Assembly: GCA_963681505.1 (NCBI GenBank)
Contig: OY811993.1
Location: 124,001-188,000 of the forward strand
Origin: Eunapius fragilis
Lineage: Eukaryota; Porifera; Demospongiae; Spongillida; Spongillidae
Length of the DNA: 64,000 nucleotides
Direction: 5' to 3'
In this document: one piece after another, positions 1-64,000 of the stretch
Layout of the letters: every line of letters begins with the position of its first letter
Numbering within the stretch: the first letter of the stretch is position 1
The notes under the pieces: generated by a model
Told to the model about the DNA's origin: nothing
Database searches by the model: none
What the model saw: only the letters and a program-made list of their open reading frames with translations
Translations under genes and position numbers: made by a program

Positions 1-1158
1 CATCTTTTCTCGTTACTATTGACCTTTCTGTAGTCCACGCAAAACCTAACTGATCCGTCTTTTTTCTTTACGAGAACCACAGGAGATGACCATGGACTAT
101 CCGACTCTTGGATAGCGCCTTGCTCAAGCATGTCTTTTACCAAGCTTTGCCATTTCTTCTCTACGAGCCTGAGGGATTCGTCGAGGCAAAAGATGGACAG
201 GAGGGGTGTTGCCAGTGTCAATGCGATGCTTCAGAATGCTAGTGCGACCAATCTGGCCGCTGTTAAACGCAAATACGTCTGCATATTCCATTAAGAGATG
301 AAACAGGAGTTCCTTCTCACCATCGTTAAGGTGATCTCCCCCCATGCAGACCATCCTCCATAGGGCCTCCTGGTCTCCTTGGGACAGCGTGATATGTCCA
401 GTTACAGCCGAGATGTTCTGGGTAGTACAGTCTTCATGCAGCTGACTCATGCTGGCAACCTTCATTCCTTTTTTAAGAACAACTGGATTGTTTCCGGCAT
501 TAAGCAGACATATTGGAACAAAACTGGAGCTGTTTGTACATGTACACACCAAGGATCGAGCCACCATTACTCCTGTTCGGCATGAGGTGTCATTTTCCAC
601 CATCCAGGTACCAATACCTAGGCTTGCTTGTTTCACCATGACTTTCATTTCACTGGATGGCGGGACCACATTTTTTTCCAGGGTTACCAGTCCAATAGCA
701 GGACACTCGAGGGGGGCTTCGACCTTTACTGGCATAACGTGCTGGACCTGGACTGAATGCTTATTTTGAGGAAAGGTTAGAATTTTGGCACCACAGTCAA
801 GACAGCAATTGTGATTTTCTAGAAAATCCAACCCCAAAATAGCTCCTACTGTGATATCTCCAGTAAAAATTAGTGTTGCACCAAACTTCTTATTCCCAAG
901 GACAATATCAAAATAGCCAAACCCTTTCATAGACAATGGGGACCCGTTGACACCCACCAGTCTGTTTCCACTCCATTGTTGCAGTTCTGCCACATGTCCA
1001 GCACGGGCTATCTGGTTCCAGACACAGGTGTTGATCAAAGACACTGCAGCACCTGTATCAATAACAAATGTAACGGTAACGGAACAAACCACGCCCTCAA
1101 CACAATAACTACTACAAGGGGAGGATAATACAGAGACAATGTGATCGTTCTGGGCCAT
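1..1158 (-). pseudogene. Ty3/gypsy pol (protease and start of RT), partial and frameshifted
   Basis: Minus-strand pol of a decayed LTR retrotransposon that runs off the left edge. The start overlaps the gag stop as TAATG at 1158. Seen: a retroviral-type aspartic protease with the active-site block IDTGAAVS and the later ILGLDFL loop, a linker, then the beginning of reverse transcriptase ([19 protein letters not shown]). The long frame breaks at about 140, where one extra G shifts the frame. RT then resumes in another frame down to position 1 ([16 protein letters not shown], a conserved RT segment). The rest of RT, RNase H and integrase lie outside the window. In the family, protease and RT mature the polyprotein and copy the element RNA in cytoplasmic particles. 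With this shift and the stop in gag, the copy cannot be autonomous. Confidence 0.85.
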
Positions 1159-2039
1159 TATTGGTTGTCCCTCTGGCAGTTGGCCCCTGCTGCCGAGGGT
1201 CTGTAGTTTTCCTGTTGCTGGGTTGAATCACGGCTTCTGCAGAGGCGAGCAATATGGCCTCTTTTGTCGCAGTTCCAGCAGCGTGGCTTGCGGGGCTCCC
1301 TTTGTTCCTCCCGCTCCATGGTAGTCTCACTGTTCTTTAGTCTCAGCTCGAGACGCTGCAATCTTTCATTTATGGACTGTAGTGTGACGGCTAGAACTCA
1401 GCTGCATTCTTGTTCCTCCGATACTGTTGTCGATGCACTCACACTGGGTAATCCCGCGTCTACATGCGAAACATTAACCTGAGCTTGATTACCATGGCTA
1501 CCGCCAATATATGACTCTAATTCTATTGTCAGGGAAACTGCCTCGTCCAAGCTTTTCGGGCGTCCCTGCCGAACTCCAAATGCAACCTGTGGTTTGTTGA
1601 GCTCCCCGAGGAACTGGTTCAGAGCCAAACGCTCGTGCGCTGCCTCCTCGAGGTCAGGGTATGCTTTGTCAGCGAGCCCCTTCAAAATGTCAGCATAGGT
1701 AGCCCAGTCCTCTTCTTTGCATCTGTTTCTCGCATGTAGCTCCGCGATGAACACCTCACGCTTGCTGTCGGGGTTAAAACGTTTAGCAAGAGCTTTCATA
1801 CACTCACCATAATAGTTTCTAACAGCCTCAGAACACTGCAAAAGGGCAGCCTGTGCTTTTCCTGTCAACCGAACGCGTAACCACTTCAACATTTCGTCCA
1901 CACTCTCCCATTTGTTAATAGCAGCGACGTGCTGGAAGTGAGTCACCCAATCTGGCCAGCTCATCTTCTCGCCATCGAAGGGGTCCGGCAAAAGCACAGG
2001 TCGTTGCGCTATTGCCAGAGGAGACAGGTCAGAGGCCAA
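1158..2039 (-). pseudogene. Ty3/gypsy gag with in-frame stop
   Basis: Nucleocapsid-type structural gene of the same minus-strand element. It begins at the ATG at 2039, just inside the primer-binding region. Residues about 15-200 form a retrotransposon gag (capsid-like) domain with the characteristic WPDWVTHF and KWLRVRLTGKAQAAL helices. An in-frame TGA at 1397-1395 interrupts it. The same frame then continues through a coiled segment and a single CCHC zinc knuckle (CWNCDKRGHIARLC, C-x2-C-x4-H-x4-C) to the TAA at 1158, where pol starts in another frame. Gag packages the element RNA. The stop separates the capsid part from the RNA-binding knuckle. I read it as a nonsense mutation in a dying copy; programmed readthrough is possible but unsupported because pol is also frameshifted. 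Confidence 0.8.
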
Positions 2040-2054
2040 TGCCGACTACGCCAA

Positions 2055-2217
2055 TGTTAAGAGCCGGGTATACAACAGTCTCACAGGTATCAGAACTGAT
2101 CATATCCACACAAAAATATACATTATATATCAACGGTGTGTGCGGGATCTTCTGCACATGCGTTAATTATCTTACACAAGGATGTTGTGACACGAGCATG
2201 GTGAAACAGTTCTCACA
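2055..2217 (-). repeat. Putative 5' LTR (163 bp) of the minus-strand Ty3/gypsy element
   Basis: Read on the minus strand, the block begins TGTGAGAACTG and ends CTTAACA, giving the expected TG...CA ends. It is followed directly by TTGGCGTAGTCGGC (2054-2041), a plausible tRNA primer-binding site, and then by the gag ATG. The partner LTR lies outside the window, so the boundaries rest on the termini and PBS only. Confidence 0.5.
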
Positions 2218-2644
2218 CTAATGAAAAGTATATCAGAGGCATACTAAGCATGATAGAACCTTTTTGTTCTCTCGACAATATCGGGGAACCTAAGGGTGCA
2301 TTGTCAAAAGATCCGAGCATTGAAAATTGATCATTCTAATTAGTGCCATGGTAGATGCTACAGCCACAACAGCTTGTTTGGTACTCTTATGGAGTACGGT
2401 TTGACTTTGTCTTGCGTATATGTGCTTTGATACCAATAGGCGTGCGGCATATGGATCGCATCGATGAAGCTATTGAGACATGCCCTTTGACTGGCAGGAG
2501 GGAGACTTGTAATTCAAATTGCAAGTCTTAAGCAAGTACATTGTAAGCAAGTATTTTGGGGTTGTAAGTACACAAGAACACCATGTTTCTATTTCGTGCC
2601 GTTGAAGAGTAATTCTATACGTTAGAGTGTCGCATAGTACATTT

Positions 2645-2945
2645 TTATGGATAGGGGTGTTGAGATGTATGTGTACGCTGGCATACCTATGTGTGTGCTG
2701 TGGGTGTTGAGGGGATGTGTGAATATCTATGGGTGTGCACTGGGGGTGTTGAGGGGGGATGTGTGAATACCTATGGGTGTGCACTGAGAGTGATGAGAGA
2801 ATGTGTGAATACATATGTGTGTACGCTGGGGGTGTTGAGGGGGATATGTGAATACCTATGGGTGTGCACTGAGGGTGTTGACGGGGATGTGTACACACCT
2901 ATGGGTGTGTGCTGAGAGTGTTGAAGGGGGTGTGTATGTAGCTGC
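2645..2945. repeat. Minisatellite, about 42-bp unit
   Basis: Seven imperfect copies of a G/T-rich unit built on GGGTGTTGAGGGGGATGTGTGAATACCTATGGGTGTGC-type sequence, with copies starting near 2657, 2706, 2747, 2791, 2831, 2876 and 2918. The open frames across it on both strands (PQHPQCTPIGIH-type repeats) are a by-product of the near multiple-of-3 period. Confidence 0.8.
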
Positions 2946-3119
2946 TGGTGTGTGCTAAGATGGTACATAGTTGGTGTTATGCGCTGTTTTTCATTATAAA
3001 TTGCAGAAGCAGGCAGTAACAAAAGCCCATATTCTGGATGGTGAAATAAAGCATTGTGGGCACCATACAGTGTGCTCTTGTCCCTGGTGGTTAGTTCATC
3101 ATCTCCATACAAAGACTTA

Positions 3120-6100
3120 GAGCCTCCATCAGCAACATCTATTCAAAAAAATATTTATGTTTTGGTGCATCTATGTAGTGTACCATCAGCTTTCACTAGT
3201 AATTCCACCTGAAAGCATCGTAGTTTCCCGGCACTATTGGCTCATCCCTGTCGCTATAATCACTGTCCACCTTTCCTGTGCAAGCTTAACCTTCAACACC
3301 ATCTTCCAGCCACTGTTTGACCCCCTGCCACTTAGCCGTTTGAGTCATACGTGACAATTCAATCACACAAAAACATTTCCGCTTTGCTTTACTGCAGCAA
3401 GCAAACTCACTCGACGACCACATAAGTTTAAAGCTGTATCCTTCATAACTGTTCAGGCTAAATCTAAATGTGAATGTAAAACAGCAAAGAAGTGTCCTAC
3501 TGTGCAACACGCGTAAAACAAGTACATGGTATCGCAGATATGCGTATCCCGTGTATAGAAATTTATAATTATGACATACGTTACGTACGCATATCTGCGT
3601 ATACAGCATATAATCGGTTAACATTATAGAAGCATTACGTACAACAAAGTGTAATGGAAACGTTCCTTAATGAACGCGACAGTACTTAGTACCTTCATAT
3701 TCAATGATCCCATTTTATTCATATTCACATTCAGTTTCGCCTCTTCCACTTCAAGCTTGTCTATGCTGTTTTTAATCACATCACTTTCCTTATTCAACAT
3801 GTCCTTTTCCACTTTCAGACCTTTCTTTATCACCGTCAGTCCTGCCTGTTCTTCTATTTCATATACCCTTGACATAATTCCAGGTATGCAGAGAGAGATA
3901 AGTACATACTAGAGTCACTAGCTACAAACAGAACTATGGTGCACCAATATATTGGCAGGATATTTGGTTATGTACATGTACTAGTGACAACGCTTTATTT
4001 CTACAACTTTTGACACAAAACTTCCCGGCTCCAATATCTATTGGGGCATTATATATAGTGGAGGACTAGAACTCATCCTAAACAAGTCACAGTTCAGAGT
4101 GCAGTATAGGCTTTGTCAGAAATTGTGAAAGGAGAGTGGAAGATCATATGCACTATACAATGACTTTCGCATTAGCCCCAACTCCCATTATTATTTGTAC
4201 CCTTGCCCATCCAGCAGCCAGCATCTTTGTTTTCCAGTTGTTTGTGACTTTGATGAACTGGACACCATCCTGAAGGATCCTGCATATACATGTATGAACA
4301 CAAAAGAGATCTCACATACAGTAGTTACATAAAAGATAAGGACTTAAAGCCAAGCAGAACCGAAATAACATAACCATGTCCCAAAAGCGTTCAAAAACAA
4401 GGTAAACACACACATAAAGGCAAACATGTAGGTGTACACCTGCACACTATGAAAAAAGGGTTGTTATACGCTGTATAACATTAATTAGCTGCGTATGCAT
4501 TTGTATATATAACAGTGCAATACAGTTATACACAATTATGCATATAACCTCTCCATATGCACAGCGATACAGTATCGTATAACAACCATTTTTACCAGTT
4601 CTCATCATCACAAGGAATGCCATACCTGCTCCCCTTAATGTACACATCTCAACACCAATAGCATGTGCACATACAACACTCGCTAAATATTCGAGTAAAA
4701 GGAGTAAAAGGAGTCTGCCATGGTTATTTGAACAGATGGTGAACAGATGAAATACATGACCACACTTTAAAATTGAGTGGTCGGTAGGGATGTGAGAAAC
4801 TTGGTATGGCCTACGGGTCACAGGCTATTACCCTGCGTATAATTTATGTATTTAAATATCAATTGTTCATAAGTTATACTTTCTTTGTCCCCCAGCTTTC
4901 TTAAAGGTGGGGAAGTAGATAAGGCGGGAAGAATTCTCTTACTGACGCCGACCGGAACTTCAGAAAATGAATGACACTCTATATGTACTCAGCGCAAGAA
5001 TTTTAGTTCACTGCAGCATGCAGTCTTTCGGTGGAAAATTTTGTTTATCTTGATTTGCATCTTTGTGTATTGTGATAAGGCATGCATGCATGAGGATTTG
5101 ATTAACATTATGATTTGTCAAAGTGCAAAGTTGGTCGGGGTCCGTGTATATTTCGGCCATTTCAAATTCTCAATTATCAAATACTTAGAACACGATTATT
5201 TTGCATCGTAGTCTAATTATTCATTTTCATTCCGTCATAAATTTTATGCGTACCTGCGTGTTCTAAATATTGGACTGTGCGCTAGCGTACAAATTTTCAA
5301 ATGTTCAATTTTTGGCCAAAATCATGCAAAAGTGAGATAAAATCATAGTTGAACGGAGGAGGGAGTAATGGATGTCTCCGAACCAGAACGGGCCACGAAT
5401 GCACTCACCACGCCCTCTTCACGTATACGCCTACTTTACTCTTGGTCTACTTGTCGGAGAAGATGTACCGTAAGTGCGCATGCATGCATGTACATGTAGT
5501 AGTGCATTTTGTCAATGATCACTATCCCTCTTCACATTTATAAAGTACCGCATCACCACGACAACTCTCTTACATCCTGTAGAACAAAGGCCATACCTAC
5601 TGGTCAGTACATAGTGCATTTAGTCAGCAGCTCCTGCTCCCTCCCTTCCTTCCCCGTTCCCTCTTTTTGCTCCTCCCTCCTCGTCCCCCTCCCTCCCTTT
5701 ATCGTGTTCAGTGTTTCTAGTCTGCATTTTTAGAAAAAGCATGGACCCCTAATGATTAGAATATTACACATGTTGTTTATTAATAGTGACCTAATGGAGC
5801 TGGGTACGCTTCTCTATACACAGGACAAGACAGCAGACGTGGTATCAAGAGTGGCATTTGCAGAACCAATGTCTGCTTTTATAAAATGTTTTTATAAATT
5901 ATCACAGTTGTGGTTTCCCTTTTTATTTACATGTTTGTTGCTTGGTATGCATATACATGTACATATTTAATTTTTATATGCAAGCTTGATCGGAACCGTT
6001 TGTCATCAAATGCATTGGGTTTCCTATTGTGTTGGTAGTACTTAAGGCCTTAATAATTGTATTTTGCTGCATGCATTCCAATACCGCAGCAATTGCTGAT

Positions 6101-6180
6101 GCCAAGTTTCAAATCATAATCTATCGTGCATCCATGTATGAGGCCTATATCTGTGTTTGGACAGGTGTGTATCAGTGAAA
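3120..6180. other. Intergenic, no recognisable gene
   Basis: AT-rich sequence with scattered stops. The only frame worth noting is 3875-3624 on the minus strand, 83 codons rich in K/E/L with heptad-like spacing (IEEQAGLTVIKKGLKVEK, then a DKLEVEEAKLN block). It could be a coiled-coil exon, but has no family signature. Nothing else here exceeds chance. Confidence 0.4.
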
Positions 6181-6183
6181 CGT

Positions 6184-6187
<4 letters not shown>

Positions 6188-6218
<31 letters not shown>
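6188..6218. repeat. (CA)n microsatellite
   Basis: A run of about 15 CA dinucleotides. Overlapping short frames (HTHTHT) are shadows of it. Confidence 0.9.
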
Positions 6219-6219
<1 letters not shown>

Positions 6220-7156
6220 ATCCAGCGTATGGCTGCAAGTAGTCATACTTATATCAGTTTCAACACGTACAGTGGCACATGCATCAGTCATAATGAAACT
6301 TGTTTGTGTTTGTACGTGCACGCTGAGAGCCTTTCATTACAACAAATTAAATCTTGTTCAACACATTGGACAACAATCCAACTACACATGTTCACAAATG
6401 TTCATATTGCTTCTAATGATGAACATATCATAGCTAACCATCCATGATAAGGCCACATTGGCATCTATAGAGGGGTATACGTAGAAAGGAATAGAGTAAA
6501 TAAAAGGCCTCATATTTGGTACAGACAACCAGTGTCACACACACACAAACACGCACATACACAAGTGTTAATTGCATGACCCATGCATTCAATGGATTAA
6601 CTTAGTCCCATGAGAAGGGTGGGATGTGTGTGGGGAGGAGGATGGATGACATATGCAGACTATAATGTCATGCAAAAATTTTTGTGTGAGAACTTGATTA
6701 TTTACTCAGTTCGGTCAAAGCCCTGTATGTAGTTTGGGCATCCATGCATGTATTAAGCTAAACCTCAATGACCTAGCTTTGTTTAAATCCTTCATTATTA
6801 CATAAAGCTATGAGTTTGTAATTTGATTTGATACATGTAATATCAGCAGTGTTTTGTGCAGGTAAATAAATGTTGATCTGCAGGAAATAATCAATCATGT
6901 GCACTTTACATTATAAATTGATATAAATATGATGCAAATTCACTGGACAACAGCATTACTATTAGTTGTCTATTAAGAATTGGCTATAGAAGCAGATAGT
7001 TCTTCAGTGAGCCTAATGTACAATTTAAGACAGCTTTTAAACATGTTGCAATCATTGTTGCAGATAGTATGAAAAACTGGAGAAAGGTCAGGAAATTGCT
7101 GCTGAAACCTTGTCATGCGTTCAGTAGTCCAGTGAACTTCTCCAGCCAGTGGATCT

Positions 7157-7241
7157 TGTGTGTGTGTGTGTGTCTGTGTGTGTGTGTGTGCGTGTGTGTG
7201 TGTTTGTGTGTGTGTGTGTGTCTGTGTGTGTGTGTGTGTGC

Positions 7242-7273
<32 letters not shown>
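7157..7273. repeat. (GT)n microsatellite with TC/GC interruptions
   Basis: About 117 bp of GT repeats broken at regular intervals by tctg, gcgt and gtttgt. The imperfect pattern indicates an older, internally duplicated tract. Confidence 0.9.
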
Positions 7274-7437
7274 ATAGTAAAACTGAACCATGTTTTCAAT
7301 GCTTATTTATCGCGTAGCTGCAGCCGCAAGGTAACTGGCTGCGGTGTGAGGTACATAACACATCGCGTATTCTTCCACGCTACAACGGAGATATAATTCT
7401 CAATTCGTTATCGGACTATGCTACACTTATTGTTCAG

Positions 7438-8415
7438 TTGAGGGTGTGCCGCCTGCAACTTCAGTCAGTTCAGCTGCTGAAAGTGCGACGCCAGACGAAT
7501 CATCTACAGCTGTTCCACCAACGCCGTCGAGAAGCTCTAATACACTATCTGGCATCGGAAGCAGTCGGCGTCCTTTCCAAAGTCCTCTGTGGCCTGGATT
7601 TAGGACAGTTCTTCAGCCATCGACTTCTTCATCTAAGAAAAAAGGAGTATATACTGTCTTACACTCTAAAAGTAACCGTGGCGAGAATGAAAAGAATGGA
7701 TCCCGGTAAACCCAACTTTGAAACCGTTGATCAAATCTACATGTCATTAACAGAAACTACTGCCAATTATGGCAGCCGTTAAACAATGCATTGGTGAAAA
7801 TTACATCGTAGTGACGAGCGACGGATTTGAAATCAAAGAAAGTAGTGGCACAGAAGGTAAAATACAGCAGCGAGTTTAGCCTGCATGTATCATATGTATT
7901 TATCCTCCCACATGTACATGCATATCTAATACGATAGGGATAATGTTTTGGAAGGCAAGTGCGATAAAAATTTTCACAATACCCGAGGACGATCTTAACC
8001 GCGGGCGGCAACTAAGATCCGGACTGAAGCGCTCACGAGGCGATTCGTCATCAGCACCACAGCGGGAAATGGCTGATAGCGAAGATCTCCTACTGGAGAT
8101 AAAAAATGATATTGAGCATGTAAAAGAGAAGACAGAAGAGATCCTGAAACTATCCAAAGACCTCAAGGTGCCATTGGAAAGCTACAGCGGGATTCATTTA
8201 GTTGTACAATATGTCAAGTGGAACCGATGAGACCGCCTGTCATATTAAGCAAGTGCTGTGAGTCTCTGCTTGGTTGTATTATTCTGGGCCAGATGCTTTG
8301 ACTAAGTGTTGTCCTCGGTGTCGCTCAGAGCCAGGCTACACAGAGACGATGCGTCTTCTGGGACTTGATGATTAGCTGGAGGGATTGAAGCGCCTGGAGG
8401 ACAATGATGAATGAT
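7438..8415 (+). pseudogene. Broken multi-exon gene with C-terminal RING-like zinc cluster
   Basis: Three exon-like blocks can be followed. Block 1 (about 7438-7705) is Ser/Thr/Pro-rich and ends at a GGTAAA donor. Block 2 (about 7754-7858) contains ENYIVVTSDGFEIKESSGTE and ends at GGTAAAA. Block 3 (7938 onward, after an ATAG acceptor) gives IPEDDLNRGRQL, then an acidic/basic helix (MADSEDLLLEIKNDIEHVKE) likely to form a coiled coil. From about 8195 a different frame continues with CTICQVEPMRPPVILSKCC, and after a second shift near 8285 with CCPRCRSEPGYTE, then MRLLGLDD. Together these look like a Cys-rich RING-type treble clef, as in ubiquitin ligases. The frame changes and a TAG at about 8374 mark it as inactive. 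The phase between blocks 1 and 2 does not fit, so exon limits are approximate. I recall similar C-termini in expanded invertebrate families but cannot name one. Confidence 0.45.
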
Positions 8416-8419
8416 CACA

Positions 8420-9405
8420 TGTTATACCATGTATGTGTACACATGCTGAGTGCATTAATTAAAACATTGGCTGATTGCACCATAGTGAACTTTTATGCAT
8501 GGATTGTACTGTACTCATAATAAAGAATCGATGTTGTATATTGATGCAAGCAGATGTGGTAGGCATCTTTGATAATAATAAGACTCTATATAGAAACTTC
8601 CCTTCATCACAACTGCACTCCTACACTCTGTGACTTGTAACATATGAAGCTATAAAAATATAAACCAATTCATAGCACCATGTGTACATACATCTACATC
8701 ACATGGTGTCTGCATGCATGCAGGATCAGATTGCAGTTCCCTTATATGTATACCCTGGACAAACATTAAATATGCCGCCTGGACACAAATACTCGTCTTC
8801 TGTGGGGATGTACGATTACATTCGTGTACAGATGATTGGCGCACCGGCTTTGACTGGCTTACGTATACGTATAGCAAAGACAGAGGCCTAATCCACCGTT
8901 TAGAACGCACGCAGAATTATCTGACCATTCCGTCTTCTGGTACAAGAACCCGCGTCGCATTGACTAGACGGCTTTTGAGCACCCCCGCTTCTCCGAGATC
9001 ATTCTGGCCGATGAAGTTCTGGCTCTCCGCGTATATACAGTGTCTCCAAGCTCCTCAATGTAGATAAACAGCGTCCCGTTCTAATTAAAGGCGAGAAATG
9101 TCAAAATGACATCCCATAACGTGGTGTCTACGTGCGTTTCGTGCTGTGTGTACGCGTGCAATGACGTATGACGTGCAATTATTGGCATGCGCGTCGAAAA
9201 GTGTGCGTGTGCGGAGTTTTGGCACAAATCCCATTCCATACGTGTGTGCGTGCGTGTTGTGCGTGCGTGCGTGCGTGTACGCATAGATGTATATATTTTC
9301 TCAAATCAAGGCTGTTGGAGAACTTATATTAAGGATTCTCCAGGATTCATAACAGAGCGCATCCACGTCTACTGCCAACTCAACTGTCGGTAAGGCTATG
9401 TCGCA
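8420..9405. other. Intergenic, no supported gene
   Basis: Short frames exist (for example 8714-9067 plus, 117 codons) but show no domain, compositional signature or splice structure I recognise. 9184-9284 is a GTGC/GTGT-rich low-complexity stretch. Confidence 0.4.
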
Positions 9406-9410
9406 ACTAC

Positions 9411-9516
<106 letters not shown>

Positions 9517-9550
9517 ATGTGTATCTCTCTCGATAATCGTTGACAATAGC

Positions 9551-9812
9551 TGGATTTAGTGCGCACCCATGACCAAACAGGTGTTTCGGAAATTCGGAAA
9601 ACCGGCGCTTTTTGGGCCATCATGTTGCTTAAAAAACACTCCCGTACGTGAGTTGCTTTTAGAGGAGCGTGGGTGTCCTGTTGTGGCAGCTGGCGCCAAC
9701 CGGGTGTTTCGGAAATTCGGATAACCGGTGAACACCGAAAAACCGCATCATGTTGCTTAAAACACACTCCCATACGTACGTGAGTTGCTTTTAGGGAAGC
9801 GTGTGTGTAGTG
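9551..9812. repeat. Two-copy direct repeat (about 120-bp unit)
   Basis: The segment GTGTTTCGGAAATTCGGA...TTGCTTAAAAAACACTCCC...GAGTTGCTTTTAG occurs twice with small indels. The left flank (GCTGGATTTAGTGCGCACCC) recurs almost exactly at about 24,252, so it is part of a dispersed repeat. Confidence 0.7.
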
Positions 9813-9874
9813 TACCATTCTTTTACACATTCCTATTGCCATGTAGCCAACTACCAGGTACGGGTAAAGTAGTG

Positions 9875-9875
<1 letters not shown>

Positions 9876-9910
<35 letters not shown>

Positions 9911-9945
9911 GCACGCGCGCGCGCGTGCGTGCGTGCGCGCTATGT
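9876..9945. repeat. (GT)n followed by (GC/GT) alternating tract
   Basis: Pure GT switching to GCACGCGCGCGCGCGTGCGTGC: a strongly alternating purine/pyrimidine stretch. Confidence 0.9.
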
Positions 9946-10681
9946 TTGTGCATGCGTACGTAATTATAACATGGCGGACTGCCTCAAACAGATGTTTGAA
10001 AATGGACCTTAGGCAGCATTGAAACGACCCTTCTCCCATGCAGTGCTGCGCCATGAACGTAATAACCTTACTTGACTGGCCTCTCCTTTCCTCTGTAGGC
10101 AATGAGATGCCATCTCTCACCCCCTGAGTCTATTGGCTGTCCATTTTGGTGTTGGTGTGGACCTCAGCCAGGAGCAATCCCTGCCCCCCGTACACAGTGA
10201 GAAGGATACTGGCTGCTCAGATCTGGCATGCATGGACCACAGCAAGGTAGCCAAACTCCCCAACCCACACTGTTGTGGCTAAAGGGTATGTATGTTACAC
10301 ATGTATGTATGTGTATACGTATGTACTTACACATGTACGTATGTGTATACGTATGTATATATATATTAATGTACATACATGCACATGTGGGTGGGTGTAG
10401 TCTGAGCATGACTGCATAATAATTAAGGTCATGCTTTTAATTTAGTTAATAAATATAGAAGCCTTTATTAGACATTGTTGAATAATACGTGTGTGAATGT
10501 ATGTACATGTATGTATGTATGTATGTACGTATGTATGTATGTATGTATGTATGTATGTATGGACGTATGCATGTACACATGTACTAAGTATGTACGTACG
10601 TATGTATGTGCGTACGTATGTACTTGTGTATGTATGTTGTGGTACGGCAAGCTAGTAATTATTTTGAAAATTAAGTTTCAG

Positions 10682-10726
10682 TCCATTAACTTGAAAATGA
10701 AGGTCCTCATAAAGTCAAGTTAACAA
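10682..10726 (+). other. Mini-exon-like unit, copy 1 (type A, 45 nt)
   Basis: Bounded by AAGTTTCAG upstream and GTGAGTAAATAATTATG downstream. The core starts TCCATTAACTTG. It is a near-duplicate of the unit at 15,557. The frame that is open longest is interrupted in the partner copy, so coding status is doubtful. Confidence 0.4.
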
Positions 10727-11760
10727 GTGAGTAAATAATTATGACTTGATGGACGTGTGTGTGGCTAGTACAGACATAGGTGTGACCTCTTAATAATTGG
10801 TTACTCATTTGCAAATATAATTATCGCATTAGTTGGTTATTTTGTGTATGGTGTGTTTGGGCGTATGTGTATGTGCATGTACATATGTAGGTACGTATGT
10901 ATGAGTACATATGTACATTCATACATGTGCATGTATGTGTGTACGTTTGCATGTACGCACAATTGTACGTATGTACATACATATGTGTAGTCTGAGTGCA
11001 TGACTGCTTATTAATTAAGGTCATGCTTTTAATTTAGTTAATAATTATAGCAGCCTTTATTAGACATTGTTGAATAATACGAGTTTGAACGTATGTATGT
11101 ATGTATGTGTATGATGTATTATGTACATATGCATGTACACATGTACTTAGTGGTTGCGTACGTATGTATGTACACATGTACTAAGTATGTACGTACGTAT
11201 GTATGTGCGTACGTATGTACTTGTGTATGTATGTTGTGGTATGGCATACGTAGGTACGTATGTATGAGTACATATGTACGTTCATCCATGCGTATGTACG
11301 TGTGTACGCATGTACAAACACATGTGTAGTCTGTGTGCATGACTGCTTAATAATTAAGGTCATGCATTTAATATAGATATTAATTAATAGCAGCCTTAAT
11401 TAGCTCTTATTAATTAAATAAGTTTAGGGTCATGTTTTTAGTTAAGTTGATTATTAATTGGTGTTTATTGGTATTGCATTAATAATGGAATGCTAAATTA
11501 TTCATTTAGAGGTCATTAGTTTTTTATAAGTGAATAATTATTGCAGCATTCATTGGTGCTTGTTTTAATAATTTGAATGTTGGTGAATGAATTAATTCTT
11601 TCAATAAATTTAAGGTCATGTTTTTAATTAAGTTTATAATTATAGCAGCATTTATTGGTATTGCTTAATAATTTTGGCACAAGGGGGAAACATGCTTGTG
11701 GCTTTAGGGTGCTTGTTCCTTGCTTGTAATAATTTTAATTGATTATAAATTAATTTGCAG

Positions 11761-11803
11761 GTCAATTATGTATTTGAGGATGGTCCCTCATTCAAGTGGT
11801 CGG
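11761..11803 (+). other. Mini-exon-like unit, copy 2 (type B, 43 nt)
   Basis: Acceptor AATTAATTTGCAG and donor GTGAGTTAATAATG frame a block that can read VNYVFEDGPSFKWSG. The paralogue at 16,540 differs by one in-frame codon. Confidence 0.45.
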
Positions 11804-12212
11804 GTGAGTTAATAATGTATTAATAATTGTGGCATGGAGGTGGGGCTGGTAGTTGCACTTGGTCTGTGCATGACAGCTCAATAATTATTTCATTCCTAAT
11901 TTAATGTCTTGCCTATAGCAGCCATAATAATATATTGTCAATAATTGATTATTGGTCATGAATACACTGCATGTGTTTTAATTGCTACTAATTATAACTT
12001 CTTATATGTGTAGTCTGTGTGCTTGACTGCTTAATAATTGAGGTCATGCATTTAATATAGATATTAATATTAATTAATAGCAGCCTTAATTAGCTCTTAT
12101 TCATTAAATAAATTTAGGGTCATGTTTTTAGTTAAGTGTATAATTAATTGGTGTTTATTGGTTTGCATTAATAATGGAATGGCTAAATTATTCATTTAGA
12201 GGTCATTGCTTT

Positions 12213-14546
12213 TTAACCCTTCACCTGCGATGGGCACATTTTTGTGCCCGTTATTAGCTCTTGCGCTATGCGGAGGGCACATTTATGTGATGAGTGGGAC
12301 ACGTGTCCGGTAAACATGCACTACGCGCGAACGGTACAGTATTTGCAGGTGTCGTTAGGCATACTAGCTAAGCATTACGTATGTTATTACATACAACTCT
12401 TTTATCGGGGCAATACACGAAAAAGCAAACAAAAAAACATTGCCTTCCGACACTGAATTTCTCCACCAGTTGAAGTAATTTTAGTGATGATGGCTTTGAT
12501 AGCTATGTTGAGGAAGAGAACGAGGGTTGTGAGCTTATTCGTAGATATTATGTTTGCTTACACCGGATGTGGGCGTCGTAATCAGTTGTCAGGCTTCAGC
12601 TGATGAAACTGCAGCCATGGAGTATCAAGAGGATATGGTAACGGAATACAAGTCTGTGGAGGCAGAGGAATAATTATGTGGACCATAGAACTCAGCAAGC
12701 ACCCCAAGTTCACTGTACCTCACCACAAGCTTGCTGACCCCTTACACCACAAGCCTCCTATTGCTCCCTTACACCAGTGCACGTTGACCCCATGCACGTC
12801 AAGCCTATTGCTCCCTTACACAACAAGCTTACTGCTCCCTTACACAACAAGCTTACTGCTCCCTTACACAACAAGCTGACTGCTCCCTTACACGACAAGT
12901 CTCCTGCCTCCTTACACAACAAGCCTACAGCTCCCTCTCCAGCTCCCATACACAACAAGCCTACTGCTCCCTTACACAACAAGCTTACTGCTCCCTTACA
13001 CGACAAGTCTCATGCTCCCATACACAACAAGCCTACAGCTCCCTTACAAGACAAGCCTCCAGCTCCCTTACACAACAAGCCTACTGCTCCCATACAGCTC
13101 CCTTACACAACAAGCCTCCTGCTCCCATACACGACAAGCCTACTGCTCCGTTACACGACACGCTTACTGCTCCCATACACAACAAGCCTCCTGCTCCCAT
13201 ACAAGACAAGCCTCCAGCTCCCTTAAACAACAAGCCTACTGCTCCCATACGACAAGCCTACTGCTCCCTTACAAGATAAACTTACTGCTCCTTACACAAA
13301 AAGCCTACTGCTCCCATACAAGACAAGCCTACTGCTCCCTTACACGACAAGCCTACTGCTTCCAAATAAGACAAGCCTACTGCTCCCTTACACGACAAGC
13401 TTACTGCTCCCATACACGACAAGTCTCCTGCCCCTTACATAACAAGCTTACTGCTCCCTTACACAACAAGCTTACTGCTCCCTTACACAACAAGCCTACT
13501 GCTCCCATACAAGACAAGCCTACTGCTCCCTTACACAACAAGCCTACAGCTCCCTTACACGACATGCCTACTGCTCCCTTACAAGACAAGCCTACTGCTC
13601 CCTTACACAACAAGCCTCCTGCTACCTTACATAACAAGCCTACTGCTCCCATACAATACAAGCCTACAGCTCCCTTATACCACATGCCTTCTGCCCCCTT
13701 ACACGCCAAGCGTACAGCTCCCTTATACCGCATGCCTTCTGCCCCCTTACACGCCAAGCCTACTGCTCCCATACACCACATGCCTGCTGCTCCCTTACAC
13801 GACAAGCCTACTGCTCCCTTACACCACATGCCTGCTGCTCCCTTACAAGACAAGCCTACTGCTCCCTTACAAGACAAGCCTACTGCTCCCTTACACCACA
13901 TGCCTGCTGCTCCCTTACAAGACAAGCCTACTGCTCCCTTACACCACTTGCCTGCTGCTCCCTTACAAGACAAGCCTACTGCTCCCTTACACCATGCCTG
14001 CTGCTCATAAAACAAGCCTACTGTTCCCTTACAACACATGCCTGCTAACCCAACAATGCTGACTCCTTACGCCATGTTTCATATCGCTTCCTCTTACCTC
14101 TATCTGTAAATCAAAGGAGCTTCACCTCAGAGTTGCTACCCAATTTCACTGAGCAGCTGGCAGGGCAAGCGTATTGTGCCAGGCGGCACAACAAGGTATC
14201 TAAGCAATACATAACAGTAGATGCATGCCCATACTTTTAAAACGTAAGCTGACAACTTACATGTACCAAACGAGGAGTTCAGAACGGTAGTGTAGATTGT
14301 CCATTTTAAATGACGCACACTCGAAGATAGACGAAGAATAAGCACTACCTGCCGTCAGCCCAAATCACTCAAAAACGATAGAACAGACACTTTTTGACAC
14401 CCATTGTGAAAATAAAGGCCATCGGGCGCGTAGTAACCTAGAAAAACTAGCAAGTGTTCTAGTGCTCCATTTTTAAAATTTTGAATGAAAATCCTTCCGC
14501 ATAACGTGATGCTAATGAATATTAATTAGCACAGGTGAAGGGTTAA
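12213..14546. mobile_element. piggyBac-type non-autonomous element (12,217-14,542) with TTAA duplication
   Basis: TTAA at 12,213-12,216 and 14,543-14,546 brackets a 2,326-bp insert whose ends are inverted: CCCTTCACCTGCG on the left and, read inward from the right, CCCTTCACCTGTG. TTAA target duplication with CCC...GGG ends is the hallmark of the piggyBac superfamily. The insertion is proved internally: the paralogous unit at about 16,290-16,320 reads straight through (TCATTGGTTTTTAATAAGTG) with a single TTAA, and the copy near 11,510 is likewise uninterrupted. No piggyBac transposase frame is visible; most of the interior is a 24-bp minisatellite. It must have been moved by a transposase encoded elsewhere. 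Confidence 0.88.
12690..14020. repeat. 24-bp minisatellite inside the piggyBac-type element, about 55 units
   Basis: Unit roughly CCTACTGCTCCCTTACACAA plus CAAG, repeated with drift (acaag/gacaag/ccacatg variants). Because 24 is a multiple of 3 and the unit lacks stops, long frames persist: plus-strand octapeptides TAPLHNKP/TAPLHDKP and LLPYTTSL, and minus-strand octapeptide CKGAVGLL (up to 332 codons). These start inside the array and have no flanking gene structure, so I do not call them genes. Variants cluster (hhMPAAP types towards the right end), indicating local amplification. Confidence 0.9.
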
Positions 14547-14742
14547 TAAGTGAATAATTATTGCAGCATTCATTGGTGCTTGTTTTGATAATTTGAGTGT
14601 TGGTGAATGAATTATTAAACAATTATTTTTTAAATAAATTTAAGGTCATGTTTTTAATTAAGTTTATAACTATAACATTTGTTGGTATTGCTTTAATAAT
14701 GCAGGTTGGCTACCTTTTAATTGATTGTAAATTAATTTGCAG

Positions 14743-14784
14743 GTGATTGATGCATTTGAAACGGTCATTCATTCAAGTGGGCAG
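14743..14784 (+). other. Mini-exon-like unit, copy 3 (type B, 42 nt)
   Basis: Acceptor AATTAATTTGCAG and donor GTGAGTTAATAATG as in copy 2, but the core has diverged (GTGATTGATGCATTTGAAAC start). The splice-site flanks are better conserved than the core. Confidence 0.4.
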
Positions 14785-15556
14785 GTGAGTTAATAATGTA
14801 TTGATAATTACTGCATGATGAGCGTGTGTGTGGCTATAGGATATGTATGTACACATGTATGTATGTCTATACATATGTACGTACACATGTACGTATGTGT
14901 ATACGTACATATAGGATATGTACGTACACATGTATGTATGTCTATACATATGTACGTACACATGTACGTATGTATATACGTATGTATATATATACGTACA
15001 TGTAGAAACCTTTATTAGACATTGTTGAATAATACGTGTGTGAACGTATGTATGTATGTATGTATGTATGTATGTATGTATGTATGTGTATGTATGCATG
15101 TACGTATGCATGTACACATGTACTTAGTGGTTGCGTATGTACGTATGTATGTACGCATGTACTAAGTATGTACATACGTATGTATGTGCGTACGTATGTA
15201 CTTATGTATGTATGTATGTATTGTTACATGCTTGTTACATTGTTACATACATGCACATGTGGGTTGGTGTAGTCTGAGCATGACTGCTTAATAATTAAGG
15301 TCATGCTTTTAATTATGTTAATAATTATAGCAACCTTTATTAGACATTGTTGAATAATACTTGTGTGAACGTATGTATGTATGTGTTTGTATGTACGTAC
15401 GTATGCATGTACACATGTACTTAGTGGTTGCGTACGTACGTATGTATGTACACGTGTACTAAGTATGTACGTACGTATGTATGTGTGTACGTATGTACTT
15501 GTGTATGTATGTTGTGGTATGGCAAGCTAGTAATTATTTTTAAAATTGATTTTCAG

Positions 15557-15601
15557 TCCATTAACTTGTAAATGAAGGTCCTCATAAAGTCAAGTTAACG
15601 G
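15557..15601 (+). other. Mini-exon-like unit, copy 4 (type A, 45 nt)
   Basis: Near-duplicate of copy 1 with acceptor GATTTTCAG and donor GTGAGTTAATAATT. A TAA appears in one frame relative to copy 1. Confidence 0.4.
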
Positions 15602-16539
15602 GTGAGTTAATAATTATGGCGTGATGGACGTGTGTGTGGCTATGGGATATGTGCGTACACATGTATGTCTATACGTATGTACCTACACATGTACGTATGT
15701 GTATACGTGTGTATATATGCACATATATGAATGTACATACATGCACATGTGGGTGGGTGTAGTCTGAGCATGACTGCTTAATAATTAAGGTCATGCTTAT
15801 TAATTATAGCAGCCTTTATTGGACATTGTTGAATAATACATGTGTGAACGTATGTATGTATGTATGTATGTACGTGTGTGTATGTATGTATGTACGTATA
15901 CATGTACACGTGTACTTAGTGGTTGCGTACGTACGTATGTATGTGCACATGTACTAAGTATGTACGTACGTATGTATGTGCGTACGTATGTACTTGTGTA
16001 TGTATGTATGTTGTGGTATGGCATACATAGGTACGTATGTATGAGTACATATGTACGTTCATCCATGCGTATGTACGTGTGTACGCATGTACATACACAT
16101 GTGTAGTCTGTGTGCATGACTGCTTAATAATTAAGGTCTTGCATTTAATATAGATATTAATTAATAGCAGCCTTAATTAGCTCTTATTAATTAAATAAAG
16201 TTAGGGTCATGTTTTTAGTTAAGTTGATAATTAATTGGTGTTTATTGGTATTGCATTAATAATGGAATGGCTAAATTATTCATTTAGAGGTCATTGGTTT
16301 TTAATAAGTGAATAATTATTGCAGCATTCATTGGTGCTTGTTTTAATAATTTGAGTGTTGGTGAATGAATTAATTCTTTCAATAAATTTAAGGTCATGTT
16401 TTTTAATTAAGTTTATAATTATAGCAGCATTTATTGGTATTGCTTAATAATTTTGGCACAAGGGGGAAACATGCTTGTGGCTTTAGGGTGCTTGTTCCTT
16501 GCTTGTAATAATTTTAATTGATTATAAATTAATTTGCAG

Positions 16540-16585
16540 GTCAACTATGTATTTGAAAAGGATGGTCCCTCATTCAAGTGGTCGG
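16540..16585 (+). other. Mini-exon-like unit, copy 5 (type B, 46 nt)
   Basis: Acceptor AATTAATTTGCAG, donor GTGAGTTAATAATG, reading VNYVFEKDGPSFKWSG. A strong polypyrimidine acceptor (TTTTTTTTCCCTCCCCAG) follows at 16,792-16,809 and could define a downstream terminal exon. Confidence 0.45.
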
Positions 16586-17020
16586 GTGAGTTAATAATGT
16601 ATTAATAATTGCAGCATGGAGGTGGGGTTGGTAGTTGCACTTGGTCTGTGCATGACAGCTGAATAATTATTTCATTCCTAATCCTAATTTAATGTCTTGC
16701 TTTTACTTAACTATAGCAGCCTTAATAATATAATTGATCATTGGTCATGAATACATTGCGTTTTATTGCTACTAATTATAACTTCTGATTGTTTTTTTTC
16801 CCTCCCCAGGAGCTTTGCACCAGGTTTTCAAGTTTAGAGAGAAAGAATGTGACATCTGGACCCTGTTGTATTATATTCTGAAGTCGTGTTGTTTGCGTGT
16901 AATAATGAGTCATGCATGGATTCCGAGAGGGCCAAAGGTTGTTATAAAAGTCTAGTCTAATAAAATCGCTGCACCTCGAGGTCATGACAATCCAGTTTAG
17001 CAATAGAGTAGGTGACATCT

Positions 17021-17164
17021 ATGGGAAGCACTGGCTCTAACAATGATGGCGAGTTTGTACAATGGGTATATGACGGCGCATTTGTTGATGAGTTTGTACC
17101 TTTGGTATCTGACGGTGCAATTTTAAGACAGGATGTAATTGCCGCTGCAGACTTACAAGATTAG
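17021..17164 (+). CDS. Possible 47-aa ORF, unrecognised
   Basis: ATG-to-TAG frame downstream of the strong acceptor at 16,809. The product is acidic with an internal imperfect duplication (VYDGAFVDEFV / VSDGAILRQDV). No known domain. It could be the tail of a transcript using the upstream mini-exons, or chance. Confidence 0.2.
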   Translation: MGSTGSNNDGEFVQWVYDGAFVDEFVPLVSDGAILRQDVIAAADLQD

Positions 17165-18440
17165 TCATAGTAAGAATTCATGTATGTGTGTGTGTATATA
17201 ACCATTATTCATTTGGTTAGGCAGTTGTGAAATTATTAAGACTAAAGATAACATCACTAAGCGGACCGGTAGTTTATAATACGCTTCCGTGCACCCTAGC
17301 TGGCGTATAATGCAATTAATATCCGTGCCTTTAGTATAGTGCTTATAACATATAACATTGAATAAACACATGCACGAATAGTAATTACCTATGAACACAC
17401 ATGAATTAATTGGGCTGTGTCCCCTCCTGTGTGCAGCAGGTTCGAATATACATTATGATTCATGTATGTTATTGTTGTTTGTACATGACGGCTCATATAT
17501 CACTGAGGATGATAATTTTAATTTCATATCAAGTATTTTAATATTTTGTACAGAAAATTATAACACGACATATCATAATAAAATAACAAACTACCTAATC
17601 TAAACAGTGTACATGTCCGAGTCAAAGCATCTAGACAGCATTGCAGTGGCATTTGCTTTAACAAGGTTAAGATTTAGCCTATTACATGTTTTGTTCTAAC
17701 ACATGTTCTAGGTGGTGGAACAATCATAGGATGACACTAGCTGATCAACAGGGAATTTCCTCCATGAAAACTTGATATCTGGGAGCAAATGGAGGCCTTA
17801 CTTCGCTGAAGACTTGGCCACCGTGGATAATCAACCAACCACCTTCATTGACTGCACTGTTGAAACTTGCTAATACATTAACCGATTACCGGCCACTTTA
17901 ATTATCCGTCATTGCGTAGAGTCACGGCCGTAGAATATTTTCGTAGCTGCTAATTATTGCGTTAGAAAGAGATATCGTCTTAAAAATGCGAACAAAAGCA
18001 GAACGAAGCAAAATATGTACAGGCAAGTTTCTTTCTACCGTTAGTAAAGTCTCTATTGCATATTATTAAACCTACGCTTTTTTCCGATCGTTACTTTCTC
18101 CGTCGAGGTGCTCGTGTTCAATATACGTAAGGCTGTGAAATTGGTTCTTATTCGGCAGTGACACAAACGTTTGCATTTTCAGTTAAAATACCAAGTAAGA
18201 GGACTATTCTAATGTATTTTCTTTTAAAATGAGGTTATCTTACGCTAAAGTTCGAAATATGATGGACAGCAGCTAACCCATGTTGAAGTGAGTTCTAATT
18301 ATTGCACGCATGCTATGTTCTGTTTGAATACCCCTCTTTCAATAGGAACAGTGCAAACCTAGCTGATTTTTAACCCATTTACATTTGAAGGCCACTAATG
18401 ACACAATATACTGCGTTAGAAGGTACGTTTGTTCACACAA
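17165..18440. other. Intergenic, nothing recognised
   Basis: AT-rich with dense stops in all frames. No repeat unit, RNA gene or splice series stands out. Confidence 0.5.
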
Positions 18441-18469
18441 GCTTCCCACACACATTCGTGGAGAGGTGC

Positions 18470-19290
18470 AGTTGTGATACGGGGGTGTAGTGATGATGTG
18501 GAAGTGTAGTGGTTATGTAGTTGTTCTGTGGTGATGTGGGGGTGCACTGGTGTGTAGGGTTTCAGTGGTGATGTGTTCAATACTGATGTGGGGTGACGTG
18601 GTGATGTCGAGTAATGTGGGATGAAATGTTAATGTGGGCTGAAGGGGTGATGTGGGGTGAGATGGTAGTGTAGGGGGAAGTGGTGATGTGGGGAATGTGG
18701 GGGGAAGTGGTGATGTGCTGTGAAGTGGTGATGTGGGAGTGGAGTGGTGATGTGTGGGTCCAGTGGTGATATGCTGTGAAGTGGTGATGTGGTAGTGGAG
18801 TGGTGATCTGGGTGCAGTGGTGATGTGGGTGATGTGTGGGTGCAGTGGTGATGTGGGGTGATGTGTGGGTGCAGTGGTGATGCGTGGGTGCAGTGGTGAT
18901 GCGTGAAGCAATGGTGATGATGGAGTGGAGTGGTGATGTGAGTGCAGTGGTGATGTGGGGTGATGTCTTGATGCAGTGGGGATTTTGGGTGATGTGTGGG
19001 TGCAGTGGTGAGTGGGACATGTATGGGTGGAGTGGTGATGTGGGGTGATCTGTGGGTGCAGTGGTGATGTGGGGTGATGTGTGGGTGCAGTGGTGATGTG
19101 TAGTTGCAGTGGTGATGTGGGGTGCAGTGTGGATGCAGTGGTGGGGTGATGTGTGGGTGCAGTGGGGATGTGGGGTGATGTGTGGGTGCAGTGGGGATGT
19201 CGGGTGATGTGTGGGTGCAATGGTGATGTGGGGTGATGTGTGGGTGCAGTGGTGATGTGTGAAGCAGTGGTGATGTGGGAGTGCCACCCA
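18470..19290. repeat. GTGATGTGG-type minisatellite
   Basis: Degenerate tandem repeats built from GGTGATGTG, GGGTGATGTGTGGGTGCAGT and variants, mostly in 12- and 30-bp steps. The minus strand is open in three frames (HHPTSPLHPHIT-type His/Pro/Thr repeats up to 248 codons). They are compositional artefacts without a start context or flanking exons. Confidence 0.85.
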
Positions 19291-19377
19291 GGTTGTCATG
19301 AAGTCCGGTGTGTTGGACTATATCTTTATGTATAGCAACAACAAAGCCATGATCTGTTGAGAATGAAATGATCAAAG

Positions 19378-19795
19378 TCCGTCGATTACGTAACTCGAGG
19401 TTAAATTAACAGGGTCCTTCCCAGTTCCATTGCGCGTGTATAAAGTTGCTTTATAAGAGAGAGGGGGGTTTGTCGGCGTGGTCGGGGTGTTAGCCTTTAG
19501 GCCATGATCTGTTGAGAGGGTTGTGGTGCGGAAAAAAAAAACAAGAAAAAAAAAACTCTCGCTGGCGAATTTTCAAAGTCCGTCAATTACGTAACTCGAG
19601 ATAAAATTAACAGGGTCCTTCCCAGTTCCATTGCGCGTGTATAAAGTTGCTTTAAAAGAGAAGGGGGTTTGTTGGCGTGGTCGGGGTGTTAGCCTTTAGG
19701 CCATGATCTTTTGAGAGGGGTGTGGTGGGAAAAAGAAAAAAAAAACTCTCGCTGGCGAATTTTCAAAGTCCGACATTACGTAAGTAACGAATGGT
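19378..19795. repeat. About 200-bp tandem repeat, two full and one partial copy
   Basis: Each copy begins near AAAGTCCGTC(G/A)ATTACGTAACTCGAG and runs through CAGGGTCCTTCCCAGTTCCATTG and GTTAGCCTTTAGGCCATGATCT to an A-rich tract. A diverged fourth copy is at about 27,430-27,600, separated by 7.6 kb. Confidence 0.8.
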
Positions 19796-21097
19796 AATTA
19801 AAATATGAAGTACGAAAGGGTGCTCAATGTGCTAGAAAGAAGGTCAGTTTAGTGTACAAGAACACTTGACCAAGCTGATTACTAAAAAACCGACTAATCA
19901 GTTTACGTATAGGTGCATGGTCGAACAGTTTAATTTCGTAAGTAAGTTATGGGTGCCGAGAATAGCCCTGACTGGCTGCAGGAGTGCGTAGTTTCTATAA
20001 CCGGGCCTGGCTGATGAAATAATGATGTAATTATTACTAATGACGTACCAGTACACGTCACGTGATCCCGAGGAAGACAGTGGGTATCTCTGATGAATGT
20101 ATAATAACTCCTGTATGGATGTGTTTTTTTCCCTGGACCAGTGAGATTTCGAAAGGTCGTATATGTGTGCGTATAACCAATATTCATAGTGTTGGGCGGG
20201 CAATGTAGTGGTGCAACAAAAGGAGGGGGTTAGAGCCCTTGTGATGGAGAGAGTGAGAGAGAGAGGGAGAGAGAGAGAGTAGAACATATATGTAAGGTCG
20301 CCTCGTCCCCTCACTCCGATGCGGACGGTAGGGCGCTTCTAAACACAGACCAGTGCGTGGACGTCCGCGGGCTTTATATCATGATATCAAGAGTAAGCTG
20401 CGGAAAGAAAGAATTATAATACTATGCACGCATGAAATATAGAGAATTTGGTACAGTGTAAGGTCGCCTCGTCCCCTCACTCTGATACGGACGGTAGGGC
20501 GCTTCTAAAGACAGACCGGTGCATGGACGTCCGCGGGCTTTATTGATATCAAGAGTAAGCTGCGGAATGAAAGAATTATTATAATACTATGCACGCATGA
20601 AATATACTGAGAGTTTAGTATAGTGTACGGTCGCCTCGTCCCCTCACTCCGATACGGACGGTAGGGCGCTACTAAGACAGACCGGTGGGGAGTGTCCCGT
20701 CACGGTCTCGGTCAGTATGATATCAAGAGTAAGCTTAGTATAGGATAAAGATCTGGCTGCCTGCAGTAGTACGTAGTTTCTACGTAAGTATTTCAACCCA
20801 CCCATACTCATCACGTGATCCCGAGGAAGACGGAGGGTATAGCTAATACCTTGCCTGAGTAATTATTCCACGCTTTCAATAGCGCTAATTCACTTATTAC
20901 GTGTCTGCATGTTGAAATCGTCATCCCATAACTTCTTTCAGCTAATTTTCTGTACGCTCCATACAAACTCCCATACCTAACAACAGTGCACACTTGCCAA
21001 CCCTTAGACTTCAACGACCGCCCTTGAATGCAGCCGGCTAGTTACACCATATTTCTATCACGAAGTGTTGCTCTGGTCTCCATGATACCAAGCTCCG

Positions 21098-21264
21098 GAG
21101 GACCAGACCTCGACAAAGTGACCATATCACTGCATGAAATGTATGGGTGACATAGGTGCCCAGTCCGCTCCCTCACATCTGGCGAGTTAGCTCACGAGAT
21201 CAGCCCCCACGTCACCCATACATTTCATGCGGTGATATGGTCGCTCTGTCGAGGTCCGGTCCTC
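21098..21264. repeat. Long hairpin, copy 1 (54-bp arms)
   Basis: Arms 21,098-21,151 and 21,211-21,264 are inverted copies matching at about 50 of 54 positions, with a 59-bp unpaired centre. Confidence 0.85.
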
Positions 21265-21958
21265 ATATGGTACGAGTTGTGTAGTTGGGACCACATGACA
21301 TGAAGAGTGAAATGGCGGAACTGCGCGGTTACAGACAACTCGGTCTATGCACCCGTTTGGTTGGCCAGGTGTGAGCGGTCGATTAACGTGGTTGCTGGAT
21401 GGGTAGTAGCCCGCGAGCGCTCGACAGAATCTCTATTTGGGGCCGGCAGCGTATACTTTATGCTCCCGGGTGGATTGCGATGGTTCATCTTCACTGCAGC
21501 ACCCTCCGAGGCCTAGTAGCTACGGTTAAGTCACACGCCCCCCTTCCCCTGGCTGCAATGATCACGTGAGATGATCATCTAATATTCATGGGACTAAAAA
21601 TATATATATTTTGCAGCTAGGCGAACCGTCGTCGAGCTGCCAAATCGACCACGCAGTCTCATGTACTTCTCCCACGTTACACAATGGTTTTATTTTGAGC
21701 TACAGACGTATACAGTTGCGGAGAACCGACGAATCCGTATTGCGGAGTCAGAAGCGGACGGTATGCGATTTGGCGCATGCTAGGCGAACGTGCCAAATGG
21801 GCACCACAGTCTCTTGTGGTGGTTCCACGCAACGCAATGGGTTTTTCTTGAGCAACACACCTAGAGCGATGGCCTGTGTGTATAACCAATATTCATAGTG
21901 TTGGGCGGGCAATGTAGTGGTGCAACAAAAGGAGGGGGGGGGTAGAGCCATTGTGATG

Positions 21959-21994
<36 letters not shown>

Positions 21995-22452
21995 TAGAGA
22001 TCGGATTATACTAAAACATGTAAGGTTGCCTCGTCCCCTCACTCCGATACGGGGCGCTACTAAGACAGACCGGTGGGGAATGTCCCATCTCGGTCTCGGT
22101 GAGTATGATATCAAGAGTAAGCTATAGGATTAAGATCTGGCTGCTTATTACGTAATTATTTCAACCTATACTCATCACGTGATGCCGAGGAAGACAGAGG
22201 GTATAGCTAATACCTTGCCCGAGTCATTATTCCACGCTTTCAATAGCGCTAATTCACTTATTACGTGTCTGCATGTTGAAATCGTCATCCCATAATTTCC
22301 TTTTCTGTACGCTCCATACAAACTCCCATACCAAACAACAGTGCACACCTGCGAAACCTTAGACTTCAACGACCGCCCTTGAATGCAGCCGGCTAGTTAC
22401 ACCATATTTATATCACGAAGTGTTGGTCCGGTCTCCATGGTACCAAATCTCG

Positions 22453-22619
22453 GAGGACCAGACCTCGACAGAGTGACCATATCACTGCATGAAATGTATG
22501 GGTGACATAGGTGCCCAGTCCGCTACCTTACACCTGGCGTGTAATGTAGTGGACTGGGCACCTATGTCACCCATACATTTCATGCGGTGATATGGTCACT
22601 CTGTCGAGGTCCGGTCCTC
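22453..22619. repeat. Long hairpin, copy 2 (74-bp arms)
   Basis: Arms 22,453-22,526 and 22,546-22,619 match at about 71 of 74 positions around a 19-bp loop. It is the paralogue of the 21.1 kb hairpin, but here the arms extend 20 bp further towards the centre. Confidence 0.88.
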
Positions 22620-23436
22620 ATAAGGTACGAGTTGTGTAGTCGGGACCACATGACATGAAGAGTGAAATCGTGGAACTGCGCGGTTGCAGACAACTCGGTC
22701 TATGCACCGTTTGGTTGGCCAGGTGTGAGCGGTCGATTAACGTGGTTTCTGGATGGGTAGTATAGCCCACGAGCGCTCGACAGAATCTCCTTTTGGGGCC
22801 GGCAGCGTATACTTTATGCTCCCGGGTGGTGTGCGAGGATACATCTTCACTGCAGCACCCTCCGAGGCCTAGTAGCTTAGATTACGTCACACGCCCCCCT
22901 TCCCCTGGCTTGCAATGATCACGTGATATTATCAAATCTATTATTAATGGGACTGACTAAAGATATTTTTTTTGCAGCTAGACAAACCGTCGTCGAGCTG
23001 CCAAATCGGCCACGCAGTCTCGTGTACTTCTCCCACATTGCACAATGTGTTTTAGTTTGAGCGACAAACGTATACAGTTGCGGAGAACCGACGAATCCGT
23101 ATTGCGGAGCCAGAAGCGGACGGTATGCGATTTGGCGCATGCTAGGCGAACGGTCGTGGAGCTGCCATATGGGCACCACAGTCAGTCTCTTGTGGTGGTT
23201 ACGGTAGACAAGCGCGGAGATTTGCAATATATAACCAATATTCATAGCTTTTAATTTAATGCGCGCTGCTGCGTGCATGCACACGTGTACATGTCCTGGA
23301 GCCGAGAGGAGTGACGACAGCGGGTTCATATACAGTGCTCTTATAGTATCTTATGATTGCCTGGGGGACATGCATCACGTGATCAAGCAATGATGGGTCT
23401 GGGCACTTGATCAGAGAAAGGGCACAAGTCAGTTTT

Positions 23437-23464
23437 GCGGGGGGGGGGGGGGGGAGGGGGGGGA
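23437..23464. repeat. Poly-G tract
   Basis: A run of about 17 G, one A, then 8 G; a quadruplex-capable homopolymer. Confidence 0.9.
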
Positions 23465-23779
23465 AGCGCGCACGGTGTTCTCAACCTCGTGGGCCCCTCC
23501 AGAGGAGGCAGGGTTGACGGGAGAAGCGTTTATTTCGTTATTTATCCACTCCACTAGCCTTCAAATGTCTACTTTTATGGATTTGTCGGCTACCCACCGT
23601 AGTCACCTTGGGCTTTGCCAACTCCCAACGCCGAGCGCACCGAGCCTGGGTATACGCTTCCCAGCTTTTCCGACCCCCGCCCTGCGGCTGTGATCTACCT
23701 GCGTCGTCGTGTCGCGTAACATCTGGGGACCGGGGCTCTACAAAGTCGGGCATCCATGCTCTTTTGGCCTATACCGATG

Positions 23780-23834
23780 TATGGAGGGGGCGGTAACAGT
23801 TCCACTCAGTGGAACTGTTACCGCCCACTCCATA
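23780..23834. repeat. Near-perfect palindrome, 27-bp arms
   Basis: The core arms GGGCGGTAACAGTTCCACT (23,788-23,806) and its exact complement (23,808-23,826) are separated by one base. The symmetry continues to 27-bp arms with one mismatch. No run of T follows, and this is eukaryotic DNA, so a bacterial terminator is not a sensible reading. Confidence 0.9.
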
Positions 23835-24239
23835 CTTAGATACCGGACGCAGAGCCTCAGGGTCGCGACTTGGGCAAGCGCGGGTCCTCGGGGGATAATT
23901 GCTGTACCCACCTGCTTAAATCTCAGCTGTGGGGCGATGGTAGTGCTACCAGGAAATGGTATAGCCGTGGCCGTGCCCGTGGGCCACTTGCTACCCCATT
24001 GGTGGAACCCAACACAAGTATGCACAGGGGATGGGGTTGCCATAGACACCGAATGAAACCTACACAAACGTACACTTTTGAGCCCAAATGATTACGAATA
24101 CGAATAGGAATGCACGTGCAGTGCTGTTCTAGCCTCTTATACTTGTTTGGAAAACACGCTGGGGGTTGCACAAGTCATATCCACACATTTGGCCCTCCTA
24201 ATATCACGTGATTAAGCCCTTAACAAGAAGCCTCCGTAT

Positions 24240-27230
24240 ACATTGTGTGACAGCTGGATTTAGTGTGCACCCGTGACCAGGAATTAGGAAATTAGGACGA
24301 ACTTCACCCTAACCCTAACCCGCATTACCACCAACTCACCCAACAAAGCAAAAAACCCTAACCCCCAATGGTCCAAAAAACACACTGCCCCCCCTGACCC
24401 GGGACAGCCTTCTTGAAGTCATGAGGAACATCATTGGAACCTCGAGCCGAGAAAGGGGGCAGAGGCACATGGACAACCCCTCCCCGCGACACTACTCCTA
24501 CAGAGGGGGGCACAGAAGAGGCAGAGACTTCAAGAACTTGAGACAATCTGGATTAAGAGGCTTGCAACCTCTTGGTCTAAACTGTATCCTTGAGGATAAA
24601 CAGTCGCGTGAGACAATAATTGCCCCGTGACGTAATTTCTATTTAAATTTCAAATCCTTCTGGTGTCAATATTCACCCAATCCGTGCAATGGAGTAGCCC
24701 CTCCTTAGCAACGGTATGAAGCATAGCGACACTCTGTATACTTTAGCTTTGGCTTAAACATTTGTGATCGCTCCCGAGAGACATTTGAATTTCATTCAAC
24801 TGCTGAAGAAGCAATTATACCTTAACAAAGGTATGCGAAACCGGTCCAGTTGTTTGTTTCACGAGAGAACAATGTAATTAACATTCCTCTCTTTGTCTCC
24901 TTAGACGCGCACTATCTTACAGATATTTGTAAGCTTTTAGTGTTTGTGGTAACATGTTATCTTATGTTTTTATTACAAAGATACACATAACACCACACAT
25001 AGTAAGCTAGACTTATTGTCTGATAGCTACCCCAGTCCAGAGTGACTGTACTCATCAAGTTGTCTGTTCAGCAACGAGTGTAATCTGTCTGTCCAGTAGC
25101 ATAGATTGCTACTGTTCTTGCTCCTGATGTCACCTTATCTCTGCTAACCTGCAGAATAATGAGTGAACAGGATAAAAGTATTTCCAAAAAGGGTACTCAT
25201 AGAAGAGGTGGTGGTGGCAATACCCCTAATGATCCAAAGGATAGAAACATATTCCTACCCTCGAACTTCCAAGCCCCACTTATCGTAGTGGATGCAACGG
25301 CTACCAGCAATAGCCAACCAATGTTTAACCAAACATCTGGTGCCTTTGGCCTATTGGCCAATTTTGCACAACAGGTTAGCATACCGTTGCTTGTTTTGTT
25401 CGTGTGGTCGCGAGGTTGACCCCTGCACCAGACTTTTACCACAATAACCCATTTTACCAAGTGACACCATGGCGTCGCAGTAATCCCTCCTCCGGAGGTG
25501 TGTGACCCCGTGCCTGCACCCATTCAAGCTGCAAACGTGAGAATTACTGCCTATGCTAAAGACGCACATGAACTTTTAAAGAAGTGCGCGGAGCACACTT
25601 CAATTGTGAAGACGTTCTCAGTGTATGCAGATACTGAGTTCATTCCCAACTGGCTACTCCTTAAAAATGAGCAACAGCTTAAGGTCAAAGACCTCACGGA
25701 GAATGAAGGCCTTAAGAGAAACTGGCTCATAATTAAAAAAAAAAAGCTAGTTAACCCTTATAGGTGAACTCAGAATGCACCATAAGCTAAGGCCAAAAGA
25801 GACACAGCCCAAAGGCTGTTTGCTCAAACTGGGGATTACATCCTAGGATATCCCCCAATCTGATCAGAAGAATCTGATCAAGCTGCTAGAAGCAGCTGAC
25901 TCTCAGATTAGCAAGGACCTTGCTCCCTGTATCTTAGCTCAGCAAAAAATCCTTGAGGCTAAGCTCCTAAAACTCAAAGAGACCCTCAAAGAGCAGGATG
26001 AGGCTAGAAATGCCAAACTATCTGCTGAGGAGCCCATGGCAGTAACTGCAAACCCCCCCGATGGCAGTGGGCCAAAAAACACACTGCCCCCCTGACCCGG
26101 GACAACCTTCTTGAAGTCACGAGGGACCTTATTGAAACCTCGAACTGAGAAAGGGGGTGGAGGCACATGGACAACCCCTCCCCGCGACACCACCCCTACA
26201 GAGGGGGATGCAGAGGAGGTGGTAGAGGTGGTCAGAGAGGAAGGAGAGGCTCCTACAGGGGAAAACCCTAACATTGAACAGACGTAAACATAGAGCCCAT
26301 GCATTTAAACACAGAAATACTGTATACCGTGTTAATAAACATGTTTCTGCAAAATACAGACAAAAGATGTGTAAAGACCCTAATGTGGTCCCCACTAATA
26401 TAGTTAACACATCAAACCACACACTCACAGGTAGTGAAGTCAAACTACTAAATAGAGGTCTCTCTTTTGTACCTAAACCCTCCAAAATATACTATCTCAG
26501 ATTTTGATCAACTAGTCAGAAAAATGAGATTTAGGTACTTTTTTTGCTCTTCCAAATGGAAGATGAGGCAGATATAAGAGAAAATCTTCTGCTCCAGCGA
26601 AGAGAATCTCTAACAAAACGCTGGAAGCAGCGTTAGACACAATGAGAGATTTAATTACAAATCTCACATGAGCAGCACCCCGGTACTAACCTCACCATAG
26701 CTGAACGTAAAGCATTACGTCAGCTTATGGATGATAATGCTTTGATAATAAACAAAGCTGACAAAGGCAGTATCATTGAAGTACAAAATCATAAAGATTA
26801 TGCCTTAGCCGGATTTAAACATCTAAATGATGACAGTCTATTAAAAAACTAGACTTTGACCTCACTAAGGATGTGTGTATTAAACTACACACGTTCCTAA
26901 ACAAACTCTTTAAAGAAGGTTTGATTAATAAGAATTCTGCAGCCCACCAAAGGAGGTTAGAGCTGCTAGAATTTATTTTTTACTTAAGGTCAATAAGAAC
27001 CCTATGGGGATCAGACTTTAGCTAGCTTGGTCATCAGCGAGCCTGCTGTTGCTGACTCACTAAAAAGCATGGGCCTCGATGCTATTGCAGAAGCAGCATA
27101 AAAGGTCCAAGGTACAGCTTCAGACATGCTTCTGAGATGGCTAAGTTTAGAATAAGTAAGTACTGTTCGAGGCCAGCTATAGCTAATCCGGATATCCACG
27201 GAATCGAACAATACCAACTTTTTTAAAATT
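24240..27230 (+). mobile_element. Decayed Penelope-like retroelement, copy 1
   Basis: Plus-strand remains of a Penelope-like element (PLE). Order: a CTGAAGA...GAAAC stem motif at about 24,805-24,846 (possible hammerhead relic); ORF1-like coding pieces at 25,159-25,419 and 25,498-26,280; then reverse transcriptase pieces from about 26,281 to 27,060. RT is recognised from the PLE N-terminal block (NTSNHTLTGSEVKLLNRGL), the NALIINKADKGSI block at about 26,735, and RIYFLLKVNKNPMG at about 26,970, each in a different frame or after stops. The catalytic YxDD and the GIY-YIG endonuclease are not visible. A repeated piece (TTGAAGTCA..GAACCTCGA..GAGAAAGGGGG) occurs at 24,411-24,530 and 26,110-26,240, so the copy is internally duplicated or is two nested fragments. 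Confidence 0.7.
25159..26280 (+). pseudogene. ORF1-like region of PLE copy 1
   Basis: Unrecognised protein, broken into frames: MSEQDKSISKKGTHRRGGG at the start; ITAYAKDAHELLKKCAEH, then a Lys-rich KVKDLTENEGLKRNW block at 25,540-25,740; a coiled-coil-like ILEAKLLKLKETLKEQDEAR at about 25,945; and an Arg/Gly-rich stretch (GGCRGGGRGGQRGRRGSYRG) at about 26,205-26,260 that resembles RGG RNA-binding tails. Position directly before the RT suggests a nucleic-acid-binding accessory protein of the element. That is inference; the breaks show it is dead. Confidence 0.4.
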
Positions 27231-27239
27231 CAATGTATA

Positions 27240-27949
27240 GTGCATGGTGCTAAAACAGTGTACACCGAAGGTGAGCGGGCAGTTTCGGATCGCGCACTAT
27301 ATACGATGAAAGAGAGGTATGTTGCCAGTGTGTTTTATATAGCAACAACATGGTCTGTGAAGGAGTCGACGGGTGAATAAAAATTAAAAATAATAGTAGT
27401 AATTATAAGAAGTTATACTCACTCGCTCGCTGGCGAATTATCTAAGTCCGACATTACGTAAGTAACGAATGGAAAATGACAGGGGCCTTCCCACTTTCAT
27501 TGAGCGTAACTAAAGTCGCCTTTAAAATAGAGGGGGGAGGGGTAGCATTTGTCGGCCTGCATGGTGTGGGCATTATCCAAAAGAGATGGATGCACGAAGT
27601 GCGAGGGGAAAGAAAAAAAAGGAAAAAAAATACAGAGAAAAAGGCAGCTTGGTCCAGTAGGAAGAAGTGTTTAACCCTTTGTGTACCTACGTTGGGCTTA
27701 ACCCCTTCGCACAGTTCGATGATCTCTGCTTGATTTGCAGCTATTTGGTCCGTACTTTCCAGATGGTTCTTCTGTAAGTTCACGGCCTCCCCTCCGAGCG
27801 AGGTGACCTTTTAAGGCCATTTAAAACAAAGAGGTCAATTCTATGCATTCCAGCGGCAGTGACCTTCTCTTCAAGAGCCGCCAATTCTCTCTTTAGACAT
27901 TTAAACTTTGTTTAGTTAACACCCCAACCGTTTGCATAAAACTGTATTT

Positions 27950-27985
<36 letters not shown>

Positions 27986-28500
27986 CCAGTTGTGGCAGAT
28001 ACAGTGACACACACACATACACATACACACACAATCTACCTCCTTCATATCTTTCTCTTTCTTGTACAGAGCAATGGACATACGAGACTGCTTTCCTGTG
28101 ACCTTTGAACACAGCCACAGGTTGTGACGGTTTCCCTGGAAGATAGCCGCTGTGTCCGATAAGTGAATGGAATGGCGCCCATATGTCCATTTATTAACGC
28201 ATCACGTGTCCTTAAATAAAAACACACGCGAAGTGATTACATCATCGCATAAAAGTAAACCTGTGCACAGAAACCACGCTAGGCTAGATATGGCATTTGA
28301 ATGACAAAAGAATAGGAAACAGTCGGGACAAGTGTAGAGTTAAGTGCTGATCCTATAGACTAATGATTTGTTCATTGAAATTAACCGATTACCGCCATAA
28401 ATGCGTCTCGTAATATAGGTTATTTAACAGCCGTAGGCACATAAATGCGACTTAACCAGGTTGTAAAACGTAAAAATGCCTCATCTCCGCATGCGCAGAA
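27240..28500. other. Intergenic with dispersed repeats and (CA)n tracts
   Basis: 27,430-27,600 is a diverged copy of the 200-bp repeat at 19.4-19.8 kb. 27,952-27,985 and 28,006-28,033 are CA tracts. The minus strand of 27,660-27,890 is helix-prone (KRELAALEEKVTA type) but interrupted. No gene is supported. Confidence 0.5.
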
Positions 28501-28506
28501 ACTGAG

Positions 28507-30235
28507 ATGGCTTTGCAGAGTGCGAGTGATGAATGCAACTGGCTTAGAAGAAAGGGATTTGCAGAATTTACCAAGGATTTTGAAGGTAATAAATTTCACC
28601 GAGTTTACATTTTGCTGCTTCTGTTTAGACCAGAGTACACACGTGTTCACACCTCAGTAACACCTCATTACCTCAGGAATGAATTGTTTCATTATTGCGC
28701 TCTGGTGTAATCCAAAAGAGGGTGATGTTGACAGCTCAATGGTTCTGATGATGATTGAAGCATGGAATGAGATGTTTCCATTAATTGCACCCGGTATTAA
28801 AAGCAGGGCGGGCGCGAACGCTTCGCCTTTATGTGAGCCTGTTAGAAGATGTCAAGGTTAGAGTTAGGATATATTAGCCGTATTACCTATATCATTTTTC
28901 CGATTAAAAGTGGTTTGAAAGTGCTAACAGCGATGATCAGGTAATGTAAACGTGATTACTGTTTGTTTGAACTAAGTTTTATTTTAATCAATGGATTAAA
29001 CAATGGATGTGTCGCACCAAACACGTGCTGTGACTTTTAGTTATTTATAGTGCTTATGTTTTAAATTAATGTATTCTATGTTAATGTGTATATAATTTTA
29101 TTAATCAATGGTTTGATGTATGATTTTACCGGAGAACAGCAGAGAAAGACCTACTGAAACGTTAAGTTTTTCCGTTGTCAAATTTTAAAACTGGTAACAG
29201 TCAGTATTGTTGGTACAAGCATGGTAAGTGGATATCATGAACTGTATGAAACGAAAGATTCTACTTTAGAAATGTATCTAGGAAAACGACGTATCAAGTT
29301 TGCATGTACAGGAGGTAAATTATCAGCAGTACATGTGGCAAAAAGGTAATCATTGGTTAAGACTCGACAGGGCACCATGAGGACGACCAAATCGCTAAAA
29401 CAGAACAGCAGTTCTGTTACCAGATGACTATGAACTACCCAACAGGTTTCCGCCAAATGTGATGGCAGCCCTAAGTGAAAGAAAAAGCCTGGACACCCCT
29501 CAAAGGAATCTGTTTCTCCAAGAAATTGTTGGGTCCTGTTCAGGCATACTTCATATCTAACAAGTGATGAATTTGGTAGGGTGGCGGATATGATGCTAAC
29601 ACAATGGCCTTTTTTGGCTAGCCAAATGGAACGTGTAAGTGGTGCATCATAATTATTTTATTGCAATTTATAACATGTTTTACAGAAGACATTAAGAATG
29701 ATGCTAAGTGAACGTCTTCAGTACAAGCGGCAGGGATCTGGCCATCACAAGGAGGAAAATGGTAAATTTAGGAAGATAAAAAGTGTGCAGCCAAAACCTC
29801 CATGTATGCCTATGAGCACTGAGTTTGGAGTGGGAGAAGACGAAACATCACACAGGAATAATGTGAGATACCTGAAGCAAGTATGTTTTCAACGTGGGTC
29901 TGACGGTGCAGTGGAAAGCCTGATGAAGAGGACATTCGTGAAAAGAAGATATGACGTATTGAACAAAGTAGAATCTGCATTGAATGTAATTGAAGAGTAT
30001 CCTCCACTGCAAACATCATCTGGTGTAAGTTTATAGTTTTTGTCATTTAAAATGCAGCTTCAGCTATGCTTTCTATAGCTCTTTCGTGAACTGGACATGG
30101 TGGAGGAGGCCAAAGTGGATGGAGTGAAGAAGTGGAAAGCAGTAGTGCAAAAGATTATCACCATGGCAAAATCTGAGACCACTGCCCCCATCATTGCAAG
30201 TCATCTCCGCAAACTACAAGGTCTGTCAGAAGAAG
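28507..30235 (+). pseudogene. SAM-domain gene fragment resembling SAMD3-like proteins
   Basis: Exon 1 (28,507-28,585) begins MALQSASDECNWLRRKGFAE and exon 2 (28,719-28,853) continues GDVDSSMVLMMIEAWNEM, then FPLIAPGIKSR; together they form a SAM domain (five-helix interaction module) split by a phase-1 intron. The last helix (LRLYVSLLEDVK) is in another frame. Exon-like pieces follow: about 29,418-29,634 (PDDYELPNRFPPNVMAALSE ... FGRVADMMLTQWPFLASQ, with a frame change near 29,548), 29,686-30,024 (KTLRMMLSERLQYKR ... GAVESLMKRTFVKRRYDVL ... VIEEYPPL) and 30,079-30,235. The order SAM, then the PxxPFL-type and GED-type blocks, matches what I know of the invertebrate SAMD3-like expansion. The two frame changes and the missing C-terminus suggest a pseudogene, though sequencing error cannot be excluded. 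Confidence 0.55.
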
Positions 30236-30529
30236 GTATTTTTATTGCATACAAATGTTTAACATACCTATCTCCCATTTTCTAGAAATCAACATCTATT
30301 CTATAACATTGCTGTATTATTTATTAAGTGACGTGAGAGTTATAGCTAAACACAATCACGTAATTTACTTCATGTCTGTAAGTTTGAAAAACTTTATACA
30401 CCTTTGGTAATAACAGTCGTTCTCCCTTGTCAGACAACTGAAACCATCGATAGTGTTGAGGGCTGTAGCATAGCCCAGCCTACAATAATTTTCTGCTTGG
30501 GGCATGGGACAACAAGACCTTCTAGTGTT

Positions 30530-30842
30530 TCTTTGCTTTGAATAAATTCAGAAATAATTTATTCATACGACAAAGGTCCCCAGACCAAAGGAAATCGCCA
30601 TCTTAATAGTAGGCGGATTTTGTAAATATTTTCCTTGTCGTCAAGCAGTATCCAAGGGAGGAGTAAGGCAAAAGGCCCCTCCCAACGGATCTAAAGCTCT
30701 GAATAAATTTAGAAATAATTTATTCATACGACAAAGGTCCCCAGACCAAAGGAAATTGCCATCTTAATAGGAGGCGGACTTTGAAAATATTTTTCATGTC
30801 GTCAAGCAGTATCCAAGGGAGGAGTAAGGCGAAAAGCCCCTC
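30530..30842. repeat. 160-bp satellite, left part
   Basis: Two monomers. The unit includes TTTATTCATACGACAAAGGT, GAAATCGCCATCTTAATAG, GGCGGACTTTG and CAAGGGAGGAGTAAGGCGAA. The array resumes at 35,536 after a retrotransposon insertion. Confidence 0.9.
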
Positions 30843-31065
30843 TGTGGTAATCTGACCTAAACAATGACACAATAAAGCGGGCCCATTGTGCCTATTGCGG
30901 GCGCAGCGCGGGCCGAACAGCCGCAGAATCATTTATATTTGTATGTCGGGGTCTTGCCCTCAGTTCAGTGTATTCTTTGATGCTTCATGTAGTTTGCGCT
31001 ATCTCATTGTTGTTGCGCCGGCAGCTACGTCGTACATCGCGTGCAGAATTAACCACATTACTACA
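30843..31065 (+). repeat. 5' LTR (223 bp) of intact Ty3/gypsy element
   Basis: TG...CA ends (TGTGGTAATC ... CATTACTACA). It differs from the 3' LTR at one position by eye (TTTATATTTG versus TTTGTATTTG), so insertion is recent. It is preceded by CCCTC (30,838-30,842), repeated at 35,536-35,540 as the 5-bp target duplication. The primer-binding site TGGCGACGAGGT follows at 31,069-31,080. Confidence 0.95.
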
Positions 31066-31109
31066 CATTGGCGACGAGGTAAACACTAACTTTTTTTTTT
31101 GCTGCAGAC

Positions 31110-34100
31110 ATGGCTTTTCACGGAGCGATCGGGCAATTCGACCGAGACGTGGACGAATGGGATTCATACTGCGAGCGTTTTCGGCTCTACGCAACGGCAA
31201 ATGACATCACCGCCGCTGAAAAACTTCGAGCAGTGTTTCTCAGTGTATGCGGAGCCCCCACCTATGAACTGATCCGCAGTCTCGTTGCTCCAAACAAGCC
31301 TACCGACAAAACGCTAGAGGAGCTAACTAAACTTGTGAAAGATCACCTAACTCCCAGACCCTCGAGCATCGTCCAAAGGTTCCATTTCAACGCGCGCGTC
31401 CAGAACGAGAACGAATCCGTGTCCCAATATGTTGCTGAGCTCAGGAAGTTGGCCGAAACCTGCGAGTTTGATGCATCGCTAGAAAATATGTTGCGAGATC
31501 GACTTGTTTGTGGGCTGCGTGACCCGAAGACCCAGCGTCGATTGTTAGCAGAGTCGCAGCTCACCTTTGGCAAAGCATTTGAGTTAGCTCAAGCAGCTGA
31601 GCTAGCAGAGAAGAGCGTCAAAGACTTGCAAGGTCAAGCACAAAATGATTCTGCGCAAGCATTCAAACTGGAACTGGCTAAACGCAAACGAAGCCAATCG
31701 GCAGTCTGTTCTCACTGTGGTGGAAAGCACCAATCCACCAAATGCCGACTCAGGGATGCCGAATGCTATTCGTGCGGTAAGCCAGGGCACATCGCCAAGG
31801 TCTGTCGCAGCAGTAGGGTTTCACGACAACGCTCTCGCTCACCAATCCGTAAACCCCAGCCTGAAGAAGTTACTGCAACGGAGGGTAGTAACAAGCAAGA
31901 AGTCTATACGCTTTTCCACTTCAGGGACAAGCTGGTTGAACCCCTCAACATAACTGTGATCGCCAATGGCATTCGTTTGCCAATGCAAATTGACACCGGT
32001 GCGGCAGTGTCAGTCATCAGCGAAATAACATATTACCGCCTTTGGTCTACTATAAAGAGACCGCCTCTACAAAACACGTCAGTGCAGCTGCGTACCTATT
32101 CAGGAGAAAAACTCCCTGTGCGTGGTCAGGTGCAGGTTCAAGTTAGCTACAGAGGCCAGGAAGCACGTTTACGTTTGGTGGTGGTTGCAGGCAAGGGTCC
32201 AACATTGATGGGGAGGGACTGGCTGAAGAGTCTGGATGTCCAGTGGCAGAGCAGTATCGGTGTTCATCATATGAGCGGCAGTTCTGTTCCAAGTGGTCTC
32301 AACGCGGTGTTGGGCAGACATGTCGACCTGTTCAAAGATGAACTCGGTTTGATTAAGGGTGTCAAAGCCACTTTCAGTGTAGACAAGACCGCCATTCCCC
32401 GTTTTTTCAGAGCCAGATCGGTGCCCTTGGCCCTTCGAGACAAGGTTGAAGCTGAACTAGACAGATTGGTGAAAGCAGGAATACTGCGTCCGGTTCGGTT
32501 CTCGGATTGGGCAGCACCCATTGTTCCGGTGGTTAAAAAAGATGGCAGAATTCGCATTTGCGGCGACTACAAGCTCACCGCTAATCGTGCTACCTTTACA
32601 GATCCGTATCCCATCCCCCGCATCGATGACCTTTTAGCATCAACTGCTAGGGCCAAATTATTTTCCAAACTAGACTTAGCCAATGCCTACCTCCAACTGG
32701 AACTGGATGAGGACTCCAAGAAGTATGTCACCATCTCTACTCACAAAGGCTTGTTTCAATACAACCGCCTACCGTTCGGGGTCTCCTCCGCACCATCTTT
32801 GTTCCAGCGCACTATGGAAGGCATTGTGGGGAACATTCCAAACGTCCTCGTGTACTCAGACGACATTCTAGTGGCGGGATCATCAGAAGAAGAACACCTG
32901 CACACCCTGGAAGTGGTCCTATCGCGGCTGGAGGCCGCGGGGCTGAGGCTTAAGCTGCCAAAGTGTTTCTTCATGTTATCCAGCGTTGAGTACCTTGGGC
33001 ACAAAATCTCAGCGGAGGGAATTCACCCAACCGAAGAGAAGAAACGAGCAATCCTTGACGCCCCTCCTCCACAGAACTTACAACAGCTGAGGTCGTTTCT
33101 AGGATTGCTCAACTTCTATGGCAAATTCCTACCCAACCTAGCCAGCACCCTTGCTCCCTTGTATGATCTGCTGAAGAAAAACAGTCACTGGCACTGGGGA
33201 TGCACTCAGAGTGAAGCTTTCAGTAAAGCAAAGCAGCTACTCACATCGGCAAAAGTACTGACACCTTTTGATGCGAAGAAAAAGCTGTGTCTGTCTTGTG
33301 ATGCCTCACCTTACGGCATTGGTGCGGTTCTCTCCCATATGTTCGCCGATGGATCAGAGCGCCCCATAGCATACGCTTCCCGTACGCTTGCACCTGCAGA
33401 GAAGAAGTACTGCCAACTTGAGAAGGAGGGTTTGGCTGTCGTCTACGGTGTGAAGAAATTTCACCAGTATCTATTCGGCCAGGAGTTTGTCATCTTTTCA
33501 GACCACAAGCCATTACAGTACTTATTCAGTGAAAGTCGCCCCGTGCCCCCATTGGCGTCATCAAGGATCCAGAGATGGGCTCTTACCCTCAGTGCCTACA
33601 GCTACAAGATAGTGTTCAAGTCTGGGAAACAGCAGGCAAATGCTGATGCCCTCAGCAGACTGCCGCTACAGACTACAATGGGCGACATTCCCATCCCGGA
33701 AGACACAGTGTTGATGCTTCAGGCCCTGGACAGGAGTGACGGTGCAGTATCAGTGAAACACATTCGCGAATGGACAAGCAAGGACCCAATCCTTTCGTTA
33801 GTGAGAAGAGCAGTGAGACTGGGAGATTGGAGTGTTGTACCAGACAGCCCCGAGACGTCCCCGTTCAGGAGGAGGGACAACGAACTCAGCTTACAGGACG
33901 ACTGTGTGCTGTGGGGCAACAGAGTGGTGGTACCCCAAGCTGGAAGAGAGGTCGTAACAGGCATTCTTCACGAGGGTCACCCCGGAGCCTCCCGTATGAA
34001 GTCTCTAGCTAGAGGTATGGTCTGGTGGCCAGGCATGGATAGCGACCTAGATGCGAAAGTAAAGCAATGCCAACAGTGTCAGGCGAACAGGAAAGCTCCC

Positions 34101-35330
34101 CCTGTAGCTCCGCTGCACCCGTGGGAATGGCCGACGCGGCCCTGGTCACGACTTCATGTCGACTTTGCTGGTCCCTTCCAAGGGAAGATGTTCATCATAC
34201 TGGTGGATGCCCACTCAAAGTGGCTGGAGGTCGGCATCACTCCTTCCACCTCCTCTACCAATGCCATCAGTTTCCTGCGGTCAACATTCGCAACTCACGG
34301 CCTCCCAGAACTCCTGGTTTCTGACAACGGCAGCGCGTTCACAAGCCAAGAGTTTAAGACGTTCGTCTCTCGCAACGGTTTCAGGCACACTCGTTGCGCA
34401 GCCTACCACCCGTCCAGCAATGGCCTTGCAGAGCGAGCCGTGCAAACGCTCAAAGAGGCTCTGAAGAAAACCAGTGGAGACATAGCTACCAGACTGGCCC
34501 GTTTCCTATTTCAGTACCGGAATACACCCCACACAACGACGGGTATTTCCCCAGCTGAATTGTTGCTAGGACGCAAACCACGTACCCTTCTGGATCTGTT
34601 ACACCCGGGAAACTCACCCACTGAACCTCAGAGCACAGAAGTTCCTCAGGACGTATATGCAAGGGTGGCCAAGAATCAACAAAGACAGAAAGCGTCACAC
34701 GACAAAAGGGCTAAGCAACGACTCTTTCATGTGGGGCAAAGTGTCTACGTCAAAAACTTTCAAGGACCCCCCACATGGCTCCCGGGAGTGGTCACTGCTA
34801 CACGGGCCCCGCTAACCTTCGAGGTCAACGTAGGGGATGGTAAAACAGTGCGCAGACACGTTGACCACATCCGTTCTCGCTACGAGGGGGCAACTCACTT
34901 GAAATCGAGCATGCCAACAGGTCCAAGTCCTGCAGTCAGCAATACAACAGAATCGGAAGCGCCCAGAAGTCAAAGAGGGGAAGGAGCACCCACCCAGTCG
35001 GGAACGCCCCCTCGGGACATTCCAAGTAGCCCCGCCCCCTCGAGTGGGCGTGGTGAGTTTGGGGTCGCAAACACAGATGGAGAGCTACCCATTGAAGAGC
35101 CGGCCGAAGGCACGGAACGTCAGGGAGTGGAGCCATTACAGTTGGCGCACCCAAACGTTCAGGACCTACCAGCCCCATGTGGAGGCAGGTCAGAACCAAC
35201 AGAGCAGGCGACAGCCCAGATAGCCGAGTCGCAACAAGAGGTCAGGCGATCACGCCGCGCACGAGCACCGCCGGACCGCTTGGGATGGAAGCTCTCTCCA
35301 AGGAGGGAGAAGTGTGGTAATCTGACCTAA
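31110..35330 (+). CDS. Ty3/gypsy Gag-Pol polyprotein, intact, single frame
   Basis: 1,406 codons with no break; the first ATG lies 44 bp after the 5' LTR. Approximate residue order: gag domain 10-180; two zinc knuckles 200-231 (CSHCGGKHQSTKC, then CYSCGKPGHIAKVC); aspartic protease (IDTGAAVSVI, about 295, and LMGRDWL); reverse transcriptase with FSKLDLANAYLQLELD and catalytic YSDD (about 581); RNase H with SCDASPYGIGAVL (about 729); integrase zinc-binding site (H near 957, CQQC near 987) and the D-D-E triad in HVDFAG, SDNGSAF and NGLAERA (about 1017, 1070, 1107). Integrase is followed by a GPPTWLPGVV module and a Pro/Ser-rich tail. No envelope gene. Gag and Pol are fused without the usual frameshift, and the stop lies 18 bp inside the 3' LTR. 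All catalytic residues I can check are present, so the copy may be competent. Confidence 0.95.
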   Translation: MAFHGAIGQFDRDVDEWDSYCERFRLYATANDITAAEKLRAVFLSVCGAPTYELIRSLVAPNKPTDKTLEELTKLVKDHLTPRPSSIVQRFHFNARVQNENESVSQYVAELRKLAETCEFDASLENMLRDRLVCGLRDPKTQRRLLAESQLTFGKAFELAQAAELAEKSVKDLQGQAQNDSAQAFKLELAKRKRSQSAVCSHCGGKHQSTKCRLRDAECYSCGKPGHIAKVCRSSRVSRQRSRSPIRKPQPEEVTATEGSNKQEVYTLFHFRDKLVEPLNITVIANGIRLPMQIDTGAAVSVISEITYYRLWSTIKRPPLQNTSVQLRTYSGEKLPVRGQVQVQVSYRGQEARLRLVVVAGKGPTLMGRDWLKSLDVQWQSSIGVHHMSGSSVPSGLNAVLGRHVDLFKDELGLIKGVKATFSVDKTAIPRFFRARSVPLALRDKVEAELDRLVKAGILRPVRFSDWAAPIVPVVKKDGRIRICGDYKLTANRATFTDPYPIPRIDDLLASTARAKLFSKLDLANAYLQLELDEDSKKYVTISTHKGLFQYNRLPFGVSSAPSLFQRTMEGIVGNIPNVLVYSDDILVAGSSEEEHLHTLEVVLSRLEAAGLRLKLPKCFFMLSSVEYLGHKISAEGIHPTEEKKRAILDAPPPQNLQQLRSFLGLLNFYGKFLPNLASTLAPLYDLLKKNSHWHWGCTQSEAFSKAKQLLTSAKVLTPFDAKKKLCLSCDASPYGIGAVLSHMFADGSERPIAYASRTLAPAEKKYCQLEKEGLAVVYGVKKFHQYLFGQEFVIFSDHKPLQYLFSESRPVPPLASSRIQRWALTLSAYSYKIVFKSGKQQANADALSRLPLQTTMGDIPIPEDTVLMLQALDRSDGAVSVKHIREWTSKDPILSLVRRAVRLGDWSVVPDSPETSPFRRRDNELSLQDDCVLWGNRVVVPQAGREVVTGILHEGHPGASRMKSLARGMVWWPGMDSDLDAKVKQCQQCQANRKAPPVAPLHPWEWPTRPWSRLHVDFAGPFQGKMFIILVDAHSKWLEVGITPSTSSTNAISFLRSTFATHGLPELLVSDNGSAFTSQEFKTFVSRNGFRHTRCAAYHPSSNGLAERAVQTLKEALKKTSGDIATRLARFLFQYRNTPHTTTGISPAELLLGRKPRTLLDLLHPGNSPTEPQSTEVPQDVYARVAKNQQRQKASHDKRAKQRLFHVGQSVYVKNFQGPPTWLPGVVTATRAPLTFEVNVGDGKTVRRHVDHIRSRYEGATHLKSSMPTGPSPAVSNTTESEAPRSQRGEGAPTQSGTPPRDIPSSPAPSSGRGEFGVANTDGELPIEEPAEGTERQGVEPLQLAHPNVQDLPAPCGGRSEPTEQATAQIAESQQEVRRSRRARAPPDRLGWKLSPRREKCGNLT
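35300..35312 (+). promoter_or_regulatory. Polypurine tract of Ty3/gypsy element
   Basis: AAGGAGGGAGAAG lies immediately before the 3' LTR, where plus-strand DNA synthesis is primed. It is also coding, inside the end of pol. Confidence 0.85.
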
Positions 35331-35535
35331 ACAATGACACAATAAAGCGGGCCCATTGTGCCTATTGCGGGCGCAGCGCGGGCCGAACAGCCGCAGAATC
35401 ATTTGTATTTGTATGTCGGGGTCTTGCCCTCAGTTCAGTGTATTCTTTGATGCTTCATGTAGTTTGCGCTATCTCATTGTTGTTGCGCCGGCAGCTACGT
35501 CGTACATCGCGTGCAGAATTAACCACATTACTACA
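35313..35535 (+). repeat. 3' LTR (223 bp) of Ty3/gypsy element
   Basis: Same length and ends as the 5' LTR with one substitution. Followed by the target duplication CCCTC and the continuation of the interrupted satellite monomer (CCAACGGATATAGAGC). Confidence 0.95.
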
Positions 35536-36620
35536 CCCTCCCAACGGATATAGAGCTTTGAATAAATTTAGAAATAATTTATTCTTACGACAAAGGTCCC
35601 CAGACCAAAGGAAATCGCCATCTTAAATAGGAGGCGGATTTTGCAAATATTTTCCATGTCGTCAGGCAGTATCCAGGGGAGGAGTAAAGCGAAAGCCCCT
35701 CCCAACAGATAAAAAGCTTTGAATAAATTTAGAAATAATTTATTCATACGACAAAGGTCCCCAGACCAAAGGAAATCGCCATCTTAATAGTAGGCGGACT
35801 TTGCAAATATTTTCCTTGTCATCTAGCAGTATTCAAGGGAGGAGTAAGGCGAAAGCCCCTCCCAACGGATATAGAGCTTTGAATAAATTTAGAAATAATT
35901 TATTCATACGACAAAGGTCCCCAGACCAACAGAAATCGCCATCTTAAATAATAGGCAGACTTTGCAAATATTTTCCATGTCGTCATGCAGTATCCAAGGG
36001 ATGAGTAAGGCGAAAAGCCCCTCCCAACGGATATGGAGCTTTGAATAAATTTAGAAATAATTTATTCATACGACAAAGGTCCCCAGACCAAAGGAAATTG
36101 CCATCTTAATAGTAGGCGGACTTTGCAAATATTTTCCATGTCGTCGAGCAGTATCCAAGGGAGGAGTAAGGCGAAAGCCCCTCCTAACGGATATAGAGCT
36201 TTGAATAAATATAGAAATAATTTTTTCATACAACAAAGGTCCCCAGACCAAAAGGAAATCGCCATCTTAAATAGGAGGCGGACTTTGCAAATATTTTCCA
36301 TGTCGTCAAGCAGTATCCAAGGGAGGAGTAAGGCGAAAGCCCCTCCCAACGGATATAAAGCTTTGAATAAATTTAGAAATAATTTATTCATAAATTTAGA
36401 AATAATTTATTCATACGACAAAGGTCCCCAGACTAAAAGAAATCGCCATCTTAATAGTAGGCGGACTTTGCAAATATTTTCCATGTCGTCAAGCAGTATC
36501 CAAGGGAGGAGTAAGGCGAAAGCCCCTCACAACGGATATAGAGCTTTGAATAAATTCAGAAATAATTTATTCATACGACAAAGGTCCCCAGACCTAATGG
36601 AAATCGCCATAGTAGGCAGG
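35536..36620. repeat. 160-bp satellite, right part
   Basis: Seven more monomers with TTTATTC(A/T)TACGACAAAGG starts near 35,579, 35,740, 35,899, 36,060, 36,218, 36,406 and 36,562 (spacing 156-188). One monomer has a 28-bp internal duplication near 36,380. The 199-codon frame at 36,123-36,722 is read-through of this array and is not called as a gene. Confidence 0.9.
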
Positions 36621-36652
36621 CTAATAAATACAAAACGACAAATACGGCACTC

Positions 36653-39422
36653 CAGTGCTCAAAATAGCGGTCGGACATCGGTCAATTTCCAATCAATTTG
36701 CGCGTATGACCGCGCAAATTGAACTAAAGCCGGTCACTTGGACCGACCATCCATTTCATTGTTATTGTTTATAAAATCATAGCGATTAGCTATCGTAGCA
36801 GTAACGTTATTCATGATACACGTAGCAATGATAACATAATGGTTGTTGCAGCTGTTAGTAAATACTATTAATTTACCGCTGTAAATAAAAAAATTATTGT
36901 AAAATGGACGAAGAGAGTTTGGTGCCCGATGCAAAGAAGAGGAAAGTGACGGTTAACACATTCAAGAAGTGGAAGACAGAGATGGACAAAGAGCATCAAA
37001 CGATTTCATGGCTTGAATGTGACTCCGAAATGGTAGGTACGAACAGGATAGTGAACAAACTTCGTTGCGTAGTGTGTGCAAAATACAAGGAGCGAATCTG
37101 TTGTAGACGGAATTACAGCGATCGTTGGGTTGTTGGTGCGGAGTCGGTGCGTAACAGCAACATTCGAGATCATGCGGTTTCCGATCAGCATATTCATGCC
37201 ATGAATTTGCTGAAGCGGGAACAGGGCAAAGTACCAAGTTGCTCGCACGCGCCAATAGCTCAAATGCTCAGCGCGATTCCTCAACTAGAAAAGGAGCAGA
37301 TAAGGCTAAAATTCAACATTGCTTACTTTTTAGCTAAAGAAAAATTGTCTTTTGCAAAATTTCTGAAGCTCTGTGAGTTGGAGGCTCATCATGGAGTTTC
37401 CATAGGTAATGCATACACCAATGATATCGCTTGTAGCACCTTCACGCACTACATTGCAGAGTCACAACGCCAGCAAGTTAAGGAAGCAATATTACAGGCT
37501 AAGTTCTTTTCACTGTTGATGGATGGGTCCACTGATAAAGGGAATGTAGATGATGAGATGTTCATGGTGGTTTGGTGTGATACCAATGGAGAGGATGAGC
37601 TGATTCACACTAGAATGACCTACTTACGTGTTGGTACACCGTCTACTGTCACTGCTGCAGGTCTCTTTGAAGAACTCAGCAAAACACTTGCACAACTAGG
37701 AATACCAAACATAGATGCTGAGAAATGCAGCAGATTGGTTGGCATAGGTACTGATGGAGCTTCATGTAATATTGCCCGAAATGGTTTGAAAGGGTGTGTG
37801 GAAGAAAAATTGGAGTGGGTATTCTGGATGTGGTGTCTGGCTCATCGTTTGGAATTGGCAGTGAAGGATGCGTTGAAAGGTACTACATTTGATGTTGTTG
37901 ATGACATGCTCCTCAGACTCTACTACATTTATGAGAAGTCTCCCAAGAAATGTAGAGAACTTGAGGAGGTCATCACTGACCTTAAAGGCTGCATCACATT
38001 TGATGAATCAGGGATCAGGCCTGTAAGGGCCAGTGGCTCCAGGTGGATTAGCCATAAGTTGAATGCCATGAAGCGTGTCTTGTCGAAGTACGGAGCATAC
38101 ACTAGCCACATTATAGCCCTCTCTGAGGATCATGCATTGAAGAGTGCAGATCGTGCAAAACTTCAAGGATATTGCAAAAAGTGGTCAGATGCAAAGTATA
38201 TTTTGGGGTGTGCAGTCTTCACTGACCTTCTTACACCAGCTTCAATTTTTTCAAAACAAATGCAGTTAGATGAATTGGATATCTTGACAGCCCTCTCTAA
38301 CTTGCTACATACAGTCAAAGAAGTTGAGAAGTTGAGTTTGATGCCTTTGCCCCAGTGGCCAGCATATTCCACCACATTGAAGAAAGTGATTGATGAAAAT
38401 GGGGCAAAGGTATATCAAGGCCAGGAACTGAAGAGGTTCCATCAGGCTGAGGCATTCTACATGAACCACTATGAGGAGTATTGTAAAAATCTCACTGAGT
38501 GTCTACGTTCCAGAATGGCCTGGTCTGACACAGAACTGATTCGAGACATTATCCATGTCTTAGCTACGCAAGGATGGGAAAAGATGGTTAGGGAAAAGAC
38601 ACCTCTGGACAGTGTAGACAGACTTGGAGAAAGTTTTGCTGTTGCACTTAAGGGAGCTCAGGCAGATTTAAGCAAGATCAAAGCAGAGTTTGAAATCCTT
38701 GTGAGTTATGCAGTGCAGTTTATTTCACTCTCCACCTTGGACTATCGAGCTGTTTGGTGGCGAATCTTCCATGCACCTAGTGCTGGTGAATGGTCCAATG
38801 CACTAGTTCTCATTGAACTTCTTTTTTCATTGCCTTCATCTAACGGCAAACTAGAACGTGCCTTCTCCCAGATGAAAGTGATTAAGACAGACAAAAGAAG
38901 TGTGCTTTCTAATGAGTCACTTGATGACCTCCTCATGGTGAGCATCAATGGTCCACCCCTCAAAGAATTCTGCCCAGATGCTGCTATTGATCTGTGGTGG
39001 AAGGATAAGCTGCGCAGACCACATCAGCAAGGAAGGAAAGCCTATGCATCTAGAGAAAAATCTACTGAAGGAGACACTGCTGAAGTAGAGGGTGTCACTG
39101 TAGAGGAAATGGACATGCTTACTAACTGGGACGACTGGATGGCTCCTTTACCCTCTGATATTCATGCTGACAGTGACTGATGTAGTGAATGTACCTCATT
39201 GATTATGTATCTACATGACATATATCTAGCACTCAGTCTCTAAATTTATGCATCTAATCTATATCTAGCACTCAGTCCATTTGATGTAATTAAATTTACA
39301 CACTCCTACAAACATACATGCATACATAGAAGAATGTCCGACCAAATCTGACAATGGCAGACCAAATCTATTTTTAGTCTGCCAAATGTCCGATCAAAGT
39401 TTAGACCTTATTTTGAGCACTG
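36653..39422 (+). mobile_element. Complete hAT element with 5-bp target duplication
   Basis: Termini CAGTGCTCAAAATA are inverted and perfect over 14 bp at both ends (36,653-36,666 and 39,409-39,422). CACTC directly flanks both sides (36,648-36,652; 39,423-39,427). Subterminal TCCGA/GTCCGAC motifs recur in both orientations. Most hAT elements make 8-bp duplications; a 5-bp one fits the group Repbase calls hAT5. The left end abuts the last satellite monomer. Confidence 0.88.
36904..39180 (+). CDS. hAT-superfamily transposase, intact
   Basis: 758 codons, no intron. Residues about 50-105 hold a Cys/His zinc-binding region (LRCVVCAKYKERICC ... HAVSDQHIHAM) of the BED/TTF type used for binding element ends. 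The RNase H-like core shows the first acidic residue in SLLMDGSTDKG (about 208), the second in GIGTDGASCN (about 282) and the hAT-typical WCLAHRLELAVKDA (about 314). The C-terminus has the dimerisation block SSNGKLERAFSQMKVIKT, then LSNESLDDLLM, with the final Glu. The protein resembles the ZNF862/KIAA1586-like group of hAT-derived proteins. It would cut and paste the element via a hairpin intermediate in the nucleus. It is the only frame between the terminal repeats and looks functional. Confidence 0.92.
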   Translation: MDEESLVPDAKKRKVTVNTFKKWKTEMDKEHQTISWLECDSEMVGTNRIVNKLRCVVCAKYKERICCRRNYSDRWVVGAESVRNSNIRDHAVSDQHIHAMNLLKREQGKVPSCSHAPIAQMLSAIPQLEKEQIRLKFNIAYFLAKEKLSFAKFLKLCELEAHHGVSIGNAYTNDIACSTFTHYIAESQRQQVKEAILQAKFFSLLMDGSTDKGNVDDEMFMVVWCDTNGEDELIHTRMTYLRVGTPSTVTAAGLFEELSKTLAQLGIPNIDAEKCSRLVGIGTDGASCNIARNGLKGCVEEKLEWVFWMWCLAHRLELAVKDALKGTTFDVVDDMLLRLYYIYEKSPKKCRELEEVITDLKGCITFDESGIRPVRASGSRWISHKLNAMKRVLSKYGAYTSHIIALSEDHALKSADRAKLQGYCKKWSDAKYILGCAVFTDLLTPASIFSKQMQLDELDILTALSNLLHTVKEVEKLSLMPLPQWPAYSTTLKKVIDENGAKVYQGQELKRFHQAEAFYMNHYEEYCKNLTECLRSRMAWSDTELIRDIIHVLATQGWEKMVREKTPLDSVDRLGESFAVALKGAQADLSKIKAEFEILVSYAVQFISLSTLDYRAVWWRIFHAPSAGEWSNALVLIELLFSLPSSNGKLERAFSQMKVIKTDKRSVLSNESLDDLLMVSINGPPLKEFCPDAAIDLWWKDKLRRPHQQGRKAYASREKSTEGDTAEVEGVTVEEMDMLTNWDDWMAPLPSDIHADSD

Positions 39423-39429
39423 CACTCTT

Positions 39430-40590
39430 TCTCGTGTATATATATACTTACCTCCCCCCCAAAAGGCCGAACCTAACCTAACCTAGGCCCAGCTAGAAAT
39501 GGCATATAGCCTAGAAAATGGTGTAAGGTTAGTCATTTGAAAACTCAGAACAGGCTATAAAGCCTACTAAGGGAGTACAAATGGCACTCAAGCTGTAAAT
39601 TGTAAGAGAACCGAAGAGGGGACTATACAAGATGAGTCTTAAACGCTTCATATGATATATGAACGTTTATAATGATATTCAACACCTAAATGTGCTGTCC
39701 CGAAAGTGCCAGGAGTTAATAACTACACCCTAAGCACTTCATCTTTCGGCTGGGTATAAAACCTTAAACGGTTTTATTTATCGGTTATTCGAATCACTCA
39801 ACTCTTTTTGAAGGTAAATCACCTTAAAAACTTGAGGGCGAACAGAGGAGGCCATAAAACCTATGAATCTGTAAACCGATATTCGTGATCTTTTTTGGTA
39901 TCGGGGTACACGTGGCGCCGTGTTTAGAGAATACTCTACCCACCCAAAAAACACTGACCCATCGATACGCCGGGTTTTCGAAAACTTGATACCCGAGCAA
40001 AATCGTTCCCTGGGAAATAGATCGGGCAGAGGGCGTGGAGCCAATGTGATCGTGTCGATATGGGTTCATATACCCGTGAGTGAAATGCCCGTCGATATAG
40101 AACATAACGGCTTTACATACACTCTGCACGGACTCTATTATAGATCATACATTGGGAACCGGGTACTGACGCGAACCACTTGATATGGATAGTATTATCC
40201 GTGGGTAAAATGCCCTTCAAGTTGGAAAACGATCAAACCCGGGTACCACATATGGACTCTATCCCTGTCGGTATTCACCCCTCATCTATTGGTTGAAAAC
40301 AGTGTTTAGCTAATATGTCGCCTAACGGCAAGCTATCACTCTGGAGAAATATGTTTTATCAAAACTATTCTCCATCTCCTCTCCAGCTATCCGTTGTTGC
40401 CACTGTTACTGTTCTCCCTGAACCTAGAAAGAGATTTCATAGGTAATACAGGGTGATGGAGACTGGGTCAACCTTGAAACCAAGGTCAAAAGAACCCCCC
40501 CTGATGATCGGTCGGAGTGATCCTTCCATGAAACGCGTTGGGTCTAACAGTTTAAATGGGGCGAAAGCCTAAAAGATAACTGTTTGTAAT
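39430..40590. other. Intergenic, unrecognised
   Basis: Contains a CCTAACCTAACCTAGG stretch at about 39,474 followed by CCCAGCTAGAA, a motif that recurs at 41.3-41.5 kb. The frames at 39,920-40,183 plus and 39,824-40,129 minus overlap and show no domain. Confidence 0.4.
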
Positions 40591-40591
40591 C

Positions 40592-41167
40592 TTGAAATCA
40601 TGTCTCCCCCCCTACCCCGCTACAGAAATGGCAAAAAGATGCAATACAACCAAGTTGGACGTATCAAAGAAAATGCAGCTGGGCATCCAAAAGGAAGCTA
40701 GCACACCTGACTGGATCGGCGAAGACCTTATCAGGTCCGCCTCCAACCCATTCTCGGGGCTCCGAAACACCGAGTTCGACCCAAAAAGGCTAGCGTTGGC
40801 AGCTGAGAAATACGGGGAGAAATCCCCTCAACCCACTGTCACTTCGGAGAGGGAGAAATCCCCTGGCTGTGCACTCAAAGACTCAGAAAGCCACACCATG
40901 ATGGAAGAGGAATCCCGAAAGGGAACCCCTTCAGAGGCAGTAGAGATGGAGACATCTCACGCCCCAGCACCCACAAGTGCAACAACAGGGATGGAACTAG
41001 CGAGTAAACTATCTAACGAGGTGCCGGTGAAAAATCCGCAGCATGATATAGCCTTGCCCCGAGCTCGCTCCTCGCTGGTGAGGGGCCTACTCGAGTCCCT
41101 TCGTAGGGACACCCACTCCATCACTTGTACATTTACTCTCCATGCGGATAACCCTCCTCCCCTGTGA
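40592..41167 (+). CDS. Unrecognised 191-codon ORF
   Basis: Hydrophilic, low-complexity product: Lys/Met-rich start (internal ATG at 40,628 gives MAKRCNTTKLDVSKKMQLG), a WIGEDLIRSASNPFSGL block, then a Glu/Ser/Thr/Pro-rich disordered region. No domain recognised. It lies upstream of the second Penelope-like remnant and might be its ORF1 or a separate fragment. The absence of frame breaks over 570 bp gives modest support. Confidence 0.3.
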   Translation: MKSCLPPYPATEMAKRCNTTKLDVSKKMQLGIQKEASTPDWIGEDLIRSASNPFSGLRNTEFDPKRLALAAEKYGEKSPQPTVTSEREKSPGCALKDSESHTMMEEESRKGTPSEAVEMETSHAPAPTSATTGMELASKLSNEVPVKNPQHDIALPRARSSLVRGLLESLRRDTHSITCTFTLHADNPPPL

Positions 41168-41274
41168 TAGGCTGATAAGTATGGACAACCCACTTCTCCC
41201 CTTGGCACATGAGTACACATAACCCCCTCCTTCCTTGTGATAGGGGCATGAGAACAAACCACCATGAGAATAAA

Positions 41275-41545
41275 CCTAACTAACTAGGCCCAGCTTGAAT
41301 CATTCACCATCTCTCTCCCCTCACCTAAACTGAATCAAACTAGGCCCAGCTTGAATCTTTCACCATCTCTCATCATCTCTCTCCCCTTAACTTAACTAAA
41401 CCTAATGAGGGCCAGCTTGAACCTGTCACAGCCTCATTTCACCCCCCTTCACAATCTGACCTGTTCTGATGAGCCCTCCACCACATCTCTCTCCTCTCAA
41501 CCAAACTCAAATTGGGTTAGCTAGGCCCAGCTAGAACTCATATAC
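41275..41545. repeat. Degenerate ACTAGGCCCAGCT minisatellite
   Basis: TAGGCCCAGCTTGAA(T/C) and TCACCATCTCTC recur at about 41,285, 41,341, 41,403 and 41,522 with variable spacing; a further copy is at about 39,484. Confidence 0.6.
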
Positions 41546-43560
41546 AACTTTGATCGTCTGAGTACCTTGCTACACCACTCTGGCCACTAATAGTGTCACC
41601 TGCAAGATTAAACTAAGAACAGGTGTTATGCATGCGCACCCTTGAAACTATGAATATTTACGCATGCGCCTTCTGCATCTTTCAAAATCTTCATCTCTCA
41701 AGTTGCTGAAGAAGATCCTTAAGGGATCGAATCGCGTACAGCGAACAACTTCTTAAACGAGTCTCCAAGATACTGTCTCCTCATTGCCCCTATTTTTTTC
41801 TCCCCCTCCTTTTATTTTTTCTCCTTTCTATTGTCATTTTGTTTGTGCATTCTGTCTGTGTTATTGTCATTTTCTGCCTCTCTGCTCCTTTCTGCTTGTC
41901 TTTTTAATTATCTGCTTCCCCAAATTTGCCTACGTGAGCTTTATCCTGCATGGCTGTCTGCATGACATCGGAATGCGAACAGTGCATGGGCTCCTTGGAT
42001 GCTCCCTGCATGCTTTGTGAATGGGGCAGACAGGAATCCCTTGGCCTGCATGAGGGGACAGAGGGTGTGGTACGCGGCGCCCAACGTTAGCGAACTCTGG
42101 TGCCGGATCCACAACGTCCCCGTCAACGAAGAGACAGCTGACGTCACAACCGGCAGACGATTGGATGTCATCGGAGGAAAAGATAAAACTCGTACTCCGT
42201 ATCGGGCCATTTGTCGCCGAGGGGGCTCTGCGGAGCAAACGCAGCACCTCTGACGCCGACCTCTCACTCTACCCCTCGGATTGCCACTGCGCCATTCATA
42301 AGACCTATGACCGATCAGCGACGTCTCTAACTCCCCTCCCACCCTGCTCGCTCCTGGCACCTTCCACACGCACTCTTCTCCTGTTACACCTCAACGCTTG
42401 CCCATGCCCTCTTCCTCTCCTGATCTCTCTGCAGACTCCTCTAACGTACACTCTACGATCATTGACGTCACTGGCATCTCGTCCCCAGACTCTTGCTCAA
42501 ATTTACATTTACTCTCCTCAGTGGATTCACCTTTATCCTCCCCCCTCCTCTCTGAACCTTATACAGTGGAACCCCACTACCCCTCACCTGTGGCTACACC
42601 CCTCCTGCTCCCCCGGAATGGACTCTCTCTCCATGTTGCCTCTCACGGAGCACCCTAATTTGTACTTGGGGGACCTGACCTTAGGGACGGTGGGCACTCT
42701 CCCGTGCCCCTAACCCCAACCCATAACCCCAAACCCTTATCATAACCCTAACCCAAAGAAAGCAAAGAAGCTAGAAGTGATGCCTTCTAGGCAAAAGAGA
42801 ATATCAACCACTTTAGACAAGAGGCACACAACTGTGAAAAAAATGCTGTCTACCAAAACCCAAGCAATGCCAACCAAAATAGTACAGAGGTAGAACAAAA
42901 CTAGAGAAACAGTGAGGGAAGTAGAGACAAGTGTCAGAGCAGACTAAGGAAAAGTGACGGTAGAGAGGAGGGCAAAAGGAAGGATACCCACAATGGTGAA
43001 CAAGCTAACAAAAGAGAGTATGTTAGGGTGAGAGAGGAAGGGGACCAAATAAAACCCAGAGGTGAAAACACCAAAGGGAGGGAGGAACAGCAAAAAAGTT
43101 TGGGTCCCATATGGTAGGCATAATGCATATATCACAAAACAAATAGGTGGGGTTAGAACACAGGGAGAGGTAACAGAGATGATTACACAGTGAATTACGG
43201 AAGACAAGGAAACTACAGCCAGGGGGGTAGAGATGGGTGGGAGATATTTGGTAGAAGGCAAGCAGGATGGAAGGGCCAGGATGAAGTGATAAGACCCCTT
43301 ATGAGCCTCAAATGGAAAGACACAAACAACCAATGGAGACCCCCCACAGAAACAGGATGGTATGCCAGAAACAATCAAGCCCAAAATGTTAGTTAGAGCC
43401 AGAGATGGCACAACCAACATTTTAGAACCTCTCTACACCTACCATAATGTACACACTAAAAGCTCAATCCTTAGACCCAATTTAGGTGTAGAGGGCGATT
43501 TATATAGATGATTCCCATCTAGCAATACAAATAACCCTAAGATCAAGTTTCACACTATCC

Positions 43561-43983
43561 TTGTTTAACATGGGAAGAGATTTTGCCTGCAAAATGCTTG
43601 TCAATCGGACAACACCAGTCAAGAACCCGATGGACACCCAGAAAACCACAAAGGTGGGCACCAATAAGAACGTAATTGATGTTGAAGTAGATGGGAGTGG
43701 AGACAAAGTAGAGGGGGGTGCAATGCTAATGGCAGTACAGCCACTTCAACTTGTACAATCAGATCACGGTCTGTGTGATACCATTCTAAAGGCACTCAAT
43801 ACAGCATCCAGACTCATTCTAAAAGAAACCCTACTCTCGCTTAAGGCGTCCTATGCCTCACACAGACTTTCATTCTCCAAGACATGGAATTCTCTTCTTG
43901 TCAACTCCTTGCCGCTAGCGGATGATCCGAAAAAACAGGATCTTTTGTTTGCTGAATCAGAAAAAGTAATTGCCCTGCTTTAA
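43561..43983 (+). pseudogene. Unrecognised ORF within PLE copy 2
   Basis: 140 codons. The second half is helical and well formed (LCDTILKALNTASRLILKET, then a SKTWNSLLVNSLPLADDP block). No family recognised. Placement between the ribozyme-like motif and RT suggests it derives from an accessory ORF. Confidence 0.35.
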
Positions 43984-44599
43984 GTATGATTGGTTCAAAA
44001 GATCTAGGCCAATAACTGAAAAAGTCAGTTTTGGCAGCTTATCATTTGGAGCACTGTATAAGCGGATGAAGAGGCAGAGGGAGAGGAGTGACTGAGGGGG
44101 GACACTGTAAAGTTTCAATGCGAAGGAAGGGGAGTCCCCATTGCATTATGGAGCTGGGCTGTGGACCTGACATACATTCCATTAGTGCAGGGTGAACAAG
44201 GATCAGGGACTGTGATTGAGATCTATTACAAACAGAATGTCCAAGAGAGCGATCAGCGTCGTTACTGGTGTGTGAGTACAAGCTTCTTGGACAACCCTCC
44301 AGCTGGCAAAAGGAAGGTTAATGATACGACCTGATTGTGTTGAGGGCAGAGATCTGCCACAGTTGTATATCGAAGGGAATGGGGTTTGTGCCTAGGGACC
44401 AGATGGGGAGATAAAAACCCGTTTGAGAGACACTTTTCAAGGGTTAGAAAATTATGGTCCAAGGGGAAGGGTCAACATGGAAAGAAAATATCACCCTCTC
44501 TAAAGAGCGAGAAAAATAGGTATCTCAGGGCCGTGCAATGATAGCATAATCAAATAATCCCAAACACGTCAGAAACTTGAGGAACACCTGGACATACAT

Positions 44600-45021
44600 G
44601 CACCAGATCAATACACCATCAGAGAAATGGGTAACTCTTGACCTTGGCTAGAGATGCATCAATCACAATGAAACGAGCCGATAAGGACCCCAACATAGTA
44701 GCGCAACATCTCCTCAACTTTATAGGAAAGAATTACTTTACGTTTAACGGCAATTACCACCTACAAATATCTGGTGTGGCAATGAGAACCCCCATTGCCC
44801 CCACCTCTGTCATGAGCGACTTGGAAGAACGATTCTTCCCCACTCAAATTCAAAGACCCTTGCTATACAAACGTTACATTGATGACATTTTTCTCATCTG
44901 GCCACACGGCCGCGACACTTTATCAACGACGTCAACACCTTCCATCCCAACATTGCATTCACCCACTCACTCTTGCGACAGCATAAACTTTCTACATATC
45001 ACCATCTACAGGCACCCCTAA
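44600..45021 (+). pseudogene. Penelope-like reverse transcriptase, partial
   Basis: The frame at 44,638-45,021 contains the PLE RT palm: FIGKNYFTFNGNYHLQISG with VAMRTPIAPT, then LEERFFPTQIQRPLLYKR and the catalytic YIDDIFLIWPHGRDT, and SINFLHITIY. The motif A region just upstream (TLDLG..RCINHNE, near 44,636) carries a stop and is out of register. The first half of RT (finger block NKADKG) is not found, so the copy is truncated or rearranged. PLEs copy RNA by target-primed reverse transcription; this one is dead. Confidence 0.75.
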
Positions 45022-47041
45022 AAGGACATCCTTCAGTATAAACCATACACCAAACCAACAAACTCACACCAGTACATACACAACTCATCTAACCACTCTG
45101 CAGCCACAAAACAATCAATCATATTCGCCAAAGCACTTCGTCACATCACAAATTCATCAGACCCCTGTAGAAGCCCAAGTAAACACACTCAAAATACACT
45201 TCAGCTACAATGCTAAGACCATTAACCGCATCTTCAATAAGGCACTTCACCATCTTCTGATCATCACCTTCCAACAGCTATAAACTATCCTCAAAACCAC
45301 ATTCGATCAAAGGGAGACCACCCTTACTACGACACCTTAAAACACACTGGGACCTCTCCGCAAACCCAGCATTCCAGACCATTTACAGCAACAAACTAGT
45401 CATATGTCATCCAAACACCACCAACATCGAAAAGGAAATTACCAGGGCAGCACTCCCAGGAGATAAACACCTCAACAACATCCCACTGTATACAGAATCC
45501 CCAGAATGATCAACCCCTGTGGCCACACGCAATGCGGCTGTTGCCTGAAACTCTGGTGCAGAAACACCATAGCAGGGACAGCCTCTTACACCAAAGTACG
45601 TAATACGGAGAAACTCTCATGCGCATCACAAAACCTGATCTACAATTCTGGAAGCCACGGATAGAGATGGCTGTCACTTTTGAAAAAGCCATGTATGTGA
45701 GCAGCCTTTAGGCCAACACCCCCTGGGATGGAGGTGTAGAGGTAGCCATCAGTTTCATGAGAAAGTTTAACAACAAAGTACCATTCAGGATCCTTGAGGA
45801 AGTCACATTAATCAATAAAAAGAAAGTCCCCGTGGAATTTGTACTGAAACACAGCGAATTTAACATCAAAGGTATCTCAAACAGACAAAACACGGTACAG
45901 CCATGGACACCAGCATTTTTACAGAAGCTATACAACATGAAGTGAATTATACAGAAAGAAAATGTGAAACAGAATGGAAAATGTGAAACAGAATGGATCA
46001 TCAAAATGAAAAATGATGTGGTTAGTGCCCTGGGTTCAACCCTACACCGGATCCCTTATACCTGTTAGTTCCTGCTCATACTTCATCTGCGCCTATTGCT
46101 TCCCTCAGTTCTTTTTCTTCTATTAAGCGGTTGCACAAGTGCGCCGCGCTTGCGCATTATCATTAAGTAGCATTTGTGTGCGTGCTCGAGCATCATCACC
46201 ACCCAAGTTCATGCCATCCATCCCCTTTCTCCTTCAACTTCATCCCTTCCAACACTACTACCCTCCGCCACTGTAACAGTGCACGCCATCCCTCAGTAAC
46301 CCTCACTATAGCGCCTTCTTCCTTTTCCCCTCACACGACGTCACGCTAATTAGTGCCCACCTTTTCTCCACCCGTGGTGCTTGCATTTCTCTCGACCGTC
46401 TTTATAGGGGACTTCTGCATAGGCATATTTCCGTGTCACGGCTGAAAAAAACTTGACATACTGATACGGCCGCCGATGGCCTTTGTCAAAGCACTATTTT
46501 ATTTCCACGCATGCGTGGGAAAACGGGTGTGCGTTAATTAGAATACGTTACGGAACCGTCACCCGACCAAACGCCAAGGGCGGAGACAAGGAGGGGGCAG
46601 GGGCCCCCCCCCCAGATTATTTGCACTTGAGTTATTAAAATTTCTGAAGTCGTTAATAATCAATTCACGGCTGTTTGGCCTCATGCATATTGCGGCTAAA
46701 TAGATATTTGCGGAATATCTTATCACTAGCTTCGCAACTATCATAGCAACCGAATAACAACTTTGTCGCCCACTTTTAAGGGCATCTGACACTACTTTAA
46801 AACATAACATTCTGCACAACTCACTCACTACCGAAGCTAGCTGCACGTATACGCATTTAAGAATTGCTAATACGTTGCTTGTGCGCACGTGATAAACAAA
46901 CGTGGTTTTAGAGGATTCGTCGTACCGCTATCAAAGTGATTTGTTTTGGAAGTAACCTGCAGTTTTCCCGAGTATACAATTAATACCTGCCTATACAGCA
47001 ATCGTATTATAGTAATTCTGTGAAGGTTTGGTGAACAGAGG

Positions 47042-47460
47042 CAGGGGCGGATACAGGGTTTTCCAAAAGGGGGGGTTGAGACCCGCGATACGAAATGCGG
47101 GGGGGGGGGGGGGGGGGGGGGGTGCTGTCCGCTTTAGACCCGACACGAAAAGCGGGGGGGGGGGGGGGGGGCTGTCCGCTTTAGACCCGACACGAAAAGC
47201 GGGGGGAGGGGGGGTGCTGCCCGCTTCAGGCCCGATACGAAAAGCGGGGGGGGGGGGGGGGGGGGTGCTGTCCATTTAAGGCCCGATACGGAAAGCGGAG
47301 GGGGGGAGGGGGAGGGGGTGCTGTTCAGCGCTTCAGGCCCGATACAAAAAGCGAGGAAGGGGGAGGGGCTGTTTAGCAGAAGAGGGGGCGTTACCATATA
47401 TGAAAGGGGGGGTTGCAACCCCCAAACCCCCCCCCCCCCCCCCCCCTGGATCCGCCTCTG
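47042..47460. mobile_element. G-rich MITE nested upstream of the RAG-like gene
   Basis: Termini CAGGGGCGGATACAGG (left) and, inverted, CAGAGGCGGATCCAGG (right); AGAGG flanks both sides (47,037-47,041; 47,461-47,465). The interior is a 45-65-bp minisatellite (TGCTGTCCGCTTTAGACCCG, ACACGAAAAGCGGGGG) with poly-G runs. The same internal repeat occurs inverted at 51,480-51,620 in the right end of the host transposon, so the two are related. No coding capacity. Confidence 0.8.
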
Positions 47461-47566
47461 AGAGGGTTTTTTTCCTCGCCCGTTGTGCATTTGCAAAGAC
47501 GTGCAATCGTACGTCAGAAAGTCGGGTTTCTGCACTTCCTATTGTTTCAGAGTAAAAATTACAAGT

Positions 47567-50500
47567 ATGGAACAACATCAAGAGTATCTGAACAGGTTAT
47601 GTCGAGTTTGTGGACGATATTCTGGATCTCAACGCAACAGAGAGCCAGTGTACAAGTGTTCAGAATATTCATCTGAGCTCAGCAGGGTATTTGAGAACAA
47701 CATTGCCAAGGACCTGGATACTGTCCATCCATCAAATTTTTGCAAGCCATGCCATATTGTTGTACATACATACATGAAAGCCTTGAATGAAGGAAAGGTC
47801 TACAAGCACTTAACAGTATTGTTCAGTGGTTGGAGACCACACTTGGAGGACAGGTGCAGTACTTGTGAGCATGTGAAATCACTTCAATTGGGTGGAAGGC
47901 CAAAGAGGAAAGCTGGAACTGGAAGACCATCAAACAATGATATCAATACTGTTATCTGCCACCTGGAGTGTATTGCACCTTATCCACTTGTTCCATACAC
48001 TTCAATTATGCCCACAGCATTGGATAAACAGTTATCAGTGAATGCAGAATGTCCATTATGCCTAATGCTTCTTAACAGTCCAGTAGAACTAAATAACTGT
48101 GGTGCAGTAGTATGCTTCCAGTGTTATTGCTTGTGGTTGGAAACCTCTGGAACACTTTCATGTCCTTGCTGTTATGAACAACCTATAAGTGTCTCTATGG
48201 TACAGCCAGCAATCAACTTTGTACAGTATGCTCTAAGAAAAATAAGGGTGATTTGTATGAATTGTGCAAGACCATTGGAGCTTGGTCATTATGAACCCCA
48301 TTTGAATAGTTGCTGTAGTTATTTGCCCATTGAAAGTGCTATTGAAGGAATTCTTCTCCAGCCAGAAAGTGCACCACTATCAAGTATAGAGTCTGCTTTG
48401 CAAGCAAATTTAGTTAGGCGTTCCCTTTCTATGAGCCCTGATAAGGATGTGATGGTAGTTAAATCTGTAGGAAAGGTATGTAAATTTTGTGTATCTTGTT
48501 TTACACCTCATTTTCTGCTTACATGTATATAGCCACTTGTACTTACAAAGCTGACTACACCATCTATTCGGTCAAGTATTGCATCCGCCAAAACTGTGAA
48601 AAGAAGAGTTCAGTACTTAGCCAAAGTACAAAGATATGTCAGTGGATGTGATACCACTGCTCAACTTTCACAGGAAATAAGATCTTCAACTGTTGAGGAG
48701 CGTTCCAGGATTTTAGATGAATTGACATCGCAGAGTGGATGCAGGGTCTCTGTTTCAACAGAGGAATCACTAGCAATGAAGGCTAACCTTATTATTCCCT
48801 GGAACAAGATTAGAGTGATGAGAAGGTACATGATTGTGCATTGAGCTGAATAACATCGTTTATCTATTATAGATGGTTAAAAGCATGGGGTATTCAACTT
48901 GTCATTGAGCAGATAATGCGACAAAGAGCAAGTGCTCTTATTGGAACAAACATGAGTGCCGAGATGATACCATTACTATTCAAACATAAGGGTGGAGCTG
49001 ATGAAATTAAACCAGCCCCTATAGCATACATACCTCACTTGTGGGCTAGAATACAGACTCTATTAAAACAGAATGATGTCACAGGGTGAGTGATATGAAC
49101 ACTACTGCATTGTAATCCATACTGCCTCAACTGAGGGTGGATCGTCCAACTTGGCACAATGGTGTAATTCCTGCTGATGAACTTTGGGTCAAAATAGGTG
49201 GAGATAAAGGTGGAAATACCTTTAAATTTTGTTTTCAGCTTCTGAATGTTGCTACATCTAATTCTGTTGAGAATACATGTGTTGTAGCAATATATTCTGG
49301 CCAGGACTCTTTTGTGAATTTGAGGATCTGTTTAGAACAATACGCTCAGCAATTAGCAGACATTGAAGCAGCAGGTTGGAGGTGAGACAATGCATATTAC
49401 ACTTTGTTTTTCACAAGAAATTAATCACTTCAGAGGGAACAAAATACGTTTTTTTCTATGTGGTGATTATGAATTTCTTTGTGAAATAGAAGGAATATCT
49501 GGTGCAAGTGGTTAGTAAATGTTTTATTCAATGTATTGGTATGTTGTATACATTTTAATACCCAGGCTGCCATTTTTGCTTGTGGTGTTTTATGACACAT
49601 GATGAGATCATTTTGCCACCAAATCTTGAACATACAATACAACTACGAACAATTGCATCACTGTGTTATGATCATAGCAGATTTATGAATGCTGGGGGAG
49701 ATTTAAAGTTAGCTAAGACATTCAATAACGCTATTCGGCAACCTCTCTTTCTTTCCATACCTCTGTCTCAGGTACACCATTTCAAATATATTTACCTGCA
49801 TGGTGATGCAATATTATAATGCTTAGGTATGTCCCCCTGGACTTCATATAACAATGGGTATTTTTTTGAGATTGTTCGTTCTGCTGGAAGAGGATTGTCA
49901 TAAGCTGGATTGCAGAGCTGTTGTTTTGGATGGAGTGTCTGTTATCTCCTATGATAACTACTGTGCAGCATTAGTTACTAAAAGGGAACTAATGGATGAA
50001 ATGGTATCACTGAAGGATACAATCCAATGCTTTGAACAGCATGTGGTATACATGCTATCGTATGGTGAAGAAGAAATGGATGCAGCTGTAGGCTTATGAA
50101 GCTTGAAATTGAAGAGAAAAAACAAAGGCTTAATGTTGTGGTAAGATTTTAGTTATTAATGCAGAATATATTTGATTGTGAGACGTTATAAACTTAGGGT
50201 GAAGAGATTGACAAACTTGAAGTAACTTTGAAAGTGGATTTCAAAAAGGATGGACCTTCGTGAAGGCTCTAGACAATGCACTAGCCTCTTTTCATGTAAA
50301 GAGGCAGGCATACTACAGTGGAACATTTGTGGGTAATCATGTTCACAGAGCATTAAAGGTAACACTGTATTTTGACCACAACATATCAAACATGATTATA
50401 CCTTCTAGGCGTACAACGTTGCAATACTTTGAAATTCTATTGTATCAACTGCAGAAGACTACCCACCATTGTGTAGTGAAGCAAGAGCTATTAGCCAGAA

Positions 50501-50960
50501 GTACTTGTCACTTTTTAGCATATTTCAGCAGAAGTACCATGACATATATGACAAGAACATTGTCTCTGATGAAGAAATAGAGCAATTGGGTAAGTGTAAG
50601 TTACGAGTCAGTATTGTGAGTGAAACAGTACACTTTCATATTTGTTTTGTAGAAGATAGCATTGGAGCATTTATGGCTTTTTATCGCAAAAACTTTGCTA
50701 CTCATTCAGTGCTGCCAAAGATGCACTTCTTAGAAGTCCATGTTGTACCTTATCTGAAACAATGGCACATGGGCTTTGGATTTTTGGGTGAGCAGGGAGT
50801 TGAAAGTATCCACCATTACTTCAATGACCTTGAAAGGACGTACTGTGGAGTAAGAGATCCTGCTCAAAAACTGCAGTTGATGTTGAAAGAGCACACTCTA
50901 CATACTGCTCCATCGAATGTTGCTGCAAGGCCAGAGATAAAGCGACGCAAACGAAGTTAA
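47567..50960 (+). pseudogene. RAG1-N-terminal-like / DDE transposase gene (N-RAG-TP type), 10 exons
   Basis: Exons by GT-AG and frame: 47,567-48,475; 48,533-48,825; 48,873-49,085; 49,136-49,381; 49,434-49,510; 49,566-49,771; 49,827-50,140; 50,198-50,358; 50,409-50,589; 50,653-50,960. Introns are 47-63 bp. Exon 1 follows the order of the RAG1 N-terminus: CRVCG ... DLDTVHPSNFCKPCH, WRPHLEDRCSTCEH (about residue 88), a basic segment, a RING (CPLCLMLLNSPVELNNC ... CPCC, residues 161-203) and a finger CMNCARPLELGHYEPHLNSC. The expected RING histidine is Ala (NCGAVVC). Later exons give a DDE transposase: D in KIGGDKGGNTFK, D in FLCGDYEFL, a CHFCLWC zinc site, E in GEQGVESIHHYF. It is not the RAG1 core. 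Defects: frame loss near 50,093 and 50,254 and an in-frame TGA near 50,430. An upstream in-frame start at 47,483 is possible, but the ATG at 47,567 begins the conserved part. Confidence 0.8.
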
Positions 50961-51469
50961 TGTATGGTGTAGCCGGCACGTTCGTATCAACCGCGCTTCT
51001 AGTACCTGATGTTTACGCTAATGTAATATGAAGAGAAAAAGCCCTCTGAATACATGAATCCTGCCATCAGTATCCAAATTGATTGTATTTTTAAAATTCG
51101 TAGTTGTCTTATTTGACGAAACTGCACGCTTCGTGATTAGTGGTTTGTTAAGAGCATAAATAACTGTTGCAATGCAACTGCCAAAAAAAAAAAAAAAAAG
51201 ATATCACTATGGCCTGAGATTGTATGCATGCTGGAACCTAAAAAACCCAGGGCTTCTATTCAAAATGCTGTAACAGGGTGAAGATTTGTCGGTAACTAGG
51301 TCTGTTGTTACGGGGCATTTCAATATTTCTTATAACGCGGCGCGCGCGTAGTAAATGTCCAATGTTTCTACGGAGCTTAACAGCCGTGAATTGTAAAGCG
51401 CGCACTATTCAATAGATCCATAGATATTAGAATATCTATGATACAAGGTACCTCCCCCTCTTCTGCTAA

Positions 51470-51610
51470 GCTGCCCCCCCCCCCCCCCTCCGCCTTTCGT
51501 ATTGTGCCTAAAGCGGACAGCAGCACCCCCCCCCCCCCCCCCACTGTCCCGCTTTTCGTATCGGGCCTAAAACGGACAGCACCCCCCCCCCCCCGCTTTT
51601 TGTATCGCGA
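51470..51610. repeat. C-rich minisatellite in right end of the N-RAG-like element
   Basis: Two to three inverted-orientation copies of the unit seen in the 47.1 kb MITE (CGCTTTTCGTATCGGGCCTA, then AAACGGACAGCACC) separated by poly-C. Just inside, at 51,419-51,440, is a palindrome with perfect 10-bp arms (CATAGATATT) and a 2-bp centre. Confidence 0.8.
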
Positions 51611-51672
51611 GTCTAAACCCCCAACGACAATTAGCCCCCTCCCCCACCCTTAAAAACTTGTCTACACCCTTG

Positions 51673-51965
51673 AACGCGGTGGTAGGGCCCGCCCTTCTAA
51701 AACCTACGCGAATAGGTTCCATATACACAGCCGAGGGGCGTATGTAGGAAGGGGGGGGGGGGGGGGGGGCTCAAGGGGCTCGGGCACTCCCCTCCGTCTC
51801 AAGAATGAAACAATTAAAGAATGAATACAATTAAAAAACGACAATTGAGTTCATTCGCGTAGGTAATACGTAGGTATGTACATGTACATGTATGCATAAT
51901 TTATTCAATCCACTCTAATATTATACAAACTGCAAAGCAATGGCAAACACATCCATTTTTAGTCT
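51673..51965 (+). repeat. Left arm of long inverted repeat
   Basis: About 293 bp matching the complement of 55,867-56,156 with a few percent divergence plus length differences in poly-G. It includes CGGTGGTAGGGCCCGCCCTT, a GAGGGGCGTATGTAGGAAGG poly-G motif and GCAAAGCAATGGCAAACACA. The outer edge is exactly the N-RAG element boundary. Confidence 0.9.
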
Positions 51966-52284
51966 CGTATTTAGACCCACGCTACAGCAGTGGATGGATT
52001 ACATCACCACTACGTGGGAGCGTGGCTGGATTACATTGGCGTGGGTCTGTAATCCATCTCCAGAAAGCGCCACCTCGAGTAACGACATCGGATCAGCTGG
52101 TGATAAATCATACTGCTGTGTGGGCGTGGTTGCCAAAAATTTCGCGCGCGCGTCTCAGCACCCCCCTCCAGCACATTCTGGATACGCGCCTGCAGCTAAC
52201 TTTGTACAATCTGGTACTGATATGTTAGTGGTGACATTCTCATTTATGCATTTATGCAGTGTGTACCATTTATGTCAATTCACA

Positions 52285-53690
52285 GGACAATACTTTGGAA
52301 TGATTTATTGTACCTGTCAAGTGCTAAGTGTGAGTCAAACAAGCTCACAAGGTACCCAGACCTTACATCAGAGTCCCATGTACCACTCTATAAAAGAAGA
52401 CAAGCTTCTCACAATGTCATACCCTCTTGGAAACTATACTCATTCACCAGGACAACACTTTGGAATGATTTATTTTACGTGTCAAGTGGTAAGGGTTGAG
52501 TCACACAAGTTCACAAGGTACCCAGACCTTACATCAGAGTCCCATGTACCACACCATAAAAGAAGACAAGCTTCTCCCAATGTCATACCCTCTTGGTAAC
52601 TATCCTCATTCACCAAGACAATACTTTGGAATGATTTATTGTACCTGTCAAGTGCTAAGGGTTGAGTCACACAAGCTCAAAAGGTACCCAGACCTTACAT
52701 TAGAGTCCCTTGTACCACTCTATAAAAGAAGACAAGCTTCTCTCAATATCGTACCCACTTGGTAACTATCCTCATTCACAGGACAACACTTTGGAATGAT
52801 TTATTATACGTGTCAAGTGGTAAGGGTTGAGTCACACAAGTTCACAAGGTACCCAGACCATACATCAAAGTCCCATGTACCACACTATAAGTCCCATGTA
52901 CCACACTGTAGAAGTCAAGCTTCTCTCAATGTCGTACCCTCTTGGTAACTATCCTCATTCACCAGGACAACACATTGGAATGGTTTATTGGTTGAGTCAC
53001 ACAAGCTCACAAGGTACCCAGACCTTACATCAGAGTCCCATGTACCACACCATAAAAGAAAACAAGCTTCTCTCAATGTCATACCCACTTGGTAACTATC
53101 CTCATTCACCAGGACAACACTTTGGAATAATTTATTGTACGTGTCAAGTGGTAAGGGTTGAGTCACACAAGCTCACAAGGTACCCAGACCTTACACCAGA
53201 GTCCCATGTACCACACTATAAAAGAAGATAAGCTTCTCCCAATGCCATACCCTCTTGATAACTATCCTCATTCACCAGGACAATACTTTGGAATTATTTA
53301 TTGTACGTGTCAAGTGGTAAGGGTTGAGTCGAACAAGCTCACAAGATACCCAGACCTTACACCAGAGTCCCATGTACCACACTATAAAACACCCCCTTGG
53401 TAACTATCCTCATTCAACAGGACAACACTTTGGAATGATTTAATGTACCTGTCAAGTGGTAAGGGTTGAGTCACACAAGTTCACAAGGTACCCAAACCTT
53501 ACATCAGAGTTCCATGTACCACACTATAAAAGAAGACAAGCTTCTCCCGATGTCATGCCCTCTTGGTAACTATCCTCATTCACCAAGACAACATTTTGGA
53601 ATGATTTATTGTATGTGACAAGTAGTCACACAAGCTCACAAGGTACCCAGACCATGCATCAGAGCCCCATGCATGCACCACACTCGCGTA
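52285..53690. repeat. 165-bp satellite, nine monomers
   Basis: TTGGAATGATTTA recurs at 52,295, 52,460, 52,626, 52,791, 52,975, 53,122, 53,288, 53,430 and 53,596, mostly 165-166 bp apart with indel monomers of 142, 147 and 184. Each unit contains ACAAGGTACCCAGACCTTAC, CCATGTACCACACTATAAAA and CCTCATTCACCAGGACAA. Frames across it (HTSSQGTQTLHQSPMYH) reflect a period divisible by 3 and are not genes. Confidence 0.92.
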
Positions 53691-53699
53691 TATGTATAC

Positions 53700-55866
53700 G
53701 CCAGCGATGTACACTCACCTACACATAGCCACTGACATTCCTGTCCTCCAGCTAGTTGTGTATCGCTGCGCTTGGACTAGCCATTCAAACGTTATCGTCA
53801 CGCGCATCGAACCAGTTTATCTATAGCTATGTCGCTAACGTTTAATTAGAAGGAAGGTGATATTTGCTTACCCCGGTAAAGATGATCCCACATCTAGTAC
53901 GAGCAAACATATGGTAAATATGTATGTAAATAAATGCCGCATTTACTCGCTCTGCAAACGTGGCGTAAACATGTATGTAAATATGTTTGTACCTTGACGT
54001 ATGTGGTAAATACTGTTTATCAGCTATGATATTCCTGGAAAGAGCAAAGATATGCATTTGCGAAACAGTTGACTAGAATTGCCATGAATCGAGAAGAATA
54101 CGTACTATGCGAGACCTTGATACAAAATTAGTTGTTATACATAGTGTTTTCCACTGCTAGTAAACAACTGTTTTACCACGAGTGGATAACATGCGTATAC
54201 GGAGTGATAATGATTGTTATACTCGAGGAGTATACGCTGTGAGCGTATAACGTGTGTATAACAAGCGTATACGCCCGGTGGATAACGCTTCTTTGGCATA
54301 GTGCAATAAGCAACAATCTGGTACAGAAATGTCTATCAATATATTACAAAATGTAGCTACATTTCGGTTCAATATGATAGCATAATGTACCAATCCTGTT
54401 AACCAGGCCTGCCGGTACGGCTTCTAACATAAATCTATCATCCCCCGACTACGCCCACCAAATCCACCATGATTTAAGAGTCACTGGGTAACGGTAAGGA
54501 ACAAATACTCCTAGTTGTGGCATCAAGGAATCGGAACGGGGGTAAAAGTACCGGAGAAGTTGAACATTGCACAGTTGGGCCTGCATGGAACTTGGACATA
54601 ACTAGGCTATAATTGATGTTTGACTGTTAAAAACTAGCTCCAAGGCACTGTTCCTTTCCTTTGCCAGTACTCAAAAAAAGCAAAAACAACACACACAAAA
54701 CATCACGTGTGGTTATCACGTGTCGATATTGGAACCGAAAATAACCGTGACGATAAAGCTGCTAGCTGGAACCTCGCGATCGCCATTCTTATGTAGTCGT
54801 TTGTCGAGCACTTACGTGTCTTTGACGATAATCAACATGAGAAAGAGGTAGGCATGGTTGTTTAGGTATTATGGTGGCGCATGTTTGGCACAGACAGCTA
54901 TTTACATCATAAACGATCATGTCTGTAACAAATCTGCCATCATCCATGGACCATAAACCATTTTCCATATATGGTGTATTATATAATTTTATTCATTCAT
55001 TCAATACATTAGAGTATTTATTGCATCACCATTATCCACACGTCTTTTAACTCTATCATAAGAAAAAAACATGTATCAAACTATTAACCCATCACTGCTG
55101 GAAGAATACTGCTGCCCACTGTGACGTTCAGCTTGAAGAGCAAACACGCTCTGATCTAATAGCACTTACTAATGTTAACTACTTATGACGTCACATGATC
55201 AGATATAGTCTTTCCTGATTGTAGTATTCAAGGCTGTAATTTTTCATTAGTTTCAATGTGGAATCTGCTGCATGGCAATGTTTCCTGCTAACAGTAATGC
55301 AGCACACTATTTGGTTCAAGGCTGTCTACCTGTCATGGCTCTTGATTACCAGCCCTTTGGACTGCCATGGCTATACTCCTAACTGCTTCAGACAACTGTT
55401 TCTGCTGGTGCAGGTGTGCACAAATTCCTGCGGCTTTCAGAGACTCAGTAACAAAATGTCCTTCCATCGTGACTCAGATATACACATACCTTTCTGGTTG
55501 CTCCTGGTTGATAAATAGCTCTAAATCATCCATTGGAATGTGATAATTACTATGCAGCATTAAGATATTACTGACTTGCCAGCAGCCTTCTCCTTTTGAA
55601 ATTCAGAGGAGCTTGTTTCTGGGTTAAATCTCACACAATAGGAGTTTTGACACCATAAAAATGAAAGTGGTCTCTATATGACCCTGGTAAATAATAAAAA
55701 TTGCATTGCATAGTGCACACTTACCACAGGGTGAGGACTGTAAAAGAAACACATGTCAATGGATTGTTGCGCCGATAGAGTAAGCTGTATTCTCAAGCTA
55801 CTACACAAAATTGTAATCACAGTCAGCACTTTTACCATGCAATGGCTTCATCTGGAGGGATCGTCA
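53700..55866. other. Interior of the inverted-repeat segment, no gene seen
   Basis: Non-repetitive AT-rich sequence. 54,180-54,290 has clustered GCGTATA/CGTATAAC motifs in both orientations. The 86-codon frame at 55,258-55,518 has no recognisable domain. Confidence 0.4.
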
Positions 55867-56156
55867 AGACTAAAGATGGATGTGTTTGCCATTGCTTTGC
55901 AGTTTGTATAATGATAGAGTGGATTGAATAAATTATGCATACATGTACATGTACATACTACGTATTATATTGCCTACGCGAATGAACTTAATTGTCGTTT
56001 TTAATTGTATTCATTCTTTAATTCTTGAGACGGAGGGGGGTGCCCGAGCCCCCTGAGGCCCCCCCCCCCCCCCCCCCCCTCCTAAATACGCCCCTCGGCT
56101 GTGTATATGAAACCTAATCGCGTAGGTTCTAGAAGGGCGGGCCCTACCACCGCGTT
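55867..56156 (-). repeat. Right arm of long inverted repeat
   Basis: Inverted partner of 51,673-51,965. At its outer edge (56,157) a terminus CAAGGGCGTAGACAAG starts, the same sequence type and the same junction as on the left side, followed by a short G-rich piece (ACGAAAAGCGAGGGG) to about 56,260. Confidence 0.9.
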
Positions 56157-56267
56157 CAAGGGCGTAGACAAGTTTTTAAGGAAGGGGGGGGGGAGGGGGG
56201 GGGGCTAATTGTGGTTGGGGTTTTATACGAAAAGCGAGGGGGGGGGGTGTTGCTGTCAAGTTGGGCG

Positions 56268-56304
56268 TAGCCCGACCTTCGCGTATTGGCGGAAGGTCGG
56301 GTAC
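56268..56304. repeat. 10-bp stem hairpin
   Basis: CCCGACCTTC and its exact complement GAAGGTCGGG surround an 11-nt loop, immediately outside the truncated N-RAG-type terminus. Confidence 0.6.
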
Positions 56305-56850
56305 CAAACCCGCACAGGTTTTGTACATGCTGCAACGGGGATTGCAGTCCAATCAGAATGCAGCATTTCACTGCGGGCAATTATCGCCCAATAAATATAC
56401 TCTGTGCAGCTGGTTGTAAAGCCAATCTGATGTACACTTAATTTATAAACACCGCGAAAGACCATTCCGTATGCGGTCCCCGATATTAAACGAATATTAG
56501 TTGTCACGCGTCAGCATTTGTTGCGTATGCAATTATTTATACGATACGTGTGCAGATTCTGCATAACTCTTGAAATGGACACTTTGGCAATACGAATAGT
56601 ATGCAGATACTCTGCATACTATTTTTTTACTAATCTGCATCCGCTACACGCAAGTCTGCATATCACATGCTATACTACTCAGCATATACCTTTCGCCACA
56701 CCCTCCTTCCGCCACGCCTTCCTCCTTCCCGGCCCCACCCCATCCATTCCTCCCCCTCCCTCCCTCCCCCTCCCCCCCCACGCCTGCAAATATGCCTGTC
56801 TCTTCAGTTAAAACATGTTTTAAAAACAAAACAAGCTGGATTTACATGCA

Positions 56851-58121
56851 CTACACTGAAAAATCGTTCGGATTGAAATCAGAGTCTTCCTGCTCAATTT
56901 CTTCTTCCGCCTCCACTTCAGGAACTTCCGACATGGAAACAGGTCTAAAGAAGGTAGGGGGGAAACCTTCTGGTTGAGGCCGTTTCGACGGGGATCCGGC
57001 CTTCCTTTTTTTCCCTTCCACCCAGCATGACCCACGATTCTTCTCGTGGCGTTCGTCAAGCTTGTTCATGAACGCATTTAACACTGCATGAAGAACTATG
57101 AGTATGTATGTGTGCAATACATTATGGTCAACTTACTTTCTGACCTCCAGGATAGATGATGCCTCACAATTGTGTCATCCCCACTTACATCGCTTTCATC
57201 GGTCATGAAGTTAATGGTCAGTTTTTCCCACAGCTGACGCTCGTTGGGCCTGACCATTGCCTTTCGTCTTTCAAAAAGCTACATATATACGTACACAACT
57301 CAGTCAGTCACTCAAAAACACATTCTTTAGCCTTACTCTGTGAGTTCGTGCTGCTTTTTTTCTCTTCGATTTATCCCTTTTGACTTTTTCCAAGGCATCC
57401 CCCTCGGCATTTTCTTCAGTATAGGCACGCTTCATACTTTCAAAATGTCGATGGACAGCTCCTTGGACAATGGAATAGACACAATAGTTATGCAATCCAG
57501 CCATGCACATTAACTTATAAACTCACGGTGCGCAATACGGAGCGATATGGTTCCATCAAGAGCCATTTCTTTTTTTATCTCACCAAAAATTCTGCGATTG
57601 TGAGAACTGTCGGCCCTGTCATGATCAGTGTGTGTATACAGTTTTTCAACACATAAAAATAATTCTAAACAAACCTTTCAGTGAATTCGAAATTGTTTCC
57701 CGCTTCACTCATTGCGCTATAGAGCAGCTTCACCTTGTCCTGTGCATGATGATGATTTGATGTATTCATGATCAAGCGGCTATAAATACAAGTCTCTTAC
57801 CAGCGCATCCTTCGGAACTGCTTTGCTCCTGTTTTCTGGTGATTTTGCAGCGGACTGCACAGATTCGAGGGTATTTGAAAACATAGCAAGTTTCTCGTTT
57901 TGTTCTTCTGATAGCTTTTTAAGCTTTTCAATTTCTTTCTGTTGAGCCTCCATGATCTTCAATAACTCTATTACGGAAGGCTGCAGCTGCTGGTTGCTCG
58001 CGTCGTCGTCAGCCCCGACTACAGGCACAAGGACTGGCGGTGTTAGCTGGATTGTTCTGCCTTTAGGCCTGGCGACAATTCTGCTAGGAGTACTAACGGA
58101 ACCATAAAACGATCCAGCCAT
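56851..58121 (-). CDS. Accessory gene of CACTA-type element, 324 aa, 6 exons
   Basis: Exons (minus, 5' to 3'): 58,121-57,801; 57,739-57,675; 57,615-57,527; 57,461-57,337; 57,278-57,137; 57,083-56,851. Every junction is GT-AG and phases join without a stop. Introns are 53-65 bp. The N-terminus is Pro/Val-rich, followed by a coiled coil at residues about 55-85 (EAQQKEIEKLKKLSEEQNEK). The middle contains SAMSEAGNNFEFTER, a GEIKKEMALDG block and a basic KVKRDKSKRKKAARTHR nuclear-localisation-like stretch. Then comes RPNERQLWEKLTINFMTDES with DVSGDDTIVRHHLSWRSE, and an acidic tail. Function unknown; by position it is the second protein of the transposon, perhaps DNA-binding. I have an uncertain recollection that the MTDES block resembles proteins labelled C14orf93-like. 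Intact, so recent activity is possible. Confidence 0.75.
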
Positions 58122-58272
58122 ATCGCGTATCGCCTTCAGCTAAATCATGCAGCTGCGAAATCAGTGCAATGCATAATGCAGCTGCATGATTTAGCTGCGC
58201 GCGCATGGGTTTCCGCACAAGCGCAAGTTATACATCAGATCACGTTTGTTTTGTGTTTTAAAAAATTCCAAA
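58122..58272. promoter_or_regulatory. Shared divergent promoter region of the CACTA-type element
   Basis: 151 bp between the two start codons. It contains an imperfect inverted repeat around TTAGCTAAATCATGCAGCTGC / GCAGCTGCATGATTTAGCTG (about 58,137-58,197), so the two genes may share an operator-like site. Confidence 0.5.
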
Positions 58273-61200
58273 ATGTTTCAAATGCATGGACCTACCAAAA
58301 GAAAGCTTTGCCCCCATTGCGGTGTTCGTCTTAGTCGTTCTGCATACTACTTGCATAGGCGACAGTTCTACTCTTTTGAGACAGGACAGTGGCAGAGAAA
58401 GTCAGCAGCTCCTGATCAGCAGCAGCAGGCCAATGATCGACAGGCAAATGAATGTGAAATTGCAGATAATGTCATAATGGATTCAAGAAACGAATATTCA
58501 TCGTCATCTGATCTGTCTTCGTCAGAGTCAGATACATTTGGTTCAGATATTGTACAGGTAAGAGATCATAATGTAATACATACTGCCATAGATTCCATGC
58601 CCACACTGACAACGGGCGTGACATGACACGCCCCTTCCGCCCCCACAGACAAGAATCGAACGTTTTTTTTTAAATGTGCGTATCTCCGTAACCATGCATA
58701 AGCGCTAGCACTAGGACTAGAGTCACTAGACTGATAACGTTATTCGAAAAAACAAAGGTTTTTCAATATTGTTTTAGTATATGAGATACGCTTTTTTTTT
58801 CCATGGGGGCGGAGGTGGGGTGGGACTTTAATAGATGCGTCGTAATAATTGTTTACATGTACATGTATGATTATGAGTGTTACACTTCAAAAACCACATA
58901 AACCTCAATGTAGGATTTAGTGGAAGTGGAAGAATCAAACGACATTCAGAGTGACATGGAAACCACGGAAACAGAGGATAGAAGTTCTGAGGAGAGCACA
59001 AATCCCACACAAAATTCTGCAGCAACTGGTAACCCCAAATCATTGCATGTTCTACGGTACATATTGCTATTGTTCTGATATGGAAGAGCATATGTAAGGT
59101 TGCAGACAATGCAGTGAAAGATTTATTGAAGTTTTTGAATGTTCTGATTAATCTTCTGGTGAAAGATAGCCCGTTCAGTGTTCCTTTAACCCTAGCTTCT
59201 GCATTGAAGACATTGGGAATATATGATAACTTTACACAGTTTTGTGTATGCAGCAAATGTCATTCCCTCTACAACATAGCTGATTGCATAGAAAATGTTG
59301 GAGGATCTTCGAGTTCCAAGAAATGCAGATTTGTTCAGTTTCCAAACCATTGCCAAAAAAGATTTCGCACTCCGTGTGGCCAACTTTTAATGAAAGAAGT
59401 TAAGCAGAGTTCTGGGAAAACAACATTAGTGCCAAACAAAGTATTCTGCTATAGAAGTGTTATACAGTCATTGGCTGATAGGTTAAGAATGTCAAAGTTT
59501 TTAGATCTATTAAACTACGGACATGAGCATAGAAGCGCTGATGGTGTTTTAACAGACATATTTGATGGAAAACTATGGAAAGAATTTCAGTCAACATTTG
59601 GTGGTAACAAAAACAACCCTTCATTAGGCTTTATGCTCAATGTTGATTGGTTTAACCCGTTTAAGCATGGTAATTATTCGTTAGGAGCAATGTATTTTTC
59701 AATATTAAATTTACCAAGGGAGCTGAGATACAAGGAACAAAACACCATACAAGTAGGATTAATACCTGGTCCCAAAGAGCCAAAACTAACTTTAAATTCA
59801 TATCTAACACCTCTTATTCAAGAGCTTTCACAATTAGAAACAGGCGTCCAATTTTATTCACCAGATGCACTAGGGGGAAAGGTGATTGTTAAAGCTAGGT
59901 TGTTGGCAACTTCATGTGACATACCAGCATCTCGTAAAGTGTGTGGATTTGTGGGTCATTGCGCTATAAAAGCTTGCAATAAATGTCTAAAAGACTTTAA
60001 TAGAAAAGATGATAGAACAGATTACAGTGGTTTTGATGCAGATTCGTGGCCTAAACGCACTAATCAAGAGCACAGATTGCGTGCACAAGAATACCTTAAA
60101 TGCACAAACAAAGTAGAAAGACAACGGATTGAGAGCTTGCATGGTCTTAGATACTCTGTTCTGCTAGATCTACCTTACTTGGACATTATCAAGCATTGTG
60201 CAATCGACCCCATGCATAACTTATTTTTGGGAACGAGTAAACACGTAATGGAAGTGTGGCAAAAAGAAAATCTTATAACAGCAAGTGATCTAGTCATCAT
60301 TCAAGAAAGAGTAAATTCCATGAACCCACCACCAGATATAGGCAGAATACCCTCAAAAATATCTTCTAATTTTAACGATTTCACTGCTGATGAGTGGAAA
60401 AATTGGACAATAATATACTCCATATATGCTTTACACGATACATTGCCAGCATCAGAATTAAAAATGTGGGAACTTTTTGTAAAAGCATGTTCAATAGTTT
60501 GTTGCAGAGTTATTACTGAAGAGGATGTCAAACTAGTACACAGGCTATTGTTGGAATTTAACAACTGCTTTGAACGTCTTCATGGACCGGACTATTGTAC
60601 AATAAATATGCATTTGCATTGCCACCTTGCTGAAACAATACTAAATTTTGGTCCTATCTACTCATTTTGGTGCTTTCCCTATGAGCGATACAACGGCATA
60701 CTAGGGTCATATTCAACAAACAATCATGTGATTAACGTGCAAGTGATGAGAAAATTTTTACTCCAGCAATCCCTTGAAAAATGTCTATTTGATCATGATT
60801 CATCATTACAAGACATGCCAAAGGAATGGATCCTATCTGTTATTGGTTCTAAACTGATGAAAAGCACAGGATCACTGAAATTACAGATTTTCGATGCAAC
60901 TTCATACGAAACCATACTAGCACAGAGACACGGACATGGAGATATAAGAGTATCATACTCAGCACATCAAAAGGTCAAACTATGTGGAAAAATATATGAA
61001 GGTGCATTCACAGATTCACAATTTGAAGAAATGAAACAAATGTATAAATTGCTGTACCCAAATGCAACTACAATGCAAGTGTCTCGGTTATACATAAGAT
61101 GTTCAGATGTAGAAACATACAGTACAAATGAACACTACAGCTCTTCATCATCAATGAGCAAGAGATCCCATTGTGCATATGGATTGAATACTTCCGTTTT

Positions 61201-61507
61201 TCCTAACAAAAAACAATTATGTTCCATCGAATGCTACATAAAAAACTCAGTTATTAACTTACATTCCAGTAAATCAGAACACATTCTGGCATGTGTTAAG
61301 TGGTTTCAGATTCTTCCTGGAGAACAACAAAAGAGCCTTGGTGATACTGTTGATCTATGGAGCACATTCCAAACCAATCAACCAACCTACATCTCTCTCT
61401 ACCAGATCCAATGCAAAGCAGCTACAGTGAAAACAGTTGCCATAATAGATGGCATAGAACAAAATGTAATCTTATCTGCTCCAGTACACAGAATGGTGAA
61501 CCATTAA
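58273..61507 (+). CDS. CACTA (EnSpm)-superfamily transposase, 933 aa, 3 exons
   Basis: Exons 58,273-58,557, 58,914-59,028 and 59,106-61,507; donors GTAAGA and GTAACC, acceptors TGTAG and TTGCAG, phases 0 and 1 consistent. Exon 1 starts with a zinc-finger-like KRKLCPHCGVRLSRSAYYLH; exon 2 is acidic. Exon 3 holds the transposase: FCVCSKCHSLYN, the first catalytic Asp in MLNVDWFNPFKHG, the CDIPASRKVCGF block with CNKCLKDFNRKDD, the superfamily hallmark AIDPMHNLFLGTSKHVMEVW, and the Glu in FPYERYNGILGSYSTNNH. An in-frame ATG at 58,246 is an alternative start. It cuts and pastes the element from CACT(A/G) ends with 3-bp duplications; I could not find those ends. No disabling change seen. Confidence 0.85.
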
Positions 61508-62200
61508 CAACTGTATAGCCTTGTACATGTAGTTTGTATGCCTAATGATTCAATATGTCTCTTTTCTGTATATGTATATACAATGCACACACACACATTC
61601 AGATTAAATTTATATCCATACAGAAAATCAATAGTGTGTTCTTTTGCTCTTAATGGTTCCTTCTATATAATGCATATCCTGAACAGTTCAATTCCAAGTC
61701 GATGTAAACACCTTCTTATGTGAAGTTAGGGGTGGCTTAGAAACACAAGTACAATATTTCCTAGTACCAACTGATGGTCCCCACGTACATTGCCATGCAC
61801 ACTTTAACTATGCTGGGGGTATGGGCTTAATTTCTTACACAGTGTCACCCAGTGCTTAGTGTCCTATGGTAGCACACAATGAACATGACATCGCCCCGAC
61901 CTAAAACTTTTTAGTACATACCCAATAGTATATTTACCTTTGCACTACAAACACACTCCGTTCTATTAGATTAGGCTTAGTCGGGCCACGCCGAGTAGAT
62001 TGGGCACGCAGATCGAATAAATATAAATACTGCCTATTCAGACTGCTAGTTTACAAACCAAACCAATAGCTACAGATTACGCTTTTAATCAAATATAACC
62101 TTAGTTTTGTAGTCTCCTGCTTTCTGTGCACGGACGTCGTTTGTAGCTATCAAGATGTACGTACGTCGGACGGCGCGCTCGAAATCACATTCACGTCTTC
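61508..62200. other. Downstream of CACTA transposase, no gene seen
   Basis: Likely the 3' region of the element and flank. No frame or repeat of note. Confidence 0.4.
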
Positions 62201-62204
62201 AAGA

Positions 62205-62590
62205 TGGGTGTGGTTAGGAGAGAGGAATGAATGGGTTAAGCCTTTGGTGGGTGTGGTCTAAGCAGCTAGCTAGGTTATATGCAACCTGCCCACTACAGTA
62301 TAAAGGGGTTTTATCTAACCGGAGTGATCTTAACCTGCTGCTATAGTGCCCTTCAGTGGGTGTGTACTTATTAGCTAGACATAAAGGGGTTATTCCACCT
62401 GCCGCTACGTACTGTGCCCCTCAGTGGGTGTGGTCTAAGCAGCTAGGAAAATACGGGCGAAGCGACCTGCCACTAAAGTGCCCTTCAGTGTTCTTGGAGA
62501 AGGAGTTTACCAGCCGCTGTTATCCAACCTATCACTACAGTGCCCTTCAGTGGGTGTGGCCTAAGCAGTAAGGCATAAAGGGGTTAAATT
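62205..62590. repeat. Degenerate about 67-bp repeat, CCCTTCAGTGGGTGTGG type
   Basis: Four to five units with AGTGCCC(T/C)TCAGTGGGTGTGG, TCTAAGCAGCTAG and ATAAAGGGGTT occur at about 62,345, 62,413, 62,470 and 62,537. They could be subterminal repeats of the CACTA element, which often carries such arrays, but no matching left array was found. Confidence 0.6.
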
Positions 62591-63116
62591 CAATACCAAG
62601 TACTGAACACATAGAAACAACATGACAAGCTTGTTCTGCTTACAGCTAACCAGCTGCTTTCCCCACTATGTAACACCATTTCATTTCTCCAGCACCCCTT
62701 ATAAAATTTAATTCAAATACAATATATAAAGTTGAGGAATGTGGAATCTTGCACACTTAAGATATTTTCTATCAATGCTGGTAGGCACTTGGTCTGCTGT
62801 TTCTGATATCTTGTGGGTATAAAGTCGTTGCAAGTCACCATCATACCAGCCACTCTTAGGTCCCAATGAGAGTGAGAGACAATACGATCCGCAATTCTCC
62901 TTTGTGATAAGTAAAAAACAACACACAACTATTTTCAAATCATACTGAACTCACCAGTTGTCGGAAAACAGTAAGATATCCACAGACCATAGGCATGCAA
63001 ACAGAGGTAACTAGAACAAAAGGGCAGTGTGAAGGTACAGTATCGGTCAATAAAAACTTTATGAATCAGATTTGTAAATCAATCGGTAATTGTCTGTTAA
63101 ATCCTAGTCATAATTA

Positions 63117-64000
63117 CAGTGGGCCCTCGCAAACCCTCCCAGAAGTTATGGGCCAGTACCTTCACTCTAGTGAACCTATTGGACACCTACCCCATATGAC
63201 CCCCACTGGCCTTCACACGCGTTGCTAATGTTCTACCCTGCTAACCTCACACAATCATAGTGACATTGGGCCCCCACCAAACACTCCCAGAAGTTGTGGG
63301 CCAGTACCCTCAACACCTCTGTCATGGGTTTGTGCTCTGTGACCACTCCCTATAGTAGACACTGGGTCTTGTGTTTGTATAGTCCCCAGTCTAAACCCAC
63401 AAATCTCAACAGTTGTCATGGCACCAACACTTTTATAATGGTATAGCATCACAGGGGAACTGGTAGGGTGACTCTAAGAGTGTTTTCACTATAGTGACCC
63501 TCCTGGACACCTAGCCCCTATGACCCCCACTGGCCTTCACACACGTTGCTAATGTTCTACCCTGCTAACCTCACACAATCATAGTGACATTGGGCCCTCA
63601 CCAAACACTCCCAGAAGTTGTGGGCCAGTACCCTCAACACCTCTGTCATGGGTTTGTGCTCTGTGACCACACCCCTTGGTAGACACTGGGTCTTTTGTTT
63701 GTATAGTCCCCAGTCCAAACCCACAAATCTCAACAGTTGTCATGGCACCAACACTTTTATAATGGTATAGCATCACAGGGGGACTGGTAGGGTGACTCTA
63801 AGAGTGTTTTCACTATAGTGACCCTCCTGGACACCTAGCCCCTATGACCCCCACTGGCCTTCACACACGTTGCTAATGTTCTACCCTGCTAACCTCACAC
63901 AATCATAGTGACATTGGGCCCCCTCCAAACACTCCCAGAAGTTGTGGGCCAGTACCCTCAACACCTCTGTCATGGGTTTGTGCTCTGTGACCACACCCCT
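63117..64000. repeat. 324-bp tandem repeat running off the window
   Basis: CCCACTGGCCTTCACAC(G/A)CGTTGC occurs at about 63,200, 63,524 and 63,848. Between them GGGCCCCCACCAAACACTCC, GTTTGTGCTCTGTGACCAC and CAACAGTTGTCATGGCACCA repeat with few differences. The paired minus-strand 65-codon frames are copies of one non-coding-looking unit. Confidence 0.92.

Follow-up and report, generated by a model that had tools for sequence, protein, structure and literature searches.

The locus studied here lies in a window of 64,000 nucleotides from the sponge Eunapius fragilis (the whole stretch of DNA that was analyzed), and it raises the question of what kind of element joins a RAG1-like N-terminus to a DDE transposase and how the ends of that element relate to those of RAG. 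The initial annotation described a single transposon that terminates in CAAGGGYGKAGACAAG and is flanked by a 5-bp duplication, AACGC, of the same size as for Transib and RAG transposition. Seven sister copies (L039–L045; about 91–98% identity in shared blocks, several internally deleted) locate the ends of the gene's element elsewhere. The right limit of homology to the window falls at 51388–51389 in all seven, and the left limit falls at 46658–46666 in six; the seventh, L039, is truncated and matches from 46740. At these limits the window carries the termini CACGGCTGTT...AACAGCCGTG (46666–51388), flanked by AATT. Because the seven sister copies stop matching there, we bound the element at these CACGG ends, and its true limits are 46666 and 51388 rather than the CAAGGG ends (Table 1). 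The expectation that other copies would share the CAAGGG ends failed: with up to two mismatches allowed, these ends are absent from the boundaries of all seven close copies, and the one loose match, in L043, lies away from the limits. A unique, exact 4-bp target-site duplication flanks 11 of the 17 elements for which both ends were found, or 12 of 18 if L057 is counted (CTCT on both sides); of the other six, four have no exact duplication, one has a 3-bp match only, and one lies in poly-C. L041 and L043 show two candidate ends each, and the end at the homology limit was used in this count.

The CAAGGGYGKAGACAAG ends and the AACGC duplication are nonetheless genuine, and they mark an outer, non-autonomous repeat. 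The end pattern has 259 exact matches in the genome (130 forward and 129 reverse in 218.9 Mb on 24 contigs), compared with none for a reversed-pattern control. Short copies with paired CAAGGG ends occur (L001, 177 bp; L006, 169 bp), and the duplication flanking the repeat is 5 bp in the window, 5 bp in L006, and 4 bp in L001. The outer repeat occupies 46575–46665 and 51393–51672. When the flanks of the gene's element were joined by a single AATT and searched genome-wide (209 candidates), 39 of 40 scored matches crossed the junction and so represent the repeat without the gene; the fortieth is the right half of the window copy. The best match, 98% over 115 of 115 nt, is located 2.5 kb past the window. 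The empty site of the outer repeat, with a single AACGC, is intact over 30 of 30 nt at two places in L048. The gene's element therefore jumped into an unrelated 371-bp repeat, with paralogous empty sites for both insertions. A single transposon bounded by CAAGGGYGKAGACAAG and flanked by a 5-bp duplication would explain why such ends exist and why AACGC is a true duplication, yet it has a negligible chance of being correct against the missing ends in the close sisters, the repeat found without the gene, and the short copies that carry such ends as a pair; we reject these termini for the gene's element on the sister-copy limits and the gene-free repeat. The apparent link to RAG through a 5-bp duplication was a false lead: that duplication belongs to the surrounding repeat, and the gene's element has the 4 bp seen in Chapaev. 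The outer repeat itself sits inside another repeat (GACCAAACGCGGTGGTAGGGCC), in which a CAAGGG end is found at the identical point in L003. The G-rich element inserted toward the 5' end of the gene's element has CAGRGGCGGATMCAGGG ends and an empty site in L039 and L041.

Table 1. Positions of the features discussed, numbered along the window
Feature	Position	Strand	Remarks
Outer non-autonomous repeat, host of the Chapaev insertion	46575..51672		371 bp without insert; CAAGGGYGKAGACAAG ends; 5-bp TSD AACGC
Chapaev element	46666..51388	+	4723 bp, one nested insert included; limits from 7 sister copies, ends, TSD, and empty site
TSD AATT, left	46662..46665		4 bp
5' terminal inverted repeat CACGGCTGTT	46666..46675	+	10 bp, perfect
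G-rich element nested in 5' part, not part of Chapaev	47042..47460		apparent 5-bp TSD AGAGG
Exon 1	47567..48475	+	RAG1-like N-terminus: Chapa-type Cys/His region, WxPH-C-C (WRPH..C..C) block, RING, zinc finger; 303 aa, stop-free
Pfam PF12560 RAG1_imp_bd match	47678..47875	+	residues 38–103
RING	48050..48172	+	residues 162–202
Exon 2	48533..48825	+	
Exon 3	48873..49085	+	
Exon 4	49136..49381	+	predicted first catalytic Asp, GGDKGG, codon 49203–49205; PF06918 DUF1280 region
Exon 5	49434..49510	+	predicted second catalytic Asp, CGDYEF, codon 49465–49467
Exon 6	49566..49771	+	C(2)C motif, CLWC
Exon 7 to in-frame stop	49827..50099	+	LH motif PPGLH at 49833; frame lost near 3' end
Exons 8–9	50199..50591	+	further frame change and in-frame TGA; exon limits approximate
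Last exon	50651..50960	+	H(4)H motif HFLEVH at 50724; Glu motif GEQGVES 50787–50807, Glu codon 50802
TGGACATTTACT motif	51350..51361	-	positions 28–39 from 3' end; long-spacer, 23-RSS-like register
3' terminal inverted repeat (CACGGCTGTT read on - strand)	51379..51388	-	
TSD AATT, right	51389..51392		4 bp

Within these bounds, the exon model, which is the window spliced by its own GT/AG sites, places the D, D, and E motifs where the initial annotation had them (codons at 49203, 49465, and 50802). The hallmarks given for Chapaev in PMC4079192 are a 3- to 4-bp target-site duplication, 5'-CAC/GTG-3' ends, a DDE triad, and C(2)C, LH, and H(4)H motifs. The element has CAC...GTG inverted repeats (CACGGCTGTT at both ends, 10 bp and perfect), an AATT duplication, and all of the DDE, C(2)C, LH, and H(4)H motifs, catalysis being predicted from sequence; the Chapa domain and RING of Chapaev proteins are represented by proxy, through PF12560, RING matches below the cut-off, and a RAG1 profile match. 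In addition, PF06918 (DUF1280) matches the later part of the protein at 3.1e-15, above its cut-off; an NCBIfam search of the protein returned nothing useful. An open frame runs through exons 2–7 (738 aa) and ends at an in-frame stop, and three lesions disrupt the coding sequence, including two frame changes around and after that stop and one more in-frame TGA, such that the window copy is dead and unable to make the full protein. We assign a probability of roughly 0.9 to the reading of the locus as a dead cut-and-paste DNA transposon of the Chapaev superfamily that lies, with its 4-bp AATT duplication, in a 371-bp non-autonomous repeat. That several exons remain open could suggest a single-copy gene domesticated by the host; the two frame changes, the in-frame stop, and the many copies with target-site duplications make such a gene exceedingly improbable.

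The N-terminal part of this Chapaev protein follows the order that was first noticed in exon 1, namely a Cys/His region, a WRPH..C..C block, a RING, and a second zinc finger. Exon 1 was combined with 12 related proteins into a profile, which aligns collinearly with residues 102–399 of RAG1 at 4.4e-28 (101 bits); the best non-RAG1 RING protein for the same profile is TRAF6, at 1.2e-9 (40 bits). PF12560 (RAG1_imp_bd) matches exon 1 at 2.7e-10, with 40.8 bits against a cut-off of 23.3, and RING models match it at best at 3e-4, below the Pfam cut-offs. We considered whether exon 1 might instead come from an ordinary RING protein that was joined to a transposase and has no RAG1 ancestry, given that the single window sequence places TRAF6 (3.3e-6) slightly above RAG1 (1.3e-5). 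The difference in profile bits between RAG1 and the best other RING, a profile match that begins upstream of the RING in a region specific to RAG1, and a PF12560 match above the cut-off leave this alternative with a very small probability, and it is rejected on the profile comparison. Our verdict that exon 1 is RAG1-like at the level of sequence, spanning the predicted N-terminal non-core domains of RAG1, is thus based on the profile and PF12560 rather than on the single sequence; the comparison with generic RING proteins that had been proposed for this exon favors RAG1 by profile and slightly favors TRAF6 by single sequence. The original description of the locus, as a transposon in which an N-terminus of RAG1 type is joined to a transposase of DDE type, agrees with the profile, the PF12560 match, and the DDE motifs. 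In the E. fragilis genome, PF12560 scores above its cut-off at 50 places compared with 0 of 14 control genomes, and exon 1 used as a query gives 143 matching stretches. Most named protein relatives are from Ephydatia muelleri, the best having 81% identity over 35% of the query; a homolog search with residues 1–303 only gave no match at E 1 among 864 candidates.

The relationship of the transposase core to RAG1 is a separate matter. Profiles of the core only (the DDE core, the catalytic block, and the segment after the zinc finger) gave no RAG1 match up to E 10, and the stretch of the RAG1 alignment that extends beyond the RING was not reproduced with that segment searched alone. Alignment of the core profile with the mouse RAG1 core using hhalign gave an E value of 0.0018 and a probability of 14.8% (range 11–15%), and a third, broader alignment gave 0.029 and 2%. 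Shuffled sequences scored as high as the real alignment in 0 of 60 cases for two alignments and in 1 of 60 for the broader one, and by eye the second Asp and the C2C block are in register with RAG1. These comparisons are suggestive of homology between the catalytic cores, but not proof of it. The label of the transposase in the initial annotation, non-RAG1, is provisional. In PMC4411706, Chapaev is placed within the Transib superfamily, from which the RAG1 core came, as one of its remote clades.

The DDE motifs and the RAG1-like exon together invite comparison with four known systems. Chapaev DNA transposons with a Chapa domain and a RING were reportedly described by Kapitonov and Jurka in 2007. 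As presented in PMC4411706, two Chapaev subgroups encode a Chapa domain followed by a RING, and the Chapa domain is equated with part of the RAG1 N-terminus; therefore, the join of a RAG1 N-terminus to a DDE transposase is of a known kind. The sponge elements resemble these Chapaevs in having a Chapa-like region and then a RING, a DDE core, CAC/GTG ends, a 3- to 4-bp target-site duplication, and C2C, LH, and H4H motifs, and they differ in their sponge host and in having sister families with a conserved second end motif whose spacing differs by 11 bp from end to end. Like RAG1 and the RAG-like elements (ProtoRAG/TransibSU), they have a collinear N-terminal Cys/His region, RING, and zinc finger, CAC ends, and, in sister families, asymmetric bipartite ends. 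Unlike RAG-like elements, which are described with a 5-bp target-site duplication (PMC7204232), they have a 4-bp one, and, judged from the exon layout, the element is taken up by the transposase exons, with no space left for a RAG2-like partner gene. Transibs with 12/23-like ends, as characterized in PMC8355894, likewise combine a terminal CAC with a second motif at spacings approximately one helical turn apart; they differ from our elements, which have another family of transposase, a 4-bp target-site duplication, and TGGAMA in place of an A-rich nonamer. The N-RAG-TP element of Aplysia, for which the same paper repeats an earlier proposal that it was the source of the RAG1 N-terminus, is alike by its description there as a transposon coding for a sequence similar to that N-terminus (PMC8355894).

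The ends of the sister families have a bipartite organization. TGGAMA is found at both ends of these families: 6 bp separate it from the terminal repeat on the 5' side, compared with 17 (16–18) bp on the 3' side. A 12-mer, TGGAAACTTAGT, is shared by the ten copies of subfamily B (L046–L055); its first base is position 17 in the 5' end and position 28 in the 3' end. In recombination signal sequences (RSSs) the heptamer occupies positions 1–7 and the nonamer occupies positions 20–28 (12-RSS) or 31–39 (23-RSS). The subfamily B block covers the place of the nonamer of a 12-RSS at the 5' end and of a 23-RSS at the 3' end. The same two positions, 17 (5') and 28 (3'), hold a similar motif in L057, in which exon 1 is 31% identical to that of the window; the motif is also found at 17 in the 5' ends of L033, L034, and L036–L038 and at 28 in the 3' end of L058. 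The 5' end of L035 matches the motif only partially, and in L056 this place is deleted. The window's own family has the motif in its 3' end (Table 1), and no recognisable motif was found at position 17 in the seven of its copies for which the 5' end was found. When a motif trained on 5' ends from other families was run along four 3' ends (the window family, B, L057, and L058), its top-scoring place was position 28 in each; L057 and L058 are closely related. The margin over the next-best position is 8.1 versus 6.1 (position 19) for the window family and 11.6 versus 6.1 for B, and it is narrow, 5.6 versus 4.9, for both L057 and L058; among 2000 shuffles, the position-28 score was reached by 4, 0, 4, and 2 for the window family, B, L057, and L058, respectively.

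Genome-wide pattern searches extend the two spacings beyond these copies. The strict pattern CACGGYTGTT N{0,28} TGGAMAYTTA has 114 matches (control, 0), and among the first 100 of these, which were listed and counted by eye, 78 have a spacer of 6, 18 a spacer of 17, and four another length. A looser search with TGGAMA and gaps of 8–30 gives 235 matches compared with 6 in the control, and among the first 100 of these, which were listed, 71 have a spacer of 17, 20 of 16, two of 18, and seven another length. These searches require TGGAMA (TGGAMAYTTA for short ends), such that families that lost the motif and looser short ends are missed. Ends facing each other were paired from 47 of the 100 listed strict matches (contigs C1–C4; one was left out by a position filter, which makes the two lists span one common stretch) and the 100 listed looser-pattern matches, which together make 135 distinct ends. 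Among the matches listed, the 23 facing pairs comprise 21 short-long pairs, one long-long pair formed by different families, one pair of a short end and an end with a 21-bp spacer, and no short-short pair; the 21 short-long pairs are 18 of family C and three of family B and are not independent events. A long spacer of 21 bp is found in L031. The motif was seen at both ends in only three families (B, C, and E), and the 12/23-like layout holds for these sister families, the window family having the long end only. Many long-spacer ends among the matches listed also contain a third block, CATTGAA-like, at approximately positions 18–24, that is not found in short ends.

Both the 11-bp offset and the register of the motif in the sister families correspond to the 12/23 arrangement of the RSSs used in V(D)J recombination. 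This layout is possibly new for Chapaev: our search of 5.39 million open papers found no published second end motif of Chapaev with an 11-bp offset and no open paper that names Chapaev together with a nonamer. According to the relevant passage of a 2021 paper (PMC8355894), 12/23 asymmetry in transposition outside RAG is known only from some Transibs. We propose that Chapaevs with a RAG1-type N-terminus carry RSS-like ends, each with a CAC tip resembling the heptamer and a second motif, which lies exactly in the 12 register at one end and in the 23 register at the other, and that a 12/23-like pairing rule existed in sponge transposons, either inherited from an ancestor of Chapaev, Transib, and RAG or recurrent through the geometry of the synapse. 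The transposase would bind ends that start with CAC and cut the element out from a synapsis of one short-spacer and one long-spacer end, by analogy with the pairing of a 12-RSS and a 23-RSS by RAG, and the excised ends would be joined to the target with a 4-bp stagger. The sequences show the ends, the duplication, the empty sites, the domains, the catalytic motifs, and the end spacing of the sisters; in this scheme we infer the catalysis, what would bind the second motif, the rule of pairing, and a function, if any, of the RING. We are cautious about the proposal and put it somewhat below even odds. Close to an even chance goes to the layout being a relic, in which one ancestral end changed in length by 11 bp, all sister families inherited the change, and the spacing plays no role in pairing. 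The CATTGAA-like block is common to long spacers across families, so the long end is probably of one origin, and the window family has spread despite having no recognisable 5' motif; both observations fit a relic. They are balanced by the restriction of spacers to 16–18 bp in 93 of the 100 listed looser-pattern matches, by a motif at position 28 in families with about 31–45% exon 1 identity to the window, and by the excess of short-long over short-short facing pairs among the matches listed. The origins of the RAG1 N-terminus and of the 12/23 rule are open questions in the beginnings of adaptive immunity, and, if the pairing proposal is true, this sponge Chapaev clade would be a second, far more distant 12/23-like case, and one represented by many copies.

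Other parts of the window also contain long open frames and repeats. On the forward strand, an open frame of 1415 aa (31083–35330) resembles a retroelement polyprotein by eye, and two further frames of 763 and 824 aa (36889–39180 and 59033–61507, respectively) appear transposase-like by eye. A long tandem array at 12738–14066 is composed of units that code for short repeated peptides.
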